Of a stretch of DNA of 64,000 nucleotides, positions 1-64,000 are shown piece after piece. Both the position numbers and the translations under genes were made by a program. Each line of letters starts with the position of its first letter. The first letter of the stretch is position 1. This DNA comes from Paramacrobiotus metropolitanus (taxonomy: Eukaryota > Tardigrada > Eutardigrada > Parachela > Macrobiotidae). The stretch is from contig NW_026570260.1 in assembly GCF_019649055.1 (NCBI RefSeq), positions 682,001 through 746,000 of the forward strand, written 5' to 3'. The notes beneath the pieces were generated by a model. The model was not told the origin of the DNA and ran no database searches. It worked only from the letters and a program-made list of their open reading frames with translations.

Positions 1-2360
1 AGCGTTATCCTGTAACACCTGGTAGGCCGCAACCCCATTCTGGTCAGTGCCGTGGCCGATCGCAGCAGCGACGTCGCTGGGGTGTTCGTTAGTCAGTGCT
101 TCTATGTTATAGTCGAACATAACGGCGCTGTACAATCGTATGTAGGCTTCGGCACTTTCCATTCGGGCTGCGTCCTCGCAGATGGCCTCCTTTTCAAGCC
201 AACCCGCATCCAACGGTTTCGCGCCGTCTTCCCCATTACTGCACACTCGGACGGCATCCGCACGCGTCTCGAAAGCATCCGCTTGGCCCGTTGTCACGTC
301 GGGTATTGGGACGGCGCCGGTCCACAAACTACTGACAAATTCTTCTGAAGATTCCGTCACAAGGAGATCGCCGGATTTAATAGGGATCTCTGCATCGATT
401 ACCCGTGGCTCCACTAGTGGAGCCAGTACTGGATCGAGGCCGGTTGGGAGATCATCCTGGTCGGTGACCTGCGACGTACTGGGAGCGTCGGAATCGGCAT
501 TAACTACGGCATCCGTCACTGCACATTCCATTGGATCTATGGTAATGGAGAGATCCCCGGTGATTTCGATTGTGGATTCTCTAACGCTGGGACCATCATC
601 GAGGTCAGTCACAGCCGTCACTGGACTCACTGCCATGTCAGCAACAATGACTGGAATATTGTCCATAGCTGCGGCCGTGAACTGTGAAACCTTGCAACCT
701 GGATCCAAATCGGCACGGTTCGTTGCTTCTGTGGTTACTGTTTCAATAGCGGTTGGAACAGTATTGGAATTATCATTGTTAACCAACGGACCGTACACCG
801 ATTCCAAGTAAACCTGCAAACAGTCACTGCCTTCCACAGTAGAACTTTCGTCGATTGGGACTCGGTGCTTCGATGCTGGCGCCAGCGAGAGGGGTATGGT
901 TTCGACTGCAACGGTTGCACGGTGCGTCGGCAGGATGCTGACATCAACAACTGATTCTTTAGCGTGGAGTGCGGCAGAATTGTTCGCATCCGCATCTGCA
1001 AAACGGCCCATAAAGCCATCCTTATCAGTGCACACAAACTAAAGTCAGCGTACCAATTTCAGCGGGAATTTCTGGATTTGTCCGTGACGCTGACTGTAAG
1101 AAAATCTCCCGGCTGACCAAGGACAATGTGATGCCCAGCTGTTCAGCAATACTTCCCATGGACTGCCCCTGATTATACAGCGTGCGGATGGCTTCTCTCT
1201 GCGCGGGAGTGGCACGCAGGCTGCTGCCGGTAATCTTGCCGCGCATGAACAGCACATACCGCACTGTGTTCTCCGCCGTCTTCAGGCGCTTGGCTATGCG
1301 GTCGAGTGGGTAGTCTTTGTCGAAGAGCTCCACGATGTCCTCTTGGACGCGCGGCGTAGGCATGCGCTCGCGCTGGGAGGCCTTGCGGGGATTACGAGGT
1401 TGCCGGCTCAATCGGTCAGCGAAGCTCTTGCCGGCGGCGCCCACTACTTTGCACACGGTGGTGTAAGATTTGCCCGCGCGCTCCATAATGGTCTTCTGAG
1501 GTAGTCCCTCATCGAACAGGCGTAGAATCAGAGCTTCCGGTGTCTCTTTGGCCTCACTCGCGGGCTCCGACGGCTGCTTGGACTCAGTCGTTTCATCTGC
1601 AATGCATACGCTGTAAGCAGTGTTCAATTCCAAATTCGCTAAACTTAGCAATGCACACACTTATCCAAAATAAATCAGTTTCAATTACAGTACAGTATTA
1701 TACCATGTGGGGTATGATGTGTTCGATATCAATCGGCGGGCGATGCTTTAAAAAACTATTTTTAAGTACGGTTTTTTTTCAGGCGAAAACACGGATCACC
1801 CGATATATAAAGCGCTGGGCATCGCCGACCGTGGTGCCCACTGGTAATTATATAATTCTACTAGACATAAATTATTCTTATACCCAACGGATCCAATCAT
1901 CCATACCATTATGCGAATCGAGAAGCGCGGCCCCTATTACAGCTGCAGTTCTATGACACGCACACTATTTAGTCCACTTACTGTTAGGCGGGGTTTTGGT
2001 GAAGCTGGTTTCGGACACGTCGGAGTACTGCGGCTCCTCATCGGATCCCTGGTCATCTTCGTCATCCTCTTCATCGTTGTCGCTCTCCACCAGAAGACTC
2101 AAGCGGTTGGCCACCAGATGCTCGATAGTAGCCACCGGCGTCAGCGTCTGCCGAGCGATGGCCTTCCGCGAATAGCCAGAGTTCACCAGTAGCAGAATCT
2201 CCTGCCGCTTCTCCACCGGCAGATCCGCCACGCTCTCCTCTGTACCACAACACAAATCGTCACACTTTTGTACTTACTCAGACCTTAAAGGCTTTCGTAA
2301 CTCAATTCTACGTTCCGTACCGAACTGCAGTTCATCGTCCATTTCCATCAGCTCTGCCAT
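1..2360 (-). CDS. Multi-HTH nuclear protein, incomplete at both ends
   Basis: Function unknown; probably DNA-binding. Exons in transcription order: 2239-1982, 1596-1118, 1038 to beyond position 1. The junction 1982/1596 uses a GTAAGT donor, and phases agree at both internal junctions. Four copies of a ~35-residue helix-turn-helix module can be read: one in the first exon, followed by a Glu/Asp-rich stretch, and three in the second (each with a pattern like LFDxx...IAxRxK...TVxxVL). The last exon is open for about 346 codons to the window edge and is rich in Ser, Thr, Asp and Val, without a domain I recognise. The 79-base intron 1117-1039 would cut the last HTH near its recognition helix, so this junction is uncertain. 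An ATG at 2358-2360 starts a short acidic frame, but its strong donor (2277-2272) is out of phase with the exon at 2239, so the true 5' end is unresolved. The HTH modules resemble the one in the divergent gene at 4469. Confidence 0.65.
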
Positions 2361-4468
2361 TACGACGGTTCACTTTCACGAAGAACCCTAAAAACCGTTA
2401 TGCTTTCTCCTGTACACAGGTTGTAGAAACAAGCTGAATTCGGGACTAGTAGTAAACATGAAGTAAAGATGATAGGACGATTGACAAAAAGAGTTGTTGC
2501 ATGCTGTGAAAAACTAAACAAGTGTTCAAGTATTTGTACAACACATTGAAATGCAAGGAAAGAGTTAAGACGCCAATAATTTCGATTCTGATAAGGCACC
2601 TGACCTGACTAACATTCAAAATGCATGTGGCTTATGAGGCGACTCTGCGACAGGGTGAAAGGGCAAAGCTTTTAAATTTTAATCAGGGCCACGAGTGCTG
2701 TCAGAACTGTAAATTAACAGAGGCTCGTTCAGTAGTGAGTACTGCATCTGCACAGAATGCGGTACAATCGGTACTAGTACTAAAAAGTACTGCTCTCTGC
2801 CCGTTGGCTATTGCCCACTACACTGCCGCCGCAGCGGTCATTAATCTGGTCCCGGTAATATTGCCAAACAAAAGCATATCCGGGTTGGTTCCCCATTCAC
2901 CAATCAGGTCTAGCAGGGAATAATAGCGTAGTTATCTTGCTTTAACGTGACTGGGTCACTGGACACAGGGAGACACATGCAGCACAGCTGAGCGCACGCA
3001 CAAGATCATTTCAAAAACTGGCGACCAGAGCGTAACAACGAAATCCGAAAAACTGTCTCCTGCGGGGCCTGTGCGCTAAGCTCTAAACACTAAGTACTGC
3101 TATTATTAGCAGGTTTCGGTAGATAAGCTTTCTAGTAGAAAACACGCATAACAGCATGCATCACATCAAAAACAACGAAACTTTCCCACTCAACTTTTAC
3201 TTTCGAAGTTTTTTCTTTGTTTGCTGAATAGCTCGGGCTAGACGGAGGCCAGAGAGGACGCGTCACACCATTCAACATTGTGTAGACAAATCCTCTCTGT
3301 GTTCAGTTTGGGTGGGAAACATATATCCGGCCACTTGATTCAAACTGTTCCCGTTTTCCCAAACCCACTTTCTACTGCTAGGAGTCTCCTTAACAACATG
3401 GCCTATTAATAAGAGTTTTACCGAGTTTCTTAATCACTTCCGATTAAAAAACTGCCGATTTGCATTTCCGCTTTTCTTCGATTCCGATTCGCAAATTTTC
3501 TTATTTTTCTTAATTTTCTTAATTTTCCTTTTTTTTTAATCGGACCGATTGACAGACCAATTAACGAGTTGAGCGATTAAGAAATTTCCTCGAGAAAATT
3601 TCTTAATCAGCATCGCAATCGCTCAGAACTGCTTAGCGCACTCTAGAGCGTGACTCGGTCACTCGAGTTACTTGCACGCACTAAATACTGCGCCGACTTC
3701 ATTTCCGGTTTGGTGTCGGCTCTACATCCTATTGTATCTACGGCACAGTTGATAGCGCGTACACTCAAGAATCACGGAAGGCTAATGCCCGTCAACCAAT
3801 AAACTCCCCGAAGTTCGTTTCCGAATGTCACGAAAGTGGGTCCACTGTGGGATGATTGGGATCTGCCCTTTGCAGTGTCTCATTGGCCAGTATTCAGCAA
3901 ACTGCATGTTATGTCGACCGCTTGGTCGCGACTCGCAATGTGCGACAATAAGCGCTTTTGTTGCCGGCTGTTATTGCCGCCCCTTGATGGCAGCGACAAA
4001 GAAACAAAGCCACCTTCCGCGGCAGTTCCGCCTGCCTCTGTAAGACTGTGACGATAACCACTACTAACAGAACAATGTGAGGCCACACTCAACCAGGGCT
4101 TGCTGCGGCTTCCTTCGCTTCTCTGTATATTGTTTTACCGTTTCTGTGAACAGTAACCATGGTTTAATGATGCCTGTTAAACTGTTTCCGCAAGTACTTT
4201 TTGCTCTTATAAGAGTATATATAAGTTAATAAATCGCTGCAAAGTGCAATCCAACGCACTCCAAATAGGTATCTAAATAAAAATTGATCATACGCTGGAC
4301 CTGGAGCAAATATTATTGAATTTTGTAACAGCTCCTTTTTTTAGCGTACACGAATGTGCATTGCAGTTGTTGCATTATATTCATTTGCGCACTAAAGCAT
4401 AGCGTGAAGCGCTGAATACGCCACGAATCCGTTGTCCATAAACGGATAAACCATTAACTTGATTTCCG
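2361..4468. other. Spacer between the two divergent HTH genes
   Basis: About 2.1 kb with no supported gene. Short open frames at 2621-2923 and 3825-4051 lack domain or splice support. An imperfect inverted repeat around GATTAAGAAATTT lies at 3570-3609, next to a poly-pyrimidine run (3490-3540). The spacer presumably holds promoters for both neighbours, but I see no defined promoter element. Confidence 0.5.
3570..3609. repeat. Short inverted repeat
   Basis: GATTAAGAAATTT is followed after a CTCGAG centre by its complement AAATTTCTTAATC, giving a perfect or near-perfect hairpin. It lies in the shared upstream region of the two HTH genes. Function unknown. Confidence 0.7.
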
Positions 4469-5954
4469 ATGAACGATATCCGTGATTGTGCCAGTCGGGA
4501 ACCGCCACTGACGTCGGCGCTCACCGACGAGCCGGACGGCCGCGAATCTCCGGAGATCGCCGCGCCACCGGTAGGACCGGTATCGATGGTGCCGCCTCAT
4601 GCGACTCGTAATGCCGGACGTCGCCGGCCAGCCGCCACGCCCCGGAAGCGCCGGACCCGGCGAAAGGCTGCCGTGAACGATGCGCAACGTGCGACCACCG
4701 ACAGCGTGTTTGAGGAGGATAGCCACGGTATGGCCACTGTACGCGGCGTGGTACGCGGCGTGGGACTGCAGCTGCGCGACGCCCATGAGCAGGGGACACT
4801 GTCCTCTGGCAAAGGTAAGACTCAACCTCGCTTTAGTAAATTGACCAGGCTGCGGTGTGCCTTATTCATGAGTCCTACACAGTAGTTTTTCTTCGTATAG
4901 TATCTTCCTTCGTTGAAGTTCATGCATTTTTTTGCGGCTTTTCCGAAGGTAAAATGATAATTAATTTTAAGGCATCAACATGTATTTTACCCCAAAAACT
5001 GCCGACGCCCGGGAAGACATCATTCAGTTGTTCGACGACAACGTCAGTCTGGCGGAGATAGCGCGTCGGGTGAAGCTTTGTGTTACAACCGTGTCGCATG
5101 TGCTTTTGTCCGCGGGGAGAAGTGCTAAGGACCGCAAAATTCATAGTAAGACCTGGTTGCAGCTGGCCGGCTCTAATATACTTAAGCTAATCGATTTGCA
5201 CTTGGAACCGAACCTGACCTCGTTGCTACACTGCATTTGGCAGGAAACGGCAGGCGAAAGAAGGGTCAAACGAACCGACGTCCCCTTGCACGACCGATCG
5301 CAGTGGAGCAGGACACCGGCTTGACACTGCCGGACACCGGCGGATGGCCGTTGATTTCGGACGAAATGCCCACTGTGCGAGATTCCGGGAAAGTCCCTGT
5401 CCACGTACGAAGCCGCCGTTCGCAAAGCCACAAAACAAGTAATTTCGATTGCGCTCTCAGGTTTTCATCTAATGTTTTTTTGTACGTGGAAGTTGTTCTG
5501 CTACTTAGAAGAAAAACGCAAACTGCCATCTGGGAAGAAGCGTAAACGTCCAGCCAGAGATCCCATTGCAGAGGTCATTGTCCAGCCTCACATCGAAGCG
5601 GATACGTGGAACACTGCCACTGCCGCTTTCAACGCAGCCTGTCCCGAATCCGCACTACGCGCTGATGGGGCCAGTCAGCCGCCGAACGTGGCGGTCATCG
5701 GGTGCCATGGATCGGCCTGGGACAGTCAGTACCACTGCGAGGTCTGCCTCTTCTACACGACCGCCGAGACCTCCTTCATCGGTCACCTGCTGTCGGGGCC
5801 GCACCAGCAGAGGACCTCCGGCGCGCTGCTGGTGTGCACGAACTGCAAACTGAAAACCCACAGACGGGACAGAATGCTCCACCACTGCATCACGCATCGG
5901 CCGGGATGTTGGCAGTTGCAACCAGCATTGCTACGCTTGGCCGCACATCCATGA
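4469..5954 (+). CDS. HTH plus double zinc-finger nuclear protein
   Basis: Four exons with matching phases: 4469-4814, 4972-5145, 5244-5438, 5509-5954 (386 residues). Exon 1 is Pro/Arg-rich and low in structure (RRRPAATPRKRRTRRK). Exon 2 encodes one HTH module (REDIIQLFDD ... LAEIARRVK ... TVSHVL) close to those of the minus-strand neighbour. Exon 4 starts with a lysine/arginine cluster that looks like a nuclear localisation signal. It then carries two zinc fingers: first C-x2-C-x12-H-x5-H (matrin/U1 spacing), second C-x2-C-x12-H-x3-H (classical C2H2). It is therefore probably a nuclear DNA- or RNA-binding protein. No family assignment is possible by eye. The start is the first ATG in the exon 1 frame. 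Neighbouring position, opposite orientation and the shared HTH suggest the two genes arose by local duplication and later diverged. Confidence 0.78.
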
Positions 5955-7163
5955 CGTCATGCAGCGAAATGTTTGAGGTGTCTAAATCGATTAAGTACTA
6001 ATATAGCTTTACCACTACTTCTATCGACGATCGTCGACCGCTTAAGCAGGATATGTGGTTGTTCGTTCCGCGGCCCACGGGTTTCTTAGGGTCTAGCCCG
6101 ATGTCGGTACGCTGGCTTGTCGAGGAATACTAGAGTATTGTTACTCAGTGGTGATTTATATTTCTTTGTTATCTTTGTCTTTGTTGTCTTTATACTTATT
6201 CCTTTGATATGTGTTCATTAATGTTTTTATATTTGTTTCCCTATTGTCTAATATTTCCATCGTATTAATGCACTGCCATGCCCGGCAGCGTTTTTACTAC
6301 TTCTCTGTGAGAATATTGTGGGCCGGCTGTTGTCTGACTGTCCGCCTACAATCAGGACTGCATTCACTGCACTGACATGCTATTAAACTGTTCGAGTAAA
6401 TTTTTTTCGTGTTAAAGTTCTTAATAATGATTGCAGACTTGCAGTCATCAAAGTCGACACCCGGTGATGTGTTACGCAGCGCTGTAGCATTCCCTACGCC
6501 TCCGTCTAATTCGAGATAATTCAAGTATCTGCCCGCCTGTGTTTGTAGATGTTGTATAACTCGCTTGTGTTTAAGTTTCTCACGATTTATGTAGAAAGTG
6601 TGAAAAATTGTGTTGCTACTAACGCGAACAGTACGTATGTATTCGACGAATCTATGTAGCAACAACGCAAAAATCCATACGACATACAGTGCAACAATAA
6701 ACCGTCAATAAAATATCTCCCGGTCCAAATATACGGTTTGCACTCACTTTGCAGTTTGTTAAGTATGCAAAAAATATTGCACTGGATAAATGGTACCACA
6801 GTCAATATCCTTCGCTATCTGATTCTGTGCTCTTATGACATACAATCGTATTCAAGATCACTTCATCTTGTCCATTGTTCAAAATAAGACACCAGGTTCA
6901 CACAATAAAACCGATTTGCAGTCGCCGCACGCGGCATACCATCTGCAATCACCGTCAGTCTGTCAGATCAGAGAAACAGGGAAAACAATCGTTGAAATAC
7001 AACGTTATAGTGCGAATAAATAAGTTTTGATCGTAGCATCCGCATCATCAAAATTTAGAAAACAGCAATCGATACAAAGTTACAAACCACTGTTAACCAC
7101 ACTATAAAGCCAACAAACAGCTGCCAAAGGAAGACGGAATCAATGAAGGGCTCGTTTCACGCA
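5955..7163. other. Intergenic region, no gene seen
   Basis: About 1.2 kb between the stop of the HTH/zinc-finger gene and the stop of PEDS1 (tail to tail). AT-rich, with only short frames that have no domain or splice support. It must hold both 3' UTRs. Confidence 0.5.
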
Positions 7164-10100
7164 TCACTTCTTCTTGGCCCACAACAGGTCGTCGGCCCGC
7201 GGCAGAGCGCCTGAACAGCGCGTGATACTGCGCTCCAGAAAGGCCCAGAAGCCCAACACCTCCAGCGGCCAGTTCAGCCAGCCGGTGGTGATGCAAAAGT
7301 AGGTCTCGTGCGGCGCCACATGGTGGATACGGTGGTGTTTGCGCGGCAAGATCACGTGGTGGTCCTGCAGCCAGGTCACCCAGCGCGGCAGTCCGAAGTA
7401 CGTGTGCGACCACTTGTGGATCTGTCAAATAAGACAAAATTTAATCACCACACAACGGTAACGAACACGCGCGCTTCGTTCCGGATTAAATTCTAGATGC
7501 CATAATGTCAATGCAAATTGTGTCAATTGAGTAAAAGAATTTGATCAATGCCAGTGGACAAAAATCGAAATCTAGTAAAAATAAATTCCGTTCCATGAAA
7601 GATAGTCGTTAGTCTGTACACTAGAAAACACCACCAACTTCAAAATTACAATCGATACAAATTTATCAAAATTATTAACATTTTAAAACTAAAATGAACG
7701 CTGAACACAGGAGTCGTACAGATACCTAATGGTAAGTACTTGTACGTACTGTATAAGAGAAGCGTACTGTATAAGACATACTTGTACATAATAGAGAAAT
7801 TGTACAAATAGTACCAGCAGTATCCCGTCCCCTTTCCCTCCTTACAACAAAGTACAGACTTCCTCTTTTTAAATCAAACCTAACCATATTCCTACCTACA
7901 TTCCTTCTCTTCTCCAATATTTCTTCCTTTTTTTCTATATTCTGCCAATTCTCTATATTTCTCCTTTTCTGCCCTCTTCAGTTCATTGCCAAAAAAATGG
8001 CACCCAGGATTATACCAGTCTTATAAAATGTTTACGTCAAATTGCGTGACACGTGCCTGTTCACAAGTTACCTTTCTTTAAAAAGACATATAAAACTGAC
8101 TGAATTGCTAACTATGCCGTCTTCTCTCACTGCAACTACTGCAACGCAACCACGTTACCGCAGAGAACTCAAACTGATTCTGACCGGCCTGCAGATAAAC
8201 ATCACTTAGACTTTTTACTTTTACCACCCACTGACGGATGATCCCCAATTGAAGATTTAACGGTCTTCTTAAATCAATTCATTTACGCCCTAAAAAAGCA
8301 CCATTCCCTCAAATGATACGTCATTATGCGATCGCAGTCGACCACATCCGCAACCAAGCCGTGACATTCAAAAACGGGAACACTGTAGGCAGTCAATGTA
8401 ATCAGCCAGGCGCAATGTGCGTCAGTCCGGAAGCACCAGGCGAATAAGCCGACACAATTAGACACGGTCCGTCTACTGTTGGGTGCTTCATTGGCTCGCT
8501 CAGCCGTCGGGGGATTAGCACGCATTGTCAACTGCGTCCTATCAAATTTCCATCAATTACTCGCGCGCGTTACACCACGCCATCATCGCACCTTGCAGCC
8601 GCTCTAACTTGCCTCTACGAGCACCGACTTAACACCCCCTTAAACACCCACACCCCGCATCGATCTACTGCATCCCTACTAACATTCGCTTCTGGAGACT
8701 GTTTTCTTGCCGCAACCAGTCCGTTACTTCCGGTCGACGGTTACACGGTTGACTTTTCTTTCAATTCAACACGCCGCATTATCTAAACAATTCAAAGAAT
8801 CGTCCGGGGAAAATTCCGGTGAGGAAATACCGGAGACGCTCATACGAAGCTCGGATACAATTTCTTGACAAAGACGAAACGGGTACCTATGGCGATTGTT
8901 GCGTAAATGAAGAATGTCCTGAATAATGCTAACCATAAAGATAAAAGGGAATAACAGGAACACTTCGAATATCGCTGTCGGGCAAAAGCCAGACTGAGAC
9001 CAAACCGCGAAATGTGCTCTGCGTCTCGTCTAACGCGGTATTAATATAAGAGAAAAAAATCCCAAACTGCATTCCTATAATTATGATAAACCAAAAATAA
9101 CTAACGCCACAAAAAAATTTGCAAAAGTAGGAACTTCTTAGAATATGTAAATCTTTAGCAAAATTTTTAAGAGTGTACCTTCCCAATATTGTCTAACAAG
9201 ACTACCATGAGGCGAGCAGAAAACGGGTAGAAGAAAATGAAATCACAGGCGAACGTTCTACGAAAAGCCCGGAAAACGTAATGTACTATCGGCACTCGGC
9301 AGTAAACCGATTACAGGGAATTGCTGGTTATTTGTTAATAAGTTAGGATGATGGATGGGCGCTGACCTGGTTGGTGACGGAGACGAAGAGGACCAGCCAG
9401 AAGAAGTAGCAGTAGTAGGCGTAGTCGCTGACCAGCTGGCTCTCGCTGTACACCGCGAACCGGTAAGCCATGAAGGAGAGGACGGGCAGGGAAGCGGCGA
9501 AGTTGTCCCCGTTGGTTTCGATGAAGTCGTGTCGGGTGATGGATGTCGGGTCGATGTGGTGCTCACGGAAGGGACGGATCAGTGCCTGCAATAATCACCC
9601 AATACTATCCATATCATACCATTTCCATCATTTGACTACGATTTGCACCGATGCACTGCGTTTCCAATTTAATGACTTTTAAATTAATGTTGAATGTCAT
9701 GGAAAAACTAGAAATGCATAGACCGATCAAATACAGCAAAACATTCTACTAAAAATTTATTATAGAATTATCCATAATTTTTCATGTTTTAATTGTCAGA
9801 GAATATTTTCCGATAAACTAATGAGAAAACTCCATTCCAAATAATTAGCATTCTACCTCATAAAAATACAGACCGCAAATAAGGGAAATAATAATACCGT
9901 CCAAAAAGCCTGGACAACAGAGGAAATAACAAGTACTGTATGTAACTAGCTGAAAATACTTATAAAGATACCATATCTTTTGACTTTTACTAACAATAAA
10001 ACAACATATTTATCTGCAGTTTTGGGTAAAACTCTGGTAATTCGATTTATTTTCACTGGAAAGACAGATTCCGTTAATTCTATGAAAAGCGACATGCGGC

Positions 10101-12564
10101 TCTTACCGTACACTGAATGCCCAGCATCACCCAGGGGTCAGAGGAAATAGAAAGCATGAGAAAAATTGAAAAAAAGAATTCCCCTGGCGAATTAGGCATC
10201 CTTTTCACAGAATACTGCTTACCTTGCCGATGACGGGCACATCAATGGATCCCCAGGAATCGGCGGCCCAATGCACCAATCCGCTGACGAAATCGGCGGT
10301 AATTATGCCTCCCACTGTCAAACAGACAACACCCCTTACTACCTACTGCAACTGGCAATACACGGAAACACACACAACACCGCGCTGACGGCAGCCCATT
10401 ACAACATTGTTGATTCTCACATTCTACCCTCTCAGGTGGCAATTTGTGTCAATATATACACAACAAACGAAATTTACACAGCAAACTCAACTTCTCTCCA
10501 TTACCGCTAAAGGAATATTCTCATACGGGCACGTCGCAGCTGAGTGCAGGCCGGGGAAAAGGGTACGCACATAAATAAAAGCCGGCTATTCACTAAGTAG
10601 GAAGAATGTTAAAAAAACCAAAGCGTAAAACAGGAAAGGTTCGATTTAAATTTCCTCAGTAAAATAACTATTTTGTCACACGTTTTGTGTGCAGGCGTTT
10701 ACAAGACGTCGCCACGTTGATTATTGCTCTGATTACTCCACAGCAAACCGGAAATCTGTTGAAAAATTTAACAACTACCTATTTCCAAAACAAATCAAAT
10801 TACGAGGTCTCACCGGATGCAAATTAATCAGATTCGTGATCTTACCAATAACGAATGCAGCTAATGAACAAATCTGCGTTTTAACCAATATATCATTAAT
10901 TACCGGAAATGAATTGCAAAAAATAACCTATACTTCAACCTCCACGCCCAACGTCATAAAAGCGTAGTGCAAGACTACGAATACTCGAGCAAAAGTACGG
11001 AATATATCCATATGCAGAAAAGGAAAACGGTATTATCACGAGTCACTGCCGTTCTGATGCTTTGTAGAGCGAGTACAGTTATAGAACTACGGGAATTCAA
11101 TCGAAAGGGCCAGCAGGCACGATTTGATAGGAGAATAACAGCCGGAAACGCCAGTCTTTTAGCCAACAATTGCATTACTGTCTGGGATTTTTTGTGCGCG
11201 TAATTGGCAAGTTAATTGGAGAAACTGAATTGTGCTAGACTCCTATTTCATTCAGTCACTTACCAGCGGACAGGAGGATGGAGGGCCAATTGTTGGGACG
11301 AAAGTATTTGATAAGAAAGACAAAATCCACCAACATCAGCGCCACGCTGACGACGATGCACAGGCACTCCTGCAAACGCTTCCCTGTGCAAGACGAAGCA
11401 ACAGAATTTTGTAGTGGGATTACGCTTACGCAACGCAATTGCATTAACGCTAATTGACATTCTAGTCCCGCGCCATCAATGCCACAATGAATGTCCTCCA
11501 ATACCACACACTCACTCGTACACTCACGTTGTACAGGCCAATTAGATCAGTCGATAACCACAAAAACAATCACTACCCAAACCGAAACACATCTGCGAAA
11601 AAATTTCGTACGCGAAAGGAAAAGCCTAATTTAAACCTTGAAAAAATATGCGAATGATTAGAAAAAGAGCGGAATCGTAACTCGCAAGTAAATAATCTGC
11701 AACAAAACGCCTTTCGCTAGCCTAGCTGACGATGATAGTGTTCTTAATTAATTAATCTTGCGTGCATCTGCTGTGGAAAATTTTAAAAAAAGCGAACCCG
11801 ACAATCCGCAGTTCGAAATCCAATAACAACTGAAAGAAAATATTTTTCCGGCATGTTCACACTTTTTCTTTATTTATGAGTTCCATGTACTCTGTATAAC
11901 GAGTTACTAAATTTGTATAAATGATAGAAGCGTGGCGCAGTTATCAATAATGCGCCTTATCTAGGGTGGTTAATTCTCGTATTAAATTGCAAAAAAATCG
12001 TAAATTTTTAGAATCGTAAATCGTAAATTTTAGGATCAGAAAGCTGGAGACGCTAAATATGGTATTCGAGCAAAGACAATAATGAAGTCGAATTTCCACT
12101 GCTACGACGCTGAATAAAAATTAGAAACACTTATCGACGTTATCGCTACTCAGCTTAGATATTTTCACGCTACAAGGTATTATAATGATATAATATTACA
12201 ACAAAAAATTATCTTGTTGAAAGTTAATTAAACCAAGTTGAAGCAATCTTTCGTTTGTTTTTTGAAAGTAAATAACTCAATCTTGCATAAATTATCCGAG
12301 CAAAACAATCATTTATTTACGCCAGACGGTACACCAGTGCAAGAAACCGTATGGAAAAGAATACTTTCAGTCGCTTCAGGTTGTCAGAGACGCGTACTCA
12401 CCTCCCGTATAAAGTCCCGCCAACTCTTTAGCTCCGGAATGCTTGGGTCCCCATCGCGCCACCCCTTCCAACAGCCCGCGGTCCACGTTGTCCGTGGGGG
12501 AACAAGACGGCACTTCCTCCTTCATGGACAGCTGGCTGATGTCCTCCGCCGTAATGAAGACCAT
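7164..12564 (-). CDS. PEDS1: Plasmanylethanolamine desaturase (TMEM189/Kua/CarF family)
   Basis: The enzyme introduces the vinyl-ether double bond of plasmalogens at the ER membrane, turning plasmanyl- into plasmenyl-ethanolamine (family knowledge). Exons: 12564-12402, 11383-11264, 10314-10223, 9585-9367, 7421-7164, all in phase, giving 283 residues against about 270 in human. Exon 1 has the ARWG(x)KHxGAKELAxLY block. Exon 2 is mostly a membrane segment. Exon 3 has [13 protein letters not shown]. Exon 4 has [10 protein letters not shown] (His134, His135) and [12 protein letters not shown] plus membrane segments. Exon 5 has the histidine-rich core: HKWSH (200-204), DHH (218-220), KHHRIHH (226-232) and [14 protein letters not shown] (235-248). 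All histidine motifs expected for the di-iron site appear intact. The start is the ATG upstream of the conserved block; a GTG further 5' in frame is not needed. Family identity is close to certain. Confidence 0.96.
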
Positions 12565-13470
12565 GGCGAAGTGAACGCACACAGCACACTCACCGCGCGT
12601 CACTTAGCCCATCTATCTGCGAGCAAAATACTACTACCTGCACTGTAATCTGTACAGCAATGCGCACAGCATAGCAACAACACAAAGAATCAGCTGGAGG
12701 GAATGCGGGATGCAGTGGCTACCCAAGCCGGAATATGTGAATGAGGGAAAGGGATGAATCAAGGATGGATGGATAATCTGTTGATAAAATAAACTTTCCA
12801 CAGCTGTTGCTGATGAATACGCTGCCTGACAGTGTGACTAGCTTGATCGGATGTGACGAAGGCGAAATGAGCTTGGGGCGGTGGATACTGTATTAAACTG
12901 TATTTGGATAGACTAATGCCCCATTGGTGGTTGGCGGTGTGTCAGAAACTCAGAGCCATCGCTTTAGCAGACGAGTGCGGTAGCGAGCTTTATGCTAAGG
13001 GGTGCAAAAATATGAAACCCGGAAATCTACCAAGAACAAAAATTTTAACATCCATATTTCACGTAAAACCTTTACTTACTTGGTTACAGGATTATGTACC
13101 ATAAAAAAGTATGCCAATAAGAAAACATTAATTTTTTTCGGTCTTATTCCCATGGATGGATACATTTTTTTTAACCAGGGTTTAACAAGTTTAGCCCCAG
13201 AGAGGAGATTAAAACCTCATGAATCCGGAAATCCGCCCGCCCTACTGACGCACGCCTACGCACTGCCCTGCTGATCTAGCCGATTCTAGTGTATTAATTC
13301 CGGAGCGCAGACTTGAAATCACAGCGACAGCAGCAAAACATGGCGAGAAATGGCGGCTAATTTTTTTATTCAGTATGGAATGATCAGCTTTCATTTTTGA
13401 CAACTGCATTTCGGATTATTAGCCTTGTCTGGACTCGTATTATTATTGCTTGTCATCCCAAGTCCCAACC
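12565..13470. other. Divergent intergenic region between PEDS1 and GMP reductase
   Basis: About 0.9 kb separates the two start codons, so it should contain both promoters. Small GATGGATGGATAA-like repeats occur near 12760. The weak open frame at 13002-13274 has no domain. No defined promoter motif was recognised. Confidence 0.45.
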
Positions 13471-16171
<2,701 letters not shown>

Positions 16172-17266
16172 AATTAATCCCCGTGCTTTCTCGCTTTTTT
16201 GAATTTCATTGGAAGTTTCATGCTCATTTGCCGGCTGCCCTCCTTGGATTCCGTACCTCTCCATTTTGCTGTGTATCTCGGGACAACCGTAATTGACGGT
16301 CTGTTATTTGGGTTGACTAATGTGGGTTCTTTTAATCGTCATTAAATCTTCTTTGCATGATGGACATTTGACGTACTTGGATTTATTTTTGATGGCACTA
16401 AAATCTTTGAACGTGTTTCTAAAAGTTTTGTTTTATTTGTTGTGAACGCGTTAAATTAAAGCTTTTGATACATATTTGCGAAGTCAGTTGATGAAATTTT
16501 TCGACAGTTGGATGCCTGTTCGACGGTTCCGTTTCGTTACGAGTATGAATTCTGAATCTGACTGAGTCTTGCGTAAATTCAGATTAGGCTGTGTGACCCG
16601 CAAGGGATTTCTTCGTTTTAATTTTGTCATGGAGGTAAACGTTTTTTTGAAGGCGGCAAAGCGTGCGTGCCTTATCGTACTAGTTTTGGCTCATCAGTCA
16701 GTAGAAAAAGAATGCGTCGTCTGGCCTGCACGCTGGTGCCCAGGATAGTATTGAACACCCATTTTTTCATCGCGTTGTAAAGAAGTATTAGAAACGTAGC
16801 ATTCCTGCACGAATACCGCGCCTAATTATTTCATCATTATTCTTTGTGGAGGAAATGACGGTGTTTCCACTCTGGTGCACATTTGGAGAGAAGAACACAG
16901 GTCAACACATACAGACAACTCTTTGTACATAATGTTAGTGGAGGAACTGGAGATAAAGCCTGAGTCATCCTGATTTCAGCCAAAAATAGAGAACTGTCCA
17001 CAGTTGCAGGCTTGCAGCTGTCGCGCGCCTTCAGATCATGATGCAAAAGACCGGTTGCTTCACATTTGGCTCACTTTGTGCGGTCGCGCCTGTAGGCAGG
17101 TAATAAATTTCATGTCCAGATCGAGAGTGGTGCAGTTTACTCTAACTTCCATCGGTATCGGAGCACCGGTTTCTCATTGAGCGCTTCTTTCCTAACCAAG
17201 CATTATTTTGTTGCGTGACCTTTCGATTGCAGCTGCTTTGTGCTGGTTAGAAATATCGCAATAACG
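16172..17266. other. Intergenic region, no gene seen
   Basis: About 1.1 kb holding the GMP reductase 3' UTR and the promoter of the Shisa-like gene. An ATTAAA at 16454-16459 could serve as poly(A) signal. Open frames on either strand are short and unsupported. Confidence 0.45.
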
Positions 17267-18246
17267 ATGCCTGTCAGAACTGCTTGCTTCACTGTGGCCG
17301 CACTTTTCCTTACCACATGTATCGGAGGTTTGCATTACCATTAAATAACTGAGATTTGGCTTTTGTGTATTTGCATGCCTCGAATATACCATTCGGTTCC
17401 GCGCGAATTAATTTTAACAGTACTAGTACTGTATTCCTTCCTTGAGCTCTGACTTTGTGCAACAGGTGCGTCCGTTGGCGCCACCGCGACGCAGGCCGAA
17501 GAGGACGAAGGTATTTGCACTGTTTTGCTGACATGTCCCAATGCCGCCCACGGGACGCTGTTCAAGGATACCGGCAGTTGGTGTTGTCGCAACCGCGACC
17601 GCACCATGTACTGCTGCGACTTTGCGGACTATGTACACAATCGAACCGGTTTGTCCTTGGCCGTCATCATCGGAATCAGCGTTATCGTAGTGGTAATAAC
17701 ATCACTCGAATAAAATCAAAGAAACTTAACACATAATAATGTATGTATAACGTACTTATGAATACAGTATTATCGTTCCGCACTTTTTAATTTTAGCGTT
17801 ATTTTACCAGTTCTCTTGATAACACACGGTCGCGCTGTTTCTTGTCAGCACCTTTGGGTTCGTTCGTCGGTTACACCCAATAGTCATGGACCAGTCTATC
17901 AGCCAGTAGATTTCGTTTGCATCAGTTTTCGTTTGCATTAGATTTCGTTTGCATCAGATTTCGTTTGCATTTTTTGCGTTTGCATCAGTGTAACACGATT
18001 GTGTATTCGTCACCATTTGTACCGTTTATCGTAGCTATCTCACTCGACAGTCATTCCAAAAGGTTATGCAAATGCTAATGTGTTATTATGCAGGTCGTGA
18101 CCTTGTTAGCGGTGCTGGTATTAGCCTGTTGTTGTGGATGCCGCTGTCTGGAAAGCACCTGCGACAACTTATCCTGGGCCACACGAAGAAACGATCCATC
18201 TCCAGCAGCGAGGTCCGCGTTTTTCACTCCAAGCCGCTACCCTTAG
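17267..18246 (+). CDS. Small Shisa-like cysteine-rich single-pass membrane protein
   Basis: Three in-phase exons (17267-17327, 17466-17692, 18094-18246) give 146 residues. Residues 1 to about 24 look like a signal peptide (VRTACFTVAALFLTTCIGG). The short ectodomain contains six cysteines, including the doublets WCCRNRDRTMYCCDF, which recall the paired-cysteine core of Shisa/WBP1/VOPP1-type proteins. One membrane helix follows (GLSLAVIIGISVIVVVVVTL...), with a Cys-rich juxtamembrane stretch (ACCCGCRCLEST) that could be palmitoylated. The cytoplasmic tail is short and ends in SRYP. In known Shisa-like proteins such tails bind WW or trafficking partners; that role is only inferred here. The membrane helix is split by intron 2, which carries the TTTGCAT repeat. 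An AATAAA lies about 170 bases after the stop. Confidence 0.75.
17910..17988 (+). repeat. Five-copy 16-base tandem repeat with TTTGCAT core
   Basis: TTTGCAT occurs at 17916, 17932, 17948, 17964 and 17979, i.e. spaced 16, 16, 16 and 15 bases, inside a unit like ATTTCGTTTGCATCAG. It lies in intron 2 of the Shisa-like gene. An ATGCAAAT (octamer-like) follows at 18066-18073, just before the acceptor. TTTGCAT is the complement of ATGCAAA, the POU/octamer half-site, so this could be an intronic cluster of POU sites or simply a minisatellite. Confidence 0.8.
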
Positions 18247-18414
18247 GCGTCTGCTAGGTGTTGACCCTTAGCCAAATTTTTCTCTAATGAGTTTCAAATT
18301 TTAGCTGTTCTTTGCATACACTGAACGGTCTGAACCAGAATAGTCAAGAGCAGTATAAAAACTAGCAAAAAAAAAGCAAAAGGCCCCTTGTTTTTGTTTG
18401 TCATGCTGTTAAAC

Positions 18415-18420
18415 AATAAA
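18415..18420 (+). promoter_or_regulatory. Probable poly(A) signal AATAAA
   Basis: First AATAAA after the stop of the Shisa-like gene, about 170 bases downstream, in A/T-rich sequence. Confidence 0.45.
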
Positions 18421-20559
18421 TCATCACCATTCATACAGATGACACAATACTTTGAGACTGCAGTGACGCAGCATACTTCAGCTTTCTCTTTAGCCGACTA
18501 ATTTTACGAAACAGTTGGATTAACTAAATAACCGGCATCCCAAGTTTACAACAAAATTCAACGATGAACTAATGGTCGTAACTCGACTCGTAAGTACGTA
18601 TTATAAGCAGCGTTATGCTCACTTTCGATGGTAACACGAATGTACATTAACCGTCACTAGATCCCTTCCAGTCCCTCGATATCCGAACTACAGAGTACAT
18701 ACGTACATAAGATCCGTAAGTCGGTACGGCAAAACCTTCAGTCAAATCCAAATTCTTCCTTCGCCGACTGCAGCACCCGGTTAAATGAGAAAATCAGTCC
18801 TTTAGCTTAGACCAAACCATGTTGAATCTTACGACGTTAACAAACTCCCTCATACTGTACATACAACTAGTCGGTTAACTATCATACAGGCTCATCGTTT
18901 AGACTGATCTGTCAGAGACCGCACACTCGAGGCGGTAGACACCTCTCGTGGCTTCGCTCTGTCGCCCGCCCGCACATGGCCACGCCATTCGTGCCGCTAT
19001 ATTACGCTGCTTACTCAGCGTCTACTTTGTCTCGCTGACCAATCAGCGCATCGCAGCACTCTTGGGGGCGTAGCCCAGCGCCTACGGGCGATTCCATGCT
19101 TTGTGGCATCGGCTGTTGCATACCTGCAGCACGCTGAATCATTATCACGATTCTGACGAGCGCGCTTGCAGCTACTTTTTTCCACAGCTTTTTCCCTATC
19201 GGGTTTTCTGTTGGTTTTGTTGTGGCTTTATTGATTCTCAATAAAGGCGATTTGCCCCATTTTCCATGTGCTTCTGTGTCATATCTGACAGATCAGTTAT
19301 AAATTTGGCTTTTCTTAATATTGCACAAGGGCCCTGCGCTGCCAACAGTGCCGACATATCAAAGGTCACCCTCCATCAACGATAAGATATCATAAAGGAT
19401 TTTCACAAACTGGTTGAAAACTGACTTGTGAGAACCATTATCCAGTTGTAACATCTCTGCACAGAAAAACCCAGACAGTGAAATGAGGAGCTGTAATCTG
19501 GGCGCACAGCAAAGTAGAACTTAACATGTAGCCTTATTTGTCTACCGCTTTGACTAACCTGTTCCAGTTTGTTCCAGCGCAGTTGTAATGTATTTGTTTG
19601 GCGCTAGAGCGTTAAGTCAACTGTAACGGAACCTGCACAGCGTCAGGTTTGCAAATTTATAAATAAATTTGCAGATAAATTTGCAAAATTATCTATGGGA
19701 ACGCAACAAAAATTAGTGCTATTATACTACCGTTAAAAGCTTCCTGGCAGCGTAAAAAGGCAAAGTACACATCGTCGTATATTCCGCCAGAATTAACAAA
19801 GCCCGGTATGGCGCGTGTTCTGCTTATTCAAATTAAAGGTAAGCGATCGGCAGTTCATCATGAACCCCATTGCTACTGCATCTTCGAGGATACCTACTGC
19901 ATCGATCACAATCCGATTAATTGCACGTGTCGGCAAAGAGCAAGATCCGGGTAGAGGGTTTTTCGATACATCGGCCTGCTCCCATCACGGCGACCGGTTT
20001 GTGGCGTTCTCTACCATACTTGATGGGCCATAAAGTACGGGTAGTACATGTGTAACCCTTTTGGGTGCTTTACAGCATAAGCAGCTTCGTAAGTTCTACT
20101 TACCCTTTCGGTACGTGAACGATCGTAAAGCACAGTCAACCATAATTCAGATTTTGCTGTCTACGGAGTAAACTGTTTTTAGTTTCTAAATTATTGTGCG
20201 ATGTAACATAGTTAAAAGCCTCCGTCAAAGGATGCAGGCCATACTTATCATCGTCATCTTCTGCGCTTTTTTTCCATCCAAGTAAAACCATGGAAATCCA
20301 TTGACCTTTAGTCTGGCCGCGAAAAATCCCTTAAAACCGGCTGGGCAGCAACAATCACATCGCGCCTTGCAACCGGGACCGAACTAATTGCCATCTATGT
20401 TCATTGAAATGCAAAGCCGACACCAACAAGCGCCAAGCGGTGACCTTTTATCATCGACTTTCTCGGGCACGGCGGAATACGTATATGCAGAACGTTAACT
20501 GCTTCTGACCTGCTCATACTAAAGGAAGTTCCGCATACTTTAAACGTTTCGTTTCTTGG

Positions 20560-21040
20560 AGGGTAGAACACACATTCTTCCGGTTCTATGGCAAGAAATT
20601 ATTTGGCGCCGTTTCGGCTTCGTCAAAACATGTGTACGTAAATTCTACCTGCCGCGGTCGGCAGAAAAGTGGCAGAACGTATATTTTTCAGCTCCGAGCG
20701 CGACATTTTACAGCTCCATAGACTACGTAGTCCAGACGTGGAAATACAACGTCATAAAACAGGGCTTACGTAACTCCACATGAAGAGGTCATCAGGAAAA
20801 TGGCAAGTTATAGAGCCCTTTTTTACGCGAAATTCCACACGACCGACATACGTGGTCTACGGAAATATACAATGGCACATTCCAGGTAGAAAAACACATG
20901 TCCAGACGACAGCTTTCAGTCGACCGCGGCAGGCAAAAATCATATTCACGAATAGACAGAATCAGACTCATATCCAAGATAGCATATTTCCGGTGTTTAC
21001 TGTTTTCAGTCAATTGCGGCACGTTTTTACTCGGCTAAGA
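20560..21040. repeat. Degenerate inverted repeat (old fold-back element)
   Basis: The left half (about 20560-20780) and the reverse complement of the right half (about 20800-21040) share collinear blocks: CTGCCGCGGTCG in both, a TAGACYACGTA block, GTGGAA and AGGGCT. Many mismatches and small indels separate the blocks, so this reads as an old copy of a hairpin-type element. Boundaries are approximate and no target-site duplication was found. Confidence 0.4.
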
Positions 21041-21594
21041 TTTGGAAATCACACTAATGATTATCGATTTTTTTCGGTACTTACTTTTAGAATTTTTTTA
21101 AGTAGCGTACACTAGCGCTGGCTAACAGTCATCTGAACTGGCTACTGGCGATAAGCATTAACTACTTACGGTAGAAATTACTCACTCATTGCTATAAACT
21201 GGAGCTACTAATGGTGAGATGGTGTCGTTGGTTTTTTGTGTACGAGCCAAATTTCATCTGTTACAGTTCCTTTGGGAAATTTTTTAATAACGGGTACTCC
21301 ATTTAATTTTTTTCAACGGCTTCTTGTATCGAACTGGAGAAGGTTAATACCGCAGTATAAATGTTACTGATTGTGTCAGGCTTCATGGCTCATGCATTCG
21401 TACCGTACGCATTGCAGCTCCTACCTCGGAATTATTCAATCAAAATCCTTAGGGTTCACAACTGACACACTGACCACCAGCAACCCTTAGCTGGGAACTG
21501 GCGAAATTGTTACTGAGCCACCCTAAAACCGAAAAAAAGCGGTCGAGCGGATCCGCCCATTGACGCTTATTTCCTAAACGTGACGCTTAATACC

Positions 21595-21626
21595 AAGCTT
21601 TGCCAAAATTAAGCTTTGCCAAAATT
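21595..21626. repeat. Two-copy 16-base tandem repeat
   Basis: The unit AAGCTTTGCCAAAATT is present twice head to tail and followed by a partial AAGCT. Function unknown. Confidence 0.8.
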
Positions 21627-24600
21627 AAGCTGGTTATTACCAGGCATGAACGTGATGCTTATGGGAGAAAATTAGCTAACGAAGGGTGAGCAAGAATCAT
21701 CCGTCTGTGGCAGACTGCCACGCGGCTGATTGTAAGTATTTCTGGAATGATGGAGGCGTTAAAATTACTGTACAACTTGTATGGAGCTTTGCAATTGTAC
21801 GGTTGCAGCGAGGTAGTACTGTACCCTTGACCTGATCTCATCGGGCGCAGGGAACGAACTACAGTAGCTTCGTGTTGCTGCCTCATTAATACCACATCCC
21901 ACGAATTGACATTTGATCCATTATGATCGCTTTTCCAATCATCATTCTCACCGCCTTCTGCTGATGTTGGACAAAAAGTAAAGTAATGAAGATGCATTTA
22001 ACGTGGCTTGGCGCACGAATAGAGGTCAACATTTGCAACTCTTTTCTCAATGGGCCTACGTGGTTTGAACTTTGAGGTGAATGGCTGTGGAGGAAATGAA
22101 CGACCTCCATCACGTTCATATAGTTGTCACTTTCCAGAAATGCGGAAACGGGATCCCAAGAAGCAGCAGACACATCGCACTGTTGTGGCTGGTGCAGGTT
22201 GCCTCTCGCCTACAGTGGCAGCTGTCTCCTGTTGCCGGCAGCCAAACAACTCCGGATTCGGAAGGAGCATTATACGAGTATTATCACGCTTTTACAACCA
22301 CGCTTTACACTTTTTCACCATGACTCCTCTAATACTTGTAGAAGTAGCCAGTTAACCAGTTAGTTAACGTTTTCGCGTTTTCTTGATAGTTTTTAGTAGG
22401 CGAAACAGAAGTTTTGCAGTTCATAATTTTTTTGGGCGGTGTCAAATTTCCAGTGCATGTGATGGTTTGATTAATTAACAAAAAGCTGCAGACTTGGTAA
22501 ATTTGTCATAGAAAACAGCGGTGTCATTGATGCGAGCCCACATAATAACAATTCAGTCTCTTAGCACAGTACTGTAGGTAGACAGTTTCCCGGCTAGTGG
22601 CTCCATTGAAATGAAAACGTTGATTACCTGCCAGAGCAAAAATAGCCCAGCCGGAAATAAATTGCACAGCGCACGCCGCACGTGCAGATTATATCTCCGC
22701 TTTAAAGGTCGTCCCTCTATTGTGACTGTTGGTGGCAGTGTATCGGGTTTGTTATGGCGGGCTTCTTCGCTGCTTAGTGGCAATTTGCTCCTTTTGAGAC
22801 TCGATTACTGCACGTTAAAGAGGCGACCAAAAATAAATTCTGCGCAGCAACCACGCGGCGTCGCCGAGCACCGGCAGCGCTCACTTTCCAGGGATGCCTC
22901 CAATGTGCGTCATGCAGCCGTTGGAGTGAAGGTGTCGCTGACAGATAAGTGGCAACCATGCGCGCATTCAATTACCGGGATGGCTGAACTGTGTGGGCCA
23001 AATGGCCTTGACCGGCACATAGTCACGGGAAGGTGGCTTGGGCACACAGGCAGCGGGCTGACGTCCCCCGCGCTCTGTTGAACTAGAGTGCATTGTCACT
23101 GGTTGACGGTCATCTGCCTAATGTGACACTTCAATGACCAGATATGCAATACACTGATCCTCACAACAGCTTACTGTTTTCTGCGGCTTCTTTAATTTTT
23201 TAAATTCTGAACGAGCTGATATATGTATGCTTATAAATAAGCTCGTTCTGCTTCATGCTTATATACAGAGTCGAAAGAAGAAAATACTTCGTCATATTAA
23301 TTTTTTAAAAAGTGTAATCACATACTACTGTGCAAATACACTGATGACTTATCAATTCGCAACGGCAGAATATGTTTTGTACCACATGAACATCATGCGG
23401 CCAATTTTGATTACTTATTTACTGATAATTGCAATTACGCACACGGTGCCGTAGTGGGTTACGGCGAAGCGTCCCGCGCCAACGGAATTATAGATCATTC
23501 TCGTCATAAAATTCCCAGAAGATTGGCAAAGGTGCTAATGTAGACGGTGTCCTCGGGGGATACTCACAATGCGGATGTACGGATTCTGCCCCAACCCATG
23601 CCGGGCTCAATGCGTTTAACGTTCGTCCGGGGGCGTCGCGTAGCATACACCGGCCGGGCGCTAGGGCAAGGTGTGGGCTTCCGATTTGCAGTCCACTTCC
23701 TCTGATTATGTGCTCCTATGTCAGCTTTGCATCTATAATTTAGTACAGTCTATACCCTGAATGTATTTATAATGGGTTATTATTGCAACTCCTGATCCGG
23801 TCTCAATATGCCAGTTTTGTCCTGCAGAAGTAGATTCCCGGCATGGTCACAAACGACAGTGACTGCTAAGTGTGGCGACACACAGCAGACGTTGGCGTAT
23901 AAATAAACCAAGGTTTTATGAAGCACATAATACTGTTTCTAATGCGGTGTTTTCTTTTGAAGTGACCATATGCATGGCTTTATCAGTACAGCACAATACT
24001 CTAAATGAGAGCTGAAATTTCTTCAGATTTATTATTTCTTCAAAATATTTTACATATTCGCGGTGATAATTGCGTGTTATGTAGCTGCAAACTTTATTTC
24101 ATTTTTTATACGAGTACATTATTTGCTGTGAAATTTAGATTACCAGATCAATGATAGGTAAAATACGAAATTAAAGTCGGCAAAATATCCTGACCAAGAA
24201 ATTCCAGTGCATATCTTTACAGATCACAGAGCAAACGTCCAATCGATATACACGTTACTAGCTGTTGTGCAGTATGACAAACATTCAGTAAAGGTTAAAT
24301 CTATAACAATCATTATTATAGCAGAAATGTCACGCCGAATAATACACGGTATATGTAATCGGCGTCGTTATCCAAACTCGGGTTAATAATTTTAGATAAT
24401 GAGAACTGTTGTCGTTATGTGAAGTGTGTGGGTTTAACGGCAAGCAACGAGGTGCATGGGGTATGGACTTTACTTCCGGGCATCAAGCGGATACCAAGCA
24501 AAGAGCAATACGGACACGTATATATATAACATCATAAAAGAGGCACGTAGTGCCCTAACAGCCATGCACAGAAAAACATCAAGGATGAAAACAGCAGAAG

Positions 24601-26712
24601 TTAACACATTTTGAGAACAGCAGTTACGGATTAGGTGGTGACGGGGATGGAGGGAGGGAAGGAAAATCTTCTACAGGCGAAACGGGCGAACTAATGGTAG
24701 CCGACTGGTGGTCAGCCGCTTTATATAGGCGAGTCCAGGTGGCCAGGGATGGGAGAGCGTTTGCTTTTCCCTGGCCAGGGGAGGAACTACTGACCAATGC
24801 GCGCGCGGTGGTCAGCGGATAACTCCGCCTTCATTATAAAGAGATTTCCCCAAAGAAATCTTAATCATAAAGTTTCCGTGTTCCTCCACAACAACTCCTT
24901 AATCGCCATTAGGCGACATATTACTAGTGCAATTGCGAATATTTGGGTTATTCCACGGGAAAATAAGGACAAAAATAGAGCAACATTAAAATTGCCGCAA
25001 CGATATACGTATAAGCATATCATGTATACGTATATACAGTCGTCAACAATGTCATATTACGCGGAAGCGGTGAATGCGAGTATTTACCGCGCGCGGCCAG
25101 TTACACAATGCCCTTTGCCGCGGCCCGGCATTGCGGAAAAAGGGTAAACAGGCCTGACCTTTGGACTGTCAGTCACGCTAAGGAACGCTGTGGCGTTCCT
25201 GGCATACACAAGATGCGGCCGGATATCTACGTCGAACATGCTAGCGGCAACAATTACTAGGATGGCTTGTTTACACGGTCATTAACGAGTATCAGGATTC
25301 CCGGCAAACCGCTGTTTATCCAGGCTGCTGCCTGATCGCTGTTACCGACTGTCGTTCGCGGGGTGGGCGATTTATTAGCAATTTAACCATATTAACCTAT
25401 CCAATGCCTCCTGAATTTGCAACCGGCAAAGCAGAACAAGGCCAGCGTATAATTATGGTCAATTTCTGTGGTGTCCTTATGGGAGATGCTTGAAAGTTGT
25501 GTACATAGTTATAGGTTGCTAGCATTGCATAATCGACGCCATTGATTTCCAATACGGTGAATGTGGTTACAAAACAGCAAACAACAAAGATTAAATATAA
25601 CAAAGTGAGGGAGTTACGGATTTCTCGATCTGCGCCTTGTACATGTATTGTACACATTTATGTACAGTCAATTTTGTCTTTTTTCTCTACACTTTCTTCG
25701 CCACAGAAAGGTGTATTGTCAGCACATGCAATGTTGGCGTATACATGTTCCCGTGAAAAGGTCTATAATTAGCGCTTCCGTGACTGCACATAGCGCAAGG
25801 TGCTCCTTTTTCTTCATTCGATCCCACCGCGCACCGCGCCCATATACATACACGGATCACCGGGAAATTGGCCGGCTGTAGCACTGAGCTGGATCAGCGA
25901 TGTAAAGGGAAAAAGGGAGAAGACTGTCTCAAGACTGCGCCATAGCAGCGGTGTAATACGATTCCCGTGGTGTATGTATTTAATACTGGTCCTACAGTCG
26001 CTATTTAACTGTGGATTCCTATATATTATTATACTACCCACCCGGCTGCTGCAGCTTTGTAGCTGCAAGCAGATGCAGAATTAAGCTGGATTCTGTAAGT
26101 AAAGTGTTCCCTGGCTGCAGTCAAGCGGGATTACTGCCAATCAATTTCCCATCGATCCGGCCAACACGGATTACATATTGACGTCACCGGGATGTATGCA
26201 GCCGTCAGGGCAACGGCGGCGGAAACAACACAGACTGGAAACCAATGATGCACGGCAGCTGCAGGGTTAATTTCAAAAGATGAATGAAATTACGTGAGAT
26301 TCATGGACACAGTTTTTAAAAAACTTAGTTAACTTACTATGTCATATTTACATAATAAGGGCTTGGTAGATTATATCCGTACACTAGGACTAGTAAACTG
26401 TACCGGCACATTACGAGTACTTAAATTCCTAAATCTGCGTATGAAAACTGCAGAGAAATACAGAAACAAGTTCCCCACCATCCACTAATGTTCGTACGCT
26501 GTAGGCGGTGCTTGATCATACGCGGAATTGCGGATCGGCCGGGCTTTGTTTGGTTGCGTTGCACACGCAGCAGCGATGAGCCGCAACATTTCTAGAACAA
26601 AAAGGGCCTGCATCACTGCCACTCCACTGCTCGTTTTCCATTTACTCCGAAGAGTTTTCTCTAACAACGCACTCGATATCTATCTTCCTCTCTCTGCTAC
26701 ACAAACGCTGTG

Positions 26713-27855
26713 ATGGCTATCGCGCTAGCTATGACCCGCATCGTGTACACTCCCGCCATCGTCCTCCTGTCGCTGTCAGCTGTATCCACTCGCTCCACCG
26801 GTGACCTCCTGGATATCTACCGCCAACAGCTGGACCATGATCTGCGCTGGGATGATAATGTGGACGGTTCGTACGACATCGACACCATCCGGACCAAATT
26901 CCGCACGGTCAGCAACGGTTTAGGCTGGATTATGACCTCAACACCGTTGTCCACTCGGAACGCCGTCAAGAACATCCACCAAGAGATGCCGCTATACCAG
27001 TTCTATAACCACCACACCCAGCAAGTCACATCCACTACAGACGCGCCAGAGGTGGAGATTGTTCTGGGCAAGGAAGACGATGAAGATGACAACGAAGAAA
27101 CGGACAATGGTAATGACAGTGATAACGACAGTGGTGACAGCGACGAGGACAATGAAGACACTGACGATGAGGTGACCACCAAGACCACGCCCGCGACCAC
27201 GGAAGCAACTACCCCGCCGCACTTGGTCATCCAACCTGGCCGCGCCATCGACACCGCACCCGCCCGCCTCGCCCACAACTCCGCTCACCTTCCGGCGCCC
27301 ACGTATGACCTGGCCAAATGCACCGATGTCGAAGATCACCAAACCGAGCAGGCGGTAACCCACCTGGCCGTCCCCATCACCGTGGGCGTGGTGGGCTCGC
27401 TGTGTTTTGCTGGAGTCATTGCCTTCTTTCTCCAGCGCCGAGCCCGTGGCCGGAAAGCCAGTTTTGACGAGGAGCACGGCTACGGTTACGGCTATGGGAT
27501 AAGTCAGCCCATTCCTTCTCGAAAGCCCAGCAAAGGCTTGACCTTGGACCTAACCAATGACCGCCTCTTGGCCAAATCGGCCGAAACCTACCATTACCAG
27601 CAGCAACGCCGCAGCATGATATCGTCCTCAGGATCGTCCAGCCGCTCGGGAAGTTTGATGCACGGCCGTGTGCCGGAACACTCCGATTACGACACCGAGG
27701 AGGAGGAGGCCGATGAGGGCGTGGCCACGCAGTACGGCGACTATACGGTGTTCGAGTGTCCAGGATTGGCGGCGCCTGGTGAATTCGAAGTGGTCAATCC
27801 GTTGTTTGCCGATCAGAACGAGAGTGTTATTGAAGTCGTCAGCAGTGAGGATTGA
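26713..27855 (+). CDS. Acidic type I membrane protein, unknown family, intronless
   Basis: One uninterrupted frame of 380 residues; the ATG at 26713 is used (the codon before it is GTG). Residues 1 to about 28 form a signal peptide (AMTRIVYTPAIVLLSLSAVS). The ectodomain (about 30-215) has an N-terminal stretch rich in polar residues. Around residues 112-150 follows a long Glu/Asp/Asn/Gly/Ser run, then a Thr/Pro-rich stalk likely to be O-glycosylated. A single membrane helix lies at roughly 218-240 (VPITVGVVGSLCFAGVIAFF), followed by basic stop-transfer residues (QRRARGRK). The cytoplasmic part has GYGYGYG, Ser-rich and Glu-rich stretches and ends ...VVSSED. I recognise no domain. The GC-rich third positions and an uninterrupted 1.1 kb reading frame support real coding. 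The lack of introns is unusual among neighbours. Confidence 0.8.
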   Translation: MAIALAMTRIVYTPAIVLLSLSAVSTRSTGDLLDIYRQQLDHDLRWDDNVDGSYDIDTIRTKFRTVSNGLGWIMTSTPLSTRNAVKNIHQEMPLYQFYNHHTQQVTSTTDAPEVEIVLGKEDDEDDNEETDNGNDSDNDSGDSDEDNEDTDDEVTTKTTPATTEATTPPHLVIQPGRAIDTAPARLAHNSAHLPAPTYDLAKCTDVEDHQTEQAVTHLAVPITVGVVGSLCFAGVIAFFLQRRARGRKASFDEEHGYGYGYGISQPIPSRKPSKGLTLDLTNDRLLAKSAETYHYQQQRRSMISSSGSSSRSGSLMHGRVPEHSDYDTEEEEADEGVATQYGDYTVFECPGLAAPGEFEVVNPLFADQNESVIEVVSSED

Positions 27856-28471
27856 ATTAACGCGCCCGCGATCGATATGGATGTCTTTTGTACATGCATT
27901 TGGTAAGTCTCGATGTTTGTTTTCCCGCCAAATTCAAAACCGAGATGCGGGTTGCGTAATGCGTAGTCTGATATATTTCATTATTCTCTTTTTGACTGGG
28001 CCAAAAAGGGAAAGCATTAGCCGAAATATGGTACACACGACCGATGCGCGGCACGCTCGAGTTGGGTCATTGCATTTCCGATTGGCAAAAGTGCATACAT
28101 ATATGAAGAGAGAAAGCGACGGTTATGCGCGGTGTGTGATTTGGCCGGGATAATATTCCCTTTCATGTCGGACAACAGTACATTCACTTTGGCCCGGCAA
28201 CTGTATGTGTACAGACATGATTGCAATGTGGAGCACACTGCTAAGGGAAATCAATAGATATCCATTCCCATTCACAGTCACAGTCAGCTTGATCAAGCAG
28301 CCGCAGCAGCAATTTTCCAAGAAATACACATCTTGCGGCCTGATCCCGCTCGACCGGCTATTGCACAACCACACTGCGCGCGCTACACAATCGTCTTTTA
28401 ATCGAGCATGTCCGTAATTTCTTTTCCCAGCTCCGCCCGAGAAGGAAATGGAGACCGACCTGCTTTTCCAC

Positions 28472-28491
28472 CCATCCATCCATCCATCCAT
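28472..28491. repeat. CCAT microsatellite
   Basis: Five copies of CCAT head to tail in the spacer after the orphan membrane protein gene. Confidence 0.9.
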
Positions 28492-31400
28492 TGCTCGCTC
28501 GCGCAGTCCCAATCTTGCAAACACAAAGCGCTATTCAGGCCAACCGTTGCCAGAGATTTGTCAGGGCGGAGCAGATGCAAGCCAGCGTTATTTAAAGCAT
28601 CTTCAGATCTTTTCTTGACAGGTCTTTCACAATCCGTCTAAATGGCAACGGAGGCAAAATGGTGACCTTTGCGCCTAGCACAGCAGTAGTTGAGTATGAC
28701 AAGAGTGTCACCCATTGATACAGTTATCCCAGTCGCCGATATTAGATACTCAGACAATTGCGATTCAGCGCAGTTGCATCTAAGCCGACCTTCCACTTTA
28801 CAGTTGGCAAGTACAGCTACTTTCGATGGTCATTAAATCATAATATACGTATATTATCTTTTAATCGAATTTTAAGTCATAATCTTTTGCTCCAAACGAC
28901 GCACAGCGTGAGCCCGTCTTCGGCGTAAATGGTAGCCGCACTGTCGTATGACCACCGAAATAATCGACCACAGATTTAATCGGTTTGATAAAGACGTCGG
29001 CACTTAGTCGAATTGGCTGCCGCAAGCACAGGTCATCGAATTAACCTTAGCAAATTGAATTATTGTGTGACTGCTCAACACACCCATCAGATTAATTATA
29101 AGATTATAGATTATTATACAATTATGAATCAAATTGTCGCAAGTTACAGAACTGGCGATTATTGACCTTTTTAAATTTAATTGTTTGCTTTTACAGAGTG
29201 CCTGATTAAGCTGTGAAACCTGGAATTCCCGTTGTATTATTATACGTTGAACAAGTGATGCCGGCGGAGCGCAAAACAATGCAGTGCGTCAGCGCGCTTG
29301 ATTGGGGAGGACGAGCAGGGCAACGGTTCCCACGGGACACGCCTGGCCGTCAGGGACTGTACATGTTGATGGGCCCATCAGGGCCCCGCACTGCCGTGGC
29401 CAGCCGGATCATTTCCCCTTCCTGACCCCGTGGCCAGGGAAAATTCCTCCGCAGACATTAAAACATTGTCTCGCCTAGCACAACATAATATACCATGCAA
29501 TGCTAATACTTTTTCTATGAGGCTTGTAAACTCTTTCGATGCAGTATTAATGCGCCGCTTTCGCTGTCTGAAATTGTATTACGGCTCAGTGCTATGCAAA
29601 ATGTACAATCACTGTTGAATAAAGATGTTGAATTGGGAACTTTCCTGCTAAGCGGGCCAACGTTGGCATTGATCGCGGAATGACGATGATCCTGGGTAAT
29701 TCTTCGTAAAGTGGGAGACGATCAGTCAACAGGATCTGCGCACCGATAGACGCCGTGTCGTATTTATTGATAGACGTTTGTGCATGAATTAGTGGCTGGA
29801 GCTTTACGTGTCAGAGATACGCGCAGTAAAAACCCGGATCTTGGCGGATGCGGCTAAGTGGCGCCGGGGATACTTGATCATGCGCCGGTGCACCGCGCAG
29901 AGGCATCCTGCTTGAGGCACTGATCATTGAGAGATCAGTTTAGCGCCGGCGAAGTGCAATGCCGTGTGTGTTTATGCGTCATAGCTGGCAATTAGCAGCT
30001 GGTATCTGCGTCGGTGCAACATACGACTTCATGGATATTGGATGACGAGGTGCGTTGCACCGGTAAACAGGTTAATTTACCGACAGGAATCGATACATTC
30101 ATAAAACAATAAGCAAGACGCTGACTCATGCTGCAATGTACTGTATATTTACCTGATTTATAACCATCCGTCATTAAATTATAAAAATAGTCGGATCAGT
30201 CAAGAGTGAATTAAAACAGTACGGGCAAACGTACGAAGGAAAAGTAATTGACTAAGAAAGAGGAAACCAGCGCTATCTGCCACACCTGTCACTTCCTTCA
30301 TCTTTTTATAAGTGGCACACCGGGCAACTTAGCCAATTGACCGACCACCGACTGCGTCATTCCACTGTTTACCGGAACCCGGCATGATTCCTTCGTAGTT
30401 CTGTCAATCTTGCACTTTTTACAATAGTTATCTGCAACAATATTTACGGAAAATATTACAAGACTCGTGCTCCACTCTTCGACTAGACTTCCTTTTCATC
30501 CAATGCATAACGCGTGTTAACCTGAATTTCAGGACAACTGCTCGGCCGCAGCAAATGCATCTTCATTAATATTTGTGTCGACCCGGGTCAGAATGATGAT
30601 TGGATGAGTGAGCATAACTGAACAAATGTCAATTTGTGCGATGCAGTGTTAATGAGGCCGCATCAGAACGTCGCAGGAGTTCGTTCGCTGCGCCGGTTGA
30701 TCAGGTCAAGGCCAGCTGCCCTGCTGTAACCGTACAAAGCCCTGTAATTTACGCCTCCATAAAAGACATCAGCTGCATTGAAAGTCTGCCACTGACGCAT
30801 ACGGACGTTTTGTTCTTTCAACGCTCCTTTTTGGTGTTCTCCAGGGCATCACCTTCACGCCAGCTAACAACCGCTTTGCGGACGAAGTATGACATTAATT
30901 AATGAAAAAGCGTCACGTTTAGGACATGAACGGTAATACAATAACCGGGCGAGGTTCGCTGCTTTTTCTATTACCGCTTAAAGGTTAAGGCTTCCCGATT
31001 ATTGCCCGTTAATTTTTCTTCTTGCGGAAGTGATAATGGGACTGTCCGGCACCGAGCGCTGCGCTTTTTACTAACGCAGGATATTGTTCCTTCCAATAAA
31101 CAGCTCCAGCTATTGCTATATTTCCCATCCACAGCCAGCGTATTCTTATTACGGTAAGCGTGGATGGGGCCGGTTACGCAACGGCTCCGTATGTGTGCGT
31201 GATAGGACGTCAACGACGGCCCACAGTACGGCTCACTGGCGTGACTACCGGCCCAAAGGTCACTCCTGTTTACCCTTTCACAACGCTTCCAACGTGGCTT
31301 AAAGCATTGCGTATACCCAGTACAGTAGATAAGTAGTCGTCTGTTTCAAACATAATGGAGGTAATGCAGATTGAATGCAGTGTACATTGTACTGGGGCAG

Positions 31401-33125
31401 TTTTTACTCAAGTTTATTTTGTGCCGTTTTCTGGTGGAATAACTCAAATAACCCTGCACTTGACAAATAACACTACCTGCCTGCCTCAAATAACACAGTA
31501 GTGTAAATTTGTTCTTAATTTTTAGTACACGTTTGATTTACTTGTTCTTGAGATTCGATATGCAGCAAACGAAACTTAACCAAATGACCATAAGCACAAA
31601 TATTTGTGTGTGCAAGCAGCTCATGATCAAATTAATGGTCGACACTACTGCAAGTCAGAAGACCCATTACAAGCCATTTTAAGCAATGTCGTATTACGTT
31701 AAAATGCTTACTGTTTGTCACCCTTTACACACAGCATGTATCATGAGCTTTTAAACTTAGCCCAGTTTAAAAACTATCAGTATAGTATACATGCACTTTA
31801 ATTTGGGCAACATGCGCACCTGCCCATTAGTCGCACGGTTTGGCCCAAATGATGCTGTTGTTGTTGGATACAGGCATAAAATGATTCAGCAAACGGATAA
31901 ATAAGTACGAGTACAGAGTATAACCGGCACGTGCGAGATGCGTCTAGATCTATTTTCAGTTAAAATCCTTCTAATTGTCTGCCGGATACCGTGTGATTTG
32001 TGTAGTTGTCGCAATGGCTACTAAAGCATATTCCTGCCGCTATGATTGTCTTTGGTAGAAACGCGTTTCGATTATTTCCATCCTTCAGTAGTGCTTGCAC
32101 GTGAGTATTCCCCTATTCTTTTTTGCTTATAACATGACCCAAGATGTCGTCTCTGAGGGGCGCGAATTTAAAGAATCACCGCGGCCCGTCGTGTCATTGA
32201 ACTGTGTTTCCATTACATTCGAGAACGAGAGAATTTATGTGATAACCTGTATAAAACCACGCTATGTTGTGGTAACGTTGAGCGCACAAGCACTTCAATA
32301 TTCCAAATTAGATACTACTCTGGTAAATACTACTACATACTACAAAGTATTCTGGTAATTACAGAACCGACAATTAGCGCAGGATATCTACCCTTCGAAA
32401 GGCGAATAAAGTACTCGTCTCACTACAGTATTTGAATCCTCCTGACAACAACAAAGAAAACACCAGAAAAACACTGTCATGGCGCGGTAATTATCGCTCG
32501 ATTACTAAATGCGATGGGGTTCCACTCTGTTGCACGGATCACTGCACGTTGTACGTTGCACGTTGCACATTTCCTACCAGGGCAAATAGTTCGGAATTAA
32601 CCATCGGCAGGACGCCGCACATCATCGGCACATGCATCATCCTCACAGGCTTCATTGATGTTGCAATTTAGCAATATCTATATTTAAAGCAGATGTACCT
32701 ACCTCAGGCTACCTGCATAATCGTATTTCATAATAATATCACTTACCGCATATATGCATTTAGCGCACCATATTTTTTCAGTCGTTCTGAATATTACAAA
32801 ACTGTAGTTTTTTACTGGTGTAATCGTTGTAGTACTTTGCGAAATATCACACATTAAGGATATAATTAACAGGTGCGCAAACTGTGTATTGTGCACAGTC
32901 CCTTCTCATGTTAACTGGGACAAATTTCTTTATCTGATTGTACAACATTTACTGAGTCGTGCTCGTTGATGTGCATATTGAAAAATAAATAACGGTGCGC
33001 AAATTAGTGTTGTTCAAACCGGCTAAAGCATTTCGCTACGTTGACCTAGCAGGTCGGTTTCTCCGACGAAATTTACTTTTTCTCCGTTAGAAAGTAAAAT
33101 GAAACCGTTACAAGTATGTAGATGC

Positions 33126-33764
33126 CCGGTACATGGTACCAAATTCGTGTACATGCACGAGAACTTTTGCTATCGCGCACTCCTAAACACATTCTTGTTT
33201 CGGTTTATGGCATTCTGTAGCCAGACGATCCGTATACACTGACGCGAAAACTGGTTGTGCGCGCAACATCCGGTTCGGGAGTTATGGCTATTAGAAAATT
33301 CCCAAAAGTTTAAAAGCATTCAGGTGTACCAAAAGTCTAATTATGGACCGATCTCCCTCGAATTTTGCCCGTAAATGCACATGGCCATGAAGATCGTTTT
33401 TACACCAATCCAGACTTCCATGATTTTTTTCAAATTTTAAAATGAATATTAAAATTTGAAAAACATGCTAGAATAGTGGATCGGTGTAAAAACGTTCTTA
33501 GAGGTTATGTGCATTTTTACGCAAAATTTGAGAGAAATCGGTCCATAATCAGACTTTTGGTACACCTGAATGCTTTTAAACTTTTTGGAATTGTCCAACA
33601 GTCATAACTCCCAAACCGGATGTTGCGCGCACAAACGGTTTTCGCGCCAGTGTACACAAATCTTCTGGCTACAGAATGTCATAAAACCGAAACAAAAATG
33701 TATTTGGGAGTGCGCGAAAGTGAAAGGTTTCGTGCATGTTTACGAATTTGGTACCATGTACCGG
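33126..33764. mobile_element. Fold-back (hairpin) element, about 640 bases
   Basis: The sequence from CCGGTACATGGTACC at the left end reads as the reverse complement of the right end, where GGTACCATGTACCGG closes the element. Matching blocks run inward almost continuously (for example AACATCCGGTT / AACCGGATGTT and GGTGTACCAAAAGTCT / AGACTTTTGGTACACC). They meet in a short AT-rich centre near 33445. It has no coding capacity of its own; open frames inside are by-products. It fits a non-autonomous fold-back or MITE-like DNA element, or a folded inverted duplication. No clear target-site duplication was seen. Confidence 0.8.
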
Positions 33765-34187
33765 AAAACTGGAAGGCCGACTCTCGTTTTACCAGCCCAT
33801 CAACGCACATGCATGGTGCACCACAGTTTATTTTATCGTGGAGCTTACACCGCCTGATTTGGAATAAGGCATTAAATGAGCAAGCAAAGAAAATTGACAG
33901 AATAGCGAAATGGCGGCCGTTGCACAAATACATCCACGAATCAATATTCTAGCCAACTGCCAAACTAACTGCTAGCGTATTCGCAGCCCGGCGGAATGCC
34001 GTTAGTCCGCACATACCATATTTTTCACATTAGAAGCCGACTCGAATGGAACGAACGGTCATGTTAATTAAAGAACGCGCTTACGATAAAAGACCCTTGT
34101 TCGACTATTCCCGTGAAATTAATCGTAGAAAGGAAAATGCTTTAGTGAGCTCCCGACAACGACAGTGGCACCCAAATAACCGTCACC

Positions 34188-37100
34188 TCAGTGATCAGAC
34201 TTTTGCCGTTCCTTTTTCTTCTTTTTCTTCGGCTTTTTCGACTCTTCGCTCTCGTCGTCAGTTTCCTTTGGGGCCGATCCCGGTTCCGGCAGCTGAGCCA
34301 CCCACAAACTAGTCTTGCGGATTACTTCCACAAGGGACTCCTCGCGGTCCTTCTTGCGGCGCTTCTTTCTCTCGTCTTCTCCGCCCATATTCCGCGAAAG
34401 GTCATCGACAATCTCCATAGCTGATGCGCGAATCTCCAGTTCTTCCGTGGATCCTGTCGATCCAGTCAGACGAACCTGCACCGCCTCGTCAACCTCCTCT
34501 TCTTCGTTAACAATCACCGGCAACTTAATCCCGGCCAGTCCCATCTGTCCCACAAACTGACTGTCATCCACCGGCTCCGTTTCCGACAGGAGACTTACCC
34601 GCTCCTTCTTGTAGTTCCGGTACGGCGCGAATCCCTGTGGTCCCAGCATACTCCCAAACAGCCGCGACTGCGAATGCGACGGACCCACATGGTGCAGTCG
34701 GTGATGGTCGGCGTGCTCGTGAATGGTGGCCAGTTTGAGGGGCCGGTCGCGGGAACCTTCCGGGTAGTGCTCGATGGTGTAGCCGGAGCGATGGTCTTTC
34801 TGGATGTAAAACCCCACCGGTGTCTGGACGCTGAGCTTGGTATGTTTCTGCTTAATGCGCACCCGGCTCTGCGCGGCCCGACCGACATCAGGGACGCAAC
34901 CGTGCACGATGGGTGGGTACAGTTTCTCGATGTCGTCCAAAGTCTTTTGGTGGCGATAGCGCTCCTGACCCTGCAGCCAGTAGGTGTGCTTGTGAGGGAT
35001 GGTGTGACGGTCGTCGAGATTATCGACAGTAGTGTAATCGGGGTAAACTTTCAGGGCTTCGTAGAATGCCTCAGTCAAGAGGATGCGATAGGGGGCGCTG
35101 GCGCTTTCCGCTAATTGGGCTTCTTCATGTGCAATACCTGTACAGTTACATTAAAAACTTACTTGGAGCTATTTTATCTGAAAATCTTTAGTATATGGTA
35201 TAACTGAACAGTTACGCGACTTACTATACTTTGGCATATTTTGAAGATAACGCAGGAGGCATGATAGCCGTGAAACTACACATTACACTTTTCTAGCGCC
35301 TGTTCATACTCAAGTAACGCTTCGAACTTCCACATATTCAAATGCATCCCATACAATACCGCATTCTGAGGACATTTGACTAGGTATAGAACTGAGCTGT
35401 TGACTGACCGGTGACGGTAAATGCCCGGTGGTTATTCCCGTAGATACCCGCCACAGCCGGCCCACACGCCAGTCCAATGCGCACCTCCATACGATCCCAG
35501 TCAATGTCCAGGAGATCGGCTTTCCAGGCCTCCACCAACAGATCTAGCGCTAGCGTAGCCATCTTGGCGGCGTACTCCACGCCGCCACTGGGAATGGCCG
35601 CCACAATGGTTACACTGTCGCCGTTGGGATGCAGTCGGTGGATGTTGCGGTCCGGCGGCAGAACTTGGTCTAAAATGTGGAAGAAGCGGTTGGCGAAGTA
35701 CAGTACGGCGTCTCCGTGGGCAACGGCGCACAGGCCGTCATAGTTGACCAGCGAACAGTGCAGAACATAGACCACCTGATGGAATTTGGGTTCGATGCGG
35801 TGGCCTTCCTCCTCGGCGTCGTGCACCCACTGGGTGAGGAAGTCAGCCTCGGTGCGCGATAGTTCCTTGATCAGCTCGACGGTCTCCTCGCTGTTCTTGA
35901 TGATACTGCGCTTGTAATGCTCGATCTGGGTGCGGGTGTTGACGATAGTCAAGTCGGCCAGACGTTTCATCTCCGAGCTGGTAGCGCGCAAGATGTTGCG
36001 CAGCTCTACCATCTTAGGTCGCTCCTGGGGATCTGCCAATCAGTCAGCTATGTTATGACGATCGTAACATAAGTTTGCTATTTAACATCATGATTAATTG
36101 GTGTTGATAGATGCGCCGCTATATGCAAACTTAACCCACCCGCAGACCAGCCGGCTTTCATGATTTCGATGATGGATTTCGGTATATTGAGAGCTATCTG
36201 CTCCGGCTCTTTAAAGTCCAGAGGACGGATCGGACGGATTTCACGTTTAATCATGGCAAAGAGTTGCTCATATGACATACTGTACGGTATATTATTATAC
36301 TCGTACGGAAGATCTCGCGTCATCACTTCGAAGACGATCACCGCGAAACTGCAAAAATCACCAATCAGCCAAATTTGCATCGCTTTGACGTTCAGAATTT
36401 CTGCCGTAGCTCTCCGATGGCCTTTTGTCAAAGCGCTCAGTATTTAATCCAGTTTGAATTACGTTGCACTTTGGGTGACCTTTGCGAGCTATTGTAAATA
36501 CGAGTTTTACAAGTCTGACCTGTAAACGTCACCCGCCACCGTCGGCAGATGCGGTTCGTCCCGGCTGACCGCAGTTAAGATCTCCGGCGCCGACCACAGC
36601 AGCGGCGGAAAGTAGACTTGCTCTTCCTCCGAAGACAGATGGGCGTTCAGGACGCGCTCGCGGTTGCGGAATTTGTGCATAAGATTCTCGATTTCGTTGA
36701 CGTGCCTGCAGAAGGCGGAGCTGAGATGAGCAGTACAGCTGGTACAGAGGACGCTGTGAATTGCTGTACCAATCGGAGATACGTGTCGTCCAGTCAGCTT
36801 CCAGGAACACAACGGAACTGCGAAGGTTGCCGTGCACGAATCCGCGAGCATGGAGATACGTCAAGCCCTCGGCGATGCCTTTCACCATGCCCACTTTGAT
36901 GGGCGCATCCAGTTCGTTGCGCTTGTTGTCTAAAGCGGTGCGCAGATCACCCAGCGGACCTAAGCAATGTCAGTCTTTGGTAACTTTGCCCATGGAACTT
37001 GGTTCGTTGCATAGTTTGTTCGTGCTTGATATTCTGTCTGATCACAAAACGTTTTAATTTTGTACTTGATAATACGGGATTGCGAACTTAGTCACTGACG

Positions 37101-40100
37101 GTAAGGTAGTGGAAATTCAAAATCTCGCTTAAACAAGTGGCACTTTCTGACAATGTTGGCGGCATTTTGTCGCGCCGAGCGACAGATGACAGTCAGATGT
37201 CACATAACACCGCGACATCTGTTGTGCCAGCAAGTCACGAGCAATCGATCGCCTTAATTAAGCTCTATGGGCTCTATGGGCTCTACTTATCGCAACTGTT
37301 GCGTAACCGTCGGCCAAATGACAATGGGACAAACCTTACAGAACTGACAGACTGCAAAGCAGACTGACTGGAAGATGGAGTGCTCCGTCAAGCCGAAGAA
37401 GTGCACCACGTTGGGATGGCTGATATCGCGGATCATGCGCACCAGGCGCAGTTTAACGCCGCCACCATGGACATTGGTGAGGAACATGTCCAGTCTGGTT
37501 AGCATGACCACATCGGCACGGTACTCGCCCACGACGAAGAGAGGACGCGCGTGCCGGCCCTCTAAATATTTGCGGAAGTGCATCATGCAGTGGTACTTCT
37601 CGCGCGAGGCTTTGATAACGTGGATGCTGTCGTCGGGAATGACGTACAACTGGCGCATGATGCTGTCCATGGTCTGGCGGCGCCGTTTTAGCACAATGCA
37701 GAACACTGTGACGAGGATAATAATGAGGACTAAGGAAAGGACTGCTGCCACTATTGGCCTGAAAGTGTAACACCAGCTCTTTGCAAATTAATTCAGCTGA
37801 AAAATATAACTTATATGAACAACATAAATTTGCTATATTTTTATAAACTTAGCAAATGAGAGACCATCCCGTGAGCGGCACATTCGATGTTAAAGGGACC
37901 GCAAATTCACTGCGGGCACGTATGCATAGATTACTGAACAGGGCTTAAAAAGCGTTTCTTAATTTTGTGAAGAAATAATTTAATTTAAAATTTCGTAAAT
38001 GCATACGTACTGGGTACTTAAGATATTAGATACAAAATATTTGTAAAGCATGGCAGATAATTGTCAGGTATGGCGAATTAGATGAATGTTTAATTCATTG
38101 CAATGAACTTTACCATGGATCATACGTGTAGACCTCATCCTGCAGCTTCTGCAGAAGCAAATCCCAGACGCTGGTCAGATTGTCGGGACCGCAGCGCATA
38201 TTTTTCAACTGACTCAGCACTACGTTATCGTAGGCGCTCTCGTTGAGGATGTAAAAGTAGTGCGCATGGATAATAGCGTGGGCTTCCTGGCTAAGGTGCA
38301 CCCAGCGCAGAAAGCGAGCCGTCTCCACCTGACTAAGGCAGTCCAAGGCAAGAGTGCCGCTGGGTGCCCCGCCATAGACGATCAAGTTCACCACACTGGC
38401 CGGTTGGTAGGTGCTGTCCACGCCGTATCCCATACAGATGACGTCACACCCGGTACCCGCCAAGCTAGACCCATCCACCTGCAGTGGAGGGCCTTAAACC
38501 GCTGACCTTTCAAAATAATTTTCTAATTGGGCTTCATAAATTTCTTAAAGTAAACTGGTTCTTCGCTGAACCAGCCGAAGAAATTTTAAAATACGAGAAA
38601 ACTTTTTGGTACGATAAGTGCACAAGTACCGTCTCGGCACTGAGTTCCACAAGATTCCCGTGGGAATCGGGCACGGCGCTGAGCATGCAGTCGCCCACCT
38701 CCGGATGACAGTTTTTCGCGTAATCAGCATAGCTGACTAAGCCGATGGAGTTGTTGGCGGCGATGACGCCGCTGAGCACGCCCAGCGATGTCAGACCCGT
38801 GTGGTAGCCCGTTTGCGGCGCGGGCGATGAATTGGCAGCCATGACGTTGTTCTTCCATAGAAAGGGATACACGGTCACCTTGGGTAGATCGGCCGGCATG
38901 TACCGGTCGATCAGCTGCGTCATCCAGTAGACGGCCACTTCACTATCGACGGTGGTGGCGTCCTGGCGCACCCATACGTTGATGGTGTCAGCCGGGAAGG
39001 TGGGCAGGTTCAGGCCGACGGTGCGCAGTGATTGGTCGCTCCAGTTCACCACCTGCAACATGGATGACCGGTTTCACACCTGTTGATCATTTGGGTTGTA
39101 TTCTTACAAGTCAGGAATGCTAGCCCTCGCAATTAATACGACTGCTGAAGTAGTAGGAGAGTAACGATCCCAGTTGCGGAAGCGCCGGTAATATTGTGAA
39201 CTGATGGTGCCATGATCAGCGCGATCTCTCGGACTAATGCGCGGAGCTGGGCTCAGCCGTGTCAACCCTTTTTGGCTGCAAGTTTCCTGTTCTCGTTTGA
39301 AAGCAGGACAAGCGACTGGTGCGGCTATTTTTTTTAAAACTTATCGTAATCGTGTCGTGATCGCACTGCTATGTGACTAAGTTTATAACCATGGATTGCG
39401 AATTCTAGTGGGATAAGGTGGCGATATTCCGCCATGGCTAGTCTCTAGCAGCTCGGCCGCTACAATATTTTATCACTTACACCCGCACTGTACTGCAGCA
39501 ATAAAACGAGCGTGGGCTAATGCGATCCTACACCTCACAGAGGGACTATAGACTGATGTCTCCTCAATGACGTGGTTTATCATCTACATCGATTAGGCCT
39601 CACCATGGTCAGCCACTGCTTTTCGTTTCCTTCACCACAAGCACAGTATATGCAACGGAGTTTGGGGCAAGCCACCCTGATTTGATTATAACTGAACTGA
39701 TGTTAAAGCACCGCCTAACGTTGACCTTTTCATTTTTTTTAGCCAGTAATTACATACTATCGTGTATCGTCGTGCATGTCCCCATCAACCGTTAGAGCGA
39801 TCAGCGCCGCCGAGGCATTCGGCACCTCCAAATCGCCAGCGCCGACTGATCATCGCCTTTCCCTATGCGCTTTCTCCTCTGTCTAATTGTGTCTATCGAT
39901 TCATGAATTCATGACCTGTGTCGATAAACATAATATACCGGTAACTGCAACGATTCAGTTTAACGGTGCAGTGGCTTTGGCGACGCAAATGCGAAATACA
40001 GGTCGAATAATGACGCATTATTGTAAGATCGTGGTTGTGTAAAACAGGATGTGTGCGCTACCAAGTGAGCACAAGCTCCTTCGATAGAGAAGGAGATAAG

Positions 40101-40737
40101 CTAGAGTCAGTGCTGCTACTTATTACCTAATGACCCGTCTGCCCGTAGGGACTTGCTGTCATGACCCTCGTTATTTCATACGCCAGCAGCTGTACATATC
40201 TCACGGCGTTGTTCGACTGGTAATTTTCCAGTGCTATGCTATCCTACGGTTAATTGCGTACTGCCATTGATGACCTTTACGTCTATCGTCGTGGCGACTG
40301 ACCGTCAGATTGAAAATGCCGACAATCTGCTGTGCTGTGAGGGACAATTGCGGGGTATTGCGCAGCGTGTGCACCAACGCCATAGCGTCGACGAAAAGCG
40401 GAAAGACGACGAGATGTCGGTTGATGCTCATGTAGGCCTTCTCTTCCGTGGCAAAGAAGTAGCCGCGCTTAACCACAAAGTTTAGCGCTGCGCTGGTGGT
40501 CGGACGGGACGGTGGAAACATGATCTGGGCAGCGCCGCCGTTGCCCGTTAAACACTCGTAGCTGGTGTTGATGCGGTCGCGGACCCCGCGGGCGGTACGG
40601 TACGCCGACAGCAGGTCGTCCATTACCAGACGGTACACGTGCTCGCCGCGGCCCCGCAGTGTTGTGTATGTCGTTGTATTGAGTGTCATCATGGCGAGGA
40701 CGGGGACAACGAACAGGCTAAGGATCAACAACTCCAT
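34188..40737 (-). CDS. Receptor guanylyl-cyclase-like protein with PstS-type ectodomain
   Basis: Nine exons, all in phase: 40737-40303, 39052-38630, 38478-38114, 37758-37340, 36959-36770, 36705-36520, 36348-36140, 36032-35409, 35137-34188; 1266 residues. A signal peptide (ELLILSLFVVPVLAM) starts it. Residues about 30-400 form a type II periplasmic-binding fold: GNGGAAQ (65-71), VFPLFVDAMALV, LSLTAQQIVGIF, VNWSDQ, INVWVRQDATT and SIGLVSYADYA follow the order of PstS-like phosphate-binding proteins. A membrane helix (about 409-431) precedes a kinase-homology domain with HGNLRSS, SDW in place of DFG, and LWSAPEIL. Next come DPQERPKM and a class III cyclase domain (exon 8 and start of exon 9). 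Its catalytic residues are largely replaced: first metal Asp to Ser, guanine-contact Glu to His, and the Asn and Arg of the NTASR motif to Glu and Leu; one GD is kept. It probably binds a small ligand but makes little or no cGMP. The tail (about 280 residues) ends in a Lys-rich run. Confidence 0.85.
39053..40302 (-). other. Large first intron of the receptor gene
   Basis: 1250-base intron between the exon ending in the PBP motif GIFNLT and the exon starting VVNWSD. It is the longest intron of this gene; no gene or repeat recognised inside, so it may carry regulatory sites. Confidence 0.7.
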
Positions 40738-42531
40738 GGTCGGACATTCCGCGCGCTGGTTAGCGCAATCCTCAAATAATTCCTTTTATCGGTGGAATGA
40801 TTCTCTTTCGTTACGCTAGCCTAATAAATTTTCAGCAGCCAACAGGGTGAATGGCAGGAGTCAATAACGCATATTGTAGTCATTTGCAGATTGCGCCAGA
40901 AACATTATGTGATGAACACGCAACCTCATTTTACACTATTTGCAATTTCTTATTATCGACAGTTTCAAGATACCAAATAATGGCCGTTTAGTCTTGAGAA
41001 ACGCATCCATTTTGTTCTTATTTTTGTGCCAGTAATATTGCTTGCGTAGTAATACGTACTATATTCGAGCTGTTCATACTAATGTTAACGTTAACATTCA
41101 ATACACAGGATGACAATTAACATTACTTTAACCCCCTTGCTTTAATACTCGTACTCGTACGTCTTCTCACTGAGTTACCAACTTACCATTCAATAATGAT
41201 AAAGAGCGTGAGTACAGTATAAAATTACTTACTTAAGCCGAATGGTAGAAGGACTGTACGTACGTACCATATTTACGTACTAAATAAATATCGATTATTT
41301 TCCATGCTAAGCATGATAAGTGGTGAATGCCAATTTAAACTGTGAACATCAGGAACCATAGAACAGAACATGTGTTGCCATGGTGGAAACAAGAAAGGTT
41401 ACGTATAAGCATAATATTACTAAACTAACAGGTATCCAATCGAACTTGCACCGTGTACGATGACGTCACGGTAGGGGAGACGATCAGTGTGTCGCAATTG
41501 ACCACCCCTGCGGGTTTTGTGTTTATCAAAACTTTCAGTTTCGTACAATCCGCTCGTACTATGGCTCAAAAAATGCAGAAAAAATTTTAAGTTTGTGAAG
41601 TGAAAGTAGATAAATAAAAAATTGTCAGATAAACGAAAATTTTATGACTTAAGTAATTCTTGTTCATCATAGAGGTCTACGAGACAGTTTGCCCTATAAT
41701 TCTTTGCTAAACAAAAATCACTTGTTTTAATCAAAATATCCTGCTTAATGGCTTTGAATGATTGATTAAATTTTAATTGTTTTGTTTGTTGAATGACTGA
41801 TCAAGGTTTTGGTCGTTTCGTTTGATCACAAATCAAAAACCAACGAATTCCGTTTAGCATGGAGGTCTGTGGCAACCGCCCCATAGACCTCAATGCTAAC
41901 GAGAATCTAAAAATTTTGTTTCCCTGACAAGATTTCATTTCCCAGTTTTCATTTCACAAACTTAGAAGTTTTTCTGCATTTTTTGAGCCATAATACGAGC
42001 GGTATGAGGGAATTTGAAAGTTTCGATAAACACAAAACCCGCAGGGGTTGCCCACTGTGTCGCACTGTGCGTCTCCTCTACCGTAACGTCACACTAGTTG
42101 ATTGGATACCTGTTAGTTTAGTAATATTATGGTATAAGACTTTGTCTTATTTTGGCGTTACACGTGCAGTAAGTATTTTGCGGACATCAGTCCTTTATTG
42201 AAGTCGCACTTCGGCACAAAAGTCAGAAAAAACATTTCCGCAACAATAACTGCGATAATCGGATTGCTAAAAAACAATAATAAAAATTCCTAACTCGTTA
42301 CAGAGTACGTAGGTAGTCAATATACATTTACAAATATCTGATATATAAATATATGTTCAAAATCAGGCTAAAAACAATGCACACCGATCAGCAGAATCAG
42401 CGCGGCACAATGGACCAATAGGTTAATGACAACAATAGTACCACAGACAAGAACAAATCCACACTGAATAAAGAACCAGTACGGGCAACACCAATTACGG
42501 TTAAATTACTTGAATTATTCACTACAAGGGA
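40738..42531. other. Spacer between the receptor gene start and the TOPBP1 stop
   Basis: About 1.8 kb. The receptor promoter should lie just above 40738 and the TOPBP1 3' UTR just below 42532. Most of the middle is the fold-back element at 41410-42131. TTTATT at 42194-42199 gives a minus-strand AATAAA some 330 bases after the TOPBP1 stop. Confidence 0.5.
41410..42131. mobile_element. Second fold-back (hairpin) element, about 720 bases
   Basis: The ends CATAATATTACTAAACTAAC (left) and the reverse complement of the right end are the same sequence. Outer arms of about 200 bases match closely (GGTATCCAATC, CCCCTGCGGGTTTTGTGTTTATC, ATGGCTCAAAAAATGCAGAAAAA and their complements). The inner parts match more loosely, with GAGGTCTAYG and GTTTGCC / GGTTGCC still aligned, to a centre near 41770. 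No transposase frame. The sequence differs from the element at 33126, so it belongs to another family. No clear target-site duplication was identified. Confidence 0.8.
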
Positions 42532-45500
42532 CTACTTGTTGGCGGCACGAGCAGACTGTGTGCGGCGCAGTCGCGGCGGATGCCGATAGCCGGGATGGGC
42601 CTCCTGGAGGAGATACTCCTCTAGGTACTCCTTCTTCCGCCCCACCCCCGGGTATCGCAGCTCAAAGGCCTCCGAGCGGCCTTCGTCGTTGAAATCGTGC
42701 AGAATATGCGTGGCTTCTTCCACCGTAGCGCTGATAATATATAACAAAAGCGCCGATCAGATATCCTGTAATTTTCGAGCAGCTCGCAGTCTCATGAATT
42801 CTTAAAATTTAAAAATTGTAAAAACTTTAATTTGTTTATTTTTATTCACTATTTTCATAACTGCTGACGTGTTTCATTTTTATCTAATAGCTGCGCGCCT
42901 TCCCGTCCCTGCACCTTCGTAAAAGGCTACTTATACGAACGGGTTTTACGTGCTTCCAACTGTTAAAACAAACTTATAATAAAACCAATTCTTAAAAAAA
43001 TGGTTGCGTGGACAGAAGTACTGTTGCAAGACATTTCAGTGCTTTGTGAAGTACGTAATAAAAGGCGATAACTTACTCGGCGGGCAGGATAGTGGCTCCC
43101 GCAGACTGCAGGCACCGTTCGTAGGATCCCCGGCGCTCCGTCAGCGCCTGGGTATTGACACGCCAGCCGTGAAATGCGTGCAGGCCGGTGCGGATTACGC
43201 GGAGGCGCCAGTAGTGGCAGGCGGTGGCCCAGCGCAGCTCCGTATCCGACAAGCTGCCCATCAGTCGACCGGCTTTGGCGTTGCCCCACTCGTAGTCTTC
43301 CTCCTTTTAACGTTCCAACAACAAATATCACATCCTCATCTTAACATCATATCCCGTCCTTCTAGGTTCGTTTTATAGTTTTTTTAATTGTTAGTACTAC
43401 TTAATACTACTTATGCCACTGACGCGCACAGAATGTGACATCACGATCAACATAAAATGGATCCTTGTATTACTATCAATCAGGGAAATTACGTACCGGT
43501 AGCAGGTATCCTGCGCGCAGCGAATCACCGATATACTGCGGGTGAAGCACCCATTTGCCGACAGCGCAGCACACCATGAATTTCTCAGTGAGATAAGGCC
43601 GGCTGCACAGCAGGTGCGTCACCTGGGGATCGTAGGCCGAGCCCTTAAGCTGTTTAGCACCGAGGGTGGCGATACTCTGGACCAGATACTGCGCCAGCCG
43701 ACTGTCCGCCTCTGAGTTGGCCGGTCGGCTAAACATGAAGAAGAACTGCGACGGATCCCGCTGCAAATGAAAAAGAGCATTTCCGATCAATAACAAAATG
43801 CCTTTCGGAAAGCCGGTGCCTCAACTCAAGACCACACTAACCACAATCTGCGCAATATTAATAACCAAATTTGTCCAATCAAGTTAACATAAGCAGGGAG
43901 AAAGCAAAAGACAATCCACATTTTACTCATTAGATTTATACGACGAAGTCTAACAAAATCAACGGTCCCAAAAAAACAGACTGCAAAGAAAACTAAGGGC
44001 ATACTGACGTGAGAAAAATTGTCTGGCTAAATAAATCCTGGCAAAATATAAAAAAGCAAAGCAAATACAAATAAAATTAAACTGACAGCACAAGGAATCA
44101 ATGTCGAAATCATTACCATAGCGCAACTCAATTTTCTTAACGAACCTTGTGAATCTCCACAGGCGACGCCTTACCCACTCCGTTGACTTGGCTCTTACTG
44201 GCACTCCGGGCCAACGCCACGGACGGTCTGTAAAACGCATTCATTAATCTGATGTCAGCGATCCCATCCACCCTCGCCTCACCGTGCATCATCCCACGTC
44301 ACCCTGGGAGCACGGGGCTCACTGCGCTGGCACTCATCCAGCATTTTCTTAGCCAGGCCCCGACCGGCCGGCAGTGCCAACCGGTGGTGGGGCCGTTGGC
44401 TGGGGTCATCGCGAGCGGTCTTATCGGCGGCGGCCGAGGTATCCCCACTGGAGTTGGTGGTGCGGGTGGCGTCCGGTTGCAGCGCCAGGATGCGGCGGGC
44501 CAGGTGGGAGGTGCTGGATCGGCGGGGCGAGCGCTGGGGACTGGTCACGCAGCTCTCGGAGGAGGAGCGGCGGAACATGTGCGGGACACGCTTGGATAGA
44601 CTGCTTGGAGTAGCTAGACATAGGTAATACAGTTTAGCGAGGAATGATAAAAAACATCATGAGCACCGAAAGATGATTCTACTTATGAAATCCTTTCACT
44701 TCCATAGCAAGGACCTACCGGGTGGTTCGGGATATTGGTCCAACTGCGGCTCCGACGGTCCGGTAGGAACCTGCGGTTTCTCATTGCGGTCCGATTCTTT
44801 GATGGGACTAAGATCGAATTTCGCAGCGGAAAAGGCTAAAGCGTAAAATGTCGTCAATAACTCAACGACATCCCAGCGTGCAACGGAATACGCAAGCAAC
44901 TTCAACACTGCGTTGAACGTTATCTGAGATTAATTACCCAGTAGCGATCACTTTAAAAAAATAATACTCAAAATAAAGTACAACAATAAACATTAAGGAA
45001 ATAAAGAGTAAAACAAGGACAGTTCGGATAACTAAATCAGCATTACAGCTCAAAAATTAAGGTGATTTCAATGGCAAAAAAAGTAAGTAACAAAGTAACT
45101 ATAGAGCAGAGAGATAAGGAAAATGGAACTTACTGCGCACAGGTTTCTTCGGCGTGGAAGTAGCCAGTGCGCAGTCAGAGTATGTGCGCTTGACACCGGC
45201 CCGCGCCCGCTGCTTGGGATCGGGCGAAAACAACAATTGCGCACCGCCGACACCTTCCCCTTCCACCTCCCCCAAATGCGTGATATTTCTCTCCAGTTCC
45301 GCGATGGTGCGCATTGTGGTGTCCGCCGAGCGTGGCGACTCCAGAAGGTATTGTTTCCAGTTCAGACAGACTCCTGCGAAGGAGCAGATGAAGTTTAAAC
45401 ACAGCGAATAAGTATCGACGGGCGACGCATGTTTTACGTTCGCGGGCGGAATCCAGCAGCCAGTCCAACCGGAGAAAATGGCATCCTGGGGGGTAGTTTT

Positions 45501-48149
45501 CCGTGTCCTCCGGAAGACGATTGCAAAGGACATGGGTCAATCCAACAGTAGGGGCGTCAATGTACAGGCCACCCGCCGCGGGATCAGTGACTAGATCGCG
45601 ACACTAAAAGAAATCCAACTTTTAGGTAAAATCGCCATTTGGAAAGCAGCATAAAATTTCCAAGGTAAACTTAAAATTTTCATATCAAAAATTCTGGCCA
45701 CATACAAATAAAATCTGTGACCACACAAAAAGATATACACGGAAGGAGGCTTGGCAGAATCGATTACGTACAGAGGGCAGTAGGACTTCCAGCACTACTG
45801 CGAAACCTTATTTTCAGTAGATGATCCATGAACATACATCGGAAACGAGAGTACAGAAAAAATGAATGAAGTTGCTTACGGCTTGGAGTTGACTAGCCGG
45901 CATGGAAGTGGCCAGCTCCGCAGCAATATGAATACGCAAGCCCTGGAAGTAAGGCAACGCGGCTTTCTGCTGGTGGATGTGGACGAATTTGGCTCGCTGG
46001 GCGCAGTCGCCTTCCAGCATCTGCTGCCAGAGATCCCGCACCCACGATGGCCGGACGACGGCCATGCGTTGCTCCACGGCTGCCTGCGCCAGAAACCAAC
46101 AAACGATCAACGACGTACAGCCAACCAATGGAAGTAAATCAATAACAATACAAGAATAAAAAAGCTATAAAATCTAGTAAAACGTTTGTCCATGACCTAA
46201 AATACTGATAATGAAAACGAATGACGGAAGCACTTACGAAGTACTTGGGAGTCCCGGCCTGCGCTGCCACCAAATGCGTGCAAGAGCTACGCAGGTGACG
46301 GCTAACGCGGCCGCCCATTATCCGGATCATCTCATGCAGCTGCATCTACAAAAGCATTTCATCAACCACACTGACCGTGAGTTCAAGGAAATTTTTACTG
46401 TTGGAACTTGGAAAACTGAATGAATCGGTGCACAATATGACCCATGCCGACTGCAGTCATTGACGATTATTTCAACAAAACAATTACAAATTTTCAAATG
46501 ACATTCCGCGGCATACGATTTAATCGACTGTGACCTACTTTTATCCGTCAAGCACACTCAAAGGCGGAAAATTTATCAGTTAGACCAAATCTAGGTGTAC
46601 ACAGTAATTACATGCATGTTTGATCAATAAAAATTAACTGAACGACTCCAACAGTGGGAGAGCAGGTCGAATTTTTTTCAATCATTTCTGCTATTTTAAA
46701 AAAAAATATTTCCAGCAATAGATAATGAACCCCAGAATAAATCACTATGGCTTCTTTAAAACGCATTCTCAATTTTTCAACGTGAACGCACCTCTTCGGA
46801 TTTGGGTAATCCGGACAAGCAGACGATCATCTTATCCATGATCCCGCTGTAAACAGGAAGATACTCTTGAAAAGTCAGTTTGGACGGCAAATTGCTCAGA
46901 CTCTCCGCTCCCCTCATCCTAAGAAAAAAACGGAGACATAGTAATAATAAACGAAAAATTCGGCGGGAATCTCAATTCTACCAGCATTTTCCCTCCACCA
47001 ATTGGTCGAAACTGGATCCTTGGAATTTCTCACAGACAAACAAGGCCTCGGGATACTTATGCAGCATATCCCCCACATCCTGCGGCAGCACCCAGCGGGC
47101 ATTGGCGTCCTTCAGCGCAGCGCTGCGAGGCGCTTTGGTCACGGACCCGGGGCGATTCCTGCTGCTTTTCGGAGAGTTTTTCTCTGTTGGTCGATTCATA
47201 CTCTACAAACAAAAAAAAAGTACACCATCTTTCAAAATATGCCAATTCGCCCAGGACATTACGCTCAGGCTTTTCACAGCATTAAACAGCTGGAAACTAA
47301 ACTGAAAACTCAAAAACGTTGAGAAAGCTTACCGTGAAGGCGTCTTGGAAAGATTTGCGGATCTGGGCGTCGGCAGCAGACTGCGCCGTTCCTGGTATTT
47401 CTGCAACAAAAATTACATCCATCGCCAAAATAAAGCGGCCAGGAGGGAAAAGCAAGGTGAGTGCGTTAGAAATATAAAAAATTTAATCTAAAAAAGTGTG
47501 GAAAAATTAAAAAACCAGAAAAATGGTAAAATGCGAAACGAATCTAACTTGCTTATATGCTATGCCATGCTTATCGCGGACGTTGAACTGGAAACGATGC
47601 CAGCTGCTTTGTTCGTTGGACTTCCGGCCTTCACCCGAAATTGGCATTGGGTATGCCAGTGCCAGGCGTATCACAATAAACTGGCGCAAGTTTTATACGG
47701 TGAACACTGGAGTGGAAATGCAAATTAATGGAACTGGAAATTGGCACCCGCTCTGGTAGCTTGCTTCAGTAATCAGTCGTGCAAAGACTGATAAATGGCG
47801 CGTTTTCGTGTTTTATTCGTTTATTGTCGCTTCGATTTTTGAAAACTGCCACAATTTTCTGAAAAAAAATGAGACTTTAGACTAATCGCGAAACTCCGCT
47901 ATGGTCGTCTTGGACAACAATTTATGCGTTTTATCGTTCTCATAAATTTTTGAGGTTGCTGTTATTGTTGATTGCGGAAGGAATGAATTAGGTGTTGCCG
48001 TGTCGGATCAATTTCTGTTTGCAACTTTGCGTAGTTTGCAGTTTGCAGCAAACTGTTTGCTGTTTGCTTTTTCAGTTTCCCTGCACTGCAGTTAAATCAT
48101 TGTGAGCTGCTAAATCAGGAACTAAATGAGCGTTACCGTGAGCGTTCAT
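42532..48149 (-). CDS. TOPBP1: TOPBP1/Dpb11-like BRCT scaffold, compact form
   Basis: Scaffold for replication initiation and ATR checkpoint signalling in the nucleus, binding phosphoproteins through BRCT pairs. In-phase exons: 47202-46982, 46918-46792, 46345-46238, 46083-45880, 45603-45438, 45373-45134, 44835-44719, 44613-44283, 44227-44146, 43760-43497, 43303-43077, 42730-42532. From the ATG at 47199 this gives 760 residues. An upstream in-phase exon (47400-47333) and a 13-base ATG exon (48149-48137) may extend it; the start is uncertain. BRCT0-1-2 lie in roughly residues 20-290 (for example MGGRVSRHLRSSCTHLVAA, PSWVRDLW, THVLCNR, FLRLDWLLDSARE). A disordered Ser/Pro/Arg-rich linker follows (about 300-530), then the C-terminal BRCT7-8 pair (DPQVTHLLCSRPYLTEKFMV, GKWVLHPQYI, EEDYEWG, EEATHILHDFND, EYLLQE). 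EEDYEWG matches the vertebrate protein at the same place. The vertebrate protein is about twice as long; BRCT3-6 are not seen. Confidence 0.88.
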
Positions 48150-48203
48150 AACTTACTGCAGCTTACATTCTGATTGCCTCCGTGTGAAATTTATTGAGGC
48201 AAC
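48150..48203. promoter_or_regulatory. Candidate bidirectional promoter TOPBP1 / NSMCE3
   Basis: If the 13-base first coding exon of TOPBP1 is right, only 54 bases separate its ATG from the ATG of NSMCE3; otherwise the gap is about 1 kb. Both genes act in genome maintenance. No core promoter motif was recognised. Confidence 0.3.
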
Positions 48204-51200
48204 ATGCCCCGTACAACTCGCACGCAAGAGAGTGAAGCGAGTTCCTCCCAAGCTACCGCAGGCACCCAGCGCACGCTGCGGGGACGTGTGCGTCCGCAGG
48301 AAGCTTCCGATGACGAGGACGCAACGGAGACCGATTCTACTCCGAATGTCGTCCCTACCGCGGCCGTGGAGGTGTCGGAGATTGAGCTGGAATGGATGGA
48401 GGAGGGCTGGATGGACCTGCCCCCCATCCCCGTGGCAGGGGGGAGGGCGGCCGCGGAGGAAAACGAGCTGGAGAGCAACGCCACATTACTGGTTACGCTC
48501 ATTTTGATGTGCCATCACAGCCGCGGCGTCATGACCAATAATCGTGAGTTGCCCACTACACACATCTGTCATGATCTGTGTGCCCAGTATTTTGTATTTT
48601 TTTTCTTACTTACGAAGTTACGAGTACAGTACCTGAGTACCAACAGTGTAATTTCATGAGGGGTATTAAAAGCTCTGGTACCAGTATGTTATAGTGTTAG
48701 GGTTAGCGAAGTCAGCTGTCAGCATTTAACGAATCGGCGGATTTTTCTAACGTGTTCGTTTCGAAATCATAATGGAGACGTTTTTACAAAGGACATACCA
48801 AAAGTTTTTTTGCCTATTTTGCCTGGTTTCCAGTTGATGTGATTCATCAGCGATATATTTTTTGTTGCATAGCCTAATCTCTTACCTATCGAAGAAAAAA
48901 ATAAATCTAACTGTCGAAGAAGAACGAACCAGACGAAACATTATTTAGACGGTGATGCTTTGGGCAGCCTAACCACTCCCTTTCCAAAAATTCAGTTGTT
49001 TTATTGCCACTTCTCTCCCTCTCAACCTTTTTACCTATAATTTCTAATACTGAAAGCTTACTATGCCTTAGCCATTATCGTGATAACGAAACGTTTCTAA
49101 ACTTTCACAGATTAAAATAATAATTTTATGTCTCCAAGTCATCAAGTTTTTTGATTTTCCTCTTTCTTGCTATCCCGAACTTCGGATCCGTTTCCTCAAT
49201 AAAAACTTTACCCTCGACCCACTCCAGCGCATAGTAGCCATGATCAAATTTATTGCCAGTTGGTAAACCGCAAATTTTTTTTCTAGATTTTCCATATTTT
49301 TGCCATCTGGAGACTGAGAAGTTTCTTTTTTTGACAACTGGTAACTGACAGTTTTAATTCTTTTTTAAAACTGGTAGGGGCTGCCTTTTTTCGTTTTTGA
49401 TTTACACTGCAAGAGCGAAGAATTCTGAACATAAAAGCGTTTTTTGCTTCTCGGGGAATAAACGAGGAGAATTTTAATAATAGTACAATGCTGCGAGAAG
49501 ACCAGAAATTAGGCTGCCAGAAGCCGCCAACAGTCTTTGTGGCGAATTCCCCAACCCGGATTGAGCAAAACCTAAATTACAATTTTCATTAATTAGTTAA
49601 TGAATGACATCAGTAAAAATATGGGTGGAAAGAGTACAGTGAGTTTGTGGGGGAAGATAAAAAATAGAGAAAAAAACTTTTGGTATCCCCTTTGTATTAG
49701 AACTACGAAATATAAATTTTATTATTAAAATAAAAATTGCATATAGTCGATATAGATATACTTCCGGTCTTATTAGTTTCCAGTAAACTTCAAAATAGTA
49801 GGTGACTTCAGACTTGATGGTTAATTCCACTGAATTTAATTAATTACGTACATTATTACATAGCATTGTTGACACTTGTTATACGCGTTTACGATCCCGA
49901 AAACATCGTAATGCTGTAATTATGGAAAACCTTCCGAGAAAATGCTTTTTTGAATGTTTTTTGTATTTCGTGGTGTTATTATGTTGATCGTTTTCACTAG
50001 GACTAAAGAACGAATGGCAGAAGCTGTCCAACCGACCGAACGTGGACTTTGAGGCGGTTTTCAAACGTTCGCGTAAACTGTTGCGCGAGGACTTCGGCTT
50101 CGTCCTGGCGGAGATCAGCCCCGATCAGCCGGTATTCCCCATGGACAACGCGAACCTGTACCTGGAGGAAGGCGCTCAGGAAAATAAAGGCCTTGCGGAG
50201 GACGGGCCGGTTGACACACAGGACACACAAAAGTCCGGCAGACGACGCAAGCATACGGCGATTCATTACATTCTTATCAACAGCACCGATGCCGCTAAAT
50301 CCTTCCATCGCTGCGGACCTCGGACTCTGTTCAGTGCAGATGCGGTGGAGGAAGTGGAAGCGCTGGGCGCGGCACGACATACATTATTGACCCTGACGCT
50401 GCTGTATATTTTCATGGAAGGTGGGCATATTTTGAGTTTTCTTCCAACCCTTGTGATGACTTTGTCTCATTTACCAAGAATAAGCATCACATGCTTCTTG
50501 TGTTTAATGACATTTTTTAAATTCATAAATGCAGTTAAAAATCTACGTAGTGGAGGCTGTTGCATCAACAATACAAAATGTTCGACAGAATGAAAGTGAT
50601 TTATCGTTAAACAAGAATTGAAAATGCGGTAGAGGAAATTTAGCTGATGAAATTTTTCCAATCTCAGCACTATATAGCAGTTCCTATCTCTGTGTAGGTG
50701 GAGATGTGCTGTCTGATTTAATCTGGAATTTTCTGAAGCCCTTCGGATTCGACGTAGACCTGGTTCACCCTCATCTGGGGAAACTGAAGGATTTACTCCA
50801 GAGGGATTTTGTCAAACAGGAGTACCTGCTGCAGGCGTCGCGCCCAAACGCCGGCGGTGAGCAGAATTACTACCGATGGGGCGCCCGGGCCGATCTGGAA
50901 TTCAGTCGACTGGCCATGCTGGACTTGTACGCTACGTATACATACTTTGCACAAGTTTACTGTATATTGTAACTTATCAAAGCTAATAATATAAGATTTT
51001 ATCGCCATTAAATGCCGTTTATCTGTTGCTTTACTCGACTTTTGAACATTTGCTTACAGTTTGTACCCCTTTTGAATGTTACTATGCTCCTAGTTACTAT
51101 CTGCAAGAATTGTTTTAATTCGAATAATGATTGACTAAATTACGTTTCGGTTCTATTAGGTGCGGACGGATCTTCGGTGTGGATGCGGACAATGTCTCGT

Positions 51201-51277
51201 TCGGTGAGCGCTATAACAAAGCCACCGTGACAGAAAAGCAGCGTCGGGCCCGGATTGCTGCTGCCCTGGAACGTTGA
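48204..51277 (+). CDS. NSMCE3: MAGE-domain protein, SMC5/6 subunit NSE3
   Basis: NSE3 pairs with the RING protein NSE1 in the SMC5/6 complex for DNA repair and chromosome maintenance in the nucleus (family knowledge). Exons, in phase: 48204-48543, 50001-50420, 50698-50935, 51160-51277; 371 residues. The first ~80 residues are Ser/Thr/Glu-rich and disordered. The MAGE homology domain follows: the first winged helix in exons 1-2 (LKNEWQKLSNRPNVDFEAVF, FGFVLAEI), the second in exons 3-4 (GGDVLSDLIWNFLKPFGFDV, LGKLKDLL, RDFVKQEYLL, YYRWGARADLEFSRLAMLDL). Invertebrates usually have a single MAGE gene of NSE3 type, which supports the name over vertebrate MAGE subfamilies. Intron 1 is large (1457 bases). 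The 3' end faces CLPB with only about 140 bases between stops. Confidence 0.9.
48544..50000 (+). other. Large first intron of NSMCE3
   Basis: 1457 bases, AT-rich, from GTGAGT to TTTCACTAG. No gene recognised within it; a minus-strand frame at 49597-49830 has no support. Confidence 0.75.
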
Positions 51278-51384
51278 AAACTTCATGTGCCTTTATTTTT
51301 AATTTTGATCTTCTTGAATTTTTAAGCGATGGTGCATTTCTTCAGTTTATTCCTAAAACATCGTTAGTATATTCATGATGTCTT

Positions 51385-51390
51385 TTTATT
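51385..51390 (-). promoter_or_regulatory. Probable poly(A) signal of CLPB (AATAAA on minus)
   Basis: TTTATT on plus, 29 bases past the CLPB stop. With the facing NSMCE3 stop at 51277, the two 3' UTRs probably overlap. Confidence 0.5.
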
Positions 51391-51418
51391 GTGTTGAATT
51401 TCCCTGTCAGATAGAACT

Positions 51419-54400
51419 TTATTCTGCCGCTATTTGTGGAAGCGGTTGCTTGAGTGACTCCGTGATGTCAACAAAATCCGCTTTTTTCTCCTGATTGTCC
51501 TGTTGTGTCTGAGGCTTGAGAAGAATCTTGATGGGACGTGGTTCGCATAAGCATTCACCGGCATCATTTTGCAGGGAGAGCGAAGTGTCGGCGGTCAGCC
51601 GCACACAGCACTGCCGATTCAGGAGGTGACGCTCATATGCCGCGGCCAACGGGTTAATGACACTGCGCTCGATCTCGTGACGGATACTACGCGCTCCTGT
51701 AGCACATAGTATTAGAAAATAAAAGGCTTTGGGGAACCGTTAAACTGACGTGAACGATAAAAAACTGGAAAATTGTTTTGTAATCAAATGAGAAAAGAAA
51801 ACAATCGTTTAATAAAATACCATAGTGGATGTTGTAGCCATCCGCGATGGCTTCGACTAAACCGGCATCCCATTCTAACTGAACGTCGTGTTTTCGCCGG
51901 GCGCGATCTTTCCAAAAGGTCAGATCTTTGTCGACCAACTGCAGGAGTTCCCCGTGCGAGAACGGCACAAAATACACGATCTCGTTGATGCGGCCAAGAA
52001 ATTCATCGCGCCGAAAGTGACGTTTTAGTTTCGGTTCCACCACTTCGTCCTTGAATTTCCGGGGAAAGTGAATGACCTCGGAGGACGGCCGGAGATCACT
52101 GGCTGCGCCTATCAGTAAGTAAGGATGAATGCACAACATAAAATACTGCAATATTTTAAGCGGTAATAAACAGTAATATGTTCATAAGCAGCATATAGGT
52201 AAGCGGAAGGGAGCAGTTCAACTGGCGAGACAATTTGACAAAAAAATTAAGTTCGGGTGAAAGTAATAACCAACCGCGCATTGCCTGGTCTTCCTGGCGC
52301 ATCCTCACCGCGAATTCGGCAATCTCATCGGTGGCCAGATTGCTCGTCATAATGAAAATAGCCTCCTTGCACTCCACCGTCTTGCCGCGGCCATCGGTCA
52401 GGCGACCTTCGTCGAACAGCTGCAGCAACACTGTCAGAACATCCGGATGCGCCTTGTCCACTTCGTCGAACAGGACCACCGCCCCCGGGCTTTCCTTCAG
52501 TTTCTGCGTTAGCTGTCCGCCCTGTTCGTGACCCAGATAGCCCGGCGGTGAACCGATCAGCTTGGACACCTCTACGGACAGTCGAACACGCTCGCGTTAA
52601 CTGCAACCTACGTTTCGCTGTATATAGTATTTTTTAAAAACTCTGGGCAAATCATTTTTCACATGCTAATAAATTAACAATTTAAAGCTGGTACCGTGCT
52701 TTTCTTGATACTCGCTCATGTCCAGTCGAATAAATCCTTTCTTCTGGTCTTTGTTGAGATAGAGCGCGATCTGCTTAGCTAGCTCGGTTTTGCCAATTCC
52801 CGAAGAGCCGAGAAATAGCAACACCAATGGGTGATCGTCGTCATACCTGCAAAAGGTTATGTCCAATGACTTCCGCCTCCGCTCGATCAGTATACTACGG
52901 CTATTACGATTAACAACAGGAGGATACTACACAAAAGAGCGCTCGATATGAAAAAGATGAAAATAAAACAAAAATCAAAGGATCATCACTTCCTTTGTTA
53001 TTAAAAAATCATAAAGCTACCATCCGCTTTCGCGCCGGCGTATAGCCGCCGACACAGTGGCGATGGCGGTTTCCTGGCCGACCAGTGTCTGCTTGAGGCG
53101 CTCTTCCAGAGGGAATTTGCTGCGCTCCTCCGCCTCACACCGCCGCTGGAACTCCTCTCCTCTAGCCACCGCCTGCTCCAGCATTTCTTTAATCCGCGGT
53201 TCCTTGGCGTATTCCAGACAGGTGTGACCTTTCTCGTTTATGATCAGCGGATTGCCGCCCGCTTGCAACAACAACTGCAGCCACAAACATGCACAAATTA
53301 CTGTAGATGCAATTCGAAGTTAGGTCAGCGGTATAAGAAGCCATTAGCTATAATGACACATAATTATATATATACTCCGTACTCGTAATCTGGAAGCGTA
53401 GTCTTCAGATATTACTAACGATAAATCACATTGACAGTAACATGCTTTCAATACGGTGAATGACAATGAATTTTTGCACACCGGATAGCAATTTTCTACA
53501 AGTGTCTGTACCAAATAACCACGAAAAAATTTGTAAAAATTCGAGACCGGAAAACACTCCACTGACGATGCTGAATTAGTTAACAAAACACCTACTTACC
53601 GTGGTGTGGGCGCACCTGCACAGTCTCCAGATCATCGGCCAGAGCGGCATAATGCAGAGCTGTGCAGCCCTTAAAACTAGCTCGCGTATTCAATCCCCCG
53701 CTGAAGTCCTCTTCCCGGATCAGAAGAATCTCCATCGGCTGCGACTTCCGGGCCTCCGATACGGCGTAAACATTGTTGAACTCATCCTGCGCATTGGGAT
53801 CGGCGCCCGCCTCGAGAAGCAGTCGCGTGGCCGCCGCGTTGCCGTTAGCGGCGCTGACGTGCAGGAAGGTCCAGCCAAGAGGATGCACCGTGTTAATGTT
53901 CAGTGTTTCGTCCTGCAGGAGCGCAGCCGTCTCAGGCAGACTGCGTGGTGATTTGCAGCAACGGAAGAGAGCGCATTCGGACGAGGCGGGCAGGGAGGGA
54001 TCCTTGGGGGCGTTGCCGTTGTTGCGGCTGCTGCTGCAGTGAGCGTAGACGATACCCGAGAAGGCGAGACCATATTTCAAAATTGTCAGCGTCTTCTTCA
54101 GTTTCTTGTACCAGCGGCTATCATCTAGGTATGTGCACGCAGGATAACTTTCGACTTTCTCAATAATAAAAAAAACTGCCCGATGTCGCTCAAGTGTTAA
54201 AAGCAGGATCAATTTTGTATAATCTTTTGTCCGGTGGTTCCTGATTTCATTTTAGGATAATTTTGTTAACTTGAGGTTATTATACATGATAAAAAAAATT
54301 ACAAAATCAAGCAAAGTTCAAAAAAGATCGCAAAAAATCACTTAAAAGGACGTAAAATTAAAAGTCAGCTTAGAGGAGTTCTACGATGTAATCATGTAAG

Positions 54401-54716
54401 CATAAACAAATAAATATGATAATTACATAAAATAATACTGATTTTAGCGAAAATATTCCAGAGATAAATAATTAGAGTAGTTCTTATCTGTAATAACGTT
54501 CTTGTTTGCTCTAATGTATTCCAGTATCTGTAATAACGAACCGGTTTCGCCTTTGAGCCGCGGAATGACATGTTTGAAAGCGGATGCATAGCCGCCCCTC
54601 GTGAGAAACAATTTGGACACGGGCCGGACAATATGGACCGTGCACAAGCGGAGCCGTTGTTGGTGATGGTGGTAGAAGATCTGCGAACGCATCAACGTAA
54701 CCACCAGTTTGTCCAT
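51419..54716 (-). CDS. CLPB: Mitochondrial ankyrin-AAA+ disaggregase CLPB (SKD3)
   Basis: ATP-driven protein disaggregase of the mitochondrial intermembrane space. Seven in-phase exons: 54716-54542, 54124-53616, 53274-53021, 52846-52695, 52571-52275, 52108-51821, 51696-51419; 650 residues (human about 700). The N-terminus is basic and hydrophobic, like a mitochondrial presequence, followed by a hydrophobic stretch ([14 protein letters not shown]). Ankyrin repeats lie at roughly 130-250 ([54 protein letters not shown]). The AAA+ module has Walker A GSSGIGKT (326-333), the pore loop GYLG (374-377), Walker B VVLFDEVD (395-402), sensor 1 IMTSN, the arginine-finger region [20 protein letters not shown] and a ClpB-type small domain ([14 protein letters not shown]). 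A single AAA+ domain with ankyrins distinguishes it from bacterial ClpB. Exon 1 joining to 54124 is phase-consistent, but its donor is weak. Confidence 0.95.
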
Positions 54717-56303
54717 AGGCGAAAGTGCGTAAGTCAGAGGTAGAAATATTACAGGTTAACAGGTAGCTGGATGGACTGCATATCGCGGTCAGTCAACTTA
54801 AATTCTTTAACTAAATTTATTAATTGTTGCAGGAGCGTGACCCGATCGAGCGTTGCCGACATTTGTCGCTACTTCAAAGCCAATCGGCCGCAGTAAAACT
54901 CAGAATATAGAATACCGTGCTACCTATTGAAAATCGTTGTATGTCTTATTAATTTTATGTTCATAAGTTGGCATAGTTTTTAGTACAGTACGAGTTGCAA
55001 GGAGATCCACGTGACCGGAGAGTGACCCTGTCCCAGGTCAGTAATATTGATTTGGCGGCGGTAATTGCTGCCCGTTGCCAAGAATCGCACACCTCTGAAT
55101 TAAGTGCAGATATGTAAGTACATAACTTATAATTAAAAATTCAATGTAAAAGCACAGTACTTACCTTTTACAACAATATCGAGGAATTAATTAGTGTCTA
55201 AAAATTGCGACGTCTTCAAACATACGTGCACGTCTACTCCGGGCTACTCGTACATTACACAATATACAATAATTCGAATACTTACGTAATCGATACTTAT
55301 TTAATTACTGTACTTGTTCAAATATATTTAATAGTCGTAAATATTAAAATCATCAAACTGGAAAGAATTTATCGATTTTTGTTATTCTTTAATTGTATAA
55401 AGCTAAATTTGCAGGCGTATTGTTGTTCAAGTGTAATTATAGATCAAGATTAAAGAGAACACAATTTTTAAAAAAAAAGACCTTTTTTGCTGAATTAAGT
55501 TTTAATTTATTTTTGAACAAACATGATGATCAAAAAGGATACTTCGAAGTAGCTGTACTTCATTTTAGTTGTCCTGTGAGAGTGAGACCGGAAGCGTCGG
55601 TCTCCTTTTCAAACGTAACCGCACCGTCAAGTCGGCAGTTCTTCAGCAGCCTCGAAATGGCTGGAATGTGTTTTTGGATTTCAGTTTTGAATTTTCTTAT
55701 ACTGTTCGTCATTGGACCATTAATATGATCTCTCGGACATTTGACTCGTTTGAAGCACTTTAGAGTTTAGCGCAAAGTTTATATATAGTTGGATGAAATT
55801 TGGAACGGTGGAAGATTTCCCAGCGCCGCTGAGAAACATTCTCGTTTTTTGACTTCGAATCGGTTCCAACTGGAAGAAACGTCCGCAACAACCAACAACG
55901 ACACACAGCGACAGGACTCTTGCGAATCTTACCAGTCTGTTGAAGTCTCTTGGTCCTTCGACTGTATCACTTTCCACGCTCGAATTCCTAAGTTATTATT
56001 GTATGCCTGCAGTGTTGCGGGGTCCTCAGCGAAAGAAACGTACAAAGTCTGGAAGAGGTAAATACGGGTTACACCGTTACAGTGCCGTTACACTGTACAG
56101 TGCTGTTATTGTGATAAACTTCGATTAGCAGATGCATCAAGTCTGCAAATGCTGACTGTAATACAGTAATACAGTAGGTATTGGCTGACAGGACCGATTT
56201 TACAGTTTGTAAAATCAAGGAGCCCAGACGGATATTCCCCGGAGGCTGCATTACCTTGCTCCGTTGTGTTGTTCATTACTGTAACCCGTAGCATAGTCCG
56301 ACG
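54717..56303. other. Divergent intergenic region between CLPB and ERH
   Basis: About 1.6 kb. Holds both promoters and probably the ERH 5' UTR. A donor-like GAGGTAAAT near 56056-56064 and an acceptor-like CCCGTAG at 56286-56292 could frame a 5' UTR intron of ERH. Open frames at 55205-55763 and 55789-56061 lack domains. A small splice-bounded patch near 54830-54900 was seen but could not be tied to any gene. Confidence 0.4.
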
Positions 56304-56624
56304 ATGAGCCACACCATCCTGCTGCTGCAGACGACGAGCAATCCGGCCAGTCGGACGTACTGCGACTACGAGACGGAGGATGACTGTCTGGAAGGAATCT
56401 GTCGCATCTTCGAGCTGAACCTGCGCAAGTCCATGCCGGGCGAGGGCTCCATCACCTACGACATCCGCGATCTCTACGAGTTCCTCGACCGTCTGGAGGA
56501 CATCAGCATCATGGTCTCGCAGGCCGCCAACGGCTCCCCGCTCTACATGCCGCGCGGCAAGCAGTTCATCAAGGAGGCCATCTACGAGCTCCTCCTCCGC
56601 CATCGCAACAACCCAAACAAATAA
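56304..56624 (+). CDS. ERH: Enhancer of rudimentary homolog
   Basis: Small conserved nuclear protein that dimerises and serves as an adaptor in RNA processing and in complexes with splicing and microRNA-processing factors. One exon, 106 residues (usual length about 104). MSHTILLLQ at the start, TYCDYETEDDCLEGICRIFE, SITYDIRDLYEFLDRLEDIS and the C-terminal helix FIKEAIYELLLRH follow the family along its whole length. The sequence is clearly diverged from the vertebrate one in the middle and the C-terminal third. The coding part has no intron, although this family often has introns in animals; it is GC-rich with no frame damage, so it looks functional. Either a lineage that lost its introns or a retrocopy that replaced the parent would explain it. 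A possible upstream 5' UTR intron argues for the former. Confidence 0.95.
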   Translation: MSHTILLLQTTSNPASRTYCDYETEDDCLEGICRIFELNLRKSMPGEGSITYDIRDLYEFLDRLEDISIMVSQAANGSPLYMPRGKQFIKEAIYELLLRHRNNPNK

Positions 56625-58766
56625 ACTGAACACCAGGTCAGCTTGATTCTCTACTGGATCAAAACATAATTGCCCTAATTGTTATTTTTATTATTGTTTC
56701 GTGCAAAACGTTTTTGCCAGGATTTTTTAAATTTTAAACGGGAGGTGTGTGTTCTGCTGGTGGCATTTTTTAATGCCGAGTTTTTATCCTTGCTTGTTTT
56801 TTTTTTAATAAATTGCTTTTGTTTTGCCACAGTTGGTCCACAAACGTTTAACTTATTTATTTTTATATGTACTTTTGTGGGCACGCTTACTTTGCTGCCT
56901 TTTCTCTGTATGGATATTCCCATTCTTAGGAAGTGAAGTACAAATTTTACAATTTGCCCGATATCATCGTCATCTCATGGTTGAATCATTTACTGTACTC
57001 TGTAATTCAGGTTTTCCTCAGATAATGTTACGCGTCCCTTGTTATATTTTCGCTTTTTTCGCATAATTTTTTTTCTTTCAGTATCCTACAGCTAAAAAAA
57101 TTTAGTGTACATGTTAGAATGTAAGCTTAAACTTTGTACGAGTATTTTGTTTGTCGTTAGTTGTGTGCAAACGAGTACAATACATTTTCGAGATAGATCT
57201 GACTAGTTTGTGGTATTTGTATTTGTACTTTTCGCAGACCTAAACCAATGCGGGAGATCGCTGGATGGATGCGAATGGAATCGTGGGCTGATCTGTTTGA
57301 TGAGGCGTAACCAATTCTTTTTTATCTTGTTTATTTAAGATGCTTTTCTACTTGCATTGACGATCTGCATTGCGATATTGTTCAAAGTTCAACACTACTG
57401 GAGCAACCCGAATAATAAGGATTCTGGCGACGAGCGCCTAAAAGCTAAAACGCTCTGATTGCCAGTAAGAACGAACAAATCGAAGTAAAGCAAAATATTA
57501 AAACCTAACACTGTGAAACTGTTTACGGGCAGGTCTTGTGATTCCTACATCGACTGTAAATCGTAATAAGTTGTGAACTGTGAAATTTCTCTCTTGCGAA
57601 TTCATACTAATAAGTCAGTCTTAGTAACAACCAAATTACGCAAACAATAGCAAAATACAACAAAAGTGAGATGCAGTAGGTAGATATCGGTATTAAGTAT
57701 TATGTGTTAATTATTTACTTAATGTTTTTGAATAGGTATTTAGGATTAGTACCGATTTTAAACGATTGTAAGGAAGGAGCAACCATTAGGCAAGGCTGCA
57801 AAGTTGCGCACTTGGAACATGCACTTGTAAGTTGTAATGCGGTAATAGTCGGAGCATCGGTTATGTTGAACGAATTGTTTTATGGAGTTAACACGAGATT
57901 TCCCCATCAATTTCCTTTTCTGTCCGATCGCTTTATACAGCATATGAAAATAGCCATTGATTTTTTTATTGCTCTAGCGTAAACGTTTACTTTCCGTAAA
58001 TTGTTGGCTGTATGCAAGGCACGCCCATTGTCACTGGCAATCTGAATCGATCAAAGCGCAAATGCTGCTTGTTTCTCTGTTCCATAAATACAATAAACAC
58101 AACACTGTACAGGAGCTCCTTGCATTGACCAGGATTAATAAGTAAATCAAGTTTATACCGCATTTTTCGGTTTTATCCAACAAGTCGCCCGCATGAGCTA
58201 CAGGAAATATCTCCTTGCGCCAGATTATGAGCGCCTAATCATTCATGTTCTCCGCGCTTCGATGGCACTTCCGACTGGATAAAACATGATCCGTTGCGGT
58301 ACACTTCCTTCCGTTTTATCTTCAACATGGAGAAGGGCATCTTTTGATCCGTCGCCAATCGTCCATTCATCAGATGGCACGAAACTAACGGCCACACATT
58401 CGACAAGTTAATTGACAAGTTCAGGCGTGCGTTGTTGCATCACACACCCCGTAAGGCTCGTACGTCGCCGTCCTGAGTAAATTTGAATACGCCGGTTTGG
58501 CAACAACATTTCGTCACGCAATTGTTCAAATAGCAGGCAAATAAAAACGTTGTTTCTTGGAGATTTAATTGTCCAGTTTCGAGTTAAACTGTTCTGCTAA
58601 CTTGCTCGCCTGTTGTCGCTTCCCAGGAGCGGCACAACGGCCGGTTGCATAAAAAAGTGCGGTTTGCTGTAAGTAAGTGTCCTATTCACGAACTGGACAT
58701 CGTCTCTGACTCTCCAGTAATTAACAACACAGATTTATAATTGACTGGCCCGGATTACCATTTACT
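56625..58766. other. Intergenic region, no gene seen
   Basis: About 2.1 kb covering the ERH 3' UTR and the upstream region of the HOPX-like gene. The frame at 57704-57982 (92 residues, non-ATG start) has no recognisable domain or splice partner. No structural RNA recognised. Confidence 0.45.
56807..56812 (+). promoter_or_regulatory. Probable poly(A) signal of ERH
   Basis: AATAAA about 185 bases after the ERH stop, after a T-run. Another AATAAA overlaps the stop codon itself and is less likely to be used. Confidence 0.45.
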
Positions 58767-59418
58767 ATGATACCACTGAAAGCGCGTTTGGCCAATCCAC
58801 AGGACCTGCCGCGCATTCGGATGGACCAGGAACAAATCCTCATGGAGTTTTTCCGGAAAGATAAAAACCCCCAAGTGGCCGATATCAATATTATCGCGGC
58901 TGAACTAGGATTGCAGCCGTATCAAATAAGGGTAAGAAATACTAACTAACAATAAGATTTGGACTACTTTCGCGATAAGTACGAGGTTATAGTGCCCGAG
59001 CTACAGCACTGAGTCGCAGTCACTGAACAATAAATAAACTGTAAACGGAAGCTTTGTGTAATGTGTAAAATGGTCCCGCAATGGATTTCAATTACATTAT
59101 AAAACATTATAATTATTAACACAAGCACAACATGTACAGGTCTGCGTTATAATGTAACAGGCGAAACATTAACATTTCTCCATCAACCATCATTCATTTT
59201 GTGATAGTATCATACTCGTACCGTTTGGAATTAACTTTCATGGAATATTCTTTCATTTTAATTTTCAGACATGGTACCAACACCAACTGGCGTACTGGCG
59301 CTTGTCTCAAGGACTGCCGGCTAATAACCGTAAAGTGTACGACATACCGCAACCACGGACAGATTTCGACGTAGCCGGCAGTGGAAATTACTGGGATCGC
59401 TCTAACAAATTCAGCTGA
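58767..59418 (+). CDS. HOPX: HOPX-like homeodomain-only protein
   Basis: Two exons, in phase: 58767-58931 and 59269-59418; 104 residues. The homeodomain-like region occupies about residues 18-70: helix 1 QEQILMEFFRKDKNP, helix 2 INIIAAELGL, helix 3 QIRTWYQHQLAYWR, then SQGLP. This pattern, especially IIAAELGL, WYxxxLAYWR and the trailing SxGLP...VxD, matches vertebrate HOPX (LIAAEAGL, WFKQRLAKWRRSEGLP) better than any DNA-binding homeodomain. Position 51 of the homeodomain, normally Asn for DNA contact, is His here, and Arg53 is replaced as well. HOPX in vertebrates does not bind DNA and acts through partners such as SRF and chromatin regulators; a similar co-factor role is inferred. The intron lies within helix 3, as in many homeobox genes. 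The C-terminal ~35 residues are not conserved. It could instead be an independently degenerate homeobox gene. Confidence 0.78.
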
Positions 59419-60109
59419 CACTTATTCCATACCATTTTTTCAGTATTATTACTTGCATTAATGTTACGATATCACAGTAATTACTTGTTAGTACCGGGGT
59501 GTTGATATTTGCCGGCAGGTTCTGGTGATCTGAGATCTCGATCGATGCTAGATTATTCCGCAAACAAAAATCCTAAATCTGTTCGCTAGCATTTTTCTGT
59601 TCGCTAACGTACAAATTTTATGAATAGAAGTTATATAGATATTTATATATATAGTTCTGTATTGTGGAACTTCCGTGAATTCAGTTAACGATAAGTAACA
59701 GTACATCGCGTACTGTAACTGTCTGTAAATGTACACGAATATCTGGGTACAGTACTACGAGTAGCATACTTTGTGCTGCAATGTTTCCTATATGATTATT
59801 TTGCAAACCGCGACAGTTTCAAATGCGAACTGAGCAAACAGGCGAACAGGAAAAAAATAATATAGACACATCGTCGGATATCCAGATTATACTGTACGTT
59901 CGAGTGCTTACTGCTTACATTAATTACTGGTGACCCGACAACACAGTAACTACAGAAAGTAAATACTGTACGAGATTATAAAAGTGTGATTATAACACTG
60001 CTTCTAGTACTACTCGGGCAAGTGTCAGTTTTAGTCGTATTAGCTAGGGTAGTGGCACATTAATAAATACCCGCGCGGGAAATTACCAGATTACCGTACA
60101 TGGAATACT

Positions 60110-60220
60110 ATATAGATACGAAGTATAGATATACTCGTATTCTATGCACGTACGAATATAGATAAACTCGTATTCTATTCTATGCACATATTTCTATATA
60201 TAAATATCTATATAGTTCGA
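60110..60220. repeat. Imperfect AT-rich direct repeats with ACTCGTATTCTAT
   Basis: ATAGATA, ACTCGTATTCTAT and TGCACRTA words recur two or three times in tandem order. Likely a decayed minisatellite. Confidence 0.6.
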
Positions 60221-60409
60221 CCCGTACTCGTGGTCAATACAATATAGTTCCATTGCCATTAATTTTGCCGGTTTCTTGTGATGTTAAGAGCCGCAACAGC
60301 GGCGCTGAAAGGATTTCCGGTAGTGCCAGATGGTAAGTTGACCCAATCATCCCACATTTGGCCGGCTTCCGGCCGGGCGAGACTCCGCAGCCATCCATGC
60401 CAGTGCAAC

Positions 60410-60478
60410 GGTTTTATGTAGTGCAGTACAGATTTTTATATAGTACGGTTTTATATAGTAAAGTTTTATTTAGTACTC
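60410..60478. repeat. Imperfect tandem repeat TTTTATATAGTA
   Basis: About four imperfect copies of a 15-18 base unit containing TTTTATATAGTA, ending in ACTCGTA. Confidence 0.65.
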
Positions 60479-60838
60479 GTAATATTCTATAAAAAATGTC
60501 ATATCCATACTCGTATAAAATATATACAACTGTACAGTAAAACCGACCGCCCAGAGCGACAGTTTGGCCGCCAGCCTTTGACACCAATGTAGGCACAGGC
60601 GCACAGATGATGGTGAGAAAGCAAAACAGAGCAGATACGAACAGATGACGTCGCAGATTTCGTTCGAAATTTTTGAAGTGCCTTTCGTCATTCCCGAATC
60701 CGAGGAGAGCATACTCTCATCCGAGAAGATTTTTTCTAAGCGCTTCAGCCAGTTTGGGCAAGGTGTCACTTGCCAGTAGGAACAAACCTTCAGGTCAGCT
60801 TTTTGATTTGATTTGCGATTTGTAGTGTCGGAAAGAAG

Positions 60839-63800
60839 ATGGCTGGTTGTTGTGGCGGCGGCGATGGAATGCAGGCGGTGCGTTCGCCTGCGCAGTGCAT
60901 GGATGCCCCACGGGAGAAGCTGATGTACGTCTCCTGCATCCAGTCCCCTCAGGGACTCATCGCCGGGCTGGTCAAGGACAAGAAGCCCGATTATCTGGCC
61001 ACGGTGGATATCGATCCTGCTTCGGCCACGTTTTGTCAGGTTAGGATTTTAGGTTCTAACAATCTAACTCCAAACACTAACAGGCTAACCGTTAGAATTG
61101 AATAGGTAATCATCCCCAGTCTTGTTATTGCTGTAGCTTATCATTTATGGTTATGGTCCTGGAAATAACTTCATTTGCTTACTGCAATACGGGCACCACT
61201 GCCTAATGCGCTTACAGTACTCGTACAGAACACAAAACGTGACATACACAACTTGTCCGAAAAATAAAAAGTCACTCCATCATACTATCATAGCCATACA
61301 GTGTCTCTGTTTTTAAATTAAAATAAGCACGGCACTTATGGGTAGTTTGCAGCTTCCTTGTTATTTTTCATTGAAGTTTTGGTTACAGTTTTAATTACAG
61401 TATGTCTAAACAGTTTACGTGTTTGTACTGACTGTGAGCTTAAACTGTTTTACGGCGACCGTATGAAGTGTGCTGGCAGGTTGTGCATCGCTTGTACATG
61501 CCGGATGCTGATGATGAGCTGCACCATTTCGGCTGGAATGCCTGCGTCAGCTGCCCCAACACTCCACGCCGTTACATTGTTCTGCCGGGCTTCTTCTCGG
61601 GCAACATCCACATTGTGGACGCCACGACGGACCCGTGTCGTCCGCAGTTGATTAAGGTACGCATCTGCGTCTGTTGACATTTTTCTCACAATTTATCCGA
61701 ATTTTGCGGTAAGGGTTAAACCATTTTCCAGTCAGCACTTCTGTATTGTTTGTGCCTTTAACCATTTTGATGGCATTTTTGCAGTACTATAATGCAGTGT
61801 AAATATGTGAAGTAAAAAGATGGCACTGTTACATTGTACTTATCTGACTTCAAATACGCGGCTTGAAATTAGTCGGTTTGTTTAACCACTAATTTCATCC
61901 ATTAATTTTACCGTGATGATTAACCATTGAACACTACCGGAAAATTAGTGGATGAAATGCTCTGGAAGTAAAAGTTGTAGAACATAAAAAATGGATAGGT
62001 AATGCTGAGTTATTGACTGTAAACTCCTGCTGGACTTCGTTTGATTATTTTCTTTGATTGGTGCAGCAAATCAAAGGCAAAGACATCGCGGAGAAGTACA
62101 ACGTCAGCTATCCGCACACGGTGCACTGCATTCCCAGCGGCGACGTGATGATCCACACTCTGGGAAATGCCCAAGGGGACGCCCGTGGCGCTTTCTACCT
62201 GCTGGCCGGGAACACGTTCGAGCCCAAGGGTCTGTGGAACTCCGGGACGGAGGCCATTAAGGGGCATGACTTCTGGTATCAGCCGCGGCATAACATCATG
62301 ATTTCCACCGAATTTGGAGCGCCCAACAAGTTCACCAAGGGATTCGACATCAAGGACGTTGAAGCCGGTTCGTAAATTAGAGCGGTACTGACGCTGTAAG
62401 CCCGTAATTGTACTTCGCCTACTATAACTTTTGGTTTGAATCTAGTTATTTGATTTCCAGATTTAGTTTCCGATTTCAATTTGCAGTTTTACTGAATGCC
62501 TGTTCGTTTGTGATCGTGTTTTGATTGTGAAGATTGATGAGCAAGTATTGTTAGGTTAATATGATTTAGCAAAACTGCAAAAGGATTATAAGTACTAACA
62601 TACCTGGGTAAAGGATTATGTTGGAGTTTATAAAAAAAATCTTCTGCAGGGTATTATGGGTCGAAAATTCATTTTTGGCGGTGGACGGAACGAGAGCTTT
62701 TCCAGACCATCGATTTGGGCGACGACGGCCGGATTCCCATGGAGATCCGCTTTGTGCATAATCCGCAGGCTACCGATGCTTACATTGTTACCGCATTGGG
62801 TGCTTCCATTTTTCACGTCCGCTTGAACGAGGTGGGCAGCGGTAGTGACATACATTGTGATGTAATGGCTGGGCGGATGCCCAGACGGAAAATTTTGAGA
62901 GAGCGATTAATAATGTCTCGTGCCAAGAACTCTGGACTCTTGCTCGTGCTCATCTGTTCTTCGGAGCAAGAAAGTTGCCAAATTAAGATTTCTGACTTCA
63001 GAACGACCAAGATGATATTAGTTTTTTATTTAATAATCGGGGCAAGGCAATAGTGTTTGTACTGTTTGCGTTTAGGATAAGAAATGGGAGGCCAAAGCGG
63101 CAGTGAAGATCCCACACAAAACCGTTTCCCACTGGGCGCTGCCCTTTGTCCCGGGTAACTGAGCACTAATTGACTATAAATCTATAATTACAATACCTTT
63201 GGGTTTGGTCACCTATTCACATACAACAACTTGAAAACTTCCGCGGTACGTGTTCTAATTATTTCTCAATCTCAGCTTTAATTACGGATGCGCTGATTTC
63301 CCTGGACGATAAATATCTCTTTGTGACCTGCTATCTTCACGGAGATGTCCGCCAGTACGACATTTCCCAACCGGATCAGCCGCGTCTTGTCTCACAGGTG
63401 CGCGGCGGCAATGAAACTTTGTATTTTTGAAATTATAAAAATGTCCTGGTAGATTTTCTCAGATTATAGAACCTGTAAATTGCTGATATTTGAATTTCCT
63501 GAAACCTTTCACTGTTAATGCAGATCTTTGTGGGTGGTGTTATCGTGGATGATACTGGTGTCAAAGTGGACCGGGACGAGGAGCTTTCGCATCAGCCGTC
63601 GAGAACGGTTATTAAAAACCGCAAAATTCAGTAAGTGATACGCAATGGCAGTGGGTGATTTCACAGTAATGATTGTCGTGGTGTGTAGCGGTGGTCCACA
63701 TATGATCCAGCTGAGCCGCGACGGAAAACGCTTGTACGTCACTGTGTCCATCATTACGCCGTGGGATGCGCAGTTCTATCCAGACTTAATCAAGTGAGCG

Positions 63801-64000
63801 GAATATTATTATTGTCGATAACTTGATACTGAATTGTTCTTTTAACGACTTACTGTATCCGTGAGTGTATAAAGTATCTGTTTTATACAATACTTCGTAT
63901 CTGTACAGACGTAGTTCATATGCTTAGTATGCCATTATTTTTCTGATTTTGTTCTTGTTAAAGACATGGCGGTGTGATGCTGTTGTTGGACGTGACGGAC
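60839..64000 (+). CDS. SELENBP1: Selenium-binding protein 1 / methanethiol oxidase, 3' incomplete
   Basis: It oxidises methanethiol to formaldehyde, hydrogen peroxide and hydrogen sulfide (family knowledge). Exons in phase: 60839-61039, 61480-61656, 62067-62367, 62650-62831, 63076-63154, 63276-63397, 63524-63630, 63689-63793, 63964 to beyond the edge. About 437 residues of an expected ~470 are present. Motifs along the whole length: [22 protein letters not shown] (the selenium-site cysteine is kept), [92 protein letters not shown] and AQFYPDLI. The conserved histidines of the metal site (in HH, HTVHC, RHN, HGD) are all present. The N-terminus has an extra Cys/Gly-rich stretch ([10 protein letters not shown]). 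Introns are short and GT-AG. The last ~30 residues lie outside the window. Confidence 0.95.
61892..61960. repeat. Small inverted repeat in a SELENBP1 intron
   Basis: ATTTCATCCATTAATTTTACCG is mirrored after about 30 bases by CGGAAAATTAGTGGATGAAAT. It lies in intron 2. Probably a hairpin remnant of a small element. Confidence 0.6.

Follow-up and report, generated by a model that had tools for sequence, protein, structure and literature searches.

Among animal receptors, the ionotropic glutamate receptors have a ligand domain of the type II periplasmic-binding-like kind; they are ion channels, not cyclases. For the receptor guanylyl cyclases, PMC5225109 counts 27 members in C. elegans, including direct sensors, and presents DAF-11 and ODR-1 as obligate heterodimeric receptor cyclases in which a partner is needed for the active site and each monomer contributes essential catalytic residues. 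PMC1592074 places PBP-I and PBP-II domains among the extracellular sensors used in signalling by prokaryotes and eukaryotes alike. PMC5531438 describes 284 proteins, 276 of them from tardigrades, as a family that carries a receptor ligand binding domain; that tardigrades have expanded such receptors is thus already published.

Here we analyse a gene found in a stretch of 64,000 nucleotides of the genome of the tardigrade P. metropolitanus (hereafter the window). A sequence-only reading of this stretch had proposed a receptor with an ectodomain of the type of PstS carried on a guanylyl cyclase chassis, and had stated that no animal receptor of such a combination was known to it. This agrees with our literature search of freely accessible journal papers, in which no PstS-type guanylyl-cyclase receptor was found. 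The observation itself was confirmed and its interpretation was partly supported; the family is larger than that reading could see, with nine loci in the genome.

Results

The window gene encodes a protein with the layout of a receptor guanylyl cyclase

The window gene is made of nine minus-strand exons which, once joined, keep one frame for 1266 codons up to a stop (Table 1). Its eight introns, 64-1250 bp long, are all of the GT...AG type; because GT-AG was looked for when the junctions were picked by eye, this feature is partly by construction, but the unbroken frame is not. The junctions 40303/39052 and 38114/37758 proposed earlier agree with our re-derived model, and the six motifs quoted in support of PstS kinship are all present in the product. 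The earlier claim that nine exons in phase form one gene is borne out by the in-frame chain and by the recurrence of the arrangement at nine loci.

Table 1. Coordinates of the window gene, of neighbouring open reading frames and of related loci (positions given without a contig are those of the window)
Feature	Position	Strand	Content
Exon 1	40303..40737	-	aa 1-145; start codon, signal-peptide-like N-terminus (by eye); first part of PstS-like ectodomain, PBP_like_2 match beginning at aa 103
Exon 2	38630..39052	-	aa 146-286; middle of PstS-like ectodomain, with VWVRQDATT and SIGLVSYADYA
Exon 3	38114..38478	-	aa 287 to first two bases of codon 408; ectodomain end, aligned with relatives
Exon 4	37340..37758	-	transmembrane stretch, juxtamembrane region, start of kinase-homology domain
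Exon 5	36770..36959	-	kinase-homology domain, FCPLGDLRTAL ... HGNLRSS
Exon 6	36520..36705	-	kinase-homology domain (in-frame joining and Pfam)
Exon 7	36140..36348	-	kinase-homology domain (in-frame joining and Pfam)
Exon 8	35409..36032	-	end of kinase-homology domain, linker, most of cyclase-like domain
Exon 9	34188..35137	-	end of cyclase-like domain, long charged C-terminal tail
C-terminal tail	34188-34420	-	ends in lysine run, KKPKKKKKKERQK
ORF	1028-1660	-	HTH_38 and HTH_23 helix-turn-helix matches
ORF	26665-27852	+	NPDC1 (Pfam)
ORF	49988-50590	+	MAGE (Pfam)
ORF	52159-52596	-	AAA_2 (Pfam)
ORF	62634-63050	+	SBP56, selenium-binding protein (Pfam)
Window gene	34188-40737 of the window, on C40	-	PBP-type receptor
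L001-L004	C71:556500-574500 and 634000-652500		tandem receptor genes, two near-identical pairs
L005	C4:362500-371500		PBP-type receptor
L006	C39		PBP-type receptor
L007, L008	C22		PBP-type receptors
L018	C127:149900-158500		receptor cyclase matching the window kinase-homology domain

The protein carries the elements of a receptor guanylyl cyclase. An ectodomain is followed by a hydrophobic stretch recognised by eye at about aa 411-433, by a kinase-homology domain (Pfam PK_Tyr_Ser-Thr, 514-756, E 2e-26) and by a cyclase-type domain (Guanylate_cyc, 825-988, E 7.7e-13). Residues 17-408 contain eight N-glycosylation sequons; the 833 residues of the stretch 434-1266 contain none. Exons 1-3 have a GC3 of 0.75 and the other exons one of 0.70, and intron GC is 0.43. 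Combined, these features indicate that the locus is a coding gene whose predicted product has one coherent topology. A lysine-rich open reading frame, comparable to the lysine run in the tail of the window protein, is also present downstream of the cyclase-like exons of L007.

The four Pfam-matched open reading frames flanking the gene are ordinary animal genes and give no sign of a bacterial insert. A further one, at the start of the window, bears helix-turn-helix matches and resembles a fragment of a Tc1-type transposase.

The ectodomain belongs to a PstS-related family

Taken by itself, the window ectodomain shows a resemblance to PstS that is weak, though above chance. The Pfam profile PBP_like_2 matched residues 103-257 of the isolated ectodomain with 28.0 bits for a cut-off of 27 (E 2.3e-6); against the whole protein the score was 25.3 bits, below the cut-off (E 1.5e-5). 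ANF_receptor had no match in the window protein in a Pfam scan to E 1. An ectodomain of the proposed type, with kinase-homology and cyclase-like domains downstream, is upheld. Aligned with a profile of six PstS sequences (hhalign), the ectodomain scored 35.2 over 231 columns (E 5.1e-4, probability 31%), the best of 30 shuffles reaching 20.2 and the reversed sequence 15.2. With the profile of the ectodomains encoded on contig C71, it scored 31.4 (probability 16%) over 65 columns, the best shuffle reaching 21.7. Among NCBIfam profiles TIGR02136 alone was matched, at E 0.13, and the PstS profile TIGR00975 had no match to E 1. VWVRQDATT, in exon 2, is the counterpart of VRRADGSGT in PstS.

The kinship of the window ectodomain with PstS is established through its relatives, since the strong evidence comes from them and not from that ectodomain alone. 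A profile that combines the divergent ectodomains of the window gene, L006, L007 and L008 aligned with the six PstS sequences over 317 columns at E 1.3e-23; against the C71 profile it gave E 1.1e-27. Both E-values are those of pairwise comparisons and not of a database search. The three other divergent ectodomains are 21-23% identical to that of the window.

In total, nine PBP-type receptor loci were found in the P. metropolitanus genome (169.8 Mb), on five contigs. The PBP_like_2 search of the genome gave 8 matches in six genes other than that of the window; it missed the window gene and the two loci on C22, which were found by protein search. The TIGR00975 search gave 16 exon matches, all within seven of the nine loci, the window gene and L008 being missed. 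No free-standing PstS was present among the genome matches to either profile, which is not proof of absence. At all nine loci, kinase-homology and cyclase-like exons lie downstream on the same strand. PBP_like_2 was matched by all six family ectodomains scanned, with E-values from 2.5e-20 to 1.1e-5, L007 lying below the cut-off.

One member, L004, matched residues 2-310 of the 315 of TIGR00975 (E 1.3e-50, 172.2 bits); it matched PstS entries of the PDB with E-values of up to 2.2e-29 and is 29.7% identical to an annotated bacterial PstS over 97%. The matches to TIGR00975 were graded in L005 (E 1.1e-37, 129.8 bits), L006 (E 9.2e-27, 93.9 bits), L007 (E 4e-20, 72.1 bits) and L008 (E 3.5e-12, 46.0 bits), and the curated equivalog cut-off of 205 bits was reached by no family member. 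The ectodomains of the four tandem loci on C71 are near full-length PstS homologues, and the window gene forms with L006, L007 and L008 a second subfamily, apart from the C71 type. L006 is without a complete model, its second intron having given no acceptable junction and its exon readings having been joined by hand; in the models of other paralogues the second- or third-ranked junction was sometimes taken.

With 86 matches, ANF_receptor exons are no rarity in this genome, and one may ask whether an assembly or annotation join brought two genes together, or whether an ANF-type receptor cyclase was misread as PstS-like. Against this, ANF_receptor had no match to E 1 in any of the six family sequences scanned, and the ectodomain exons, split by introns, continue into the exon of the transmembrane stretch. 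Because the architecture recurs at nine loci on five contigs, it is very unlikely that two genes were joined by chance. We consider this explanation exceedingly improbable, and the anatomy and family assignment of the window receptor close to certain.

Genome-wide, at least 200 Guanylate_cyc matches (150 of 849 candidates being scored) and 86 ANF_receptor matches were recorded, which fits a probable large expansion of receptor cyclases. A receptor cyclase other than those of the nine loci, L018, matches the kinase-homology domain of the window protein.

The phosphate pocket and the cyclase active site are kept in one receptor type and degenerate in another

We took seven residues of E. coli PstS to be its phosphate contacts: T10, S38, D56, R135, S139, G140 and T141. 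In a scan of prokaryotic contigs at least 596 stretches were matched, 574 of which encode relatives. D56, R135, S139, G140 and T141 do not vary across the best 80 of these 574; at S38, 79 have S and one has T, and at T10, 57 have T and 22 have S, one being unaligned. This conservation supports the choice of contacts. All seven contacts are kept in L001 and L004, and the same pocket motifs were read by eye in L002 and L003. Beside the contacts, all 79 prokaryotic relatives aligned at F11 carry F and the C71 loci carry M or L, a change that could matter. In L005, D56, R135, G140 and T141 are kept, S38 and S139 are lost, and T10 lies outside the model. The alignment of the pocket is uncertain in the divergent rows, where L006 keeps D56 and G140, L007 keeps R135 and has S at T10, L008 keeps D56 and S139, and the window gene keeps one contact of seven, R135.

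For the cyclase domain, we scored six positions that we assume to be the catalytic ones (two metal Asp, purine Glu and Cys, catalytic Asn and Arg). All six residues are present in the four C71 copies. The L001 cyclase, which matches NPR1 at E 6.9e-73, was compared as hand-joined pieces; the spliced reading differs from them at one residue, outside the six scored positions. The L005 cyclase retains three (both metal Asp and the Cys); Gln stands in place of its catalytic Asn and Leu in place of its catalytic Arg. L006 retains one, and L007 and L008 none. The window domain reads Ser, His, Asp, Thr, Glu and Leu, so that the second metal Asp is the one residue retained; the first metal Asp is replaced by Ser in exon 8, and the catalytic Asn and Arg are replaced by Glu and Leu in exon 9. 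As aligned here, the C71 type has retained its pocket as well as its active site, and in the subfamily of the window gene the two are degenerate. L005, with a partly changed pocket and a partial active site, is an intermediate member.

Frame breaks occur in three of the four C71 copies, in the kinase-homology part of L002 and of L004 and in the ectodomain of L003; these may be assembly errors or true damage. No frame break was seen in the parts of L001 that were modelled. Such breaks in relatives, together with the degeneration of both sites in the window gene, speak for a reading of the window locus as a paralogue on its way to becoming a pseudogene, which would explain both losses. We regard this as quite improbable: the nine exons are open across 1266 codons, GC3 (0.75 and 0.70) stands well apart from intron GC (0.43), and L006, L007 and L008 have likewise lost catalytic residues and kept a cyclase-like reading, Guanylate_cyc being matched in L007 and L008 by Pfam. 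Since it is common to these three relatives, with the cyclase-like reading kept, the catalytic loss is old.

The same losses could also reflect retuning, the window receptor binding a ligand of its own, another small molecule or a peptide, in an altered cleft and signalling through the kinase-homology domain or the tail without production of cGMP. The ectodomain still reads open over a long stretch, with eight sequons and high GC3, the kinase-homology domain is well matched (E 2e-26), and the four divergent ectodomains differ as widely (21-23% identity to that of the window) as receptors with different ligands would. Most pocket positions are changed in the window gene, however, and we judge this reading unlikely, though far from negligible. 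It is not exclusive of a role of the window gene as a partner, with which it is compatible.

Origin and selection

In a tree of the kinase-homology and cyclase parts, the 7 PBP-type rows were split from 12 other receptor cyclases at 93% ultrafast bootstrap, and at 80% with the kinase-homology part alone; L002 and L003 were omitted from this tree, which has long branches and fragmentary rows. To judge from their positions, an ANF_receptor match precedes 7 of the 12 other receptor cyclases. The tree would fit a single event in which a receptor guanylyl cyclase acquired a PstS-like domain by fusion and was then duplicated. The best prokaryotic segments are 27-33% identical, and no close donor of the PstS domain is visible among the best 80 relatives.

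Between L001 and L004 (544 codons) pN is 0.163 and pS, which is saturated, 0.755; between L002 and L004 dN is 0.017 and dS 0.066. By these values the C71-type ectodomains are under constraint. For the window gene and the C39 locus, pS is 0.82 and synonymous sites are saturated.

Discussion

The explanation that best accounts for the whole, and to which we give a probability of roughly 0.6, is a family of single-pass PstS-related receptors in which the window gene would have become a pseudo-cyclase partner. The parts of its product are, in order, a PstS-related ectodomain of the predicted type II Venus-flytrap kind, a single transmembrane helix, the kinase-homology and cyclase-like domains with a linker between them, and a charged tail. 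This product would neither bind phosphate in the manner of PstS nor make cGMP as a homodimer, and could instead serve as a non-catalytic partner or scaffold for other receptor cyclases. This role is suggested because both sites were lost within a long and well-kept reading frame; considered separately, it falls a little short of even odds. The ligand of its ectodomain has most likely been changed or lost.

The sequence-only reading had seen in the window gene a possible environmental sensor for a small anion. With one of seven phosphate contacts and one of six catalytic residues, the gene does not bear this out; the proposal fits the C71 paralogues instead. The C71 type is a candidate phosphate-gated cGMP receptor, though three of its four copies are frame-broken, since the pocket contacts are kept in L001 and L004 and the cyclase residues in all four. 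In such a receptor, phosphate or a similar oxyanion would close the ectodomain cleft of a receptor dimer, the dimer would rearrange, the change would be transmitted through the membrane and the kinase-homology domain, and cGMP synthesis would be switched on. The family might then consist of direct extracellular phosphate receptors of the C71 type and of pseudo-cyclase co-receptors, the window gene and its three relatives, that tune or diversify them; as a statement about the family, this is a tentative proposal, nearly as probable as its negation.

If it holds, environmental or body-fluid phosphate would directly set cGMP in an animal. The sensing of extracellular phosphate by animals is, as far as we are aware, not settled, and we know of no comparable dedicated animal receptor for phosphate. 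A bacterial phosphate-catching domain, contacts included, is found here on an animal cGMP receptor with complete catalytic residues, and relatives with a decayed pocket and decayed catalysis sit beside it in the same genome. The type II binding domain is an addition to the known ectodomains of receptor guanylyl cyclases.

Compared with animal receptor guanylyl cyclases such as NPR1 and the GCYs of C. elegans, the window protein has the same order of ectodomain, one span, kinase-homology domain, linker and cyclase domain; it differs from them in that its ectodomain belongs to the PstS-like type II family and not to the ANF_receptor type I family, and in that its active site is degenerate. To the ionotropic glutamate receptors the family is likened in the type of ligand domain. 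DAF-11/ODR-1, as presented in PMC5225109, offers a precedent for partner-dependent cyclases; the window protein differs in retaining one of six residues, and its partner is hypothetical. The likeness to bacterial PstS, the phosphate-binding protein of the Pst transporter, is strongest in the near full-length homology of L004 and in the pocket kept in C71, whereas the family domain sits within a receptor, has introns and stays below the TIGR00975 cut-off, and the window ectodomain is without most of the contacts.
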